IMG/VR virus record: IMGVR_UViG_3300031951_000573
Location: 1-36,681 of that record
Origin: a virus
Length of the DNA: 36,681 nt
Direction: 5' to 3' (one strand)
Both the position numbers and the translations under genes were made by a program. The notes under the pieces were generated by a model, which worked only from the letters and a program-made list of their open reading frames with translations, was not told the origin of the DNA and ran no database searches. Positions within the stretch are counted from its first letter, which is position 1. Each line of letters begins with the position of its first letter. Shown piece by piece: positions 1 through 36,681 of the stretch.

Positions 1-1
1 C

Positions 2-547
2 TCGATCGTTCCCGATAAGTTCAGCGAGAAGGCGGTCAAGGCAGATGAGCCGAGGATCGTCCTCCCGTTCATAGACTTCAACGGGTACGTGTTTGGATTT
101 ACCGGCCGTGCATTGAATCCCAATTCCAAAGTTAGATACGCCACCATAATGCTCGACGACAGCAAGCCTAAGCTGTTTGGCATGGAGGCCATCGACAAGA
201 CGAAGCGGGTGTACGTGGTGGAGGGTCCCATCGACAGCATGTTCCTCAGCAACTGCGCGGCGATGGCCGGCTCCGACGCCGACTTCACTCCGCTCGGCGA
301 CCCGCGAAACGTGACAGTGGTCTACGACAACGAGCCGAGGAACAGGGAGATCGTCAAGAAGATGCATCGAGCGGTCGACCAAGGGTACGGCGTGTGCATC
401 TGGCCCGAACACATAGATCAGAAAGACGTGAACGACATGGTCAACCGCATGGGTCTCGACGGTCCATCCATACAGGCGATCATAGATCAGAACACCCACT
501 GCGGCCTCTCAGCGAAGATGAGGCTTTCATCATGGAGCAAGGCGTGA
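2..547 (+). CDS. 61: DNA primase, T4 gp61-like (C-terminal part; 5' end outside window)
   Basis: The frame is open from base 2, so the N-terminal zinc-binding part lies outside the window. The visible part carries a Toprim-type catalytic core: the acidic motif VVEGPIDSMFL (the Glu followed by a D-S) at about 214-246, and a later VVYDNEP acidic cluster at about 319-337 that would hold the second metal site. This arrangement is typical of T4-like gp61 primases, which make RNA primers on the lagging strand together with the gp41 helicase. The ATG at 89 is internal and is not the start. The next gene overlaps its end by 16 bases in another frame. The family call rests on the Toprim motifs and T4-type context; the subfamily is inferred. 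Confidence 0.8.
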   Translation, partial: SIVPDKFSEKAVKADEPRIVLPFIDFNGYVFGFTGRALNPNSKVRYATIMLDDSKPKLFGMEAIDKTKRVYVVEGPIDSMFLSNCAAMAGSDADFTPLGDPRNVTVVYDNEPRNREIVKKMHRAVDQGYGVCIWPEHIDQKDVNDMVNRMGLDGPSIQAIIDQNTHCGLSAKMRLSSWSKA

Positions 548-753
548 GAGATAAATCCGTATCCGAGAGATACTTCACCAACTACTACACCTCATACGTA
601 AAGTATGACCCTGAATTGGATGAATACCACCTAGAGGTCCCATCGACAGCGCTCTTCCACCTAGGTTGGGAGGAGGGCGACGATATTGAATTTGTCATCG
701 ACGAACGCACGAAGAATGTAATTGTATCAAAGAAAGAGAAAAAAGATGTCTAA
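532..753 (+). CDS. Small AbrB/MazE-like hairpin protein
   Basis: A 73-residue protein whose C-terminal half (LEVPSTALFHLGWEEGDDIEF, then VIDERTKNVIVSKK) has the look of a swapped-hairpin AbrB/MazE fold: a short beta strand, an L-G-W-x-x-G-D turn, then a second hairpin. Such proteins bind DNA or act as antitoxin-like regulators. The N-terminal 30 residues (rich in Tyr and Ser) are not recognised. I chose the ATG at 532, which overlaps the primase end, because the longer frame upstream only mirrors primase codons. Its stop overlaps the nrdJ start by 8 bases, suggesting translational coupling. It has no toxin partner next to it. Function is inferred from fold resemblance only. Confidence 0.65.
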   Translation: MEQGVRDKSVSERYFTNYYTSYVKYDPELDEYHLEVPSTALFHLGWEEGDDIEFVIDERTKNVIVSKKEKKDV

Positions 754-2674
754 CTTCCTTCCATCCCTCTACCAAGAGTTCATCTACAAGAGCCGCTACG
801 CCAAGTTCCTCGACAAGGAGGGACGCCGCGAGAACTGGGACGAGACCGTCAAGCGCTACTTCGACTACATGCAGGCCCACCTTCTCGACAACAACAAGTA
901 CGCTCTTCCGGACGATGAAAGGAAGGAGCTTGAGGAAGCGGTGTTGAACCTAGAGATCATGCCGTCGATGCGCGCGCTTATGACCGCGGGTCCGGCCTTA
1001 GATCGCGACAACACCTGCGCCTACAACTGCTCATACCTCGCGGTCGACGATCCGAAGGCCTTCGACGAGGCGCTTCTCATCCTCATGAACGGCACGGGCG
1101 TAGGCTTCTCGGTCGAGCGTCAGTACGTCAACAAGCTTCCTGAGATCCCTGAGAAGATGTTCGACTCAGACACCAACATCATAGTCAAGGACTCGAAAGA
1201 GGGTTGGGCCAAGGGCTACCGTCAGCTCGTCGCCCTCCTCTACTCCGGCGAAGTTCCTAAGTGGGACTTGTCGTTCCTTCGTCCCGCCGGCGCGCGTCTC
1301 AAGACCTTCGGTGGACGCTCGTCCGGTCCCGGACCGCTCGACGACTTGTTTAAGTTCACGGTCAAGATGTTCCGTCAAGCCGCCGGTCGCAAGCTCAACT
1401 CCCTCGAGTGCCACGACATCATGTGTAAGATCGGTGAAGTCGTTGTGGTCGGAGGCGTGCGTCGCTCGGCGATGATCTCACTCTCGAACTTGACCGACGA
1501 GCGCATGCGCGGAGCGAAGAACGGCTCATGGTGGGAGAACAACCCGCAGCGCGCCCTCTCCAACAACTCGGCTGCATACACCGAGAAGCCTGAGATGGGT
1601 ACGTTCATGCGTGAGTGGCTCTCGCTCTACGACTCAAAGTCCGGCGAGCGCGGCATCTTCTCCCGCGTGGCTTCGAAGAGTCAGGCGGCGAAGAACGGCC
1701 GACGCGACCCGAACCACGACTTCGGCACGAACCCATGCTCGGAGATCATCCTTCGTCCCAACCAGTTCTGCAACCTCACCGAGGTCGTGGTTCGCTCGAC
1801 TGACGATGTGATCAGCATGTCTAGGAAGGTTCGCCTAGCCGCGCGTCTCGGCACCATCCAGTCGACGCTCACCCGCTTCCCCTACCTTCGCAAGTCGTGG
1901 ACGACGAACACCGAGGAGGAGCGCCTGCTCGGCGTCTCACTCACGGGCATCATGGACAGCACGCTGATGAACGGTCGTCAGGGCGAAGACAAGCTTCGCG
2001 AGGTCCTCGAGACGCTTAAGACCGTCGCCGTCGAGGCCAACAAGACACTGGCCGAGGCGATCGGCATACAACAGTCGACCGCCGTCACGTGCGTCAAGCC
2101 GTCGGGAACGGTGTCTCAGCTCGTCGACTCAGCGTCGGGCATCCACGCCCGCCACTCGCAGTACTACATCCGCACAGTTCGCGGAGACAACAAGGATCCG
2201 CTCACGAAGCTCATGAAGGACATGGGATTCGTCAACGAGCCTGACGTGATGAAGCCCGACTCAACTACCGTGTTCTCATTCCCGCAGAAAGCTCCGTTAG
2301 GCGCCGTGCTTCGCGAGGAGATGTCGGCGATCGACCAGCTCAACATGTGGATGATCTACCAAGAACACTGGTGCGAGCACAAGCCGTCCGTCACGATCTC
2401 GGTTCGCGAAGACGAGTGGATGGAGGTGGGCGCCTTCGTGTATGAGAACTTCGATAAGATCTCCGGCATCTCGTTCCTTCCTCACTCGGACCATGTGTAT
2501 CGCCAAGCCCCGTACCAAGACTTCTCGGAGCGTGAGTACAACCAGCTCGCGGCGCTCATGCCGAAGGAGATCAACTGGTCGGATTTGTCTAAATACGAGC
2601 AAGAAGACAACACCAAAGGTTCACAGACGCTTGCCTGTGCTGCCGATGGATGCGAGATCGTTGATTTGAACTAA
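746..2674 (+). CDS. nrdJ: Adenosylcobalamin-dependent (class II) ribonucleotide reductase
   Basis: A 642-residue enzyme expected to reduce ribonucleotides to deoxyribonucleotides for phage DNA synthesis, using a cobalamin-generated thiyl radical. The segment NPCSEI...FCNL places Cys331, Glu333 and Cys342 with the 11-residue spacing of Cys408 and Cys419 in the Lactobacillus leichmannii monomeric enzyme. Cys91 or Cys95 would be the other half of the active-site disulfide, and the extreme C-terminus has Cys631 and Cys636, matching the redox-relay pair of that family. No NrdB-like radical subunit lies in the window. The ATG at 746 follows a purine-rich stretch (AAAGAAAGAG) and is preferred over the ATG at 722. 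It is followed directly by the next gene (TAATG). T4 itself uses class I NrdA/NrdB, so this is a replacement; it fits an alphaproteobacterial host that makes or imports B12. Confidence 0.92.
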   Translation: MSNFLPSLYQEFIYKSRYAKFLDKEGRRENWDETVKRYFDYMQAHLLDNNKYALPDDERKELEEAVLNLEIMPSMRALMTAGPALDRDNTCAYNCSYLAVDDPKAFDEALLILMNGTGVGFSVERQYVNKLPEIPEKMFDSDTNIIVKDSKEGWAKGYRQLVALLYSGEVPKWDLSFLRPAGARLKTFGGRSSGPGPLDDLFKFTVKMFRQAAGRKLNSLECHDIMCKIGEVVVVGGVRRSAMISLSNLTDERMRGAKNGSWWENNPQRALSNNSAAYTEKPEMGTFMREWLSLYDSKSGERGIFSRVASKSQAAKNGRRDPNHDFGTNPCSEIILRPNQFCNLTEVVVRSTDDVISMSRKVRLAARLGTIQSTLTRFPYLRKSWTTNTEEERLLGVSLTGIMDSTLMNGRQGEDKLREVLETLKTVAVEANKTLAEAIGIQQSTAVTCVKPSGTVSQLVDSASGIHARHSQYYIRTVRGDNKDPLTKLMKDMGFVNEPDVMKPDSTTVFSFPQKAPLGAVLREEMSAIDQLNMWMIYQEHWCEHKPSVTISVREDEWMEVGAFVYENFDKISGISFLPHSDHVYRQAPYQDFSEREYNQLAALMPKEINWSDLSKYEQEDNTKGSQTLACAADGCEIVDLN

Positions 2675-3492
2675 TGACTTCTTACGAAAACATGACCATC
2701 GTGCAGTACGACCGTGGAAACATGGGCGAGTTCGTGTGTCTAGCTATGCACAAGAACATATACGGCGAGGACATGTTTACCGAGAAGAGGAAGAACGACC
2801 TAGGTTGGTACTTCATGAACATAGACGGGGCGTTCGACTGCCTCCTCTACGATTACCACCGACCTAAGGTCGAGTCCGTATACCTTCAGAAGGTGGTGTT
2901 TGGATCTTGCGCGTATGAGTCGATCCTAGATGGAAACATCGACGAAGCGCGCGAGACCATGCACGCCATGATCAACTACAGGAAGACTTTCCCCAAGACG
3001 TCTCCCGATATGATCGACATACTGGACATACCGGAACCTGATTTTTCATACGATCCCAATCATAAAGTTTTGACGAGGATCCACAACTTCGACGGGCTTG
3101 ATCTAGTTCCGGTGTTTCCTGGAGCTAAGATCGTCAACGTTTACTGCCGTCCTGAGAAGAGGTGGATATTCAAGTTTCTCTACCTATACAAGAAGCACCT
3201 CGACTCTACCGACAGCCTGAAAGATAGGTTCAAAAACGGCGTCGAAGATTTTTGGAACTTCAACTGGGTCAGGAACCTTGAGCCTAAGAAGGGACTGATA
3301 AACGTCGACTGCTACAACATATTCCTAGGTAAGGTCGGTGGAATCTTCGGTGATGAGTTCACCAATATATTCAGTGAGAACTTCAATAATAACAAATCTA
3401 TGCTCGATAGATATAGTTTAGATTACAAAAGAGACAATGTGACCAGCGACGAGCTTCTGTCAGTGATAAGAAGCATCTACGGCAGCTACTAA
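2674..3492 (+). CDS. Conserved hypothetical protein, 272 aa
   Basis: I do not recognise this protein with confidence. It begins on the last base of the nrdJ stop codon and so is probably translated with it. The sequence is aromatic-rich and soluble-looking with no membrane segments. A middle stretch (RIHNFDGLDLVPVFPGAKIVNVYCRPEKRWIF, about residues 129-160) recalls the way phage sulfotransferase-like proteins describe a substrate strand, but I see no clear P-loop-type PAPS site, so this is only a hint. Codon use matches its neighbours up to about base 3390, after which the last 100 bases become more AT-rich. Confidence 0.6.
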   Translation: MTSYENMTIVQYDRGNMGEFVCLAMHKNIYGEDMFTEKRKNDLGWYFMNIDGAFDCLLYDYHRPKVESVYLQKVVFGSCAYESILDGNIDEARETMHAMINYRKTFPKTSPDMIDILDIPEPDFSYDPNHKVLTRIHNFDGLDLVPVFPGAKIVNVYCRPEKRWIFKFLYLYKKHLDSTDSLKDRFKNGVEDFWNFNWVRNLEPKKGLINVDCYNIFLGKVGGIFGDEFTNIFSENFNNNKSMLDRYSLDYKRDNVTSDELLSVIRSIYGSY

Positions 3493-3508
3493 TCGAAGGA
3501 ACCCAGCA

Positions 3509-3778
3509 ATGGACATCAACAACATCGTAACCATCCTTTCTGAGCTCATCAAAGATGAGGCGACGCGAAAAGAGATCTACACGAGGATCCTAGAAGAATC
3601 GGACGAATATGACCTCGAAGACGTTGAGCTTGGGATCGATGACTCCTTCGATGAAGTCTATGAAGACATGGCTGAAGAAGACGAAGAAGAAGAATTTGAA
3701 GAGGACGAAGACTACGAGGACGACGATGAAGACGACTCGTCTGAGTGGGATGACTTCGGTGATTCGGATAAGGAATGA
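3509..3778 (+). CDS. Small highly acidic protein
   Basis: An 89-residue protein with a helical-looking N-terminal 35 residues and a C-terminal half made almost wholly of Glu and Asp with scattered Tyr, Ser and Trp. It has a plausible ribosome site (GAAGGA, 9 bases before the ATG). Its stop overlaps the RuvC-like gene start as ATGA, so the two are probably made together. Such tails can mimic DNA or bind basic partners; here that is inference from composition only. No known family was recognised. Confidence 0.7.
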   Translation: MDINNIVTILSELIKDEATRKEIYTRILEESDEYDLEDVELGIDDSFDEVYEDMAEEDEEEEFEEDEDYEDDDEDDSSEWDDFGDSDKE

Positions 3779-4332
3779 GAATTGTCGGAATTGACTACAG
3801 CCTTACTAGCCCTTGTGTTTCTATCACCGGGACTTCTCGGTTCAGCTTTGCTGGTTGTAGATTTTATTACCTTACTGCGAAAGAAAGACTCTGCCTAGAC
3901 GTAGGCAACGTTCAGGGCGACCTACACAGCGAGTACGCCACGAACGAGCAGAGGTACTACCAGATAGCTGATTGGGTATTGACAAAGCTTGAAGAAGGTG
4001 ATACTGTATACCTTGAGGGTTACTCGATGGGATCGACCGGAATGGTCTTCAACATCGCTGAGAACGCCGGACTCCTCAAGCACTACCTGTGGAAGCGAGG
4101 GTTCGAGTTTCACTTGGTCCCACCGACCGTGGTGAAGAAGTTCGCGACCGGAAAGGGTAACGCGAACAAGGAGAAGCTCCAGGAAGCCTTCATCGAGGAG
4201 ACTGGGGTGGACATAAAGAAGATGCTGGATATGACTGAGAAGCAGTGGAACCCATCATCGGACATAATAGACGCCTACTACATCTGTAAATATGGACATA
4301 ATCAGGAGACATCCAATGTGGAATGCAGTTAA
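3775..4332 (+). CDS. RuvC-like RNase H-fold nuclease
   Basis: A 185-residue protein with the RuvC arrangement of acidic residues: Asp7 in GIDYSLTS on the first strand, Glu81 in YLEGYSMGS, and Asp163/Asp166 in SDIIDAYYI in a C-terminal helix. The middle motif NIAENAGLLKHYL followed by P-P-T-x-V-K-K-F-A-T-G-K-G-N-A-N-K is the characteristic RuvC/phage resolvase surface that binds DNA. It would cut branched DNA such as Holliday junctions during phage recombination-dependent replication or before packaging. T4 itself uses endonuclease VII for this, which was not seen in the window. It overlaps both neighbours, in a translationally coupled series. Confidence 0.8.
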   Translation: MRIVGIDYSLTSPCVSITGTSRFSFAGCRFYYLTAKERLCLDVGNVQGDLHSEYATNEQRYYQIADWVLTKLEEGDTVYLEGYSMGSTGMVFNIAENAGLLKHYLWKRGFEFHLVPPTVVKKFATGKGNANKEKLQEAFIEETGVDIKKMLDMTEKQWNPSSDIIDAYYICKYGHNQETSNVECS

Positions 4333-4513
4333 GAAGTTCTTTGCGTTCTTCTTCTCAGTGGAAGAAGTCAACAGGGTTGAAGCGAAGATCGATGAAGAAG
4401 TAAAGACAGTCAAGCGCAAGGCGAAAGAGAAGCTCGACGTCAACAAAGACGGCAAAGTCAACGTTGAAGACGTGAAAGAAGTAGTCAAGAAAGCTACACG
4501 GAAGAAGAAGTGA
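4316..4513 (+). CDS. Small Lys-rich protein with an EF-hand/dockerin-type loop
   Basis: A 65-residue protein. The ATG at 4316 is chosen because AGGAG lies 7 bases upstream; an ATG at 4292 has no such site. Residues 1-14 are hydrophobic and aromatic (KKFFAFFFSVEE) and could be an amphipathic or membrane-touching helix. Residues 41-52, DVNKDGKVNVED, match the 12-residue calcium loop with Asp41, Asn43, Asp45, Gly46, a hydrophobic Val48, Asn49 and Asp52 at the expected positions. The rest is charged coiled helix and a Lys/Arg tail. Calcium binding is inferred from this single loop. It overlaps the RuvC-like gene by 17 bases and the next gene by 4. Confidence 0.65.
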   Translation: MWNAVKKFFAFFFSVEEVNRVEAKIDEEVKTVKRKAKEKLDVNKDGKVNVEDVKEVVKKATRKKK

Positions 4514-4719
4514 GCAAGAGCGGTTTTCAGGTCTTCCTCGACGGCAACCTACCGGTGGTCGTCGGGGAGTGCCCGAAGTGCAAGAACGGGGACAGGGGCA
4601 TGGTCTTAGTCGACTACGTTCACAACCCCGTGAACGAACATCGAAGCACCGTGTACATCAAGTGCATCGCATGCTTCTCAGTCTATCAAACGAACATCAG
4701 TGAAGTCGCTGAGGATTAA
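4510..4719 (+). CDS. Small zinc-ribbon protein
   Basis: A 69-residue protein starting at GTG (4510), overlapping the previous stop as GTGA. Two cysteine pairs, CPKC (Cys21, Cys24) and CIAC (Cys52, Cys55), are separated by a beta-rich stretch, the usual layout of a zinc ribbon. Such small ribbons often bind nucleic acid or RNA polymerase. No closer family was recognised. Confidence 0.65.
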   Translation: MSKSGFQVFLDGNLPVVVGECPKCKNGDRGMVLVDYVHNPVNEHRSTVYIKCIACFSVYQTNISEVAED

Positions 4720-4721
4720 AC

Positions 4722-4994
4722 ATGGCAAAGAAAACAAAAAGAAAAGCTTACACCTCGAAGGGCGGGACCCCCAGCATGAAACGCGACACCGTCAAGGCGA
4801 TGCGTCGCGATAAGTCTGAAGTTGAGAAGCTCATGAACAAGGTCGAAGTCTGGGCGCGCGGAAAGCGCGTTATGGTGACGATCCCGAACCCAAACAAGAA
4901 CGAAACCAACAAGCGCTTCATCCGAGTCGAGGGGATCCACTCAGGTGCCTTCGGACCATGGAAGCGTGAAGACAAGAGACAATCGAATGATTGA
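4722..4994 (+). CDS. Small basic protein, unknown
   Basis: A 90-residue, strongly basic protein (KKTKRKAYTSKGG at the N-terminus; many Arg and Lys throughout). The central part (KVEVWARGKRVMVTIPNPNKNETNKRFIRVEG) looks like a small beta barrel. Its position between a zinc ribbon and glutaredoxin and its charge suggest nucleic acid contact, but this is inference. Its stop overlaps the glutaredoxin start by 8 bases. Confidence 0.65.
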   Translation: MAKKTKRKAYTSKGGTPSMKRDTVKAMRRDKSEVEKLMNKVEVWARGKRVMVTIPNPNKNETNKRFIRVEGIHSGAFGPWKREDKRQSND

Positions 4995-5235
4995 CGTCTA
5001 CGGTAGGGAGGGCTGCAGCTACTGCACGCTTGCCCAGAAGCTTCTCGAGGAGAGAAAGATCCCATACAACTACATTCAGCTTGGCGTCGACATCACCGTC
5101 CCTGAGTTTCAGGACAAGTTTCCTGGGCAGAAGACGGTGCCCGTAGTCGTGGCGCACGGGATGAAGGTCGGCGGATACACGGACCTAGTCAACTACATCG
5201 AAGAAACAAGCGGCGGACACACAGATGACATCTAA
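4987..5235 (+). CDS. grx: Glutaredoxin
   Basis: An 82-residue glutaredoxin. The active site CSYC is at residues 10-13 just after the first strand (MIDVYGREG), followed by the family's cis-proline segment T-V-P-V-V-V and the C-terminal G-G-Y-T-D-L motif. It would supply electrons to a phage or host reductase; the class II ribonucleotide reductase upstream, with its C-terminal cysteine pair, is a natural partner, though thioredoxin is the usual one for that class. The ATG at 4987 is used rather than the GTG at 4945, because the intervening codons duplicate the upstream gene in another frame. Confidence 0.9.
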   Translation: MIDVYGREGCSYCTLAQKLLEERKIPYNYIQLGVDITVPEFQDKFPGQKTVPVVVAHGMKVGGYTDLVNYIEETSGGHTDDI

Positions 5236-5476
5236 GCAAGAGATCATGCAGGCCCTCAACGAGCGGGTCGTGACGGTGAAGTTTAAGAAGGTGAACGGCG
5301 AGGAGCGCACCATGAAGTGCACGCTTCTCAGCTCAATCGTTCCCCAGATCCACAGCGATCCGGCTCGGGTCGAGAGGGAGCGCAGGGAGAATCCAGACGT
5401 CGTAGCCGCGTGGGACGTCGAGAAGAAGGGATGGCGATCCTTCAGGGTAGACTCAATTCTAGAAATAAATAAATAA
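5225..5476 (+). CDS. WYL_2/Sm-like SH3 beta-barrel phage protein
   Basis: An 83-residue protein in the pattern of the small T4-like phage family described as WYL_2, Sm-like SH3 beta-barrel: VVTVKFKKVNGEERTMKCTL near the start, then V-V-A-A-W-D-V-E-K-K-G-W-R-S-F-R-V-D-S-I at the end. The W-R-S-F-R-x-D-S-I ending is the family signature. Function is unknown; the fold suggests ligand or nucleic-acid sensing. It overlaps glutaredoxin by 11 bases and is the last gene of this run; an AT-rich gap follows. Confidence 0.75.
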   Translation: MTSKQEIMQALNERVVTVKFKKVNGEERTMKCTLLSSIVPQIHSDPARVERERRENPDVVAAWDVEKKGWRSFRVDSILEINK

Positions 5477-5487
5477 ACATATAAAAA

Positions 5488-5548
5488 TTGACAGTCGGCA
5501 TGCACCTCGTGTCAATATATTGACAACGCAAAAAAAACTTTTTTTGAT
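5488..5548 (+). promoter_or_regulatory. Candidate host-type promoters and palindromic operator
   Basis: The gap 5477-5580 contains two TTGACA boxes, at 5488-5493 and 5520-5525. The second is followed at 17 bp by TTTGAT (5543-5548; 4 of 6 match to TATAAT). The first lacks a convincing -10. The second TTGACA is the right half of a perfect 16-bp palindrome at 5510-5525 (TGTCAATATATTGACA), a plausible operator. Further A and T tracts follow up to the ATG at 5581, which has AGAGAG as ribosome site. The region is far more AT-rich than the genes around it. Confidence 0.5.
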
Positions 5549-5580
5549 ATATAAAAATAAAACCAAAAAAAGAGAGTGCA

Positions 5581-5919
5581 ATGCCCGACTTCATTTCTAC
5601 GCCCCTGATGGCGAAGCTATTATCAGGTCTCGGTGGTTTAATCGGTGGAGCAGCTTTCATGGCTTTCTACAAACCGAGGAACGTTTGGGACGCGGCCATA
5701 CGCTCAGGATTAAGCGTGACATCGGCCATAGTGTTTTCTCCGATAATCATCGATCACTATCAGATAACCGACACCATGAACAACCAGATCGCCCTATCGG
5801 TCGGCCTAGGTTTCGTCTCATGGAGCATACTGTCTCTAGTGGCTAGGTTCCTGATAAAGATTCAAGACGAGAAAGTCAACATCAAGCTCCCCAACTTTCT
5901 CGAGCAAAACAAACAGTAA
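5581..5919 (+). CDS. Small membrane protein with three predicted helices; holin candidate
   Basis: A 112-residue protein with three hydrophobic segments at about residues 9-30 (Gly/Ala-rich), 38-57 and 70-92, and a charged C-terminal tail (KIQDEKVNIKLPNFLEQNKQ). Three short membrane helices with a basic or charged tail is the layout of class I holins, which time lysis, but it is also seen in other phage inner-membrane proteins such as superinfection-exclusion factors. No endolysin gene lies next to it. It stands alone behind its own AT-rich regulatory gap, so it is controlled separately from the run upstream. Confidence 0.6.
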   Translation: MPDFISTPLMAKLLSGLGGLIGGAAFMAFYKPRNVWDAAIRSGLSVTSAIVFSPIIIDHYQITDTMNNQIALSVGLGFVSWSILSLVARFLIKIQDEKVNIKLPNFLEQNKQ

Positions 5920-5935
5920 AACAGGATTTTTTGTT

Positions 5936-6868
5936 ATGATGGAAGTGAATGAACTCAATAAGAACGCGAGGGGCGGCACGGAGCTGATGCAGGAGCGCCT
6001 GCACTCGACCCTGCCCAAGGACCTCCTCGACAAGTTTCAGATCATCCCGTCGCGGGTTCGCGAGATCGACCCAAGCAAGAAGGCGATCCTCTGGCTTCAC
6101 GACCTACCAAACGATCCCGAGTCCCAGCACCTCAAAGACCCTGAGTCGCGAAAGCGATTCTCAAAGATCGTCGCGGTCTCCAACTGGCAGATGCAGCTCT
6201 ACAACCTGATCCTCGGCGTACCGTACGAGGAGTGCGTGGTCATCAGGAACGGCATCACACCGATAGACATCGAGGAGAAAGAATTCGATGGCACTGTGCG
6301 GCTCATCTATCACACCACACCTCACCGAGGACTTGAGATCCTCGTACCAGTTTTTGAGAAGCTCTGCGAGCGGTATGACAACGTCGTACTGGACGTGTTC
6401 TCGAGCTTTAGCATATATGGTTGGAGCCAGCGCGATGCTCCCTATGAACACCTTTTTGAGCGCTGTCGAAATCACCCAAAGATTAACTACCATGGAGCCG
6501 TCCCTAATGAGCGCATTAGAGAGGAGCTCAAGCGATCTCACGTCTTCGCTTATCCAAGCATTTGGCCCGAAACATCCTGTATCGCTGCTATTGAGGCGAT
6601 GAGCGCGAAGAACTTCGTCGTCGCCCCGAACTACGCCGCCCTGCCTGAGACGACCGGCGGCATCTCACCCCTGTATCAATGGAGCGAAACCCCGAACGAC
6701 CACGCGAACAGGTTCTATCACGTGCTCGAAGCGGTAGTTGAGACCATCATACAAAAAGGCCCAGACGAGAACCGTCTGGGCTTTCAGAAAGCTTACGCGG
6801 ACGCAACCTTCAACTGGGAAGACAACGTCTCAAAGCATTGGGAGCACCTGCTCAGGCAGCTTGCCTGA
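5936..6868 (+). CDS. GT-B type glycosyltransferase, family 1-like
   Basis: A 310-residue protein. The N-terminal half contains RGGTELMQERL (a nucleotide-sugar transferase start motif), a Rossmann-type segment (KKAILWLHDLPND, then FSKIVAVSNWQMQLYN) and the linker VIRNGITPID. The C-terminal half has RLIYHTTPHRGLEILVPVF, then KINYHGAVPNERIREELKRSHVFAYPSIWPETSCIAAIEAMSA, the classical acceptor-proximal E-x-x-x-x-x-x-E region of GT-4/GT-1 enzymes. The donor is probably a UDP- or ADP-sugar. It could glycosylate phage DNA bases, virion proteins or host surface sugars; nothing here decides which. Two in-frame ATGs (5936, 5939) are both possible. Its end overlaps a small minus-strand ORF. Confidence 0.85.
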   Translation: MMEVNELNKNARGGTELMQERLHSTLPKDLLDKFQIIPSRVREIDPSKKAILWLHDLPNDPESQHLKDPESRKRFSKIVAVSNWQMQLYNLILGVPYEECVVIRNGITPIDIEEKEFDGTVRLIYHTTPHRGLEILVPVFEKLCERYDNVVLDVFSSFSIYGWSQRDAPYEHLFERCRNHPKINYHGAVPNERIREELKRSHVFAYPSIWPETSCIAAIEAMSAKNFVVAPNYAALPETTGGISPLYQWSETPNDHANRFYHVLEAVVETIIQKGPDENRLGFQKAYADATFNWEDNVSKHWEHLLRQLA

Positions 6869-6989
6869 GCCAGTACTTGTGGTACGACACCAGAGTGTCC
6901 ACTATCTTAGGCTCAAGCGGACCGTTGCTTACGAGTCCCTCGACGTAGCGGTCGAGATCTAGACTACGAGAGTCACAGAACTCGACCAC
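6852..6989 (-). CDS. Possible small ORF downstream of the 160-aa minus-strand gene
   Basis: After the TGA of the minus-strand gene ending at 7014, the same frame stays open for 53 codons to a TGA at 6852-6854. The encoded residues (VVEFCDSRSLDLDRYVEGLV, then SNGPLEPKIVDTLVSYHKYW) look protein-like and their codon use resembles the neighbours. No ATG is present; a GTG at 6989 gives 45 residues, with GAGAGG some 12 bases upstream. It converges on and overlaps the glycosyltransferase end by 17 bases. It could be a short gene, a readthrough extension, or chance. Confidence 0.45.
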   Translation of the reverse strand: MVEFCDSRSLDLDRYVEGLVSNGPLEPKIVDTLVSYHKYWLRQAA

Positions 6990-7013
6990 CAGCGATCCGA
7001 GCCTCTCGGGGAT

Positions 7014-7496
7014 TCAGCCAACCAAGTTGGCGGCGCGCTTAGCGGCAACCGACTTGATGACTTCAAGGTTCTTAGCCTTGATCGCCTGAATGCGGGCGGC
7101 GGCCGCCTTGACGTCGGCAGAAGCTTGAACCTTGCGCTCAGCCTTGGGCTTAGCGACCTTGTCGGCCTTGGCCTTAGCCATCGGAGCGACCGAAGTCACC
7201 GCACCGAAGACGCTACGGAAGTCAGCAGGCGAAGCCTCGAAGACGGTGTACGACTTGTTGCGCTTAGCGAGCTGGAGGCTAAGCTTGTCGAAGATCGTGG
7301 ATACGATAGCTTCGTGCATTTTAGCCGAAGCGCCTGAGCCTACGATAACGCGACCAGACTTGTAGTTGAACTCGATCTTGCCCCAGTTCTGGGTCTTGAT
7401 GAAGAGGACTGAGTTGCCCTGCTTCTGGATGTCACCGAGGTCCGAGTTGGACTTGATGAAAGCTGTTGTGTCGAAAGTCACTTTTGAATTAGCCAT
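7014..7496 (-). CDS. Hypothetical protein with Ala/Lys-rich tail
   Basis: A 160-residue protein. Residues 1-100 form a mixed alpha/beta domain (KVTFDTTAFIKSN at the start; VLFIKTQNWGKIEFNYKSGRV in the middle). Residues from about 105 to the end are dominated by Ala and Lys (AKAKADKVAKPKAERKV and similar), like histone H1-type or linker tails, suggesting contact with DNA. AAAGGAG precedes the ATG at 9 bases. It has its own promoter on the minus strand (7527-7555) and is the distal gene of the leftward block. Family not recognised. Confidence 0.7.
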   Translation of the reverse strand: MANSKVTFDTTAFIKSNSDLGDIQKQGNSVLFIKTQNWGKIEFNYKSGRVIVGSGASAKMHEAIVSTIFDKLSLQLAKRNKSYTVFEASPADFRSVFGAVTSVAPMAKAKADKVAKPKAERKVQASADVKAAAARIQAIKAKNLEVIKSVAAKRAANLVG

Positions 7497-7526
7497 GATA
7501 AACTCCTTTGATTGGCTTACTTTTAG

Positions 7527-7555
7527 ATACTATAACAACCAGAAAAAATTGTCAA
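7527..7555 (-). promoter_or_regulatory. Host-type promoter for the 160-aa gene
   Basis: Read on the minus strand: TTGACA (7550-7555), a 17-bp AT-rich spacer, then TAGTAT (7527-7532). An alternative -10, TATAGT, uses a 15-bp spacer. The -35 box contains the TGA stop of the upstream minus-strand gene (GGT TGA CA). Expected transcription start near 7520, leaving a leader of about 25 bases with a good ribosome site. Confidence 0.65.
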
Positions 7556-7770
7556 CCATTTTTTTCTAGCAATTTTAAGATATGCTGGAACTCAGATACA
7601 GTCTCGCGATAGATCGCGGCCTGCAGCTGGTCCACGTCGACCTGTCCCGAGGATACCCCCGGATACTGATCGATCATTTGTTCGAGCGTCTTGATGCGCC
7701 CTTGGTAGGTCCCGATCCGGTCCATCAGGAACAGTTTCGGGTCGTTTCTTATAAAGTCCGTAGGTGTCAT
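7552..7770 (-). CDS. Small hypothetical, probably early, protein
   Basis: A 72-residue, mostly helical and soluble protein (MTPTDFIRNDPKLFLMDRIG at the start; FQHILKLLEKNG at the end). It is the first gene of the leftward block and follows a promoter-leader cassette that is nearly the same as two on the plus strand. In its leader an ATG at 7790 opens a 7-codon reading frame (MAMETEI) that ends on the start codon of this gene (ATGA), so coupling is possible. No family recognised. Confidence 0.65.
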   Translation of the reverse strand: MTPTDFIRNDPKLFLMDRIGTYQGRIKTLEQMIDQYPGVSSGQVDVDQLQAAIYRETVSEFQHILKLLEKNG

Positions 7771-7797
7771 ATTTCTGTTTCCATTGCCATTATCTAG

Positions 7798-7826
7798 ATC
7801 TTATACCGGTCTGGGGAAAATGTCAA
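7798..7826 (-). promoter_or_regulatory. Early promoter of the leftward block (cassette copy 1)
   Basis: On the minus strand: TTGACA (7821-7826), 17-bp spacer, TAAGAT (7798-7803), then CTAGATAATGGCAAT. The -35 is preceded by CTGG, as in the plus-strand copies at 7990 and 8254. An A/T tract lies upstream of the -35 on the far side, a possible UP element. Confidence 0.75.
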
Positions 7827-7871
7827 CCAGAAAGTGCACTTTTTTCAAAAAAAAAAATTAGTCAATAGAAT

Positions 7872-7960
7872 CAATGGGTTATGCCGCGGCCGGAAAAAAC
7901 CCTTATATTTCAATGGGTTAGTCCGAAGCCCAGAAAAACCCTTATATCTCAATGGCTTAA
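7872..7960. repeat. Two 39-bp tandem repeats between divergent early promoters
   Basis: Unit 1 is 7872-7910, unit 2 is 7911-7949, and an 11-base partial third copy follows (7950-7960). By eye the units differ at 8 of 39 positions. Each contains GGGTT and AACCC as an inverted repeat around a GC-rich core and ends in TTATAT. They sit between outward-facing promoters whose -35 ends are at 7826 and 7990. The whole gap 7771-8046 holds no other gene. The repeats may be paired terminators, protein-binding iterons or part of a replication origin; the sequence does not decide. Confidence 0.7.
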
Positions 7961-7989
7961 TTTTTTTTCAAAAAAATGCATTTTTCTGG

Positions 7990-8018
7990 TTGACATTTCC
8001 CTAGAACTGTTATAAGAT
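7990..8018 (+). promoter_or_regulatory. Early promoter of the rightward block (cassette copy 2)
   Basis: TTGACA (7990-7995), 17-bp spacer, TAAGAT (8013-8018), then CTAGATAATGGCAATAGGG. Expected transcription start near 8025, one base before an ATG. The leader then supplies AGGGA and a second ATG at 8047, which I take as the true start. Confidence 0.75.
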
Positions 8019-8046
8019 CTAGATAATGGCAATAGGGAATAAAGAC

Positions 8047-8244
8047 ATGAACGAATACGTATCGAGCTTCGTAGAAGCAATCCTTGAGAACGACACGAAT
8101 CAAGAACTCAACGCGGTCGTCGTGGCCACGATAGTTGAGAAGCACCACGTAGGCAACGGGTACTTCTCGTTTGACGGGATCCTTGACGACCTCACGGACA
8201 TCTTGGGCTACGAGCCCGCGAGTGAAATTCTTGGAAATTGCTGA
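8047..8244 (+). CDS. Small hypothetical early protein
   Basis: A 65-residue acidic protein (MNEYVSSFVEAILENDTNQE at the start; GILDDLTDILGYEPASEI near the end). An in-frame ATG at 8026 would add MAIGNKD, but those bases are part of a leader shared with two other promoters, and AGGGA sits 9 bases before the ATG at 8047, so the shorter form is preferred. No family recognised. Position as first rightward gene behind a strong host-type promoter suggests immediate early expression. Confidence 0.65.
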   Translation: MNEYVSSFVEAILENDTNQELNAVVVATIVEKHHVGNGYFSFDGILDDLTDILGYEPASEILGNC

Positions 8245-8253
8245 AAATAACGG

Positions 8254-8282
8254 TTGACATTTCTTTGAAAATAATATAAGAT
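8254..8282 (+). promoter_or_regulatory. Early promoter (cassette copy 3)
   Basis: TTGACA (8254-8259), 17-bp spacer, TAAGAT (8277-8282), followed by the same CTAGATAATGGCAATAGGAAA leader. It lies ten bases after the stop of the preceding small gene and provides a second entry for the rightward small-gene run. Confidence 0.75.
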
Positions 8283-8310
8283 CTAGATAATGGCAATAGG
8301 AAATCAGTCA

Positions 8311-8559
8311 ATGACTTATGATCAAGAAATTCAAATGTTCGGTATGACCAAAGAACAGATCAAGAAGGAGTACATCCAAAGCTGGATGTCGTACCACACG
8401 GGTATCGAGATGCAGGTCATCTCCATCCTCTCGGACGCCCAACACCTCATGGAATTTGGTCAAGACGATCGCGCGCGTAAGCTCATGAACGTAGCAAAAT
8501 ACATCCTCTCAGAACAACTCGACAGCAAAATCAGCAAAATGCAGAAGAAGGTAGCTTAA
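8311..8559 (+). CDS. Small helical hypothetical protein
   Basis: An 82-residue helical protein rich in Met, Gln and Lys (KEQIKKEYIQSWMSYHTGIE; ending SKISKMQKKVA). The in-frame ATG at 8290 belongs to the shared promoter leader; AGGA at 10 bases before 8311 supports the later start. The next gene begins two bases after the stop, so the two form an operon. No family recognised. Confidence 0.65.
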   Translation: MTYDQEIQMFGMTKEQIKKEYIQSWMSYHTGIEMQVISILSDAQHLMEFGQDDRARKLMNVAKYILSEQLDSKISKMQKKVA

Positions 8560-8560
8560 T

Positions 8561-8761
8561 ATGAAGAACTTAGAATTAGCTGAAGCGATGCGCCATGGAC
8601 TATTCGCCGAGCGCGCGAACGTAAAGCAGGCGTGGAACGAAGTCTTCGAGATGATCGAGCGCCTTCCATGGGCTCATCAAGCGGGAGCCACCACTTCGAT
8701 TATGGTGCTCATGAATACGATCTCTAAACAGATCATTGAAAACGAAAAGAAAGCTAACTAA
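8561..8761 (+). CDS. Small helical hypothetical protein
   Basis: A 66-residue helical protein (MKNLELAEAMRHGLFAERAN; then RLPWAHQAGATTSIMVLMNT). It starts two bases after the previous gene and is followed one base later by another small gene. No motif or family recognised. Confidence 0.6.
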   Translation: MKNLELAEAMRHGLFAERANVKQAWNEVFEMIERLPWAHQAGATTSIMVLMNTISKQIIENEKKAN

Positions 8762-8762
8762 T

Positions 8763-8900
8763 ATGAATACGTACACCTTCACAAGCAAGAGCCGCAGCTA
8801 CATTGTTAAGCGACTCGACTCACTTCGCGCCAGCGGCTGGAAAGTCAAAGCCCAGCACGCTCATCCAGACGGTGGCATCACGACGACTCTGGTGAGGTAA
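8763..8900 (+). CDS. Very small basic protein, 45 aa
   Basis: A 45-codon frame, ATG 8763 to TAA 8898-8900, filling the gap between two small genes with only one and two bases to spare. The product (MNTYTFTSKSRSYIVKRLDS, then LRASGWKVKAQHAHPDGGIT) is basic with a predicted beta-alpha-beta pattern. Tight fit between neighbours and protein-like composition support it. The ribosome site is weak. No family recognised. Confidence 0.6.
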   Translation: MNTYTFTSKSRSYIVKRLDSLRASGWKVKAQHAHPDGGITTTLVR

Positions 8901-8902
8901 TC

Positions 8903-9142
8903 ATGGAGCTCAGCTACGAACTGACACTCAAGAACGGTAAGAGGGTAGGCGTCTGGGACGAGCGCGCCAGCGGAGGAATGATCGACAAGTACGTCGGTCC
9001 GTTCGCGGACACCGTAGAAGCCAACGACTACGCCAACGCCTTCACGGAAGCGTACGGCATGGGATACAACGGACGAGCCCGCCTTACAGTCATGAACGAC
9101 GCAGTCTACGTTGCATGCACCCGCTGGACATCTTGCGATTGA
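8903..9142 (+). CDS. Small hypothetical protein
   Basis: A 79-residue protein with strand-rich beginning (MELSYELTLKNGKRVGVWDE) and a middle helix (TVEANDYANAFTEAYGMG). Start two bases after the previous stop, near GGTGAGG. The stop TGA lies inside the -35 of the next promoter (GAT TGA CA). No family recognised. Confidence 0.6.
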   Translation: MELSYELTLKNGKRVGVWDERASGGMIDKYVGPFADTVEANDYANAFTEAYGMGYNGRARLTVMNDAVYVACTRWTSCD

Positions 9143-9167
9143 CAAATAAATCAAACTATGGTAGTAT
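9139..9167 (+). promoter_or_regulatory. Host-type promoter at a gene junction
   Basis: TTGACA (9139-9144), 17-bp spacer, TAGTAT (9162-9167; the same -10 as the 7527 promoter). The expected transcription start, about 9174, falls on the ATG at 9173, so an RNA made here would have almost no leader. Confidence 0.55.
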
Positions 9168-9172
9168 CGACT

Positions 9173-9379
9173 ATGAAGATCAGGTTAGAATACTTCCCGC
9201 CGCTTAGGGACGTCTACGGCTCATTCGATGATCGCGATTGGGAAGTCACGGCGGCGGTTTCATACTACGGCAGGCTGGATGAAGACGTCATCCCATCGTC
9301 TTCGTTCCAGATCTACTGGCCCCTGAACCCTTGGGATGAACTTGAAAAAGTGGAAAAGAAATGGCTAAGTCGCTCCTGA
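9173..9379 (+). CDS. Small hypothetical protein
   Basis: A 68-residue protein rich in aromatic and acidic residues (MKIRLEYFPPLRDVYGSFDD). The ATG at 9173 is chosen; one at 9158 is possible but would lie within the promoter spacer. No clear ribosome site is visible before either. It overlaps the next gene by 19 bases. No family recognised. Confidence 0.55.
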   Translation: MKIRLEYFPPLRDVYGSFDDRDWEVTAAVSYYGRLDEDVIPSSSFQIYWPLNPWDELEKVEKKWLSRS

Positions 9380-10461
9380 AAGTACGTAAGATCAAGAAGC
9401 CTAAGACCACCAAGTCCGAGACGTATCTCGTCAACTTGAAGTACTTAGGCGACGAGCCCGACTCAACCAAGCTGTCGACGCAGGCGGACTGGGCGAAAGC
9501 GTTCAACTGGTACCACAGCATGTGTACCCGCGAGGACGCCCGTCAGTACCTCAAGGACTACTTCGCCAGCGACAAGTCGATGCTGAAGAAGATCACCAAG
9601 ATCCCCGACGCTCACATGCCGTACACGGCCGCTTGGCAGTGTCGCATCTGGAAGCGCATCGGTAAACCTATCGACGGTGAGTCGCTCGAGCGCGTACACC
9701 GCTGGATCGATGAGGCTTCGTCGTTCGCCCGCGAGGAGAAGCCTAAGGAAGATAAGCCCGAGCGGCCGACGATCCAAGACCGTATGAAGGAGAAGATCTC
9801 CGAGCTCATCGGCGACATCGAGGTGCTGTACGACGCGGACATGCCCGTCGACCTGTACTCGTATCTCCAGAAGAAGGAGATCCCCGCGATGTACACCGGC
9901 AGGATCGTTGAGTACTACAAGCCGATCCTCGAGGAGATGCAGCTCGCCGCGGCCGGCGAGATCGAGGGCTATGAGTCGTACACCAAGAAGTGGCTCCGCG
10001 ACCGAGTGGCCATGCTTGAGAAGATGATCGACGACGCCAAGCGCTACGGCGGCAACGTCAAGAAAGCCCGCGCACCCCGTAAGAAGAAAGCACCCACGGC
10101 TGAGAAGCTCCTGAAGCACTTCGTATATCAGAAAGAAAGCAATGAGTATAAACTACAATCGTGTGACCCCGCAAAGATTATCGGCGCTCAAGAACTTTGG
10201 ACCTTTAACACTAAGTATAAAACTCTTAGCGTGTTTAGGGCTCGCGGCCCTGCTGGTCTCAGTGTACGGCGCACTACTATTGATGGTTTTGATAGCGATT
10301 CTTCCGTGACGAAGACCCTGCGCAAGCCCGACGAGGTCTTGAAGAAGGTGCTGACCGGCGGTAAGCTGGTGCTCCGTAAGCTCATGGATGAGCTCAAGAC
10401 CAAGCCCATGAAGCTGGCCGAGCGCATCAACGAGAACGTGATCCTCGTCAAGGTTTCATGA
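9361..10461 (+). CDS. Conserved T4-like phage protein of unknown function, 366 aa
   Basis: A basic, soluble protein. An N-terminal Lys-rich part is followed by a helical domain (about residues 36-250; RVHRWIDEASSFAREEKPKE, then a long Glu/Lys-rich helix), then KKARAPRKKKAPTAEK (a basic linker near 243-258), then a C-terminal beta-rich domain (NEYKLQSCDPAKIIGAQELW, SVFRARGPAGLSVRRTTIDG). I recall a protein of this type in T4-like cyanophages, without a known role. A stretch at about 10125-10290 is more AT-rich than the rest. The basic linker suggests nucleic acid binding; this is inference. Confidence 0.65.
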   Translation: MAKSLLKVRKIKKPKTTKSETYLVNLKYLGDEPDSTKLSTQADWAKAFNWYHSMCTREDARQYLKDYFASDKSMLKKITKIPDAHMPYTAAWQCRIWKRIGKPIDGESLERVHRWIDEASSFAREEKPKEDKPERPTIQDRMKEKISELIGDIEVLYDADMPVDLYSYLQKKEIPAMYTGRIVEYYKPILEEMQLAAAGEIEGYESYTKKWLRDRVAMLEKMIDDAKRYGGNVKKARAPRKKKAPTAEKLLKHFVYQKESNEYKLQSCDPAKIIGAQELWTFNTKYKTLSVFRARGPAGLSVRRTTIDGFDSDSSVTKTLRKPDEVLKKVLTGGKLVLRKLMDELKTKPMKLAERINENVILVKVS

Positions 10462-10474
10462 TCGCCTCGGGCAG

Positions 10475-10493
10475 CCTATAAATAACTTATAGG
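10475..10493 (+). promoter_or_regulatory. T4-type late promoter inside a perfect inverted repeat
   Basis: TATAAATA, the T4 late promoter sequence, at 10477-10484, 26 bases before the ATG at 10511. It is embedded in CCTATAA (10475-10481), a 5-base loop, and TTATAGG (10487-10493), a perfect 7-bp inverted repeat. No TTGACA box stands at the right distance, in line with late use by a gp55-type sigma factor. The stem could alternatively act as a weak terminator for the upstream gene. Confidence 0.6.
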
Positions 10494-10510
10494 TAGCCAG
10501 AGAAAGCGCT

Positions 10511-10855
10511 ATGACAAACATCATTCAATTCCCAAAAAACAACTCAAACCCGTTCGGTCTTGAGCAGAACTCCCCCGATCTCTTGGTTGAGGTGCGGAAG
10601 GAGTTCTGCGACGAAGTCGTATCCGACGCGCTTGACGCGATCGTGGCGGTCTTCGCGAGCTACGGTATAGTATCCAAGGGCGACGTCTCATCCATCAAGG
10701 ACATCGTCTTTCTCGAAGAGTCCCTCAAAGCTTTGACGTATCGTCATAAGAATCTAGAACACAGCCTTCATGAGATCATCGATCACACGATCACCATCTC
10801 CCCTGAGCTGGAGAAGCAGATCGAAGAAAAGTACACACAAAAAGATTTGACATAA
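10511..10855 (+). CDS. Hypothetical protein, 114 aa
   Basis: A helical, acidic protein (MTNIIQFPKNNSNPFGLEQN at the start, VSDALDAIVAVFASYGIVSK in the middle). The opening TNIIQFPKN resembles the starts of several T4-like small proteins but gives no function. It lies behind a late-type promoter, unlike its neighbours. Its last codons hold the -35 of the RNase H promoter. Confidence 0.6.
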   Translation: MTNIIQFPKNNSNPFGLEQNSPDLLVEVRKEFCDEVVSDALDAIVAVFASYGIVSKGDVSSIKDIVFLEESLKALTYRHKNLEHSLHEIIDHTITISPELEKQIEEKYTQKDLT

Positions 10856-10875
10856 CCTACACGCCGTTATATAAT
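10847..10875 (+). promoter_or_regulatory. Consensus sigma70-type promoter for RNase H and following genes
   Basis: TTGACA (10847-10852), 17-bp spacer, TATAAT (10870-10875): both boxes match the bacterial consensus fully, the strongest such promoter in the window. The RNA would start near 10882 and carry GGAAA before the ATG at 10908. The -35 overlaps the end of the preceding gene. Confidence 0.8.
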
Positions 10876-10907
10876 CTTATATAGTATAAATTTGATGGAA
10901 ACATATC

Positions 10908-11753
10908 ATGATCATCGTCGACTTTCACCAAGTCATGATCGCCAACCTGATGACTCAGCTTGGTAATCACACCAACACACCCATCGAGGAAAGCCTATTC
11001 AGGCACATGGTCCTCAACTCACTCCGCTCGTTTCGACAGAAGTTCAAGGAATACGGCGAGATCGTAATCGCATGCGACGACAAGAACTTCTGGCGCAAGC
11101 AGGTCTTTCCCTACTACAAGGCGAATCGCAAGAAGGCCCGCGACAAGTCTGAGATCGATTGGAATACGATCTTTGAGTACTTCGGTAAGATCAAAGCTGA
11201 GATCCGCGAGCACTTCCCGTATCGCATGGTGCAGGTCGATACCGCTGAGGCCGACGACATCATCGCCACTCTCGTCTATCGCTTTCAAGTCGATGAGAAG
11301 ATCCTCATCCTCTCAGGAGACAAAGACTTCATACAGCTTCACATGTTGGCGAACGTCAAGCAGTACGATCCGGTTCGCAAGAAGTTCATCACACACAACG
11401 ACCCGTTCATGTTTCGCTTTGAGCACATCATGAAGGGCGACGCCGGCGACGGCGTTCCAAACGTCTTGTCCGACGACGACACCTTCGTCACCGACAAGCG
11501 CCAGCGCCCTATGACACAGAAGCGCATCGATGAAGCATATGACTCTTACGTGGGAACAATGGTCGACGCCTCGATCGATCGCAACTTCCAGCGAAACAGG
11601 CAGCTCATCGACTTGACCTGCATTCCGTCAAATATCGCCGATGCTATCAACGCCGCATACGACGCCGAAGCGGGCAAAGACCGCAGCAAGATGTTCAACT
11701 ACTTTATATCATACAAGCTCAAGGGTATGATGGATTCAATCGGAGACTTTTAA
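10908..11753 (+). CDS. rnh: RNase H / 5'-3' flap exonuclease, T4 Rnh-like
   Basis: A 281-residue member of the FEN/5' nuclease family used by T4 to remove RNA primers and flaps. The metal-binding acids are visible: Asp5 (MIIVD), Asp57/Asp58 (ACDD), Glu114 with Asp116/Asp117 (AEADD), Asp138/Asp140 (GDKD), and Asp178/Asp181 in KGDAGDGVPN, the helix-hairpin-helix-associated motif. Length is a little below T4 Rnh (305 residues). It follows a consensus promoter and is followed after one base by the next gene, so it probably heads an operon of replication and accessory genes. Confidence 0.93.
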   Translation: MIIVDFHQVMIANLMTQLGNHTNTPIEESLFRHMVLNSLRSFRQKFKEYGEIVIACDDKNFWRKQVFPYYKANRKKARDKSEIDWNTIFEYFGKIKAEIREHFPYRMVQVDTAEADDIIATLVYRFQVDEKILILSGDKDFIQLHMLANVKQYDPVRKKFITHNDPFMFRFEHIMKGDAGDGVPNVLSDDDTFVTDKRQRPMTQKRIDEAYDSYVGTMVDASIDRNFQRNRQLIDLTCIPSNIADAINAAYDAEAGKDRSKMFNYFISYKLKGMMDSIGDF

Positions 11754-11754
11754 C

Positions 11755-12171
11755 ATGGCAAGGATGAGCGTATCTGAGATCCTCAAGAAGTGCAGTGAGT
11801 TCAAGAAGAAGGAGGAGCGCGTCGAGGCGCTGCGCGTCAACTGCAACGAAGCGTGCAAGATCGTGCTACAGTACATGTTTCACCCCGACGTGAAGTTCGC
11901 CCTTCCCGAGGGTAAGCCTCCCTTCAGGTACTCGCAGTTCGATGAGCAGAACATGCTTCACAGCGAGGCGCGCCGACTCTACCTCTTTCTCGAGGGAGTC
12001 AATCCAGAGATGAAGCCGCTGAAGCGCGAGACCCTGTTCCTCGAGATCCTTCAGTCGGTCGCTCCCGACGACGCCGACCTGTTGCTCGCGATGAAGGACA
12101 AAAAGAGTCCATACAAGGGACTCACTCAAGACGTGGTCGTCGCGGCGTTTCCGGAGCTCTTCCCCAAATGA
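11755..12171 (+). CDS. Conserved T4-like phage protein (DUF6433-like)
   Basis: A 138-residue protein with a helical start (SEILKKCSEFKKKEERVEAL), the segment VKFALPEGKPPFRYSQFDEQ and a helical end (DKKSPYKGLTQDVVVAAFPE). I recall this G-K-P-P-F motif from an uncharacterised family in T4-like marine phages, tentatively DUF6433. Function unknown. It overlaps the next gene as ATGA and follows rnh by one base. Confidence 0.7.
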   Translation: MARMSVSEILKKCSEFKKKEERVEALRVNCNEACKIVLQYMFHPDVKFALPEGKPPFRYSQFDEQNMLHSEARRLYLFLEGVNPEMKPLKRETLFLEILQSVAPDDADLLLAMKDKKSPYKGLTQDVVVAAFPELFPK

Positions 12172-12356
12172 ATCGCTATGGTAACCTTAAAAAGTTATCT
12201 GATAAGGGCAAGAAGATCGATGTTCGTCTCTACGAGGAGGCCCCGTCTTCTTTCAAAGAACTAAAGCGCGAAAGATACGATAAGCTTCGCAAGAACTACG
12301 ACAACGCCCTTAGGTCGAAGAACCTAGATCGCCTGCTCTCATACGACGAGGAATAG
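12168..12356 (+). CDS. Small basic hypothetical protein
   Basis: A 62-residue protein rich in Lys, Arg and Tyr (MNRYGNLKKLSDKGKKIDVR; ERYDKLRKNYDNALRSKNLD). It overlaps the previous stop and its own stop abuts the next ATG without a gap. Predicted helical; no family recognised. Confidence 0.6.
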   Translation: MNRYGNLKKLSDKGKKIDVRLYEEAPSSFKELKRERYDKLRKNYDNALRSKNLDRLLSYDEE

Positions 12357-12542
12357 ATGGAAAACTTCTACTTTGCCGTGGGATATACCCTGCTGTTAGT
12401 ATTCGTGGCGTCCTACTACTACTTTCACGGTAAAAAGACCGGAATCGAGGAGGCCTGCATGGTGTTTCATGAGAAGGAGCCCGTAGCCTACAAGAGGATG
12501 AAGTCCACGCTTCAACAGGAGATGGGAATTGCAGACGAGTAA
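12357..12542 (+). CDS. Small single-span membrane protein
   Basis: A 61-residue protein with one hydrophobic segment near its N-terminus (about residues 4-23, FYFAVGYTLLLVFVASYYYF), followed by a positive HGKKTG stretch and a soluble acidic tail. This suggests an N-out, C-in or signal-anchored protein. Its role is unknown. AGGAGA near its end serves as ribosome site for the next gene. Confidence 0.6.
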   Translation: MENFYFAVGYTLLLVFVASYYYFHGKKTGIEEACMVFHEKEPVAYKRMKSTLQQEMGIADE

Positions 12543-12702
12543 CACCGACGTACGGTTCATAGACGAAGTCTATAAGCCGGAAAAAGAAAATAAAATTATT
12601 TTGCCTGAGTATGTGGTCAAAGATATGGTCGCTCAGGGATTGAATCCGTTAAATAAGGATGACATCCAGTCTTACTGGTTGTCCAAAGGCATAAGCGAAT
12701 AA
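12529..12702 (+). CDS. Small hypothetical protein with TTG start
   Basis: A 57-residue frame from TTG 12529 to TAA 12700-12702. AGGAG stands 8 bases before the TTG, an excellent ribosome site, and no ATG is available until late in the frame. The product (TSNTDVRFIDEVYKPEKENK; YVVKDMVAQGLNPLNKDDIQ) ends SYWLSKGISE and looks protein-like. It fills an otherwise empty gap of 164 bases and overlaps the previous gene by 14. No family recognised. Confidence 0.6.
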   Translation: MQTSNTDVRFIDEVYKPEKENKIILPEYVVKDMVAQGLNPLNKDDIQSYWLSKGISE

Positions 12703-12706
12703 CTGT

Positions 12707-12946
12707 ATGGCAAACTATACTTTCTTAGACACCAAGACAGACAAAGAGTTCGACATTGACATGCCTATATCTGAGCTTGACGACTACAAAGCTCGCAATC
12801 CCCACCTAGAACAGATCATCTCCCGTGCACCCGCGCTCGCGGACCCATCCCGATTAGGCATAAGAAAGCCTGATGCGGGTTTTCGTGATGTTCTAAAGAG
12901 GATCAAGAAGGCTAGTGGGAGGAGTAACAAGATCAACACTTGGTAG
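12707..12946 (+). CDS. Small conserved phage protein, FmdB-like without cysteines
   Basis: A 79-residue protein of a type common in T4-like phages: MANYTFLDTKTDKEFDIDMP, then ISELDDYKARNPHLEQIISR, APALADPSRLG and the ending GFRDVLKRIKKASGRSNKIN. Such proteins are sometimes labelled FmdB-like regulators, but the zinc-binding cysteines of true FmdB proteins are absent here. Function unknown. It begins four bases after the previous stop. Confidence 0.65.
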   Translation: MANYTFLDTKTDKEFDIDMPISELDDYKARNPHLEQIISRAPALADPSRLGIRKPDAGFRDVLKRIKKASGRSNKINTW

Positions 12947-12957
12947 AAGGGTACCGC

Positions 12958-13746
12958 ATGGATAAGCTATCTCGCGCTGAAAAAAGACTACAAAAAGCAC
13001 AGAGGCGACAGGAGCAGCAGGAAAGAAAGAACCACCTAGAGTTAAAAAGCGTAACACCTAAGACGGTAAACCAAGAAAACATATTCAGAGAGTTCTGCAA
13101 CGGCAAGAACTTACTCATCCATGGACTTCCCGGAACGGGCAAATCGTTCCTATCAGTGTATCTCGCGCTCAATGAATTGACGCGCTACAGAGACTTCAAG
13201 AAGATTGTAATAGTCAGGTCGGTCGTGCCGTCGCGCGACATGGGATTCCTTCCCGGATCTGTGAAAGAAAAAGCGGCGGTCTACGAAGCACCCTACCAAT
13301 CTATAGTTCAGGAGCTCTACGGTCGAGGCGACGCGTATGAGATGCTCAAGGCGAAGGGTGTCATCGAGTTCACCACATCGTCGTTCCTTCGCGGAGTCAC
13401 CATCGACAACGCGATCGTCATCGTCGACGAGTGTCAGAACATGACGTATCACGAGCTTTGCACCATCGTCACCCGCATGGGCAAGCACTCGAAGATCGTG
13501 TTCTGCGGAGACTACAAGCAGTCCGACCTCAAGTACGACGACGAGAGGGTAGGCATAGTGCACTTCATGAAGATCATCGCGTCGATGAAGCGATACTTCA
13601 CAACAATCGAAATGGAAGCCGATGACATCGTCAGGTCCGGGCTCGTTAAAGAGTTCATCATTCGAAGAGATGCGTACGAGAACCCAAGGGTCGTTGTCGT
13701 TCCATCCGCTTACTCGGATTCTCGAGAACCGAAAGTCGTTCACTAA
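12958..13746 (+). CDS. phoH: PhoH-like P-loop ATPase
   Basis: A 262-residue protein. After a basic coiled N-terminus (residues 1-30, many Arg, Gln and Lys), the Walker A motif GLPGTGKS lies at 56-63, the Walker B in IVIVDECQNMT, and the sensor motif KIVFCGDYKQSD follows, as in PhoH and related phage ATPases. PhoH proteins are widespread in marine and alphaproteobacterial phages; roles in RNA metabolism are proposed but not settled. ATG 12958 with GAAGGG 8 bases upstream is preferred to the TTG at 12940. Its 3' end is overlapped by the nuclease gene. Confidence 0.9.
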   Translation: MDKLSRAEKRLQKAQRRQEQQERKNHLELKSVTPKTVNQENIFREFCNGKNLLIHGLPGTGKSFLSVYLALNELTRYRDFKKIVIVRSVVPSRDMGFLPGSVKEKAAVYEAPYQSIVQELYGRGDAYEMLKAKGVIEFTTSSFLRGVTIDNAIVIVDECQNMTYHELCTIVTRMGKHSKIVFCGDYKQSDLKYDDERVGIVHFMKIIASMKRYFTTIEMEADDIVRSGLVKEFIIRRDAYENPRVVVVPSAYSDSREPKVVH

Positions 13747-14404
13747 GACTTCTCTCGAGCTCCTCGCGGTCGAGCTCGAGCAGGTCAACACCGAGGCCGG
13801 CAGGTTCTATAAGACTCCCGCCGGCCTCCTCTACCCATCCGTCACGACCGTGACCGGACTCCTCGGCCGCGCGAGCATACAGGCTTGGCGCAAGAAGGTC
13901 GGTGAGGAGAAGGCGAACGAGATCTCGCAGCAGGCGGCCAATCGCGGTACGCGCATCCATCAGTTGGCTGAAGACTACATCAACGGCGACGAGATCGACG
14001 TCAGCAAGTATACACACTACGACGCCGAGATGTTTGAAGACCTCAAGCAGGTGCTCGATGAATCAGTCGACAACGTCTTCATGCAGGAGACGCGGATGTA
14101 CTCAGACTACGTCCGCATGGCGGGCACCGTCGACATGGTCGCGGAGTTCGAGGGCAAGCGATGCGTGGTCGACTTCAAGACTTCAAGGAAGCTGAAGCGT
14201 TCGGAGGACATCCTCAACTACTACTGCCAAGCGACCGCGTACGCGATCATGTTCGAGGAGATGACGGGCGTTCCGGTCTCTAGGTTCGCCATCATCATAG
14301 CCGTCGACGGCGAGGGAATCCAGATCTTTCGCGGAAAGAGGGACGACTACGTAGACACCCTGATGATGCTCAGGAAGCAGTACGACGACGAAAATGGCTA
14401 TTGA
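13670..14404 (+). CDS. PD-(D/E)XK (RecB/Cas4-type) exonuclease
   Basis: A protein of up to 244 residues with the RecB-family nuclease motifs: the helix RGTRIHQLAEDYINGD, the core Asp in GTVDMVAEF and the D-F-K of CVVDFKTSRK, followed by QATAYAIMFEE. The N-terminal segment RFYKTPAGLLYPSVTTVTG is typical of a T4-like cyanophage exonuclease group. It probably acts in recombination or host DNA degradation. The start is uncertain: ATG 13622, ATG 13670 and TTG 13694 all fall inside phoH and none has an ideal ribosome site; 13670 is a compromise. The stop TGA (14402-14404) is inside the -35 of the tmRNA promoter. Confidence 0.8.
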   Translation: MRTRTQGSLSFHPLTRILENRKSFTKTSLELLAVELEQVNTEAGRFYKTPAGLLYPSVTTVTGLLGRASIQAWRKKVGEEKANEISQQAANRGTRIHQLAEDYINGDEIDVSKYTHYDAEMFEDLKQVLDESVDNVFMQETRMYSDYVRMAGTVDMVAEFEGKRCVVDFKTSRKLKRSEDILNYYCQATAYAIMFEEMTGVPVSRFAIIIAVDGEGIQIFRGKRDDYVDTLMMLRKQYDDENGY

Positions 14405-14431
14405 CAAATTATTCTACATGTGGTATAAATA
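14401..14431 (+). promoter_or_regulatory. tmRNA promoter with both host-type and late-type elements
   Basis: TTGACA (14401-14406), 17-bp spacer, then TATAAATA (14424-14431). The first six bases of the second box (TATAAA) are a good sigma70 -10 at ideal spacing, and the full eight bases are the T4 late promoter. The RNA could therefore be made from the start of infection and also late. The expected start is near 14436. Confidence 0.75.
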
Positions 14432-14444
14432 ATAATGCTGATGT

Positions 14445-14503
14445 CGTTGACGGAAGTAGAATAAACATTCTGGACGCGGGGGCAGTACCCGCCGCCTCCA
14501 CCA
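14445..14503 (+). ncRNA. tmRNA acceptor piece
   Basis: The 3' tRNA-like half. The T arm is GCGGG (14476-14480), loop GGCAGTA (14481-14487), CCCGC (14488-14492), followed at once by the acceptor strand (14493-14499), discriminator A14500 and encoded CCA (14501-14503). The 7-base loop differs from the usual TTCGANN of tRNAs. Before the T arm, AGAAT and ATTCT (14458-14471) form a small inverted repeat. The 5' end is an estimate. Confidence 0.85.
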
Positions 14504-14619
14504 CGGATACACTGGTCGTTGGGTGCAACAGTCCTCCTATTATAAAGAGGGTATGGCGGAAGAGACTAGCATATAACTGTTGCACTGATCAAAGCGGTGT
14601 CTCACAGTGTATCTTTGAT
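14504..14619 (+). other. tmRNA intervening segment, probably removed by processing
   Basis: The 116 bases between the encoded CCA and the mature 5' end of the coding piece. A perfect 10-bp inverted repeat (GTGCAACAGT 14523-14532; ACTGTTGCAC 14576-14585) and a second of 7 bp (ATCAAAG 14588-14594; CTTTGAT 14613-14619) abutting the mature end are visible. In known permuted tmRNAs this segment is excised, which produces the two pieces. RNase P would be expected to form the coding-piece 5' end. Confidence 0.75.
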
Positions 14620-14766
14620 GGGGGCGAATATTTAGGATCGACAGGTGTAGTAAAGACTGGCCCGAGACAAAAGCAACAACGTTAAATGCAAACGATAACA
14701 ATGCATCTCGTTACGCCCTAGCGGCCTAACATGAGCCCGAGGGGAGCTTGGAAACAGAATCCCCTC
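14620..14766 (+). ncRNA. tmRNA coding piece
   Basis: Starts with acceptor strand GGGGGCG, then a D-arm-like region with GGATCGACAGGTG (14635-14647), then a region able to form the pseudoknot before the tag, the tag frame (14688-14729) and a 3' hairpin. Its 3' end is placed at the base of that hairpin as an estimate. Confidence 0.85.
14688..14729 (+). other. tmRNA tag reading frame
   Basis: GCA resume codon at 14688-14690, then codons for NDNNASRYALAA and TAA at 14727-14729. The tag ANDNNASRYALAA begins with the A-N-D-N of alphaproteobacterial tags and ends in ALAA, the part read by ClpXP and ClpAP. Confidence 0.9.
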
Positions 14767-14777
14767 ACTTTCTTTTT
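14739..14777 (+). terminator. Terminator-like hairpin after tmRNA
   Basis: GAGGGGA (14739-14745) and TCCCCTC (14760-14766) form a 7-bp stem with a 14-base loop, followed by ACTTTCTTTTT. The stem may also be the 3'-terminal stem of the coding piece. The next gene starts at 14786. Confidence 0.65.
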
Positions 14778-14785
14778 GGAATCAC

Positions 14786-16108
14786 ATGAAAACATTCTGC
14801 CCACTACCTTGGAACGGTGTATCCGTACGGAACAACGGCGACCTTCGAGTCTGCTGCAACGCGAATTCATACACAAAGAACCAAGGCATCCTTCGAAAGA
14901 AGGACGGTAAGCCCTACAACGTAGGACGCGACGACATAGGTGAGTCGCGCAACTCAGACGTTCTCAAGGACATCCGCGTCTCGATGCTGCACGGAGAGTG
15001 GCACGAGGAGTGCACTAGGTGTAGGCTCGAGGAAGAAGCCGGCATCAAGTCGCGACGCGAGTATGAGAACGAGATCTGGCCGGACGTCAAGCACGAGGTT
15101 CTCAATAAGACCGACGACGACGGGACGATCGACACCGACGACATCAACCTCGACTACTTCGACCTTCGCTACGGAAACTTCTGCAACCTCAAGTGCAGGA
15201 TGTGCGGACCAACCGACTCACATATGTGGTACGGCGACCACGTAGCGACGACTGGATACACGGGATTCACAGACTCACACGGCCGCGTTCAACTCACCAA
15301 GAACGCGAAGGGCAAGTGGTCGACGAACGACTACGACTGGTTTCAGGGATCCAACTTCTACTGGGATCAGTTTGAGAAGCACACGAAGAACGCCACGAAG
15401 TTCTACATCGTGGGCGGTGAGCCGCTCATCATCGAGGAGCACATTCAGTCTCTCGAGCGGCTCATCGCCTCAGGTAGGGCACACGAGGTTGAGATAGAGT
15501 ACAACACCAACCTGACGAACGTCACCGACAGGATCATCGAGCTCTGGAAGAACTTCAAAGAAATCAGAATCGGTGCGTCGATCGACGGCTTCGGTGAAGT
15601 GTTTGAGTATCAAAGGTTTCCGGCGAACTGGGACCAAGTGTATAAGAACATGCAGAAGCTCGACTCGACACCGGGACTCAACGTCGTGTCGTGGTTCGCC
15701 TTCACCGTGACACCGTTCAACATCCTTCACCTCCCTGAGTTCATGAAGTGGAAGCTGACCGACTCCGGACTGAAGAGCTTCAACTCAATAAAGCAGGCGC
15801 GAAAGATCGTCAGCCACCACATGTGCCACAGGCCTAAGCACTACAACGTCAAGTGTCTGCCCGACGACTTCAAGCGCGTAGTCGATAAGAAGTTCGCCGA
15901 GTACAAAGACTGGGCTATTCGCAACCAACCCGAGTTTATATCCGCACAGTTCATCAAGCTCCTCGACGGAGTTTCGAGCTTCATGAACGCCGAGAGCTAC
16001 CACGACGAGCACTTCGACAAGTTCGTCGACCTGACGAAGAAGCTCGACGAGCTGCGCGGTCAAAACATTCTAGACGTCGTCCCAGAGTTCAAGGAGTATT
16101 TCAAGTGA
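14786..16108 (+). CDS. Radical SAM protein with twitch/SPASM-like cysteine motif
   Basis: A 440-residue protein. The [4Fe-4S] motif C-x3-C-x2-C is at Cys133, Cys137 and Cys140 (FCNLKCRMC). The N-terminus has Cys5 in FCPLPWNGVSVRNNGDLRVCC, with Cys23/Cys24 and later CTRC, resembling the auxiliary cluster of twitch/SPASM domains but placed before the radical core. GGEP (IVGGEPLI) is the usual SAM-binding strand, and EIRIGASIDGFGE is a later core strand. Proteins of this type occur in T4-like cyanophages and their substrate is unknown; SPASM relatives often modify peptides. It is the first gene after the tmRNA and overlaps gene 33 (GTGA). The ribosome site is weak (GGA). Confidence 0.85.
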   Translation: MKTFCPLPWNGVSVRNNGDLRVCCNANSYTKNQGILRKKDGKPYNVGRDDIGESRNSDVLKDIRVSMLHGEWHEECTRCRLEEEAGIKSRREYENEIWPDVKHEVLNKTDDDGTIDTDDINLDYFDLRYGNFCNLKCRMCGPTDSHMWYGDHVATTGYTGFTDSHGRVQLTKNAKGKWSTNDYDWFQGSNFYWDQFEKHTKNATKFYIVGGEPLIIEEHIQSLERLIASGRAHEVEIEYNTNLTNVTDRIIELWKNFKEIRIGASIDGFGEVFEYQRFPANWDQVYKNMQKLDSTPGLNVVSWFAFTVTPFNILHLPEFMKWKLTDSGLKSFNSIKQARKIVSHHMCHRPKHYNVKCLPDDFKRVVDKKFAEYKDWAIRNQPEFISAQFIKLLDGVSSFMNAESYHDEHFDKFVDLTKKLDELRGQNILDVVPEFKEYFK

Positions 16109-16341
16109 AGATCAACAACCTAAAGGTTCCAATCGAGATGATTCAGGAGATCGAGGTCATCGTGAAGAAGCGCAACCTTGAGTACATCGACGCTGTGATC
16201 TACTACTGTGAGAAGAACAACCTCGAGATCGAGACGATGGCTGAGATCATCAAGCAGAACTCCGCGATCAAGTCGAAGATCCAGATCGAGGCTGAGAACT
16301 TAAAGATGGTGAAGAGGACTTCGGCGCGGCTACCTATATGA
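16105..16341 (+). CDS. 33: Late transcription coactivator gp33-like
   Basis: A 78-residue protein with the pattern of T4-like gp33: EYIDAVIYYCEKNNLEIETM, then AEIIKQNSAIKSKIQIEAEN and the C-terminal SARLPI, the short hydrophobic end that in gp33 binds the sliding clamp. It bridges RNA polymerase and the clamp so that late promoters fire on replicating DNA. Starts at GTG 16105 within the previous stop. It supports the late promoter calls in this window. Confidence 0.88.
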   Translation: MKINNLKVPIEMIQEIEVIVKKRNLEYIDAVIYYCEKNNLEIETMAEIIKQNSAIKSKIQIEAENLKMVKRTSARLPI

Positions 16342-16943
16342 CACAGTTTGAAGCCTACCAGCTGTACAACGCCCTGCACCTGCACTTCACGCAGGACGGC
16401 TACGACTACCATAAGTATCGCGGAAAGACGCGGGTCACGGAGCACTCGCTCGACGTTCGACCCGATAAGTACATGTTCTACAAGCTGTCGAAGCACGAGG
16501 ATCCCCTGATCTACCTCGTGTCAAACTTCTCAGAGAACGCCAAGTTCTACTCACGCGATATGTTCAGCGTCAACGCCGACCTCAACTACAACGAGTTCCT
16601 TCGGCGACAACAATCCTTGACATATCAGTTCGAGTGTGATATAGATAATCTATTGGAAGACTTCGACAAGAACTTTGAGGTTCCAGACGGAGACTATCCC
16701 CACCTTCTCAAGCTGCTCACCCGTAAGAAGATCAGCAAAGAGAGTTTCATAATCATCCAAGACTGCGTACGCTTCTTCGGTGCATGGAACAAACGGATCA
16801 CCGACCCGGTGCTCTGGCCTAAGATCGCGATGAACTGCAGGAAGCTACACCCTTTCCTTAAGTACGATCGAGATAAATACCGTGGGATCTTGCAAAACAA
16901 GTTCTCACACACAACGTATACACCGCAACACAACGGAGAATAA
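16338..16943 (+). CDS. 59: Replicative helicase loader gp59-like
   Basis: A 201-residue protein in the T4 gp59 pattern: MTQFEAYQLYNALHLHFTQD at the start, RVTEHSLDVRPDKYMFYKLS, then NFSENAKFYSRDMF and a helical C-terminal half. T4 gp59 (217 residues) loads gp41 helicase on gp32-coated forks. It sits directly before gene 32, its binding partner, as in many T4 relatives. It overlaps gene 33 (ATGA). A promoter-like sequence is embedded in its coding region at 16617-16645. Confidence 0.88.
   Translation: MTQFEAYQLYNALHLHFTQDGYDYHKYRGKTRVTEHSLDVRPDKYMFYKLSKHEDPLIYLVSNFSENAKFYSRDMFSVNADLNYNEFLRRQQSLTYQFECDIDNLLEDFDKNFEVPDGDYPHLLKLLTRKKISKESFIIIQDCVRFFGAWNKRITDPVLWPKIAMNCRKLHPFLKYDRDKYRGILQNKFSHTTYTPQHNGE
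16617..16645 (+). promoter_or_regulatory. Internal promoter candidate upstream of gene 32
   Basis: TTGACA (16617-16622), 17-bp spacer, TATAGA (16640-16645), within gene 59 in a locally AT-rich patch. It would allow extra expression of the abundantly needed ssDNA-binding protein beginning about 300 bases downstream. Confidence 0.5.
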
Positions 16944-16945
16944 AC

Positions 16946-17857
16946 ATGGCAACATCATTCGACTCACTCAAACAGAATCGTAAGTCAGCGTTCGATAAAC
17001 TTACGAGCGAGCTCAACAAGCTCAGCACCAACCAGCAAGACTCATCCGACGACAACTATTGGAAGCCCGAGGTCGACAAGGCCGGCAACGGCTACGCGGT
17101 CATCCGTTTCCTCCCGCCTCCGCAGGGCGAGGACGTTCCGTTCGTTCGCATCTGGGATCACGGCTTTCAGGGCGACGGCGGCTGGTACATCGAGAAGTCG
17201 CTGACGACCATCGGTAAGAACGATCCGGTCGGCGAGCTCAACAGCAAGCTCTGGAACTCCGGCGTCGAAGCCGACAAGGAGATCGCGCGCAAGCAGAAGC
17301 GTCGCCTCGCTTATCACTCGAACATCTACGTCGTCAAGGATTCTGCGAATCCAGCGAACGAGGGCAAGGTGTTCCTGTATAAGTACGGCAAGAAGATCTT
17401 CGATAAGATCAACGAAGCCATGCACCCTCAGTTCGAGGGCGAAGTGGCGATCAATCCGTTCGATCTTTGGGAAGGCGCGAACTTCAAGCTGAAGATTCGC
17501 AACGTCGAGGGCTACCGCAACTACGACAAGTCTGAGTTCGACGATCCGGCCCCGCTCCTCAGCGACGACGATAAGCTCGAAGCTATTTGGAAGTCGGAAC
17601 ACTCGCTCAGCGAACTCATCGATCCTAAGAACTTCAAGTCCTACGACGAACTGAAGGCGCGCTTGTCGCGCGCACTCGGCGTCGGTGTCGAAGCCGCACG
17701 TGCATCTGCACCTAAGATCGACGAGGACGAGGCGTTCCCGGTGCCGCAGAAAGCTGCAGCGGCACCTAAGGTTGAGTCGGCCGCACCTTCGTGGAATAGC
17801 TCCACGGATGACGACGACGATGACCTCAGCTTCTTTAAGAAGATGGCGAACGACTAA
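16946..17857 (+). CDS. 32: Single-stranded DNA-binding protein gp32
   Basis: A 303-residue T4-type gp32. The N-terminal basic region (LKQNRKSAFDKLTSELNKLS) gives cooperativity, the core has GYAVIRFLPPPQGEDVPFVR, WDHGFQGDGGWYIEKSLTTI and VFLYKYGKKIFDKI, and the C-terminus is a highly acidic tail (DDDDDDLSFFKKMAND) for protein contacts. The zinc ligands of T4 gp32 are absent: there is no cysteine, and the loop contains SANPANEGK instead. It coats ssDNA for replication and recombination. GGAG stands about 8 bases before the ATG. The stop interlocks with the convergent tape measure gene. Confidence 0.93.
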   Translation: MATSFDSLKQNRKSAFDKLTSELNKLSTNQQDSSDDNYWKPEVDKAGNGYAVIRFLPPPQGEDVPFVRIWDHGFQGDGGWYIEKSLTTIGKNDPVGELNSKLWNSGVEADKEIARKQKRRLAYHSNIYVVKDSANPANEGKVFLYKYGKKIFDKINEAMHPQFEGEVAINPFDLWEGANFKLKIRNVEGYRNYDKSEFDDPAPLLSDDDKLEAIWKSEHSLSELIDPKNFKSYDELKARLSRALGVGVEAARASAPKIDEDEAFPVPQKAAAAPKVESAAPSWNSSTDDDDDDLSFFKKMAND

Positions 17858-19587
17858 TAGTAGTACATATTGTCGCCGTACAGTGGTTTATCCCACGGAT
17901 TGCTCGGCGCGGTAGATGAGTTAGGGAAGCCGGGAGCGGAACCACCGCCTCCGGCTTTACTGTTATCTGCGTTGTTGATGACTCGGTTGTCGTTGATGAT
18001 CGTGGATCCGGATTGATTGCTTTGGATCGAAGGAGCGGTACGCGTCGAGGGAGTCACCCTAGACATGATGTCTTCTTCAAGCTGTCTCGCTTGAGACATT
18101 CCTGGTGACCGTGCTGGTGAAACTCCTGTATAATCTCCAATTTCTTCCAACTGCATCGTATCAGGATTATACCTAGTTCTTTTCTTACCATCTGCAAACT
18201 TTACACCGGCATTATCTTCAACTGTCTGCATCTGTTCATTGGCTGTTCTGCCTTCACGAACTTCTTGATTTGATTTAACTTGAAACGCGTTAGAAAGATC
18301 TTTCCACACTTCTGCTAAGTACTCGTTTACAGCTTCTTGTATTTCATCGGATGAAACGTCTTTAAGCTCTTCGATACCTAAAGCGTCACGCCTGATGTCG
18401 TTGACGAGTTGACCGGTGCCAAGTGCGCTTGACATAGCAGCTAGAGGTCCAGCTGCAGTGGCTCCTGCCGGAGTCGCTTCGGCTATCGATATCGCCGCCT
18501 GTGCCGCGTCGATAAACGCACCCATGTAATCGCCTCTTGTCAATCTTCCAATGCTGCTAGCGCCAGCGACGAAAGCACCGAGTAGAGGAACCTGTTTTGA
18601 CACGAGTCCAACGGCGCCGCCTACAGACTTTTCAACAGTTTTAGAAACTAATCCCTTTAGCTTCTCTTTCCTTGAAGCTTTGGGCGCGACCAACGGCGCG
18701 GAGGTTGCACCGGTCTTAGCTCCGGCTCTTGCACCGGCCGCGTTGCTAGCTAGAGTCTTTCTCGCTTGATTCTTGGTGGCTTCATCGTAAGCTGACATCC
18801 TTCGGCGATTATCTTCCTCGCTCGCTTCAGGTCCTTCACCTGCGAAAGCTGATTTAGCTTCAGCGGCTCTCGCCTGTATTGCTTTCCGTTGAGCGTTCCT
18901 ACGCTTCTGCTCAGCTATGTCTTCCTCGGTGCCGAGGAATGAGATCTTCTTTCCACCCTTGGTGTACTCAGGCGTGTTGACCCCTAGAGCGTTTAAGATC
19001 TTTATAAGCGTCGATGAGACTTCCTTGTTGCTGGCGAAGAACTCACCGGCCGTGGCAGCGAAGTTTAAGAACGGATCTAAGTAGGGCTTGATCGTGTTCG
19101 TATAGAATTCTTTGAGCGCAGGGATGATCTTATCGATCGTGCCTGCCAGCAAAGCTGCGAGGCCGCCTAGCGCTCCAAGCTCAGTTAAGTCGAGACCACG
19201 ACCCCTGCCTTCAGCCTTTGTGCCGTCTTTAGCTTTGACTGGAATCTCGATAGCCCGTCTACCGCGCTCCTTCTCCTGCTCTTGAGAGATGAGCATGCGC
19301 TCGATTAGCTCGTTGTTGCTCTCAAAAACTTTTGAGATCGACTGGATGAATCCGGAGAGAAGGCTGTTCGTCTTCTTGACTTCGTTGAGGACCTTGTTCT
19401 GGGTCTTATCGAGCTCACCTACGGTCTCACCCTCGGCGACGGCAGCGGGCCTGTTGATGAACTGAGGCGCGACTGCCTCAGCGAGCATCGCCTTCGTCTC
19501 CTGCAGACGGGCCGACCTTTCCTCCTCAGGGATCTTCTCCATCCCCTTGATGATCTCGCTGAGATCCTTGATCTTAACCTGAGCCAT
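17854..19587 (-). CDS. 29: Tail tape measure / hub protein, gp29-like
   Basis: A 577-residue protein, near the length of T4 gp29 (590). The N-terminal third is helical and charged, then hydrophobic helices (LTELGALGGLAALLAGTIDK; VPLLGAFVAGASSIGRL), then a low-complexity Gly/Ser/Asn-rich C-terminus. This pattern and its location directly after the gp26 chaperone, as in tail operons of many phages, support the call. It starts within the end of the frameshift extension (ATG 19585-19587). Its last codon overlaps the gene 32 stop. The part around 18120-18360 is more AT-rich. Confidence 0.75.
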   Translation of the reverse strand: MAQVKIKDLSEIIKGMEKIPEEERSARLQETKAMLAEAVAPQFINRPAAVAEGETVGELDKTQNKVLNEVKKTNSLLSGFIQSISKVFESNNELIERMLISQEQEKERGRRAIEIPVKAKDGTKAEGRGRGLDLTELGALGGLAALLAGTIDKIIPALKEFYTNTIKPYLDPFLNFAATAGEFFASNKEVSSTLIKILNALGVNTPEYTKGGKKISFLGTEEDIAEQKRRNAQRKAIQARAAEAKSAFAGEGPEASEEDNRRRMSAYDEATKNQARKTLASNAAGARAGAKTGATSAPLVAPKASRKEKLKGLVSKTVEKSVGGAVGLVSKQVPLLGAFVAGASSIGRLTRGDYMGAFIDAAQAAISIAEATPAGATAAGPLAAMSSALGTGQLVNDIRRDALGIEELKDVSSDEIQEAVNEYLAEVWKDLSNAFQVKSNQEVREGRTANEQMQTVEDNAGVKFADGKKRTRYNPDTMQLEEIGDYTGVSPARSPGMSQARQLEEDIMSRVTPSTRTAPSIQSNQSGSTIINDNRVINNADNSKAGGGGSAPGFPNSSTAPSNPWDKPLYGDNMYYY

Positions 19588-19753
19588 TCTTCTTGTTCTG
19601 CTCGTCTATGTGCTGCGCGATCATGGTCAAGTATAGGTCGCGCTCGTAGGGATACATCTCGTTCAGTTCTGTCACTGAGTATTTATGGTGAAACGTCATC
19701 GCGAAGTGGGTTTGATAGTAGACCGCGATACTGGAGTATCCGGTCAATAGGTA
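19574..19753 (-). CDS. Frameshift extension of gp26 (GT-like tail chaperone part)
   Basis: The -1 frame relative to gp26 is open from the slippery run T TTT TTT (19753-19759) to TAA at 19574-19576. A shift there replaces the gp26 ending TY with 59 residues, giving a 294-residue fusion. The extension (YLLTGYSSIAVYYQTHFAMT, FHHKYSVTELNEMYPYERDL, YLTMIAQHIDEQNKKNGSG) has no start codon early on and fills the space up to the tape measure gene with a 14-base overlap. E-L-x-x-M-Y-P-Y-E-R-D-L-Y resembles tail assembly chaperone T domains. An internal ATG at 19697-19699 could instead start a separate 40-residue protein. Confidence 0.75.
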   Translation of the reverse strand, partial: YLLTGYSSIAVYYQTHFAMTFHHKYSVTELNEMYPYERDLYLTMIAQHIDEQNKKNGSG

Positions 19754-20457
19754 AAAAAATCCTTCATACCCCTCAGCTCGACTTTGACCTTTTCGCCACC
19801 CACGTCGAGCTCGACTTCATGTTGGACGGCAGGCATAGTTGCAAAGAAGTTCTGGATCTTAGTCAAGTCCTCGACCCTGAGTGAGTTCAAGAAGTCGGTG
19901 ATCTCGTCTTTGGTGAATTCTTTGTAGACCTTGTCGTCGTCGAATATGTACTCTATCGAGCCGACGATCAGGTTGAAGATCGAGTCGTTGACTATCGCCG
20001 CGTCGAAGTTGTTCAGACGAACGTCGAACTCCATGGTCATCATGGTCTCAAGGTCTGGGTACTTCATCTTGATGCCCAAAGCCTCGTTGATCATGATCTT
20101 ATCGGTGTGGTCAGGATTGAACTTGACCTTGACCTCATCGAGATCGACGTTGAACGCGACCTTCTTTTCATTGTGTGTATAGAACAGCTCGACGACGTTG
20201 CTGATCGACACCTTGCGGATGTTGATGAATATGTACTCGATGTCGAAGATCGCCAGCTTATCGACGTCGATGCTGTCGATGACGCAGTTGTTTATGACCT
20301 GCTTGACCGCGTCGATGACTTCCTTGAGGTCGTCCGACATCTTCACGACGAGGAGGAGCTTCTCCTCCTGCACGGTGAAGGGCCTATAGCTTATAGTCTT
20401 CCCAGTCGAGGGAACCACCAGCTTGAAGAGCGGGTGCTTGATCTTTGGCAGAGCCAT
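19744..20457 (-). CDS. 26: Baseplate hub assembly protein gp26-like (tail chaperone)
   Basis: A 237-residue protein strongly like T4 gp26 at the N-terminus: MALPKIKHPLFKLVVPSTGK, then TISYRPFTVQEEKLLLVVKM. gp26 acts in hub assembly and is not known as a major virion component. The start is at 20457, with GGAG six bases upstream, not at 20469. The gene ends KDFFTY with TGA at 19744-19746. The seven Ts encoding the FF are a canonical -1 slip site (see the extension entry). T4 gp26 has 208 residues. Confidence 0.87.
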   Translation of the reverse strand: MALPKIKHPLFKLVVPSTGKTISYRPFTVQEEKLLLVVKMSDDLKEVIDAVKQVINNCVIDSIDVDKLAIFDIEYIFINIRKVSISNVVELFYTHNEKKVAFNVDLDEVKVKFNPDHTDKIMINEALGIKMKYPDLETMMTMEFDVRLNNFDAAIVNDSIFNLIVGSIEYIFDDDKVYKEFTKDEITDFLNSLRVEDLTKIQNFFATMPAVQHEVELDVGGEKVKVELRGMKDFFTY

Positions 20458-20468
20458 CTTATACTCCA

Positions 20469-21221
20469 TTATCTAAGGGATGTAGCGAACGCGTTCACTC
20501 CACTGATGAGCGCGAGGGGACTCTTGCGCCCGTTCTGTAGTAGGTTTAGGCCGAAGGCGAAGGCGCCTCCGTAGTTGAATCTTTGGGAAGCGTAGTAGGC
20601 GTTCATCGCCCTCTCGGCTTCGAGCGAGTCCATCTCAGTCGCGGGTATTCCCTCGCTGTCCCACGTCTTATAGGCGAAGGTCACCGGCAAGCGGGCGATC
20701 GTATCGTTCATCTCCCAACCCACCGGCACCGAGCCGATCTGCATCGGGAAGGCGCGATCTAAGCTGTACTTGATTATCTGATCGGCGCTTGGGTTCAAGA
20801 AGTAGATGTCGATGGACGGCGACTCATAGGTCTCAGGGTACGCGAATTCACCGTACTTCAACGACGAGCCGCGCTGAACGCCGGTCGTGTCGACGCTGAA
20901 GTTGTGAATGAGGGTGGACCACTTATGAAAGTAGTCGATGACTTTGGCGTCGTTGTCGACCATGAACGTCAGGGTGACTTCGTTGAAGTTGATGTCCGTC
21001 GGCCTGTTCTCGTGCACCCCGTATCCGCCGAGCTTGACGGGCGTCGTGCTGTACACAAGTCCCGGAAGGACCGCGTCGCTGCAAAAGAACGGAACTTGAC
21101 CGGTGTAGCTCGCGTAGAGTAGGTTCTTGGGAGGCGTGATCTGTACGTAGAACAGGTTCTGCTTGGCGACGCCGCCGGTCTTATTGAGTGCCGAAGTTAT
21201 GTCTGTGATGTTGAATGCCAT
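20469..21221 (-). CDS. 54: Baseplate tail-tube initiator gp54-like (gp19-type fold)
   Basis: A 250-residue protein with tail-tube features: NLFYVQITPPKNLLYASYTG, VPFFCSDAVLPGLVYSTTPV, then VTLTFMVDNDAKVIDYFHKW and, near the C-terminus, AFPMQIGSVPVGWEMNDTIA followed by RLPVTFAYKTWD, all found in the gp19-type tube fold and its gp54/gp48 relatives. In T4, gp54 lies on the baseplate and starts tube polymerisation. Assignment to gp54 rather than to another tube-like protein is inferred from baseplate context. Overlaps the upstream gene (ATGA). Confidence 0.75.
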   Translation of the reverse strand: MAFNITDITSALNKTGGVAKQNLFYVQITPPKNLLYASYTGQVPFFCSDAVLPGLVYSTTPVKLGGYGVHENRPTDINFNEVTLTFMVDNDAKVIDYFHKWSTLIHNFSVDTTGVQRGSSLKYGEFAYPETYESPSIDIYFLNPSADQIIKYSLDRAFPMQIGSVPVGWEMNDTIARLPVTFAYKTWDSEGIPATEMDSLEAERAMNAYYASQRFNYGGAFAFGLNLLQNGRKSPLALISGVNAFATSLR

Positions 21222-21808
21222 CAGGACCTTCTTACAGTTGCGTTCGAGTCTCTATAGACGCTCGCCTTGTTCACTGTGAACCTCTCGAGCGGGAGGAACA
21301 AAGCGATGTCCCACTCGTTGGATGGTATAAGGAGGAACCTCGTCCTGAGCTGGGTGTACAGGTACCTCTTGATGCACGGTTTGAAGTATTTATACCTTGA
21401 AGCTGAGTTGAGTATGTCGTAGGACATCCTCAGCTTCGTCCTGTCGTCGAAGTTCTGGTTCGAAGCTAGGTTGTATAAAGCGTCCATCAGGCGCGCCCGC
21501 AGCAGGTGCGGGAGGTAGTGCATGTTTATGCCGGTGAAGCCATCGGGATGCATGGTGAAGGGGAACACCAGCGGGTACCTATCGTAGTACGGCAGGTCGT
21601 CCTTGAACTTAGGGTCATAGCTGAAGAGATACATGTATCCCGGAGCGACCGCGGCGCGCTGCATGGCGGGATTGCTGTTGATCAGTCTCGTCAAGTTGAC
21701 GTTTGAGACCTCGCGCGCCTTCTCACGAAACCAGTCGCGCGAGTCGGCGAAGCCGGCGCGCATGAAGTTCTGTCTGCCTTGGTTGAGTATGTCGGTGAAT
21801 ACCGGCAT
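21221..21808 (-). CDS. Conserved T4-like virion or assembly protein, possibly gp2- or gp3-like
   Basis: A 195-residue protein. Conserved-looking segments are PGYMYLFSYDPKFKDDLPYY, DRYPLVFPF, GFTGINMHYLPHLLRARLMD and a basic end (IKRYLYTQLRTRFLLIPSNE) closing with WDIALFLPLERF. I recall this type from T4-like cyanophages near gene 4, where the T4 order is 3-2-4-53; a link to gp2 (DNA end protector) is possible but not shown by the sequence. Start at ATG 21808, overlapping the gp4 stop as TGATG. TATAAATA on the minus strand at 21387-21394 lies within it. Confidence 0.65.
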   Translation of the reverse strand: MPVFTDILNQGRQNFMRAGFADSRDWFREKAREVSNVNLTRLINSNPAMQRAAVAPGYMYLFSYDPKFKDDLPYYDRYPLVFPFTMHPDGFTGINMHYLPHLLRARLMDALYNLASNQNFDDRTKLRMSYDILNSASRYKYFKPCIKRYLYTQLRTRFLLIPSNEWDIALFLPLERFTVNKASVYRDSNATVRRS

Positions 21809-22245
21809 CACTTGACTCCGATCTCTTTCTCAGTCATTATCTTAAACTTCCAGTTCCTATCTCTACAGAACTCGCTGGCCGCCTTCCACTTGGCTTGGTT
21901 GACGCCGTACTGAAACACTTCCTTCAAGTACCTGCGCGGGTGCGCGGGATTCTTCTTAGGCTCGATGGTTTGACTGTACGGCTTGACCTCGATCATAAGC
22001 GTTGAGGTGTCTCCGCCGGTCTCACGCATCTTCACGATGAAGTCTGGGTAGTACCTGTGAATCCTGTTGTCGACCGGCGATACGTATGGAATCGCGAGCT
22101 CCTCCGATCCCCACTTCAATACGTTAGGGTGTTGGTCGAAGTACCTCATCAGCCTCAGCTCCCATAGGCTCCTGTAGATGATGTTGGTCGGGTCACCGGC
22201 GTATTTCTCAGGGTACTTAGGCCTGAATCTTCCCTTGTAGGACAT
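21808..22245 (-). CDS. 4: Head completion protein gp4
   Basis: A 145-residue protein strongly like T4 gp4 (150 residues): KYAGDPTNIIYRSLWELRLM, then EELAIPYVSPVDNRIHRYYP and a final NQAKWKAASEFCRDRNWKFK. It carries PD-(D/E)XK-type nuclease residues: Glu29, Asp68 in YPDF, and Glu86/Lys88 in IEVKPY. gp4 finishes the filled head before tail joining. It is first in the leftward late operon, with a late promoter at 22273-22280 and AGAGA before the ATG. Confidence 0.93.
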   Translation of the reverse strand: MSYKGRFRPKYPEKYAGDPTNIIYRSLWELRLMRYFDQHPNVLKWGSEELAIPYVSPVDNRIHRYYPDFIVKMRETGGDTSTLMIEVKPYSQTIEPKKNPAHPRRYLKEVFQYGVNQAKWKAASEFCRDRNWKFKIMTEKEIGVK

Positions 22246-22252
22246 AAGAAAT

Positions 22253-22283
22253 CTCTATAAATATCATAGAACTATTTATAGAG
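22253..22283. promoter_or_regulatory. Divergent pair of T4-type late promoters in an inverted repeat
   Basis: TATAAATA on the plus strand at 22256-22263 serves the gp48-like gene (ATG 22290), and the same box on the minus strand at 22273-22280 serves gp4 (ATG 22245). The two are halves of an 11-bp perfect inverted repeat (CTCTATAAATA 22253-22263; TATTTATAGAG 22273-22283) separated by 9 bp. Each box lies about 26-27 bases from its start codon. The outer CTC/GAG supplies part of the ribosome site for both genes. Confidence 0.85.
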
Positions 22284-22289
22284 GGTTTC

Positions 22290-23165
22290 ATGCCAGACGA
22301 TTCAACGACAGCATCGGGCTCGGTCGTCATCTCGAGCACAGCTTCGCACAAGTACAAGACAAGGATTGAGTCGTTCGAGTACAGGCGCGAGCGTCCCGGA
22401 AAGGCGAACCCTGAAGTTCGCAACCAAAACATCGTGTTCTTTCCGCTTCCCCTTCAGATGCCTGAGGATCACTACGGCGCGAACGTCAAGGACTTCGACC
22501 TAGCTGAGATAGGCACGACGATCGATACATTCAGGGACTTCAGCGGATCGACCCTCTCCGAGAAGATCGGCGCGGTTGCTTTGACCGGTGGTCTTGCGGC
22601 AGCCGCGCTGTCTAAGCTCACTGGATTCGCCAAAGCCGCCACCGACAACATAGTCGTAGGCGGAGGCGCCGCTGCTGCCGCCGCTCTTCCATTCCTTGGA
22701 GCGTACCAAGGCGTTGCTAGGAACCCACACACCGCTTTGCTCTTCGACGGCATGAGCCTCAGGCAGTTCAGCTTTACGTTTAGGATAGCGCCGCGCAACG
22801 AAGCTGAGAGCATACAGCTCAACAACACGATTCGCATGCTTAAGCTGCGCATGCACCCATCCTACAACAGCACGCTGAATTCATACGCGCTCGACTACCC
22901 GTTCCTATTCACCGTGTCGTTCCAAGGCTTTGAGAACATCGAGGGTGTGCCCAACGTCGCCCCGTCGTTCATGACCAACCTATCCGTCAACAACGCAAGT
23001 CAAGGAAACGTGTTCTTCAAGAACGGTATGCCGGCGATCGTTGACGTCAGGATGGACTTCAAGGAGATCGACATGAAGACGCGTGAGTTCTTCACCGGTG
23101 CTGGTCCAAACACGACCGGCAACGAGCTCGGTCGAGAGGGAAATCCTGGGGCTAGGGAACGATAA
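22290..23165 (+). CDS. 48: Baseplate tail-tube cap/initiator, gp48-like
   Basis: A 291-residue protein. The N-terminus (TRIESFEYRRERPGKANPEV, then IVFFPLPLQMPEDHYG) and an Ala/Gly-rich middle (residues about 100-150) precede the conserved part HTALLFDGMSLRQFSFTFRI, APRNEAESIQLNNTIRMLKL and YPFLFTVSFQGFENI, which I recognise from T4-like baseplate tube proteins. gp48 in T4 caps the tube at the baseplate beneath gp54. Assignment to gp48 rather than gp54 is a guess supported by the gp54-like gene across the promoter. Good ribosome site (AGAGGG). Confidence 0.75.
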   Translation: MPDDSTTASGSVVISSTASHKYKTRIESFEYRRERPGKANPEVRNQNIVFFPLPLQMPEDHYGANVKDFDLAEIGTTIDTFRDFSGSTLSEKIGAVALTGGLAAAALSKLTGFAKAATDNIVVGGGAAAAAALPFLGAYQGVARNPHTALLFDGMSLRQFSFTFRIAPRNEAESIQLNNTIRMLKLRMHPSYNSTLNSYALDYPFLFTVSFQGFENIEGVPNVAPSFMTNLSVNNASQGNVFFKNGMPAIVDVRMDFKEIDMKTREFFTGAGPNTTGNELGREGNPGARER

Positions 23166-23168
23166 TCG

Positions 23169-23723
23169 ATGGCTTACTTCAACAACTTCCCTAAGATAAC
23201 CTACAACGACTCGACCATCAGGAACATCCTCCTTAAGTCGGCGCTCGTGGCTGAAGTCTTTGAGAACCAAGACTCGTTCTACCCGTACATCGTCAAGGAC
23301 GGATATCGTCCGGACCTCGTGGCCAACGAGTTCTACGGAGACTCAAGGTACGACTGGGTGGTGTACTTCAGCAACAAGATCGTCGATCCATACTACGAGT
23401 GGCCCCTGAGCGTCAACGACTTCAACTCATTCCTTGAGAAGAAGTACAACACGACGATATACAGCCTTCAGAACACCACCTCACACTATGAGTACACAGG
23501 CACGACAGGCGAATTGGCCGAGGACATCGCGAGAAAGTCTTGGAAGATGTCGACCGCCACGCACGCGAAGAAGACGACGTACGGTGAGAGCACCGCGGGC
23601 TGGACCGCCGTGAGCGTATACGACTACGAAGACAGGCTGAACGAGGAGAGGCGATCGATAAAGCTTCTCGCGCCGGCTTACCTGAATCAGATTGAAAAAG
23701 AACTCGCGACGATCTTTTCATGA
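23169..23723 (+). CDS. 53: Baseplate wedge protein gp53
   Basis: A 184-residue protein with the LysM-like N-terminal part of gp53 (ILLKSALVAEVFENQDSFYP, YIVKDGYRPDLVANEFYGDS, RYDWVVYFSNKIVDPYYEWP) and a helical C-terminus (YEDRLNEERRSIKLLAPAYL). T4 gp53 has 196 residues and locks wedges to the hub. Overlaps the hub gene as ATGA. Confidence 0.85.
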   Translation: MAYFNNFPKITYNDSTIRNILLKSALVAEVFENQDSFYPYIVKDGYRPDLVANEFYGDSRYDWVVYFSNKIVDPYYEWPLSVNDFNSFLEKKYNTTIYSLQNTTSHYEYTGTTGELAEDIARKSWKMSTATHAKKTTYGESTAGWTAVSVYDYEDRLNEERRSIKLLAPAYLNQIEKELATIFS

Positions 23724-25180
23724 GCGACACCAATCCATACCTCGTAGGCGTCGATGAGATCTCGATGGTCAAGTTCGACGGCACCGACCAGATGTCGATC
23801 AAGCCTCAGGTCGTCGAAGTGGTCGTCTACCAATCGATCTTCTCGCCTACTCTCAAGGTGACTCTTCTTCTCAACGACTACGTCAACCTCCTCAACAACT
23901 ACCCCATGGTCGGCGAGGAGACGATAACGCTTACGCTCAAGCAGCGCGGACCCGACGACGAGCCCGTTACGTATACGGCTGAGTTCGTGGTGTCGGCGAT
24001 TCGCGACATTATAGTCAACGACGGAGGCCGTCAGCTCATATACTCCATCGACTTGGTGTCGAAGGAGGCGTTTGAGAACGCGAAGACGAGGGTCTCAAAA
24101 GCCTACTACAACAACGTCGAGTCGATAATCAGGGACATCCTTAAGTCGCACCTGAAGTCGTCGAAGGACCTGATCCTCTACGACACCAAGGAGACGACCA
24201 CCCAAGAGACCGTCACGAAGAAAACGCGCAAGTACGTCGTTCCAAACATAACCCCCTTCGCCGCGATCAAGTTTCTCACGAAGTACGCCGTGTCGAACGA
24301 CGACAAAGAGAACTTCATGTACCTCTTCTACGAGGTTCTGAACGGCGTCAAGAGGAGCACGGTGATCACTGACTACCGCGAGTCTAGAAGCAAGACGACG
24401 AAGCCGAACTTCATATTCAAACCGCTTCAGAAGCAGACGTACCTAGGTGTCGCCGACGGCGCCGCGAGGAAAGTCGCTGAGGAGAACCCATACTTCTTCG
24501 TGTCAAACATCGAGGCGCTCAGGGGAAACCAAGCCGCGATGGAGACCCTCGCCAAGCGCGGGTTCACCGAGTCGAGGTCGATCACCGGCATGAAGTTCAA
24601 CAAGAGGTACGCGACGCTTGAGAAGATCATAGGCGGCTACTTCGAGAATGAGTTCGTCGAAGTGAACATGCACCAGAAGGATCACAAGAACACACAGTTC
24701 AAGCTCGATGACCTCAAGAACACCCTCTACCCATCGAGGCTCAACACGGACAAGTACATAAAGAACGTCGTCGAGCATAAAGAGGGATCGGAGACGTCCG
24801 CTAGGCAGAGATACATAGTAAACAACTACGACGATCTCAACCAACCCGCGCTCAGGGATAAGTTCGGTAGGTCAGCGGCAGACTACTTAGCTTACAATAG
24901 CATCGACATAAGCGTCGGCATACCCACGAACTTAGACGTCAGGCCGGGAGACTTGATCTACATTCACGTTCCTGAGTTTCACGGCTTCAACCAAGTCACC
25001 GACGATGCGTACTTGACTGGATTCTTCGTCGTGTCTGAGGTGAAGAACGTCGTCAGGACGTCGGGTGAGACTTCGACGCTGCTGAGAGTCAACAAGGACT
25101 CGCTGCTGAACGGTATATTTGAGACTTCATCCTTCAACCTTGGCAGCGGCGCTGAGAACATGCGAAAGATCAAAGAGTGA
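23720..25180 (+). CDS. 27: Baseplate hub protein, gp27-like
   Basis: A 486-residue protein, longer than T4 gp27 (391). The N-terminal domain (VVEVVVYQSIFSPTLKVTLL, ETITLTLKQRGPDDEPVTYT) is the tube-like half; the middle has QQ-free alpha/beta segments (FAAIKFLTKYAVSNDDKENF), and the C-terminal half includes DISVGIPTNLDVRPGDLIYI, a typical VgrG/gp27 barrel strand. gp27 joins the tube to the spike gp5, whose gene follows at once (TGATG). Confidence 0.8.
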   Translation: MSDTNPYLVGVDEISMVKFDGTDQMSIKPQVVEVVVYQSIFSPTLKVTLLLNDYVNLLNNYPMVGEETITLTLKQRGPDDEPVTYTAEFVVSAIRDIIVNDGGRQLIYSIDLVSKEAFENAKTRVSKAYYNNVESIIRDILKSHLKSSKDLILYDTKETTTQETVTKKTRKYVVPNITPFAAIKFLTKYAVSNDDKENFMYLFYEVLNGVKRSTVITDYRESRSKTTKPNFIFKPLQKQTYLGVADGAARKVAEENPYFFVSNIEALRGNQAAMETLAKRGFTESRSITGMKFNKRYATLEKIIGGYFENEFVEVNMHQKDHKNTQFKLDDLKNTLYPSRLNTDKYIKNVVEHKEGSETSARQRYIVNNYDDLNQPALRDKFGRSAADYLAYNSIDISVGIPTNLDVRPGDLIYIHVPEFHGFNQVTDDAYLTGFFVVSEVKNVVRTSGETSTLLRVNKDSLLNGIFETSSFNLGSGAENMRKIKE

Positions 25181-26079
25181 TGAGGGACGACTTCTACGGC
25201 GATAAGTTCAAGTGGTTCGTCGGCGTCGTGAAGGACACGGCCGGTGACAAGAACCGCGTGCGCGTTCGCATCTTCGGTGTTCACAGGACCGACGACGTCA
25301 CCGACGTATCCGACGGCGACCTTCCGTTGGCGGTGGTTCTTTACCCAACGACGGGCGGCCACACGTCGGGCGGCAACATGTCGCACGGCCTCGTAAACGG
25401 AACTTGGGTCTTTGGATTCTTCGCGGATGGAGACGACTGTCAGCAGCCCGTGATCGTAGGAGTCATGAACGGAGGCGTCGGAAGCTCGAGCGACTACCAG
25501 TCTTCGTCTAAGCTTGAGGCCGGCGCTTTAGGTGAAGCCGCGTCCGCGGTCAATTCACCGCACCTCACGAACGTTCAAGGAAACACGAACGCTGAGAAGA
25601 CATACAACATGATATATGAGCTCATCGAGCGCAGCGGTCAGTCCGGCAGCAGCATCCACGCTCAAGTCAGCGGCATCATGGGAAACATACTCGCTGAGAG
25701 CAACTGCAACCCGACGGCGAACAACCCAAACGACGCTGGCGAGAGGTCCTTCGGCATCTGTCAGTGGCGCGGAGGTAAGTACGACAGGCTGACTCCCCTG
25801 CTCAGGCGATACGGCGACAACCCATCGCTCGAACAGCAGGTCTCATACATGTGGGACGAGTTCATGACGACCGAGCAGAAGGCGTACAAGCGAATCCTTG
25901 CGGCCGGCAGCTACTACGAAGCCACGATAGGGATGTGCTTCTTTGAAAGGCCTAGGTGCTACAAGGGATCCTACATCGACACGAACGACTCGACCTTCAC
26001 GCCGAGGCTGAAGTACGCCGAGCAGGTGTACAACAGCTTCAAGTACTCACCTAGGACCGTTGGGAGGGGCGACAGGTGA
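25180..26079 (+). CDS. 5: Tail spike OB-fold protein with tail lysozyme domain, gp5-like
   Basis: A 299-residue protein. An N-terminal OB domain (KWFVGVVKDTAGDKNRVRVR, then ADGDDCQQPVIVGVMNGGVG; residues about 10-105) is followed by a Ser/Ala linker and a lysozyme-like domain (about 130-290) with SGIMGNILAESNCNPTANNP (catalytic Glu at residue 173) and RSFGICQWRGGKYDRL. It resembles tail lysozyme domains that cut peptidoglycan as the tail penetrates. Unlike T4 gp5, the beta-helical needle is not in the same protein: it is encoded by a later gene. Start ATG 25180 is preferred over GTG 25177. Confidence 0.87.
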   Translation: MRDDFYGDKFKWFVGVVKDTAGDKNRVRVRIFGVHRTDDVTDVSDGDLPLAVVLYPTTGGHTSGGNMSHGLVNGTWVFGFFADGDDCQQPVIVGVMNGGVGSSSDYQSSSKLEAGALGEAASAVNSPHLTNVQGNTNAEKTYNMIYELIERSGQSGSSIHAQVSGIMGNILAESNCNPTANNPNDAGERSFGICQWRGGKYDRLTPLLRRYGDNPSLEQQVSYMWDEFMTTEQKAYKRILAAGSYYEATIGMCFFERPRCYKGSYIDTNDSTFTPRLKYAEQVYNSFKYSPRTVGRGDR

Positions 26080-26447
26080 TAGTTGGACCAAACAAAGTTT
26101 CGATGGTGAATGAGATCTCATTCGCAACGACCAATACGCTGCGCAACGAGACCGTCGACATTGGATCGATCGATGCGAACTACGTAGTCTCTATCGACGG
26201 CGTTATAAATGAGAATAAACCGGTCACAGGAACCTCGGCCACCGTTGTGCTCGTGGGAGGCAACGACACCTTCGTGCATGAGAAGCAACCTAGGGAACCG
26301 ATGTTCTATATGACCGTTAGGCAAAAGCTGACGATCTACGCGATACTTAAGGCACTCGCTACGCGCACGGACACCGCTTCGGTCAGCGCTTCGGTGCCTA
26401 TTCTAGACACTATAGTTAAAGCAACCTACACCAACTTCCGCGGTTAA
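26076..26447 (+). CDS. Small baseplate-associated protein, unknown
   Basis: A 123-residue protein between spike and needle genes. GTG 26076 has GGGAGGGG upstream and overlaps the previous stop; ATG 26103 is an alternative. The sequence is rich in strands (ANYVVSIDGVINENKPVTGT; ATVVLVGGNDTFVHEKQPRE) and ends with SASVPILDTIVKATYTNFRG. Its location suggests a tail or baseplate part; no family recognised. Confidence 0.65.
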   Translation: MIVGPNKVSMVNEISFATTNTLRNETVDIGSIDANYVVSIDGVINENKPVTGTSATVVLVGGNDTFVHEKQPREPMFYMTVRQKLTIYAILKALATRTDTASVSASVPILDTIVKATYTNFRG

Positions 26448-26449
26448 TC

Positions 26450-28435
26450 ATGGCACTTGAAGACGGATTCAACGACTTAAAAGCTAACACCAAGGGATCG
26501 ACCAATCGCGAGAGCGACGGTCTGGCGGTAGGCTACAACGTCAACCAGCTCAGCGCGACTCCATACAAGTCGTACGAAGTTTCTGTGAAGCGCGGCGGCA
26601 AGGCTTCAGACACAACGCAGGTGTTCTCCGGTCCGGGAACAGGCACCGCGACCAGCGTCGGACACCCTGAAGATACGAAGGGATTCGTCACCGACACCGG
26701 AAACAAGATCGCGATTCACGGGACACCCGGCGCCGAGTCGATCGAGATCATTCACCACTCAGGCGCCTCGATAATGATCGACGTCGACGGGTCGATCTTC
26801 CTCATGCCCACTTCAAAGAAGGGCTTCGGCCTGCACTCCGAGAGGGGCGACGGTGTGGTGTCAGCGCAGGGCAGGTTGATCCTCAAGGGTCACAGCGACA
26901 TCGTTCTTGAGACCGAAGGAAGCGTGGCGTTCAACGTCGGGCAGAACATGTTCTTAAACGTGCAGGGCGACATGAACGTAGACGTCGGCGGGTCGTACTC
27001 AGAGTCGATCGACGGTTCGCGCAGCTCGGAAGTCGTGATGAACAGCGCGATGACGGTCGGTGGAGCTCACCGTGAGACGATCGTCGACGGCAAGAGGACG
27101 CAGGTCTCCAAGGGAGACGTAAGGTACGACGTCGGCGGAGGCTCGTACGACGTTCGCTCGGAGCAGGACATCAACCTTCACGCGCAGAAGACCATAGACA
27201 TCAACAGCAAGGAAGACTCGACCTACGAGGTTTCCAGCGGTAAGCTTACTCTGTTGGCAAGCGACGATACTATCATAGCTTCAAAAGCAAACATGTACGT
27301 CACGGCCGACGACAACGTCTCGCTCGACGCGGGCGGGCTTCTTACTGAGAAGTCGGTGACCGGTCACGTGGTGTCAACGAAGGACACCCTGTTCGTCGAC
27401 GCCACGAGCTTGGTCGATATAAGGTCAGCCACGACCAAGCTGAGCGCGAGCGGTGAGCTAAACACTGTAAGCGCCTGCACGAATATAAGCTCGACTGGAG
27501 TCTTGAACGTCAACTCAGGCGGAGCCATCGACATCCGTGGATCGACGATAGATTTGAATAAAGCCGCCGCTTCGCCTCAGTCGGTTCGCACGGTCGAGGC
27601 CTCAGACGTAAGGGCTACTCCGGCTTTGACTCAACCCAACGACCCTGAATACGCCGACGCGAACACCGTCATTAAGAACATGACCAGCCTGCTCGACGCG
27701 CCTGAGCTTCCAAAGAACGCAAAGAAGATGTCCGACAACGAGATGTCTCTCTATGAGAACGAGGGCGACACACCGAACCCAGCCGCGAAGGCGATGGCGT
27801 CGATGAATCCCGCGGGCGGATCGCCTTATTCAAAGGGAACGGAGTTTGGATCGATCGGCGACAGCGGAAACGTTGGGTTTGACGGATCGAGCAACAACAC
27901 TAAAGCTGAGGAGTCACCGGTGCCTTGTCCGACGTCTTGCACCAACACTTCGACGAAGCTGTCGCGAAACTTAAGCGTCGGAGGGTTCCCGGGACTCGGT
28001 CAGCTAGCTACCAATCAAATGGGCTACTCGCAGAAGGAGATCCTTGAGAACGTGCGTCACCTCGCGTACAACATCATCGATCCGATACTGATGAAGTTTG
28101 GAAGCTCAGTCACTATACTGCACGGCATACGTCATGGGCAGGGCGGCTCAAGACACTACGTAGGCAAGGCGGTCGACATTAGAGCTTCATCCCGTGACCA
28201 CGCGGAGACCGCTATGATAGCCAAGTGGATAGTTGAGAACCTACCCTACGACAGGTGCTTCCTTGAAGCCAATCGACAGGGAACGATCCACATCCACGTT
28301 GAAGCGGCGCCGGTAGGTTCAAGAGGATCGCGCACCGTTTGGACCTGCGCCGATCCAAAGTGTCAGTCGGCCGTGTCCGGACTGCAGCTGTCGTTCGCAC
28401 AGCAGGGTCTCAAGAAGATGGGGTTCTTAGCGTAA
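26450..28435 (+). CDS. Cell-puncturing needle with C-terminal M15-like peptidase
   Basis: A 661-residue protein. Residues about 80-380 are a repetitive beta-helix like the C-terminal needle of gp5/VgrG (DIVLETEGSVAFNVGQNMFL, NVQGDMNVDVGGSYSESIDG, VSLDAGGLLTEKSVTGHVVS). A Pro/Ser/Asn-rich linker with CPTSC follows. Residues about 520-640 resemble D-Ala-D-Ala carboxypeptidase/M15 enzymes: GGSRHYVGKAVDI has His569 and Asp576, and TIHIHVE has His614 and His616, the expected zinc ligands. This domain would cut peptide cross-links while the lysozyme of the previous gene cuts glycan. CADPKC near the end may bind metal. No PAAR tip was seen. Confidence 0.82.
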   Translation: MALEDGFNDLKANTKGSTNRESDGLAVGYNVNQLSATPYKSYEVSVKRGGKASDTTQVFSGPGTGTATSVGHPEDTKGFVTDTGNKIAIHGTPGAESIEIIHHSGASIMIDVDGSIFLMPTSKKGFGLHSERGDGVVSAQGRLILKGHSDIVLETEGSVAFNVGQNMFLNVQGDMNVDVGGSYSESIDGSRSSEVVMNSAMTVGGAHRETIVDGKRTQVSKGDVRYDVGGGSYDVRSEQDINLHAQKTIDINSKEDSTYEVSSGKLTLLASDDTIIASKANMYVTADDNVSLDAGGLLTEKSVTGHVVSTKDTLFVDATSLVDIRSATTKLSASGELNTVSACTNISSTGVLNVNSGGAIDIRGSTIDLNKAAASPQSVRTVEASDVRATPALTQPNDPEYADANTVIKNMTSLLDAPELPKNAKKMSDNEMSLYENEGDTPNPAAKAMASMNPAGGSPYSKGTEFGSIGDSGNVGFDGSSNNTKAEESPVPCPTSCTNTSTKLSRNLSVGGFPGLGQLATNQMGYSQKEILENVRHLAYNIIDPILMKFGSSVTILHGIRHGQGGSRHYVGKAVDIRASSRDHAETAMIAKWIVENLPYDRCFLEANRQGTIHIHVEAAPVGSRGSRTVWTCADPKCQSAVSGLQLSFAQQGLKKMGFLA

Positions 28436-28436
28436 C

Positions 28437-30392
28437 ATGTCTGGTCAAATAGAAACACTCATCGTAGACAACACCTCAACCGGCGGCAGCAACCCACGGA
28501 TCGACTCAACGTCGATCGAGAATGCACCCACTTTAACTTCATCGACCTCAGCTGCTAACAACTACATACCAACGAGCGAGACCGTCGCTTCTCGAGAATA
28601 CAATGCGGACGGATCAGTGGGTGACGCCGCAAGCCCGAGCTCAAGCACGGTTCCGATCAACAAAGACACCACCGCCTTGAAGCAGAAGGGCGACATCCAC
28701 GAAGACGGTGAGTCTTCCAACCCAGACCTAAAGAACTCGACGCAGGCGTTTAAGAACGCGGTCGGCACTTCGGCCGGCATCCTGTCGGCCGCGGCTCTCA
28801 TCAAATCCACTCTACAGAACAGCAGGGCTAGGGATCCGGTCGACAACTACTACCTGACAAACGCCGAGAAGGCCCTCCTTGCTAGGCGCGCCGGTGAATT
28901 CTCAGCGCCGGGAATAGTTCCATACGACGTCATTGAGCAGTTCTTGTACATACTCGTGACGATCAGCGAGTACCAAGACCTTTCATACATAGCCGGCGTG
29001 ACTGGGGTGTATGAGTTGAATGATAGGAACTTAGTTCGCAACCCAACCGCGATCCTCAACATAAGGGAACTGTACAAGGTTGGCTACTTGGCGAACGGTT
29101 TAGCGAGCATTAACAAGCAGTTCAGCACCAGCTACCACAATGCCTCCTACGCGGCCGACAGTCAAAACTCAATACTCGGTCCTCTCCTAGGAGTGGCTTC
29201 TTTCGCAAGCTCACCCCTCGGCGCTCTGTCTAACGTATACGGCGTTCAGCAGGCAGTATCGTCCATCGGTTTGACCGGTACCGCCGCGACCGCCGCCGCG
29301 CTGGCTTTAACGGCCGCTTCTTCTATAACGCAGTTTCCGGGTGTCGACGTAACGTCAGGCGTAGTAGAAAGCATCGAATCACAGATCGCGACTATAATGA
29401 CAACGACCGATCAGTTCGGCACACCTTCTGGATTAGGTGGGACGGCTGGTCAGCTGGCGCAGTGCTCAAGCGTCGTAAGCTCATTGACTTCGCTCGCCGC
29501 TCAGGCCCAAGAAGCGAGCTCGATAGTCGCTAAGCACGGCGTCAACGACATGGGTCCGACTGCCGCACAGCTCATGACACTGTCTAAAAAGATCAAAGCG
29601 GTCGTCGGACAGAACAACCAGCTCGCAGCGGTGACTACGGTTCCAAGCACCGCGCTGAAGCAGCAGGACTTAAAGAACCAGTTGACACAGATAAACGCGA
29701 TGGTAGTCGAGCTCGCATCTGACGCAGCTTCGATAGCGTCCACCCTCGGCGGCGTCAGCGGGCCGGGAAACATAGGTCCAGCGGCTTCTATGCTTCAAAG
29801 AATCGGTGGTTACGCTCCGGCGGCGTCGATCACGCAGATAGTTTTGGGTCAAAGGGTTAGACCATCGGTCGCGTGCAGGAATCCAATGATGCAGCCGCCT
29901 TCATACGCAGGAAGGGCGTTCTTTGGCGAGAGCTCAGGCGTTCAGATCGCCACGGATCAAATGTTCTGCAGGAGGATCGCGTCCTACCCATCAAACCAAG
30001 CTGGGTCCGGACTCATGGGATTCATGATGCAGAACTACGGGTCCTACGGCGGAGGCGACATAAGCATCCTAGGTTTGACTTCGTTGGTAACGCTTGGAGT
30101 CTTGACGCCTCCATCTGGAGGTTCTCTCGGCGCGTCTATAGCGACCCTCGCGACAAGCGTAGCGTCGATCATGGGCGGAAGCTCGAGCTCGATCGTCGAT
30201 CCAAGGAGGAGCGACAACGCCATCCCATACATGATCGCGGCGTCTTCCGCCATGGTGGGAGACACGAAGTGTCCGTTCTCAACCGGTGTTTTCACGTCGG
30301 GTTGGCAGGTGGCTTCTTCGGTGGCGAACGACCTGCAGAAGCACTCACCCACGACCAGAGCTTTTCTAGAAACCGCACGAACCTCTTTATAA
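28437..30392 (+). CDS. Large virion-associated protein of unknown function, 651 aa
   Basis: An Ala/Ser/Gly/Thr-rich protein between needle and gp25. Its first 110 residues are low in complexity, then a helical part (YLTNAEKALLARRAGEFSAP; VIEQFLYILVTISEYQDLSY), then Ala-rich helices (TAATAAALALTAASSITQFP) and a C-terminal part with scattered Cys (VACRNPMMQPPSYAGRAFFG; DQMFCRR; DTKCPF). Location and composition indicate a baseplate or tail structural protein. No T4 counterpart recognised. Confidence 0.65.
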   Translation: MSGQIETLIVDNTSTGGSNPRIDSTSIENAPTLTSSTSAANNYIPTSETVASREYNADGSVGDAASPSSSTVPINKDTTALKQKGDIHEDGESSNPDLKNSTQAFKNAVGTSAGILSAAALIKSTLQNSRARDPVDNYYLTNAEKALLARRAGEFSAPGIVPYDVIEQFLYILVTISEYQDLSYIAGVTGVYELNDRNLVRNPTAILNIRELYKVGYLANGLASINKQFSTSYHNASYAADSQNSILGPLLGVASFASSPLGALSNVYGVQQAVSSIGLTGTAATAAALALTAASSITQFPGVDVTSGVVESIESQIATIMTTTDQFGTPSGLGGTAGQLAQCSSVVSSLTSLAAQAQEASSIVAKHGVNDMGPTAAQLMTLSKKIKAVVGQNNQLAAVTTVPSTALKQQDLKNQLTQINAMVVELASDAASIASTLGGVSGPGNIGPAASMLQRIGGYAPAASITQIVLGQRVRPSVACRNPMMQPPSYAGRAFFGESSGVQIATDQMFCRRIASYPSNQAGSGLMGFMMQNYGSYGGGDISILGLTSLVTLGVLTPPSGGSLGASIATLATSVASIMGGSSSSIVDPRRSDNAIPYMIAASSAMVGDTKCPFSTGVFTSGWQVASSVANDLQKHSPTTRAFLETARTSL

Positions 30393-30395
30393 ATA
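30388..30395 (+). promoter_or_regulatory. Late promoter-like box abutting gene 25
   Basis: TATAAATA overlaps the stop of the previous gene and ends 4 bases before the ATG at 30400. At normal T4 spacing the RNA would start at or after this ATG, so it may not serve gene 25. Chance match cannot be excluded in this stop-start junction. Confidence 0.3.
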
Positions 30396-30399
30396 AAAC

Positions 30400-30804
30400 A
30401 TGGCTATCCAGACCCAAAGAGCGACCGCAAGGTACAAAGACTTCTACACTAACCTCGAGTCGCATCCGGTTAGGAAGGACCTCTTTGTCCTAGAAGACGC
30501 GGACTCGATCAAGACTTCGCTAAAAAACCTGCTCTTCACCGATTACGGCGAGAGGTTCTTTCAGCCCGACCTCGGCGGCGGCATCAAGCGCCTGCTCTTT
30601 GAAAACATCACCGCTGAGACAGAATACGTTCTCAAGAGGCGAATCGAGGTCACGATAAGAAACTTTGAGCCTCGAGTCAACCTCCTTGAGGTATACGTCA
30701 ACGGCGTTCCGGACGAAAACGGTTACGCCGTGACCATACTTTTTTCGCTTGTAAATAATCCGACGGTGCACACCTACAACCTGCTGCTCACGAGAGTTAG
30801 GTAA
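30400..30804 (+). CDS. 25: Baseplate wedge protein gp25
   Basis: A 134-residue protein with the gp25 pattern (T4: 132 residues): RKDLFVLEDADSIKTSLKNL, LLFTDYGERFFQPDLGGGIK and a basic end. gp25 links sheath and wedges and is conserved in contractile machines. No good ribosome site precedes it. It overlaps gene 6 by one base (TAATG). Confidence 0.92.
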   Translation: MAIQTQRATARYKDFYTNLESHPVRKDLFVLEDADSIKTSLKNLLFTDYGERFFQPDLGGGIKRLLFENITAETEYVLKRRIEVTIRNFEPRVNLLEVYVNGVPDENGYAVTILFSLVNNPTVHTYNLLLTRVR

Positions 30805-32612
30805 TGGCAAACAACTTTCTCAACACATCAGAGCTTGACTTCGCGTCCATCAAGAGCTCGCTGAAGACCTACCTCTCGGGACAGTCAAGGTTCTCCGACT
30901 ACGACTTCGAGGGATCGAACATGTCGGTCCTCTTGGACATCTTGGCGTACAACACGTACCTCAACAACTTCTACGTCAATATGGTAGGAAGCGAGATGTT
31001 CTTGGACACCGCTCAGCTTCGCGAGTCTATCGTTTCGCACGCGAAGGAGCTCAACTACATCCCGAGCTCACGCACCTCGGCGAAGGCCGTCGTAAACGTA
31101 AGGGTAACTCCGACCGACACACCGAGCTTCATCACGATTCCTAAGTTCTATGAATTCACCACCACGATCGACAACACCACGCTGAACTACTCGACCGACG
31201 CCGACATCATAATCTATCCCGGAAGCAACGGATACTTGGCGTCGAACGTTTCGATATACGAGGGTTCGGTGGTCACCGAGTACTTCACCGCGTCGAACAC
31301 AACTTTCTACAGGCTTCAGTCCGAGAACATCGATACGAACTCCATAGACGTCATCGTGATCAACTCACAGTACGACAGCTCGAACTCCACTTGGCTCAAG
31401 GCTGAAAACCTCTACGGTTTAAGCTCAACCTCAAACGTATTCTTCGTTCAAGGATATGGTTCAAACCAATACGAGCTCACCTTCGGCAACGACGTGACCG
31501 GCAGGGCGCTGGTCGATGGAAACATTGTCAAGGTAAGGTACAGGGACACGATCGGTGACCTCGGCAACGGTGCTTACAGGTTCAGCAAAGGAGCCTCGAT
31601 ACAGGGCTACTCAAACGTAAGCGTAACCACGGTTACGGCGGCCGCCGAGGGATCGGAGCGTGAGTCGAACGGTTCGATCAAGTTCAACGCGACTAGGTTC
31701 TTCACGACTCAGGAGCGCGCGGTCACGGCTCTCGACTACGCGAACTTGGCTAAAGCTAGGTTCCCACAACTTCAGTCCGTCATAGCGTACGGTGGCGAGG
31801 AGATGACTCCTCCGCAGTACGGCAAAGTCGCGGTCTCCGTCAAACCGTTCGGTAGCACGGGTCTCATATCACAGAGCCTCAAGACCAGCATAATAAACTA
31901 TCTCAACACGAAGAACATCACCACGCAAGCGGTCATCGTCGATCCTGAGTACTTCTACGTCAAGGTGGACACCAGCGTCAACTACAACACCTCGGCCACG
32001 AACAACAGCAGCGCGCAGATCGAGGCCCTCGTCAGGAGCGCGATCATAAGCTACGCGAACAACAACTTGATCGACTTCGGAGACGACCTTAGGTACTCCA
32101 AGCTCATCAAGGACATCGACGCTTCGGAGGCTTCGATCATATCGAACGAGACGCAGCTTAAGATCATCAAGCGCTGGAGTCCAACGGTCGGTGTGGCGAG
32201 CAGCTTAGACTTCACCTTTGACAATCAGCTCTACGCAGAAAGCTTTCTGTACGAGCTTCCACAGGGTCACGACCTCGTAGTCTACTCAGGAAGCTTCACT
32301 TACACCCACACCGACGGGGACGACTACGACGCGTTCATAGGAGACAACGGACTCGGCGTGCTCAACATCTACACGAATCAAAGCACCGCGACTGGATTGG
32401 TTAGAACCATCCTCTCAGGCACGGTCGGCACGGTCGACTACGACACCGGTGAGGTCGCTTTCACCGCGAACGTCAAAGCCTACACCGGAAACTACATATC
32501 GATCTACGGTAAGCTTAGAAACAAGGACATCTACGCGGTGCAGAACAAGTTCCTGCTTGTAGAGTCGTCCGACGTATCCGTAACCCTGATCCCATTCGTC
32601 GGTAACAACTGA
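30804..32612 (+). CDS. 6: Baseplate wedge protein gp6
   Basis: A 602-residue protein (T4 gp6: 660) with NFLNTSELDFASIKSSLKTY, FSDYDFEGSNMSVLLDILAY and NFYVNMVGSEMFLDTAQLRE in the N-terminal part, and FFTTQERAVTALDYANLAKA in the middle, the typical gp6/baseplate J signatures. gp6 rings bind wedges together. It overlaps the next gene (TGATG). Confidence 0.92.
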   Translation: MANNFLNTSELDFASIKSSLKTYLSGQSRFSDYDFEGSNMSVLLDILAYNTYLNNFYVNMVGSEMFLDTAQLRESIVSHAKELNYIPSSRTSAKAVVNVRVTPTDTPSFITIPKFYEFTTTIDNTTLNYSTDADIIIYPGSNGYLASNVSIYEGSVVTEYFTASNTTFYRLQSENIDTNSIDVIVINSQYDSSNSTWLKAENLYGLSSTSNVFFVQGYGSNQYELTFGNDVTGRALVDGNIVKVRYRDTIGDLGNGAYRFSKGASIQGYSNVSVTTVTAAAEGSERESNGSIKFNATRFFTTQERAVTALDYANLAKARFPQLQSVIAYGGEEMTPPQYGKVAVSVKPFGSTGLISQSLKTSIINYLNTKNITTQAVIVDPEYFYVKVDTSVNYNTSATNNSSAQIEALVRSAIISYANNNLIDFGDDLRYSKLIKDIDASEASIISNETQLKIIKRWSPTVGVASSLDFTFDNQLYAESFLYELPQGHDLVVYSGSFTYTHTDGDDYDAFIGDNGLGVLNIYTNQSTATGLVRTILSGTVGTVDYDTGEVAFTANVKAYTGNYISIYGKLRNKDIYAVQNKFLLVESSDVSVTLIPFVGNN

Positions 32613-34573
32613 TGCTTCCCACCGTAGAGCAGATATCGAACCTAGTCGAGAATCAGTTCCCAAGCTTCTACCATGAAGAGGGACCGAAGTTCATCGAGTT
32701 CGTGAAGGCTTACTACGAGTGGCTTGAGACCTCAGGTAAGACGAACGATCAGGGCCGAAACCTGTTCAGCCTAAGGGACGTCGACACCACAACGACGCAG
32801 TTCTTAGATGAGTTTCGCAAGAAGTATCAGTACGTCTTGCCTAAGAACGTTCCCGGAAACACACGGTTTCTTCAGAAGCACATCCTCGACCTATACAGGG
32901 CCAAGGGATCGATCGACGGTCTCAAGCTATTCTTCCGCCTGCTCTACAACGAGGACATCGACGTATACATCCCGTCCTACGACATCCTTAAGCCGTCGGA
33001 CGGTAAATGGATCGAGCGCAAGTATATCGAGGGATCGTACAGCGACTACAATCAGTTCTTTGAGAACAAGCTCATCACAGGCTCTCAGTCGGGAGCCACC
33101 GCCTACGTTGAGTCGTACGTAAAGAACTTCGTCAACGGCCGCATCATCTACCTGTTCTTCCTCAGCGACATTCAGGGAACGTTCCTCGTCGGCGAGAGGA
33201 TAGCCTACGATGGTCTAGACTTCAACCTCGCTCCAAAGATCCAAGGTTCACCGACGTCTGTGACCGTCACCACGACGACTCAAGACAACGAGGTCGGCGA
33301 CATTCTCCTGCCTTCGGCTGCTAACGGCAGCGGTACAGGACTCAAAGTTTTAACGTCCGCCGTCAGGATCGCGGGTTCGTCGAACGGTACGATCGACTTC
33401 AAGGTTGTCAATGGTGGTACAGGTTACACGACCTCGCCGACCATAACCGTAAGCACCGGTTCAAACACGGGCGGCACGGGAGCTACGTTCACCGGCGTCA
33501 TCCTGACCAACACGGCGCCCTTCACCTACTCGCTCAGCTACATCAACAACCTGATCGGCAGGACGGCGAACCAATCCTTCAACGCGAACACCTCTGTCGC
33601 GAACTCCACGGAATACATATCTTTCGCGAACAACACATACGCGAACGGCGACTACGTTCAATACACGACCTCCGCCGGAAACACCGCTCTATCCGGATTG
33701 TCCAACGGAAGCTACTACTTCGTACGCGGCGCTAACTCCACCGCCCTTCAGCTCGCGTCCGGCAACACGATCACGTACAACACGAGTCCGATCGACGTCA
33801 CCGCAGGCGCGAGCGAGACCGGTCACTTCTTGTCTCTGGTCCCGATCACGAACCTTGCGATCAACGCGGTCACCTACGGTTCGACCCTGAACAACGCCTC
33901 CCTAAGCACAGTTCTCAACCTAGCCCTCACCAGCCAGACGATAACCGTCGGCACTATATCGCAGCTCACGGGAATCAACATCGGTTCAGGCTACGACGGC
34001 TACGTCAACATACAGATCACCGAACCTAAGCTCGTCGGCTACGGGATTCCCGATGGATCGGGCGGTGTCACCGGCAACAACGCAGTGGTGACCGGCAACG
34101 TCGTGTTGGGTACGGGTCTCGTTCAAAGCGCGGTCGTTAAGAACTCCGGCTACGGCTACCACACTCAAGCGGAGCCTGTGCAGTTCTACAACTCGACACA
34201 ATCCAACACATCGCAGACCACGGATACGACTTTGAACCTCGGCGCGGTCGGCATCAGCGAGGGTTTCTGGCAGGGAACGCAGAGCTTTCTCGACAGCAAT
34301 AAATACATTCAAGATAGTCACTTCTATCAAGAATACTCCTATGAGATTAAGTTCTCAAAATCGATCCATAAATACATCGATATATTGAAGGAATTAGTAC
34401 ACCCGACCGGGAACAAAGTATTCGGTAAGACTCTCGTATCCGCGGAGAACAACGATGAAGCCGTCGACATCGACAACACCTCTACTTTGTTTAGAATCCT
34501 CGGCGCGGCTCTGTCTCCAACCACGAACACGTCGGTCGATGTGTTCACCCTCAACGTTTCAAGGCTAGTGTAA
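32612..34573 (+). CDS. Baseplate wedge protein in gp7 position
   Basis: A 653-residue protein. The N-terminal part (LPTVEQISNLVENQFPSFYH, FIEFVKAYYEWLETSGKTND, HILDLYRAKGSIDGLKLFFR, LLYNEDIDVYIPSYDILKPS) is a conserved baseplate domain in T4-like phages of the cyanophage type. The rest is beta-rich, with Gly/Thr/Ser repeats (GSSNGTIDFKVVNGGTGYTT). T4 gp7 is longer (1032 residues) and unlike in sequence; the name rests on position between genes 6 and 8. The last 300 bases are more AT-rich. Confidence 0.72.
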   Translation: MLPTVEQISNLVENQFPSFYHEEGPKFIEFVKAYYEWLETSGKTNDQGRNLFSLRDVDTTTTQFLDEFRKKYQYVLPKNVPGNTRFLQKHILDLYRAKGSIDGLKLFFRLLYNEDIDVYIPSYDILKPSDGKWIERKYIEGSYSDYNQFFENKLITGSQSGATAYVESYVKNFVNGRIIYLFFLSDIQGTFLVGERIAYDGLDFNLAPKIQGSPTSVTVTTTTQDNEVGDILLPSAANGSGTGLKVLTSAVRIAGSSNGTIDFKVVNGGTGYTTSPTITVSTGSNTGGTGATFTGVILTNTAPFTYSLSYINNLIGRTANQSFNANTSVANSTEYISFANNTYANGDYVQYTTSAGNTALSGLSNGSYYFVRGANSTALQLASGNTITYNTSPIDVTAGASETGHFLSLVPITNLAINAVTYGSTLNNASLSTVLNLALTSQTITVGTISQLTGINIGSGYDGYVNIQITEPKLVGYGIPDGSGGVTGNNAVVTGNVVLGTGLVQSAVVKNSGYGYHTQAEPVQFYNSTQSNTSQTTDTTLNLGAVGISEGFWQGTQSFLDSNKYIQDSHFYQEYSYEIKFSKSIHKYIDILKELVHPTGNKVFGKTLVSAENNDEAVDIDNTSTLFRILGAALSPTTNTSVDVFTLNVSRLV

Positions 34574-34574
34574 T

Positions 34575-36473
34575 ATGCCATCGAGTTATACATTTACCGC
34601 CGGTCAGATCCTCACCGCTTCGGACTTAAACAATAAGTTCTCGCAGACGGCGATCGACGCAGCCAACGTATCCACGGCGAACGCCGGCACCTTGGCCGAA
34701 CCTAGGCTTCCATATCGCATGAACCAGAACGTGCGGACGACCGACAGCGTTCAGTTCGTCGACGGCGTCTTCACGGGCAACCTAACTATATCGGGCACCA
34801 CCACCTACGTCAACACCAGCGTCCTTGACATCAAGGATAAGAACATCGTCTTGGCGAAGGGATCGGCTAACGGGTCACAGGCAAACACGGGCGGCTTCAC
34901 GATCGAGGGCGCTAACGTCGTGTTCCAGTACGACAACTCGTCGAACAACATAACGCTGACCCACCTTCTCAGCATCGGCAACTCAACCGTAAACGCGATC
35001 TTTGGCTTCGACGACACCTCACTTTCCGGCGGCCAGTTCATAGGCAACGTCAACAACTACTTCCAAGTCATCGCCACGAACTCAAACACCGGCGTCAACG
35101 CGTCCGGCGACTTCGTCGTGGCCGACGACCAAGGCGTTGGTAGCAACAGCTACGTTGACATGGGCATCAACAGCACGCAGTGGGCCAACAACCTTTGGAC
35201 CATCAACGGCCCATCTGACTCATACCTCTACTCGCACGGCGGCGCGCTGGCGATAGGTACGGCTGAGAACTACCACACGAACTTCTTCGCGAATGGTACT
35301 CTCGCCAACAACGAGGCCATGAGGATCGACTCAGGCGCGAACGTCAACATCGGCAACACGAAAGCAGGCGCGACCTCACTGACGATCGGTAACACGACCG
35401 TCAACGTGGTGATCAACTCATCCTCTTTCAACATAAACACGGTCTTCACCGCGAACTCGACCGTAGTCAACGCGGCCTCCTATCGCGTCAACACTCAGTT
35501 CATAGCGAACACGACCGGCGTCTTCTCGACCGGAACCGTCAACGCTAACGCCTTCACGACGACGACCGTCACGATCAACACTTTGGCCATCTCGGTCGGC
35601 GCGAACGTCACGATCAACACCACCTCACAGGCGATCGGTAACTCGACGGTCTACGCGAACGTGATAGCGGGCGAGATAACACTGTCGTCGAACAGCACCA
35701 ACTCAGCTCTCGTTAACTCAACGTTCTTCACCGGAACTTCAAACAACGCACTTTACCTCGCGAACACCGCCGCGGCTATCTACGTAAAGAACACCGACTC
35801 AAGGACTCTCTCCGGAAACTTAGCTTTCTCCGGTGCCAACGTCTACTACAGCGACGGTTTCTTCGTCGGAACTAAGCTCGTGGTCAACACCAGCACTTTC
35901 TTCGTCGGCAACTCGACTGTAAATACCGTGACCACTGAGGGTCAAATCTCGCTCTCAGGCCAGACGATCAACTCCACCGCATACACGGGTCTGTCCTACA
36001 CCGCGAACAACTCCTCGTACCTTGACGGTGTCGCTGCATCCGGATACGTTAACACCACCGGTGCTTACACGATCTCAGGCGTTCACACCCACACCGCAAA
36101 CATAGTGTTCAGCAATGGCAACGTGATCATAGCGAACGGTGGATTCGGCACCAACACACAGGTTCTCATCTCAAACGGAACCTCGATGTACTGGGGAACG
36201 TTCTCCGCGAACGACGCAGTCTCGTTAAACGGTGTCAACGCCACTTCATACGTGGTCAACACAGACTCAAGGACCCTGTCCGGCAACTTGGTGTTCTCAG
36301 GAGCGAACGTCACCGTGTCGGGCAACATGAGGTTCCAAGACGGTTCGCAGCTCATCGCCAACGGATCCTTCGGATCGGCCGATCAAGTCCTGATCTCAAA
36401 CGGTTCAAGCATGTATTGGGGTTCGGGCGGTGTCAAGGTCTACTACGCTAACGGAACTCAGGCTTACCCATAA
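34575..36473 (+). CDS. Repetitive tail or baseplate fibre protein
   Basis: A 632-residue protein, very rich in Asn, Thr, Ser, Gly and Val, with an attachment-like start (MPSSYTFTAGQILTASDLNN). The later half consists of short related repeats, e.g. NTDSRTLSGNL twice and QVLISNG-[TS]-SMYWG twice. Low charge and N-T-S repeats are usual for trimeric beta-structured fibres and host-contacting proteins. It lies between wedge genes in place of T4's later gp9-gp12 group. Specific T4 match not recognised. Confidence 0.72.
   Translation: MPSSYTFTAGQILTASDLNNKFSQTAIDAANVSTANAGTLAEPRLPYRMNQNVRTTDSVQFVDGVFTGNLTISGTTTYVNTSVLDIKDKNIVLAKGSANGSQANTGGFTIEGANVVFQYDNSSNNITLTHLLSIGNSTVNAIFGFDDTSLSGGQFIGNVNNYFQVIATNSNTGVNASGDFVVADDQGVGSNSYVDMGINSTQWANNLWTINGPSDSYLYSHGGALAIGTAENYHTNFFANGTLANNEAMRIDSGANVNIGNTKAGATSLTIGNTTVNVVINSSSFNINTVFTANSTVVNAASYRVNTQFIANTTGVFSTGTVNANAFTTTTVTINTLAISVGANVTINTTSQAIGNSTVYANVIAGEITLSSNSTNSALVNSTFFTGTSNNALYLANTAAAIYVKNTDSRTLSGNLAFSGANVYYSDGFFVGTKLVVNTSTFFVGNSTVNTVTTEGQISLSGQTINSTAYTGLSYTANNSSYLDGVAASGYVNTTGAYTISGVHTHTANIVFSNGNVIIANGGFGTNTQVLISNGTSMYWGTFSANDAVSLNGVNATSYVVNTDSRTLSGNLVFSGANVTVSGNMRFQDGSQLIANGSFGSADQVLISNGSSMYWGSGGVKVYYANGTQAYP
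35785..36430 (+). repeat. Internal duplication in the fibre gene
   Basis: The segment near 35789-35845 (NTDSRTLSGNLAFSGANV) recurs near 36257-36313 (NTDSRTLSGNLVFSGANV). A second pair, ANGGFGTNTQVLISNGTSMY near 36133-36194 and ANGSFGSADQVLISNGSSMY near 36358-36418, is also similar. The DNA copies have diverged mostly at third codon positions. Confidence 0.7.
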
Positions 36474-36681
36474 TGTCCAACATAACGACTAAGTTCTTCA
36501 GTGAAAAGATCGGTGAATCGATCAAGCGTGAGATAGCGAACGGCGTGTACTACTTCGCCATAGGTAGGTCTTCCCCTTGGCCGGATGAAAACAACCCGAC
36601 GACTGCTTACGACACGACCGACGCGATCACCGACTTCTCTAGGCACGTGGTCGCCGGAAAGAGGCTGAAGAGCGAAGACGT
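36473..36681 (+). CDS. 8: Baseplate wedge protein gp8-like (start only; 3' end outside window)
   Basis: Open from ATG 36473 (overlapping the previous stop, TAATG) to the window end, 69 codons. KFFSEKIGESIKREIANGVY, then YFAIGRSSPWPDENNP and DFSRHVVAGKRL match the N-terminal pattern of T4-like gp8, including the x-x-I-G-R-x-x-P-W segment (T4: ITFGRSEPW). gp8 is a wedge component. Confidence 0.8.
   Translation, partial: MSNITTKFFSEKIGESIKREIANGVYYFAIGRSSPWPDENNPTTAYDTTDAITDFSRHVVAGKRLKSED

Follow-up and report, generated by a model that had tools for sequence, protein, structure and literature searches.

A circularly permuted tmRNA gene at a conserved locus of T4-like phages, with an exchanged intervening segment

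RESULTS

Organization of the locus

The window (the whole stretch of DNA analyzed, a virus record of 36,681 bases) contains genes for a PhoH-like ATPase and a PD-(D/E)XK exonuclease, followed by a tmRNA gene, a radical SAM gene, and a gp33-gp59-gp32 cluster (Table 1). This cluster, together with PhoH and T4-type baseplate and tail-tube genes, marks the window phage as a T4-like (Kyanoviridae-related) myovirus, as the first-pass annotation had held; it is a freshwater virus of bacteria. Closely similar copies of the radical SAM gene occupied this position only in L005, L006, L008, L009, and the cut L004, which are the nearest relatives; elsewhere its relatives were weak.

Table 1. Features of the tmRNA locus in the window
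Feature	Position	Strand	Remarks
PhoH-like ATPase	12940..13746	+	PF02562, E 4.1e-45; upstream locus marker
PD-(D/E)XK exonuclease (phrog_298)	13622..14404	+	immediate upstream neighbor of tmRNA
TTGACA, sigma70-type −35 box	14401..14406	+	17 nt before TATAAATA box
TATAAATA, T4-type late promoter box	14424..14431	+	first six bases double as near-consensus −10 box
tmRNA acceptor piece	14436..14503	+	P2 3' strand, T-arm, acceptor 3' strand; 5' end placed from the promoter
T-arm	14476..14492	+	within acceptor piece
Acceptor 3' strand CGCCUCC	14493..14499	+	read from the sequence
Discriminator A, then encoded CCA	14500, 14501..14503	+	
Intervening segment (ITS), family A	14504..14619	+	folded exchanged cassette; presumably removed in maturation
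ITS closing stem, 5' strand GGATACACTG	14505..14514	+	pairs with CAGTGTATCT
ITS closing stem, 3' strand CAGTGTATCT	14605..14614	+	followed by TTGAT, then mature 5' end
tmRNA coding piece	14620..14773	+	P2 5' strand, no pseudoknot 1, tag, terminal stem; 3' end approximate
Acceptor 5' strand GGGGGCG	14620..14626	+	read from the sequence
Tag frame ANDNNASRYALAA and stop TAA	14688..14729	+	GCA..GCC 14688-14726; stop 14727-14729
Terminal stem GAGGGGA/TCCCCTC	14739..14766	+	encloses conserved GCUUGGAAACAGAA loop; covaries; T-rich run after
Radical SAM protein	14786..16108	+	between tmRNA and gp33
gp33 late-transcription coactivator	16105..16341	+	PF16805, E 4.8e-15
gp59 helicase loader	16338..16943	+	phrog_269, E 1.4e-46
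gp32 single-stranded DNA binding protein	16946..17857	+	phrog_224, E 2.6e-120

Identification of the tmRNA gene

Searching the window with Rfam (Infernal cmscan), the check proposed in the first-pass annotation, gave a match to RF01849 (alpha_tmRNA) at 14397-14769 on the plus strand with 110.5 bits (E 1.6e-29), about twice the gathering cut-off of 50 bits. RF04321 (tmRNA_permuted) likewise matched at 14442-14729 with 95.4 bits (E 1.9e-17) and a cut-off of 47 bits. ARAGORN reported no tmRNA in the window, although two Rfam models match, and the gene would thus escape standard annotation. When the sequence was read, the acceptor half with its encoded CCA preceded the coding half, the two 7-base acceptor strands paired at all seven positions with a G-U at position 3 (G3-U70), and the tag frame encoded ANDNNASRYALAA; each of these had been claimed from the letters alone and was upheld. 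The model match, the order of the halves, the acceptor stem, the CCA, the tag frame, and a covarying P2 helix are all those of a permuted alpha-type tmRNA; pseudoknot 1, usually present upstream of the tag in tmRNAs, was not found in the window copy. The Rfam matches and the acceptor and tag anatomy confirmed that 14436-14777 is a phage-encoded, circularly permuted, two-piece tmRNA gene.

Distribution among related phages

Relatives were sampled as 80 viral contigs with a related PhoH. A permuted tmRNA was found in 65 of them, always on the same strand; 63 scored above the Rfam cut-off and two (L028 and L061) were weak, falling below it. The gene lay mostly 0.7–2.2 kb past PhoH, with three copies at 3.8, 4.7, and 9.6 kb, and it came after the exonuclease wherever a contig held both genes. 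The 15 contigs without a tmRNA end 0–1,326 nt after PhoH, so close that none demonstrates absence. Genes gp33, gp59, and gp32 come after the tmRNA in the window's group; they were not detected within the locus in the L068–L082 group. Pelagibacter phage HTVC008M has its tmRNA at the same place, between the exonuclease and gp33. Because the locus is conserved across relatives, we conclude that the tmRNA is a resident, near-core gene of the lineage. The earlier description of such a copy as unusual is not supported: T4-like phage Melnitz has a published two-piece tmRNA, and the gene is near-core at one locus here.

In cyanophage S-8S29 the exonuclease adjoins gp33 with no tmRNA between them, and RF04321 was absent from P-SSM5, two marine single-cell phage contigs, phiM12, phiM9, and P10VF. 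Some cyanophages share this gene order and have no tmRNA, so the gene is not a requirement for T4-like phages in general; it is confined to some T4-like branches and missing from others with the same gene order.

Other permuted tmRNAs were also observed. A Rhizobium rosettiformans contig (L148) carries, besides a host ssrA of 306.8 bits, a second permuted tmRNA near 7579-7946 (87.6 bits with RF01849; tag ...EASNDNVAFEDIRVAA) that adjoins portal, DNA ligase, and exonuclease genes; this is a prophage or a contig of phage origin that carries a tmRNA of its own. Low-scoring second copies besides the main host ssrA were seen in Camelimonas fluminis (L144, near 343-740) and in L142 (near 843-874), at 112 and 124 bits. 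Erythrobacter phage vB_EliS-L02 (L002) has an unannotated permuted tmRNA at 75768-76055 (91.9 bits) without the window's T4-like locus. A contig labeled Euryarchaeota archaeon SP339 (L140) has T4-like gp59 and gp32 near a permuted tmRNA; it probably comes from a phage and was binned with an archaeal genome.

A late-promoter box upstream of the tmRNA

The first-pass annotation had given the gene its own promoter, and the case for one proved stronger than was stated there. Upstream of the gene, a sigma70-type −35 box is followed by TATAAATA, the established T4 late promoter box. This box occurred 6 times in the window, compared with 0.22 expected, and an exact copy was present in the 90 nt preceding 63 of 67 tmRNAs, compared with 1.8% of random 90-mers from the same loci. 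Being both enriched and placed upstream of genes, it has the properties of a T4-type late promoter. TTGACA (with up to two mismatches) was found 17 nt upstream of the box at 34 of 42 distinct tmRNA promoters; among the remaining TATAAATA sites of these loci, 3 of 58 had it. The Fisher test for this pairing at tmRNA sites gave p = 1e-15, a value that is overstated because the sites are kin sequences and not independent events. A sigma70 scan of the window missed the tmRNA promoter, because the scan demands a T at the last −10 position. The arrangement suggests a composite promoter that would serve the host polymerase first and the late machinery thereafter.

Absence of pseudoknot 1

Nearly all bacterial tmRNAs possess pseudoknot 1. 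In the window the resume codon GCA is located 68 nt from the mature 5' end, and in most of its relatives this distance is about 62–68 nt (short forms). It is longer in three hosts (84–86 nt), in Melnitz (82 nt), and in the L068–L082 group (mostly 85–87 nt). About 18 nt are left between P2 and the tag in the short forms; the long forms hold UGGU..ACCA / GCG..CGC there. Pseudoknot 1 has thus been lost in the window's clade, of which 38 of 42 rows in the PhoH tree were short-form. Two contigs, L008 and L059, keep the pseudoknot 1 segment yet nest inside the short clade in that tree, which points to exchange of tmRNA genes.

To our knowledge, tagging activity without pseudoknot 1 is known only from engineered E. 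coli tmRNA; such a tmRNA, with the pseudoknot swapped for single-stranded RNA, still tags in vivo according to work cited in PMC4236655. Natural tmRNAs without it are rare. Mitochondria lack pseudoknot 1, and its second helix is absent in Oenococcus oeni and in a partial plastid sequence (PMC1168896). Because these rare tmRNAs lack it, its absence makes the window copy a variant and does not exclude it from the tmRNAs.

Conservation of helices and tag

All 66 parsed intact copies, a number that leaves out L061 (spurious parse) and L041 (not parsed), keep 7/7 acceptor pairs and G3-U70. The acceptor helix itself occurred in at least six variants (GGGGGCG, GGGGGUG, GGGCCGG, GGGGUCG, GGGGACG, and GGGGAUG). 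Among 24 distinct short-form copies, covariation was seen in P2, the T-stem, and the terminal stem enclosing GCUUGGAAACAGAA; the acceptor stem had no broken cells. These compensatory changes in tmRNA helices indicate that the RNA is under selection.

In a larger set, 75 of 76 distinct parsed tags ended in AA, the 76 including a few host tags or tags over-read upstream. The tags differed among phages in their central part and near the end (RLAA, KIAA, FAA). A search of 26 phage records, several of them 100–202 kb long, detected no SmpB gene; its control was positive in 10 of 14 named genomes. For the phages searched, host SmpB must therefore serve.

Fold and exchange of the intervening segment

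The ITS of the window, 116 nt between the CCA and the coding half, folds better than its shuffles (z −2.75). In 42 of 46 distinct ITS, compared with 5.8% of shuffles, the regions near the two ends paired in a closing stem of 7 bp or more. It starts 0–4 nt after the CCA and ends 4–8 nt before the mature 5' end, with UUGAU usually next. Hosts L167, L168, and L170 have the same layout, so the stem is ancestral; it is probably a processing element.

Similarity of the ITS did not follow that of PhoH. With L029 and L031, the window shares 97% identity in the ITS and 65% in PhoH; with L005, PhoH identity is 96%, yet the two ITS are unlike. Unrelated ITS were also found at 98–100% PhoH identity in four pairs (L017/L018, L055/L056, L020/L026, and L019/L021). 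The exchanged block comprised the tRNA-like domain plus the ITS in L021/L023 and L055/L056, these two being contiguous because the gene is permuted, and was nearly the ITS alone in L020/L026. Exact-core searches of IMG/VR located the window's family (A) in three different tmRNA backgrounds; for a second family there were at least six. Both were always directly after CCACCA, and identity stopped at the acceptor strands even where these differ; no match to the window ITS core was found outside a tmRNA, all exact matches of the two families in the viral collection following CCACCA. In total, clustering at 72% identity divided 104 distinct ITS, including a few from host and other phage genes, into 62 families, with some loose groupings among the larger ones.

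Simple neutral decay of the ITS fails to account for 97% identity at 65% PhoH identity and for unrelated ITS at 98–100%. Assembly chimerism is an unlikely source of the mosaics, in which 7/7 acceptor pairs are preserved on the two sides of the ITS; the cassettes, moreover, come from many different metagenomes.

Consensus folds of nine ITS families preserved almost every pair; seven of the nine had double changes. Covariation was also examined with a partner-free test, in which the fold of one member was taken, pairs were counted in the other member, and substitutions were redistributed. Families D, E, and I had compensatory changes above chance (p ≤0.0135 in every comparison), and the result for families B and F rests on one double change each. 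In the window's family, 26 of 26 interior pairs were kept with too few changes, and the interior test was not significant (p 0.07 and 0.16). Family C had 98.7% of cells paired and a covariation score above all shuffles, with double changes in only two pairs. The compensatory changes in some families indicate that at least some ITS cassettes are selected folds. We conclude that the ITS is a folded RNA cassette swapped among these phages.

Further features were seen in single segments. Two contigs (L048 and L060) have a tandem arrangement in which the ITS is followed by a second GGGGGCG, another segment, and then the coding half. Hairpins like a tRNA T-arm (GGUUUGARUCC, GUUCGAGUCCC) occur in the ITS of L008, L042, L059, L223, and L236, with an additional acceptor-like GCAAGG/CCUUGC stem in L059 and L223. 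The A+T-rich ITS of L073, L078, and Melnitz contain short candidate open frames, two with a GGAG ribosome-binding site; the window ITS has no short reading frame of note. No known RNA family was found inside the ITS in 20 loci.

DISCUSSION

Proposed role of the phage tmRNA

Beyond what the first-pass annotation had noticed, the locus has a late-promoter element, lacks pseudoknot 1, and has compensated helices and an exchanged ITS cassette. Our interpretation, which we consider likely, is that this is a genuine alphaproteobacterial-type permuted tmRNA, resident in an aquatic T4-like clade and serving trans-translation in infection. We infer its timing, processing, charging, tagging, and benefit to the phage as follows. 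Early in infection, host sigma70 RNA polymerase would transcribe the gene from the composite promoter; later, the gp55/gp33/clamp late machinery would do so. The precursor would form one long hairpin across the ITS, a separate and exchangeable folded RNA cassette by this account. Host RNase P and tRNA 3' processing would release two pieces held paired by the acceptor stem and P2. Host alanyl-tRNA synthetase would charge the tmRNA via G3-U70, and host SmpB would deliver it, since the phages tested encode none. Addition of (A)ANDNNASRYALAA to stalled chains would mark them for host proteases and free the ribosomes. The purpose would most likely be to keep a supply of ribosomes at a time when host DNA and mRNA are being destroyed and host ssrA has been lost or is outnumbered. 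The anatomy is compatible with rescue of stalled ribosomes or with replacement of a lost or titrated host tmRNA.

For the ITS, the plain reading is a compact removable spacer, and the bold reading a released RNA that might be regulatory or anti-defence. In the fullest form of the bold reading, the ITS would be a cargo slot in which a constant closing stem holds interchangeable, structured small RNAs that act alone and are released equimolar with the tmRNA, their expression being driven by a promoter active both early and late. We put this forward as a doubtful, though not far-fetched, proposal. If it is true, these RNAs may act, for example, against host defences or competing phages, and the tmRNA gene would be a platform for phages trading RNA modules.

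Alternative explanations

A related but unlikely explanation is that selection acts mainly on the ITS, and that the tmRNA gene serves as a platform on which small structured RNA cargo is expressed and processed. This would fit the exact ends at which cassettes are exchanged, the covariation inside the ITS of some families, and segment lengths of 20–193 nt, greater than in most hosts parsed. The tmRNA helices and the tag are conserved in their own right, however, a neutral, often recombining, compactly folding spacer explains much of the rest, and the interior test for the window's own family was not significant.

Variation of the tags in the middle and towards the end among phages could instead mean that tagging is redirected, either to another fate for phage-tagged proteins or to selective tagging of host proteins to recycle amino acids, as was proposed for Melnitz (PMC9004378). 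We think this quite unlikely, since the tag ends remain protease-type and the anatomy offers nothing selective for host proteins.

A decoy or inhibitor of host trans-translation, of the kind that PMC11915505 mentions as reported for the CDS-less tmRNA of DS6A, might compete for host SmpB, the phages having none, and might dispense with pseudoknot 1, which is missing in the window's clade. Such a decoy requires no tag frame, resume codon, or AA ending, yet all three are kept, and we judge this explanation improbable.

Recent capture of a host ssrA by one phage, carried without a role, would agree with the RF01849 match and with the presence of such genes in alphaproteobacterial genomes, but is highly improbable: synteny contradicts it, the locus being fixed in those relatives that can be judged, almost every copy has the phage late-promoter box, pairing is conserved, and phage copies score about 70–137 bits with RF01849, compared with 228–307 for the main host copies.

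Significance

Phage tmRNAs have so far been treated as scattered oddities. Because the gene is near-core here and has a putative composite promoter, the benefit of self-encoded ribosome rescue to a lytic phage can be tested in the cultured phages HTVC008M and Melnitz. A clade that keeps the tag and helices without pseudoknot 1 is a natural test of the purpose of that pseudoknot. Exchange of the ITS with exact ends, and with compensatory folds in some families, amounts to a small-RNA cassette system overlooked by annotation.

Comparison with known systems

A survey of 18,146 phage genomes found 402 phages with tmRNA genes, and 50 of 53 predicted two-piece phage tmRNAs were from marine or aquatic samples (PMC9004378); a 2025 database lists 79 unique phage tmRNAs (PMC11915505). 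Phage two-piece tmRNAs having already been published, the main feature of the window is of a known kind.

The T4-like Methylophilales phage Melnitz encodes a two-piece tmRNA (Buchholz et al. 2022, PMC9004378; MZ577097). As in the window, it is permuted, lies between a PDDEXK nuclease and gp33 (gene order PhoH, PDDEXK, tmRNA, gp33, gp59, gp32), is preceded by TTGACA-17-TATAAATA, and has a closing stem in its ITS. Unlike the window, Melnitz has retained the pseudoknot 1 region, with 82 nt separating the 5' end from the tag (68 nt in the window); its ITS is 142 nt and its tag ANDNYVPVDYALAA, compared with 116 nt and ANDNNASRYALAA. A glutamine riboswitch (RF01739) is located downstream of its tmRNA, and the window gave no match to this riboswitch even at E 10. 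The tmRNA of HTVC008M (KC465899, 145161-145370; 90.6 bits) is also permuted and at the same locus, and differs in its tag (ANFNEYALAA), its 49-nt ITS, and its distance of 75 nt from 5' end to tag.

Alphaproteobacterial ssrA (RF01849) shares with the window the permuted order, the type of acceptor and T-arm, the AGGATCGAC segment, the ANDN tag start, and the ACAGAA terminal motif. The window differs from it in missing the pseudoknot 1 segment (84–86 nt from 5' end to tag in hosts), in its longer exchanged ITS and phage late-promoter box, and in having no SmpB gene. Mycobacteriophage DS6A, as named in PMC11915505, has a CDS-less tmRNA reported to inhibit host tmRNA; like the window copy it is phage-borne and reduced, but it is reported to be without a tag frame, whereas the window copy keeps its tag.
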